Of a DNA stretch of 7,019 bases, positions 1-7,019 are shown one piece after another. Source of the DNA: a bacterium (GTDB taxonomy: Bacteria; Blakebacterota; Blakebacteria; Blakebacterales; Blakebacteraceae). The position numbers were made by a program, and so were the translations under genes. The notes below the pieces were generated by a model. The model did no database searches. It saw only the letters and a program-made list of their open reading frames with translations, and was not told the origin of the DNA. The stretch covers positions 1-7,019 of the forward strand of contig JALGWK010000188.1 in assembly GCA_025774205.1 (NCBI GenBank), read 5' to 3'. Position 1 is the stretch's first letter. Each line of letters starts with the position of its first letter.

Positions 1-454
1 CCCCCCGCACATCCTCGATGTCACGCGGTCGACCTGAGAACAGCTTGTGGAGGATGAGGTCTTCGGCTGAGGCAAAGGGAATGGAGGCATCGTGGAGTTC
101 AACCCTGATGGCCCGCTCAATTGCCTGCCGTTCATACGGGAGATCAGAGAAGATGAGATCGATCCGTACCGATGATGCAGAATCCCTGGCAGGGAGCACA
201 AAGGTCTCTTTCACAAATAATTCCGGTTCTTCCGGAAGGATCACCAGATCCGCTTTATGACAGGCCTCGAGAACTGACGGTAACGCCTCTGGGGAAACGC
301 CAAGAGTAATATCAATGTCTTCGGTCAGTCGGGGCAGACCATGAACAAGTACCGCCTGACCTCCGATGAGCATGAAGGGTAGATCTTCGTTTCTGAGAGC
401 TTTTGATACACGGATGATAAGCTCAGCGAAATCAGGTGTTTGACGTGAGCCCAT
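1..454 (-). CDS. Minor nucleotidyltransferase (AbiEii/DUF6036-like), C-terminus cut by window edge
   Basis: My own translation of the minus strand from the ATG at 454 runs open for 151 codons to the left edge. It shows the nucleotidyltransferase (Pol beta-like fold) signature: Gly-Gly at residues 31-32 in LIGGQAVLVHGL, a TEDIDITL stretch with the metal-binding Asp46 and Asp48, and a third carboxylate, Asp99, in RIDLIFS. A later AEDLILHKL motif carries Lys137, followed by RPRDIEDVRG, the pattern typical of AbiEii-type and DUF6036-type nucleotidyltransferases. Such enzymes are expected to transfer a nucleotide to RNA or protein, and several act as toxins of toxin-antitoxin or abortive-infection systems; the substrate here is unknown. 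The start is supported by AAGGA about seven bases upstream. It overlaps the preceding small gene by 23 bases, so the two are probably co-expressed. The end lies outside the window. The family call is firm; the role is inference. Confidence 0.88.
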   Translation of the reverse strand, partial: MGSRQTPDFAELIIRVSKALRNEDLPFMLIGGQAVLVHGLPRLTEDIDITLGVSPEALPSVLEACHKADLVILPEEPELFVKETFVLPARDSASSVRIDLIFSDLPYERQAIERAIRVELHDASIPFASAEDLILHKLFSGRPRDIEDVRG

Positions 455-653
455 TCAGGATCCTTGCGAGAGCGATATCTGTTTTAATGTCCTCTTCCCA
501 GGCTTGTCCCATTCCCGGACTCAGCAATTCCGCCTGATTCCAGAGGGCTGTGAACCGGGCCAGTGCTTCCGGATAGTCCATTGTGCTATAGAGCGACCTC
601 GCCCAGCCAGCCTCCATTTCATGGACCCGATCGGATGATCTGAGCATAAGCAC
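432..653 (-). CDS. Small conserved partner protein of the nucleotidyltransferase, 71-73 aa
   Basis: This short gene encodes 73 residues from GTG at 653, or 71 residues from the in-frame ATG at 647. The ATG is the better start because an AGG lies five bases before it. The product has no signal peptide or membrane segment. It looks alpha-helical and aromatic-rich: MEAGWARSLY, then YPEALARFTALW, then WEEDIKTDIALARILNGL. I do not recognise a named family with certainty, but small proteins of this style are found encoded directly upstream of AbiEii-like nucleotidyltransferases. Its 3' end overlaps the nucleotidyltransferase gene by 23 bases, implying translational coupling. An antitoxin or chaperone-like partner role is possible but inferred only from this arrangement. 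Base composition is visibly less GC-rich than the secretion genes to its right. Confidence 0.72.
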   Translation of the reverse strand: MLMLRSSDRVHEMEAGWARSLYSTMDYPEALARFTALWNQAELLSPGMGQAWEEDIKTDIALARILNGLTSNT

Positions 654-712
654 CTGTGTGCAAAAAGGAATGAAATGAATACGATTAAGATACCTGTTTG
701 AAGTGACCTGCT

Positions 713-2305
713 CTATGCCAATCCGGGAGTTGCCGCGTGATGGTACAGAATGTTACGGCACCTGGTCAGTCCGCGATTCAGGCCCTCGCGACGCGGAGGA
801 CCTCGGCCGCGGTCGTTACCCCCTCGCGCACCTGGCGCAGGCCATCTTCGTGGAGCAGTACCATACCCTTCTGACGGGCCAGGTGGTTTACCCTTCTGAC
901 GGGCCAGGTGGTTCAATTGCACGGCGCTTGTGTCGTTACCCAGGGCTGAGCGCAACTCATCGTCCATCACCAGCAGTTCGTAGATCCCCGTTCGCCCCCG
1001 GTATCCGGTACCCCGGCAATCGGCACACCCGGCTCCATGTCTGACCGGCAGCTCTTCCCCTTCCGCGATCCCCAGGGCCATTCTTTCTTCGAGGCTCATC
1101 TCGACTGGAGTTGAACAGGCCGTGCAGATCCTTCGCACCAGTCGCTGGGCCAGGACCGCCTCCACCGTGCTGGCCACCAGGTACGGTTTGATCCCGAGAT
1201 CAACCAGACGGGTGAGAGCGGTGACCGCGTCGTTGGTGTGCAGCGTCGACAGGACGAGGTGCCCGGTCAGGGCCGCATGGGTTGCTATATCGGCTGTATC
1301 ACGGTCGCGGATCTCCCCTACCAGCATGATATCCGGGTCCTGGCGGAGGATAGACCGCAGGGCGTTGGCGAAGGTGAGCCCCACCTTCGGGTTCACCGGT
1401 ACCTGTGGCACTCCCGGCAGTTCATATTCGATCGGATCCTCTACGGTCACGATCTTCTCGCTGCCGGTTCGGATCTTCTCAACGACCGCGTAGAGCGTGG
1501 TCGTCTTCCCCGAGCCGGTTGGGCCGGTTGAAAGCACGATACCGTGAGGCCGCGTGATGACCTCCTCGAAACGCTGGCGGGTCTCATCCGACATCCCGAG
1601 CTCATTCAGAAAGATCCGGCCCTGTTCCTTGTCCAGGAGACGCAGCACCACGCTCTCGCCGTGCAGTGTCGGCAGGGTCGACACGCGCACGTCCACCTGA
1701 CGGTCACGCATGTTCAGCCGGATACGCCCATCCTGGGGTACCCGTCGCTCGGCGATGTCGAGTTCGGCCATGATCTTGAGCCGGCTCACCACCGCTGCCG
1801 ACAACCGGGGCGGCGGCGCTGGGGCTTCCTGGAGCACTCCGTCGATCCGGTATCGGACCCTGAGCCCGCCCACGTAAGACTCCAGGTGGACATCCGAGGC
1901 TCGTGCCTCGAGGGCCTCCAGGAGCAGCAGGTTGACGAGCTTGACGACCGGCGCCTCGTTGGCCAGCGCCACCAGATCGTCGAGAACGCCATCCATCTCG
2001 CCCTCGCCGCGGACGGTCTCCTCGGAGAGATGGGCGATCAGGTTCTCGGCCGTCAGCGAGTTGTTGGCGTAGATGCGCTGTATCGCAGCCCGCAGATCGG
2101 CTTCGGGCATGTGTACCAGCTCAATCGGTGCCTGGCCGAGCAGCTGCAGGTCATCGAGCGCCTGGGGATCCACCTCGTCGTGCCAGGTCGCCACCAGCAA
2201 TCGGCCATCCTCGATCCCCAGCGGGAGCACACCATGATGCTCGAGGTATTCGTCGCTCAACTCCGGCGAGAATGGCTCGAGCGCATCAAGGTCGGGGAGG
2301 TTCAC
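713..2305 (-). CDS. gspE: Type II secretion ATPase GspE, C-terminal tail frameshifted by a 25-base duplication
   Basis: GspE is the cytoplasmic hexameric ATPase that powers pseudopilus assembly, docking to the platform through GspL. The GTG at 2305 is chosen as start: it overlaps the gspD stop (GTGA) and has GGTGGAG seven bases upstream. The frame is open further upstream, to a GTG at 2353, but that extension has no family support. The product as written is 530 residues. An N-terminal N1E/MshEN-type region covers about 1-110. The ATPase core follows, with Walker A GPTGSGKT at 261-268, the Asp box VTVEDPIEYE at 286-295, Walker B IMLVGEIRD at 326-334 and the His box TGHLVLSTLHTNDA at 347-360. 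A zinc-binding tetracysteine (C394, C397, C427, C430) is typical of GspE/PilB. After residue 472 the tail becomes a Pro/Gly/Arg-rich stretch unlike the family, caused by the tandem repeat at 864-913. With one repeat copy removed the protein reads GMVLLHEDGLRQVREG... and stops at 778, giving 500 residues, a normal GspE length. gspF does not follow. Confidence 0.93.
   Translation of the reverse strand: MNLPDLDALEPFSPELSDEYLEHHGVLPLGIEDGRLLVATWHDEVDPQALDDLQLLGQAPIELVHMPEADLRAAIQRIYANNSLTAENLIAHLSEETVRGEGEMDGVLDDLVALANEAPVVKLVNLLLLEALEARASDVHLESYVGGLRVRYRIDGVLQEAPAPPPRLSAAVVSRLKIMAELDIAERRVPQDGRIRLNMRDRQVDVRVSTLPTLHGESVVLRLLDKEQGRIFLNELGMSDETRQRFEEVITRPHGIVLSTGPTGSGKTTTLYAVVEKIRTGSEKIVTVEDPIEYELPGVPQVPVNPKVGLTFANALRSILRQDPDIMLVGEIRDRDTADIATHAALTGHLVLSTLHTNDAVTALTRLVDLGIKPYLVASTVEAVLAQRLVRRICTACSTPVEMSLEERMALGIAEGEELPVRHGAGCADCRGTGYRGRTGIYELLVMDDELRSALGNDTSAVQLNHLARQKGKPPGPSEGYGTAPRRWPAPGARGGNDRGRGPPRREGLNRGLTRCRNILYHHAATPGLA
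864..913. repeat. Exact 25-base tandem duplication inside gspE
   Basis: Two perfect, directly adjacent copies lie at 864-888 and 889-913, each starting TACCCTTCTGACGGG on the plus strand; the flanking bases do not extend the match. The length is not a multiple of three, so the second copy shifts the gspE reading frame. On the coding strand a single copy encodes NHLARQKG, which leads directly into the conserved GspE ending. This is consistent with a simple slippage-type duplication or with an assembly error. Confidence 0.97.
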
Positions 2306-2685
2306 CGGGAAGCTCCACCATGCGGAAGGTACGATATCACACCGGGGCTGCACGATTCCTCAGATGGAATCACCGGTGGGATCACCGGTGGGATAACCGG
2401 TGGAATTACCGGAGGAACAGGCGGCGTGAGATTCCGACTTTGAACATCGGGCGGGATCGTCTCCTGCTGGTCCTCGATCCGCTGACGGAACAGTTCCGCG
2501 TCCACATCAGTCGCCACGATATACGGGGTCAGGAAGAGGAAGAGTTCACTGCTCGCGTGACGTTCCCTGGTGTTGCCGAAGAGGAAGCCGAGGATCGGGA
2601 TGTCTTTCAGGATGGGGATCCCGGTGCGGACTTTTTCCATCTGGTGGTCGATCAGGCCTCCGATTACGACCGTCTGTCCGTTCAT
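2302..2685 (-). CDS. gspD: Secretin GspD, C-terminal fragment in a shifted frame
   Basis: This is the 3' part of gspD, displaced into another frame. From ATG 2685 it encodes 127 residues. The same frame reads ETQLLA just before this Met, which also matches secretins, so the homologous part begins by about 2703. It contains the end of the secretin beta-barrel domain: NGQTVVIGGLI at 2-12, the signature PILKDIPILGFLFG at 24-37 and ELFLFLTPYIV at 47-57. A non-conserved tail follows, with a Pro-Val-Ile-Pro repeat at about 88-107 and a short ending. The stop TGA at 2304-2302 overlaps the gspE GTG. No ribosome binding site is visible before ATG 2685, so it is most likely the rest of a broken gene. 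However, that ATG overlaps the stop of the upstream frame as ATGA, so weak reinitiation is conceivable. A fragment lacking the N-domains could not form a normal channel alone. Confidence 0.88.
   Translation of the reverse strand: MNGQTVVIGGLIDHQMEKVRTGIPILKDIPILGFLFGNTRERHASSELFLFLTPYIVATDVDAELFRQRIEDQQETIPPDVQSRNLTPPVPPVIPPVIPPVIPPVIPSEESCSPGVISYLPHGGASR
2365..2424. repeat. Five tandem 12-base units coding a (Val-Ile-Pro-Pro)n tail in GspD
   Basis: On the plus strand the unit is TGGGATCACCGG with small variations, starting at 2365, 2377, 2389, 2401 and 2413; the fifth unit is the most degenerate. On the coding strand it gives PPVPPVIPPVIPPVIPPVIP near the end of the secretin. The unit is four codons long, so copy-number changes keep the frame. 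Each junction contains the self-complementary ACCGGT or a close variant. Confidence 0.93.
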
Positions 2686-3848
2686 GGCCAGCAGCTGGGT
2701 TTCAGGATATTCAATACCGTCCCCACCTCCCGGTACTGAACCGTCTGATAGGGTGTGCCGGTGACGTCCCCGACCAGGAGCTGGGAGGACTGGATGAAGG
2801 GCTGCTGGCTGCCGACGATGATCCGGGCAGGCTGATTATTCTGGGCAATTATCACGGGGCGGGAGAGGATCCGCACCTCTCCGGTGGCGGCCAGCGCCGC
2901 CAGTGAGGCCTGGATGTCCACGTTGCCAACCCCGGTGATATTGAGGAGGAAGGTATCAGCCCTCTCCGCGGTCGGATTCGGCTGATCAAGCACACCCTGA
3001 CTGCCCGGTGTCGAACGTTCGGCTGTCAGCCCGATACCCAGGTCCAGATCATCGGTACGCCGCACTTCGGTAATCAGAACCTCGATCACGACCTGGAGCG
3101 GGCGCAGATCGAGGGCCTCCAGAGCCTGCTGGACTATCTCCCAGTCGGCGGGAGCGGCCCGGATCAGCAGTGAGTTGGTGACCTCCTCGGGAACGATAAG
3201 CACGTCCATCTGGAGTCCGCCCATTCCAGTATAGACGACAGTACCCGGTCGGCCAGTCGCCGAGGCGGCTTGCTGGAGCAGCTGGAGCTGCCCCGAAAGG
3301 GTCTGAGGTAGTCCGCTGGCCCGGGTGTTTCCGGTCGAAGCGGCGTTACCGCCGAAGACCGTCTGGAGAGTGCCCGCCAGGGTCGCGGCCCGGGCGTGAC
3401 GGAGACGATAGATATAGAGCTGTCGGGGATCGGGATCGGCCAGCCCCCCCACGACGCTCAAGAATCCACCCTCCTCGGTAACGGCCAGACCATTCGCGGC
3501 AGCCAGGGCATGGATCACCCGGGGGATGTCGGAACGGGGAATCGGTTGTGACGTGCGCATCGTCACCGCTTTACTGGGAAGATCGTGATATACGAGATTG
3601 AGCCCCCCGGCCTGGGCCAGCGCGGAAAGCACATATCCCAGTTCAAGATCCTGGAAATCGAGCGTGATCATGCTGTCAGGTATTGCGGCCCGCTGACCGC
3701 GCTGCATCCCGGGACGCAGCTGCTGAGCGCGCAAGGGTGCCGCCGCCACCACCAGCAGACACAGGCTGAAGGCAGCAAATCTGTACCAGGTGCCGGGCCC
3801 GATCAGGCCTGTCCGGGCCGTGTTCCCGATTCGCCTGAATGGTTCCAT
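2682..3848 (-). CDS. gspD: Secretin GspD, N-terminal part, truncated by frameshift/deletion
   Basis: GspD forms the multimeric outer-membrane channel of the T2SS. From ATG 3848 this part has 388 residues. A signal peptide is visible: basic start, hydrophobic run at 23-37, and APLRA before QQ at 42. The N0/STN-type domain spans about 60-135 (ITLDFQDLELGYVLSALAQAGGLNLVY). N1/secretin_N-type modules follow at about 144-250, including LYIYRLRHARAATLAGTLQTVF and NSLLIRAAPADWEIVQQALEALD, joined by a low-complexity Gln/Ser/Gly linker at about 167-215. The secretin domain begins with LQVVIEVLITEV (251-262) and continues through VRILSRPVIIAQNNQPARIIVG to YREVGTVLNI (381). The next seven residues are out of frame and end at TGA 2684-2682. 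About 40 conserved residues expected after VLNI are absent, and the remainder of the domain continues in another frame downstream. The start follows the gspC stop by two bases. Fewer N-modules are present than in enteric GspD. Confidence 0.9.
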   Translation of the reverse strand: MEPFRRIGNTARTGLIGPGTWYRFAAFSLCLLVVAAAPLRAQQLRPGMQRGQRAAIPDSMITLDFQDLELGYVLSALAQAGGLNLVYHDLPSKAVTMRTSQPIPRSDIPRVIHALAAANGLAVTEEGGFLSVVGGLADPDPRQLYIYRLRHARAATLAGTLQTVFGGNAASTGNTRASGLPQTLSGQLQLLQQAASATGRPGTVVYTGMGGLQMDVLIVPEEVTNSLLIRAAPADWEIVQQALEALDLRPLQVVIEVLITEVRRTDDLDLGIGLTAERSTPGSQGVLDQPNPTAERADTFLLNITGVGNVDIQASLAALAATGEVRILSRPVIIAQNNQPARIIVGSQQPFIQSSQLLVGDVTGTPYQTVQYREVGTVLNILKPSCWP

Positions 3849-3850
3849 GA

Positions 3851-4708
3851 TCAGTATCCGCCTCTGCTTGTACCTGTCAGTTCACTCTGCTCCTTCGGAC
3901 TGTCCGGAGGAATGATCCTGGTGCCGCGCAAGATTGGAGTCGTCCTGCCCGTTGTGCTGCCCGGAACCTGGACCTCCCGGCGCGTCCCATCGGCCCCGAT
4001 GATGTAAGCGCGACCTCCATCAATCTGTACCCGAAAACCACTCCCGAGTCTTTCCTGCCAGGTGCGAGCCAGGGATTCGAGCAGCCGCTGCCTCTCCTGC
4101 GAACTCGTTTCTCTTCGGTTGCTTCTCCCGGATCTGCCCTCGGACTCCGCAACCACCTCCATATTGCCTTCTTCGAGCGTCAGCTCGAGTTCCCATTCCC
4201 GGAGGTTCACGGTCACGGCCTCCTCCCGCACTGCCACCAGTAGATACTCCCCGATCGTCTGCCCCACGGAAACCACCCTCGGCTGCTCTCCCGCTTCCTG
4301 GAGTACGGCGATTCCGCCGCCGGGACCGGCAATGGTGCCCAGCACCCGGAGCGGGGGCACCGGCGGCATCTCGAAGCGAGGCTCCTCTTCGACCACCTGC
4401 TGCCGCTCACCGGGGAGCCGGTAGCGCTGCGTCGGCGGCCGGCGTTCGGGATCGAAGGGAGCCTGGTTCGCAGCCTCCCTGACGATCTCGTCGGAGATCG
4501 AACTGGTGGCTGGTGACGGACTCGCGGCAGGCACCGGGGGGGTGCCCTGCTCAGCGAGATCGACGGCAGGCAGTACCTCAGGCGGAGCTTCGGGCAGGGG
4601 CGCCGTTTCAGGTCGGAGGGCCTGCGCCAGAGCAGTGCCCAGCACCAGCACACCCCCGGCGAGAGCGAGCGCGCCCGCCATCTTCCGTGTATCGATAGCC
4701 CATCTCAT
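3851..4708 (-). CDS. gspC: Type II secretion inner-membrane connector, GspC-like
   Basis: GspC-type proteins sit in the inner membrane and bind the N0 domain of the secretin through a periplasmic homology region, linking the platform to the channel. ATG 4708 is preferred because GGAG lies eight bases upstream; the TTG at 4714 would be too close to it. The 285-residue product has a single N-terminal membrane helix (about 11-30). A Pro/Ala-rich periplasmic linker (about 32-70) follows, then the motif NQAPFDPERRPP (81-92) common before the core domain. The beta-rich homology region lies at about 118-178 (LRVLGTIAGPGGGIAVLQ, VVSVGQTIGEYLLVAV, VTVNLREWELEL). A charged linker and a second small domain (about 205-250, FRVQIDGGRAYIIGADG) come last. 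Its position directly before gspD supports the call. Sequence divergence means it could also be named GspN- or PilP-like by automated annotation. It lies about 50 bases after gspM, the only loose junction in the operon. Confidence 0.8.
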   Translation of the reverse strand: MRWAIDTRKMAGALALAGGVLVLGTALAQALRPETAPLPEAPPEVLPAVDLAEQGTPPVPAASPSPATSSISDEIVREAANQAPFDPERRPPTQRYRLPGERQQVVEEEPRFEMPPVPPLRVLGTIAGPGGGIAVLQEAGEQPRVVSVGQTIGEYLLVAVREEAVTVNLREWELELTLEEGNMEVVAESEGRSGRSNRRETSSQERQRLLESLARTWQERLGSGFRVQIDGGRAYIIGADGTRREVQVPGSTTGRTTPILRGTRIIPPDSPKEQSELTGTSRGGY

Positions 4709-4759
4709 CAGCAAGTCTCCATGGTATAGTGCTCACCCGCGAATCACTTCATTTCCCGA

Positions 4760-5416
4760 TCAGTTCTCTCCGTCAGGTTGGGATTCGACCATAAAGGCCA
4801 CCACGATCGTGGTGAACCTCATCGCGCCGGATTGCACACCGTTCCTGCGTTCATCTTCCGAGTTACCGCCGGCCGATGCCGGCCCCAGGGTGACCTCGTC
4901 GATCTTCATCAGCAGCTGGTCCTGCTCAACTCCGCGCAGGAAATCGAGTACCCCCTCGAAATCGCTCTCACCACTCACGCGAAGGTAGACCGGTACGATT
5001 CCGTCCGGAGCGGACCCGGGGGGTGAGCCATTGATGGAGCGGACCTCCTGCAGGAGAACCCGGTTCACCCTGGCCAGGCGTTCCAGCCGGGAAGACACTT
5101 CAGCTTCAGCCATGGCCGGATTCTCTGCCCGGACCAGCCGCGTTTCCAGTCGGTCGATCTCGCTGCGAGCGACCTCGATCAGCGCCGGCAGGTCGGGTGC
5201 CTCCCGGAGGATACCATGCTCCCGCGCCAGCAGGTTCTGCTCTGCCGCCAACCGGTCCTTGAGATCTTCGAGGGCCCCCAGCCAGGGTTGCACCACGCCT
5301 GACCATGCCAGCGCGGGCATCAGGATAATCGCTCCGATTACGAGCGCCCTGCGATCCCGGGGAGAAAGAGTGTCGAGGCGACCCCTGATGCGGTCCCACA
5401 GATCCCGGGGACTCAT
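4760..5416 (-). CDS. gspM: Type II secretion platform protein GspM (PilO-like)
   Basis: The 218-residue product has the bitopic GspM/PilO layout. A short basic cytoplasmic N-terminus (MSPRDLWDRIRGRLDTLSPRD) leads into a membrane helix at about 24-42. A coiled coil at about 45-125 (LEDLKDRLAAEQNLLAREHG, SEIDRLETRLVRAE, VSSRLERLARVN) is followed by a periplasmic ferredoxin-like domain at about 138-210 (VPVYLRVSGESDFEGVLDFLRGVE, LLMKIDEVTL, MRFTTIVVAFMV). In the family, GspM pairs with GspL in the inner-membrane platform. The phrase LSPRDRRALVIGA is very typical of GspM N-termini. It fits the T2SM subtype b style, though I could not test this. ATG 5416 overlaps the gspL stop as ATGA, which fixes the start and implies coupled translation. 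Confidence 0.87.
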   Translation of the reverse strand: MSPRDLWDRIRGRLDTLSPRDRRALVIGAIILMPALAWSGVVQPWLGALEDLKDRLAAEQNLLAREHGILREAPDLPALIEVARSEIDRLETRLVRAENPAMAEAEVSSRLERLARVNRVLLQEVRSINGSPPGSAPDGIVPVYLRVSGESDFEGVLDFLRGVEQDQLLMKIDEVTLGPASAGGNSEDERRNGVQSGAMRFTTIVVAFMVESQPDGEN

Positions 5417-6771
5417 CGGTCACCTCCATCCGTCAGTACCAGGCTCAGAGTGAAGTGCTCCCGGGAGGTCTCGCCTCCCTCAAGCTCACGCTGGATCAGT
5501 CCCTCGATCCTGACATCCCGGAAGCTTGAGGCCCGGCGGAGGGCTGATAACGTCTCACCGGCACGCTCCCCCACTGCTTCCAGAACCACCCTCTCTCCCT
5601 CTCCCCGGAGAGAAACCAGATGAGTATCCCGCGGCAGGAGCCCTGAAAGCTCCACCAGGCAGGCAGTCCATCGGGTGGTGGCCTGTTCCACAACCTGAAG
5701 AGATTCGATCCGCTCAACCATCCGATCGAGTGTGTCACGCTGCTCCAGCGCAGGCGCAAACAGCTGTCGCAGGGCGGCGCGTTCGGCCCGCACCTCATCG
5801 AGGGCACGATTCACGCCCCAGAGGTGTACCGGTGCCGCGGCTACCAGCATGAGGGCTGCCGTCGTCAGCATCATCCTGGTACGGCGCCTGACCTTCCGGT
5901 TGCGCGCCCGGGCCAGCGGTGGTGAAACCAGTTCCGGCAGGGCCTCGGCGGTATGGCGGGCAGCCTCGATACCGGCAGTTCGGTGTTCCTCGGGAGAGAT
6001 CAGCACCCAACCCGCTTCGACCAGGGCGTGGACCAGACGAGCCCGCATCTCCCCCTCGGCCAGTACCAGAGCCCGACCGGGTTCGGGGCCGGTAGCCGCC
6101 ACTATCTCCGGCAGATCGCCGTTCGCTGTCCGTCGCAGCAGGTCGGGCTGACTGCCGACCAGGCGCACCAGGTAGACCACCTCTCCCACGACTGCGACCA
6201 CCAGGCGCGTCACTTCCCGACCGTTCCCGGAACGGTCCGCCGATGGGAGCGGTGCTGCCTCCTGCAGGGCGTGAATCCAGGCCGCCTGCGCGGGAACGAT
6301 CCGTTCGAGCTGCCAGCCCCTCGACTCGACCGCCCGATGGACGGCCTCGACCAGGTTCCGGTTCGCGGCAGCCGTAAAGACCGGCGCGGTATCCGCCATC
6401 ACTCCTTTACCGAACCGCTTTCCCCCCACTATCAGATCCCGTCCCCCGCCCAGGAAATGACGGGGAGCGATCCGGCGGAGGACCGCCTCGACCTCTGTCG
6501 TACGAAGGGGTGGAAGCTCGATCAGGCGGGTCTCGCTCAGGGGGGGAACCAGTGCCACCTGCAGGCGGACCCCTCCCGTGAGCCGCTCTTCACCAAACTC
6601 GCGCCGGAGTTCTGTCTCGAGTCGTCCGAATCCCTGCCGCAGAGCGGGGCCGGGATCCTCGATTCGAGGGTGCAGGATCGGATCGAGCGGTATGACCAGT
6701 TCCCGATCGGGAAGCACCGCCGTGATCTCATCCGCGCCCAGCGCGATTCTGATCTGCATTCCGGTCATCAT
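5413..6771 (-). CDS. gspL: Type II secretion platform protein GspL-like (actin-fold plus PilN-type domain)
   Basis: GspL recruits the GspE ATPase to the inner membrane and partners GspM. The 452-residue product shows three parts. The cytoplasmic actin-like/PilM-type domain covers about 1-285 (RLIELPPLRTTEVEAVLRRIAPRHF, then FTAAANRNLVEAVHRAVESRGW, then RLVVAVVGEVVYLVRL). A basic patch (290-299) precedes one membrane helix at about 301-319. A coiled coil at about 322-360 leads to a small periplasmic PilN/GspL-type domain at about 365-447 (WTACLVELSGLLPRDTHLVSLRGEGERV, then TLSLVL). This arrangement equals a fused PilM-PilN, as in GspL. Similarity to classical enteric GspL is low by eye, so some pipelines may call it PilN domain-containing or hypothetical. 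ATG 6771 overlaps the gspK stop (ATGA) and has GGAG five bases upstream; ATG 6768 is an equally usable alternative start. Confidence 0.82.
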   Translation of the reverse strand: MMTGMQIRIALGADEITAVLPDRELVIPLDPILHPRIEDPGPALRQGFGRLETELRREFGEERLTGGVRLQVALVPPLSETRLIELPPLRTTEVEAVLRRIAPRHFLGGGRDLIVGGKRFGKGVMADTAPVFTAAANRNLVEAVHRAVESRGWQLERIVPAQAAWIHALQEAAPLPSADRSGNGREVTRLVVAVVGEVVYLVRLVGSQPDLLRRTANGDLPEIVAATGPEPGRALVLAEGEMRARLVHALVEAGWVLISPEEHRTAGIEAARHTAEALPELVSPPLARARNRKVRRRTRMMLTTAALMLVAAAPVHLWGVNRALDEVRAERAALRQLFAPALEQRDTLDRMVERIESLQVVEQATTRWTACLVELSGLLPRDTHLVSLRGEGERVVLEAVGERAGETLSALRRASSFRDVRIEGLIQRELEGGETSREHFTLSLVLTDGGDR

Positions 6772-7019
6772 CGAAACTCCCGTATTGCTACCCGCGCGCC
6801 GGTGTTCGACCGCACCACGACATACCGTACCCGGGCCATTACCGGACTGCCTTCCAGACCACCTTCTGACACGATCTCCACCTCTGACGTGCGAAAAGTC
6901 GCCCGGGCGGTGAAACGGCGACCGACTGACTGGAGGAGCTTCCCCATCCCTCCGGGAAGGGTTGATATCAGCCGTCCCAGACTCGTCGGGTAGTAACCGG
7001 ATTCCCGCAGGCGCAGTAT
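6768..7019 (-). CDS. gspK: Type II secretion minor pseudopilin-type protein GspK, C-terminal end only
   Basis: Reading the minus strand from the right edge gives 83 open codons ending at TGA 6770-6768; the rest of the gene lies beyond 7019. The visible part begins ILRLRESGYYPTSLGRLIST and continues through FTARATFRTSEVEIVSEGGL and MARVRYVVVRSNTGARVAIREF. The pattern of an RATF...SEVEIVSEG strand, then a Val/Arg-rich strand and a closing basic end resembles the C-terminus of GspK, the large subunit at the pseudopilus tip. The position just before gspL matches the conserved K-L-M gene order. Because only the tail is present and the key N-terminal prepilin signal is outside the window, the assignment rests largely on context plus this end. 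The stop overlaps the gspL start by four bases. Confidence 0.75.
   Translation of the reverse strand: MLRLRESGYYPTSLGRLISTLPGGMGKLLQSVGRRFTARATFRTSEVEIVSEGGLEGSPVMARVRYVVVRSNTGARVAIREFR

Follow-up and report, generated by a model that had tools for sequence, protein, structure and literature searches.

The locus described here raises the question of whether an exact 25-bp doubling inside a type II secretion system (T2SS) gene is carried by the organism or only by its assembly. The window, that is the whole stretch of 7,019 nucleotides analysed, coincides with contig C480, one of the 527 contigs of a draft genome (G000) that totals 3.09 Mb and is estimated to be 85.9% complete and 4.8% contaminated. 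Tandem Repeats Finder reported a repeat at 864-913 with a period of 25, 2.0 copies, a 100% match and no indels. The repeat unit, TACCCTTCTGACGGGCCAGGTGGTT (25 bp), is present in two copies which touch each other, without mismatch and with no N between them, so that both the program and the sequence itself bear out the identity and adjacency of the copies that had been reported. By chance, about 3e-11 exact 25-bp tandem duplications would be expected per 7019 bases, the size of the window.

The gene carrying the repeat had been named gspE, and Pfam and NCBIfam matches confirmed this identity. Pfam recognized T2SSE (433.7 bits, 5.9e-130, residues 131-488) and MshEN (43.7 bits, 2.7e-11), the two domains expected of GspE (TIGR02533) and the core that the product has in common with the family (PF00437; structures 1P9R, 4KSR and 4PHT). 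The best NCBIfam model, type_II_gspE, scored 585.7 bits, under its equivalog cut-off of 630.25; this profile was matched from position 4 to 461 of 486, the remainder corresponding to a displaced tail. On the minus strand, the open reading frame runs through both copies, changes frame after the first one and reaches a stop at 713-715 after a Pro/Arg/Gly-rich tail, as the original prediction had described. We set the start at the GTG at 2305, whose position overlaps the stop of gspD; an ORF of maximal length would begin at a GTG at 2353. The predicted shift after residue 472 agrees with the former start and corresponds to residue 488 from the latter. The ATPase core and the tetracysteine both lie upstream of the repeat and are intact, also in agreement with that description.

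It had further been proposed that removal of one copy would restore a family-like ending, with a stop at 778 and 28 native residues otherwise lost. Indeed, translation in the frame that follows the second copy gives NHLARQKG-MVLLHEDGLRQVREGVTTAAEVLRVARA-stop and ends at 778, and this out-of-frame tail shares 56-64% identity with the C-termini of four GspE proteins from Gemmatimonadota (L028-L031). The native tail matched 55 of 80 relatives, and no match to the shifted tail was found among the same 80. The conserved C-terminal ending of the family, G-x-T-T-x-x-E-[VIL]-x-R, was in frame in 74/80 relatives as judged by motif; the window still encodes it but, unlike in the family, only outside the assembled gspE frame, to which the final 28 residues are lost. 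No further break was found in gspE, and the displaced tail runs undamaged up to its own stop, which does not fit a pseudogene.

Features of the window, in order of position; all coordinates are those of the 7,019-nt contig
Feature	Position	Strand	Evidence or remark
gspE, T2SS assembly ATPase, as assembled	713..2305	-	T2SSE, MshEN and type_II_gspE profile matches
Displaced native GspE ending, 28 residues and stop	778..863	-	Frame differs from that of the upstream ORF
Second repeat copy in the reading direction of gspE	864..888	-	Tandem Repeats Finder (100% identity) and sequence; followed by the displaced native ending
First repeat copy in the reading direction of gspE	889..913	-	Carries on the upstream reading frame
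gspD secretin	2302..3848	-	Two frames, 2682-3848 and 2302-2745, split near 2700
gspC-like gene (weak)	3851..4714	-	NCBIfam GspC_delta match (2.6e-6) under its cut-off; placed as in L028, with gspM and gspD on either side
gspM	4760..5416	-	NCBIfam T2SS_GspM_XpsM 66.8 bits (cut-off 60)
gspL-like gene	5413..6771	-	36% identical to the same-place gene in L028; no Pfam match
gspK-like gene, end only, cut by contig end	6768..7019	-	41% identical over 82 residues to L028

We searched the draft for exact copies lying next to each other, with a unit length of 15-300 bp, over 628 kb in the 87 readable contigs among 120 taken from it. Thirteen exact tandem duplications were recovered (about 20 per million bases), all of them two-copy, with units of 17-104 bp (28, 22, 104, 21, 49, 25, 21, 21, 42, 24, 17, 44 and 25 bp). 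As a control, loci totalling 1.22 Mb were taken from 80 other records and gave seven matches; in five the match exceeded two copies or had a shorter period within it, the remaining two were two-copy with units of 15-16 bp, and no two-copy duplication with a unit of at least 17 bp was found in these 1.22 Mb. The probability that all 13 would fall in the draft by its share of bases is about 8e-7, a figure to be read with the fact that the control loci flank gspE-like genes from many assemblies and are not a matched control for the comparison of 13 with none. Another genome of the same genus (G001) contained four exact two-copy tandem duplications (21, 22, 45 and 32 bp; L233, L236 and L248) in 243 kb.

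The doublings of the draft recur across the assembly in unrelated genes. An exact 22-bp duplication (L122:375-418, contig C10) splits a PPDK-type gene into two frames, with positions 6-80 of PEP-utilizers_C matched before the repeat and 74-291 after it. A TonB-dependent receptor gene is split by an out-of-frame 28-bp unit, at which its barrel match begins, and an exact 104-bp duplication (L133:267-474, contig C24), also out of frame, splits a K+ channel gene where its ion-channel part meets its TrkA-N part. The description of the duplication and its frame shift in the original prediction therefore stands, but its interpretation as a fresh lesion particular to gspE is not supported, since the same doubling is seen 13 times in 628 kb, in unrelated genes that include one with a PPDK-type domain.

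The gene order of the window, K-L-M-C-D-E, is that of the Longimicrobiales locus L028, and gspD is broken as well. Its Pfam Secretin match is divided between two frames, one covering positions 1-63 and the other 106-168; at 2697-2706 of the window the conserved secretin sequence is about 109 bp short relative to L028 and the frame changes, and 29 relatives have 106-124 bp extra at this break point compared with the window. Frame-breaking indels in two neighbouring genes of one operon could mean that the duplication is real and that gspE and gspD form a pair of decaying pseudogenes, the T2SS being under relaxed selection. The operon is patchy in the lineage: none of the phylum's three other genomes yielded a gspM-type gene, and the GspE proteins they encode reach no more than 48-50% identity, which would suit such a decay. 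We nevertheless consider it unlikely: the same type of lesion affects genes foreign to secretion, among them a central metabolic enzyme, the displaced tail is otherwise undamaged, the gspC, gspM and gspL frames are open, and the rate across the assembly would be left unexplained.

The suggestion that gspE is switched on and off by reversible slippage, through gain or loss of one 25-bp copy (phase variation), has in its favor that a two-copy direct repeat can in principle drop one copy and so restore the family ending. However, the repeat has two copies only, the family ending is in frame in L028-L031 and no such repeat was found in their gspE genes, unrelated genes contain the same doublings, and the frame-breaking gap of gspD would stay unmended by such a switch. 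The suggestion is thus unsupported and we regard this mechanism as extremely improbable. An assembly mistake is favored over a genetic switch because exact doublings recur at about 20 per million bases, even in a central metabolic enzyme.

The structure of the duplications was compared with that of confirmed ones. Over 17 cases from the two genomes of the genus, the repeat extended past one unit by 0-2 bp, with a mean of 0.41 against about 0.70 for blunt random joins; the copies are exact, their ends blunt and microhomology is absent. In Salmonella LT2, confirmed spontaneous duplications had microhomology of 11 bp or more at their junctions (PMC3411829). An adjacent direct copy is common to both types, but the type seen in the window is without microhomology at its ends and is represented by many cases across one assembly. 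Unit lengths are blind to the reading frame: 8/13 units in the draft are not multiples of three, as expected by chance, and with the second genome 7/17 are divisible by three, with no in-frame excess. Seven of the 13 duplications are at most 900 bp away from the end of their contig, where 3.2 would be expected, a borderline excess (one-sided KS 0.064; 0.023 with G001).

The occurrence of such doublings in both genomes, 13 in 628 kb and 4 in 243 kb, could also reflect a real process by which this group makes short blunt tandem duplications unusually often, the gspE case being among them. This appears very unlikely to us, since out-of-frame doublings fixed in housekeeping genes would be purged and in-frame units are not in excess, confirmed bacterial duplications look different, and the two assemblies may share a pipeline. 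The frame-blind breakage of housekeeping genes likewise argues against a lineage that really makes these duplications. It is highly improbable that, in this little-known lineage with four species genomes in its phylum, a microhomology-free process produces real blunt duplications that are tolerated at 15-20 per Mb, frame-breaking ones included.

We therefore favor, with a probability of roughly 0.8, a local assembly error in which overlapping ends were left unmerged, an explanation that the original prediction had itself offered as an alternative and that best accounts for the 13 doublings in 628 kb, the lack of microhomology and the adjoining gap in gspD. The pattern of the doublings suggests the following course. 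Two pieces would have had ends overlapping by 25 bp, and the assembler or scaffolder would have set them end to end with the overlap unmerged, thereby writing a second copy. This second copy is most likely absent from the organism, whose gspE is probably intact with the usual GspE ending, and the approximately 109 bp missing in gspD probably reflect another local misjoin within this contig.

Errors of a related kind were described by Chen et al. (2020; PMC7111523), who found duplicate sequence at scaffold joins with overlapping flanks in IDBA-UD and CLC metagenome assemblies. Both kinds have duplicate sequence where flanks overlap and yield wrong protein-coding genes, but in the errors of Chen et al. 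the overlapping ends are separated by Ns, whereas the copies in the window touch with no N. This was the nearest report; no paper on exactly touching short false duplications in metagenome-assembled genomes was found. Three contigs of the draft carry short sized N gaps, and the assembly was therefore scaffolded. No overlapping flanks were found at these three gaps, which speaks against this explanation, as do the direct contact of the copies and the spread of unit lengths from 17 to 104 bp, for which no single k-mer size accounts; a fixed k-mer length is ruled out as the cause by this variation. The main weakness of the assembly reading is the similar rate in the second genome (4 in 243 kb), which would be expected under a shared pipeline and under a lineage process alike.

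Reading the gspE duplication as an assembly error, and thus most likely not as a real feature, prevents this secretion gene from being recorded wrongly as broken or as controlled by an on/off switch. Extrapolated from the 13 in 628 kb, the draft may hold perhaps 60 such false duplications genome-wide, in which case many predicted proteins would be broken, and its same-genus neighbour is possibly affected likewise.

The closest GspE relatives belong to Gemmatimonadota (72% identity for the Longimicrobiales L028 and 65% for others), which, together with the lack of a gspM-type gene in the phylum's three other genomes, would suggest contamination or transfer. As to a misbinned contig, however, the window resembles the rest of the draft in tetranucleotide usage (r 0.77 against a mean of 0.81, rank 15 of 49), with values of 0.40-0.61 for pieces from Gemmatimonadota, and its GC content is within 1 SD of the draft mean. 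Its composition thus gives no sign of a foreign contig, values to be read with the fact that binning itself uses composition. Transfer, patchy retention and misbinning of the contig are each possible, and the verdict on the duplication is unchanged by any of them. A second, single-copy version was not found elsewhere in the bin. In rpoB of the Gemmatimonadota genomes G004-G006, the RNA_pol_Rpb2_6 match falls into two parts, as an insertion would produce, and it is continuous in G000-G002, which belong to the phylum of the window.

Two further features of the contig were noticed. The gspD gene ends in a VIPP-repeat tail, encoded by a 12-bp repeat present in 4.4 copies at 2365-2417. Downstream of the T2SS run, the G+C content falls to 52% over positions 1-700 (about 63% in the rest), where an island or a join is possible; this part holds a nucleotidyltransferase gene (AbiEii/DUF6036-like, 2-454, minus strand) and a small ORF (432-653, minus strand).
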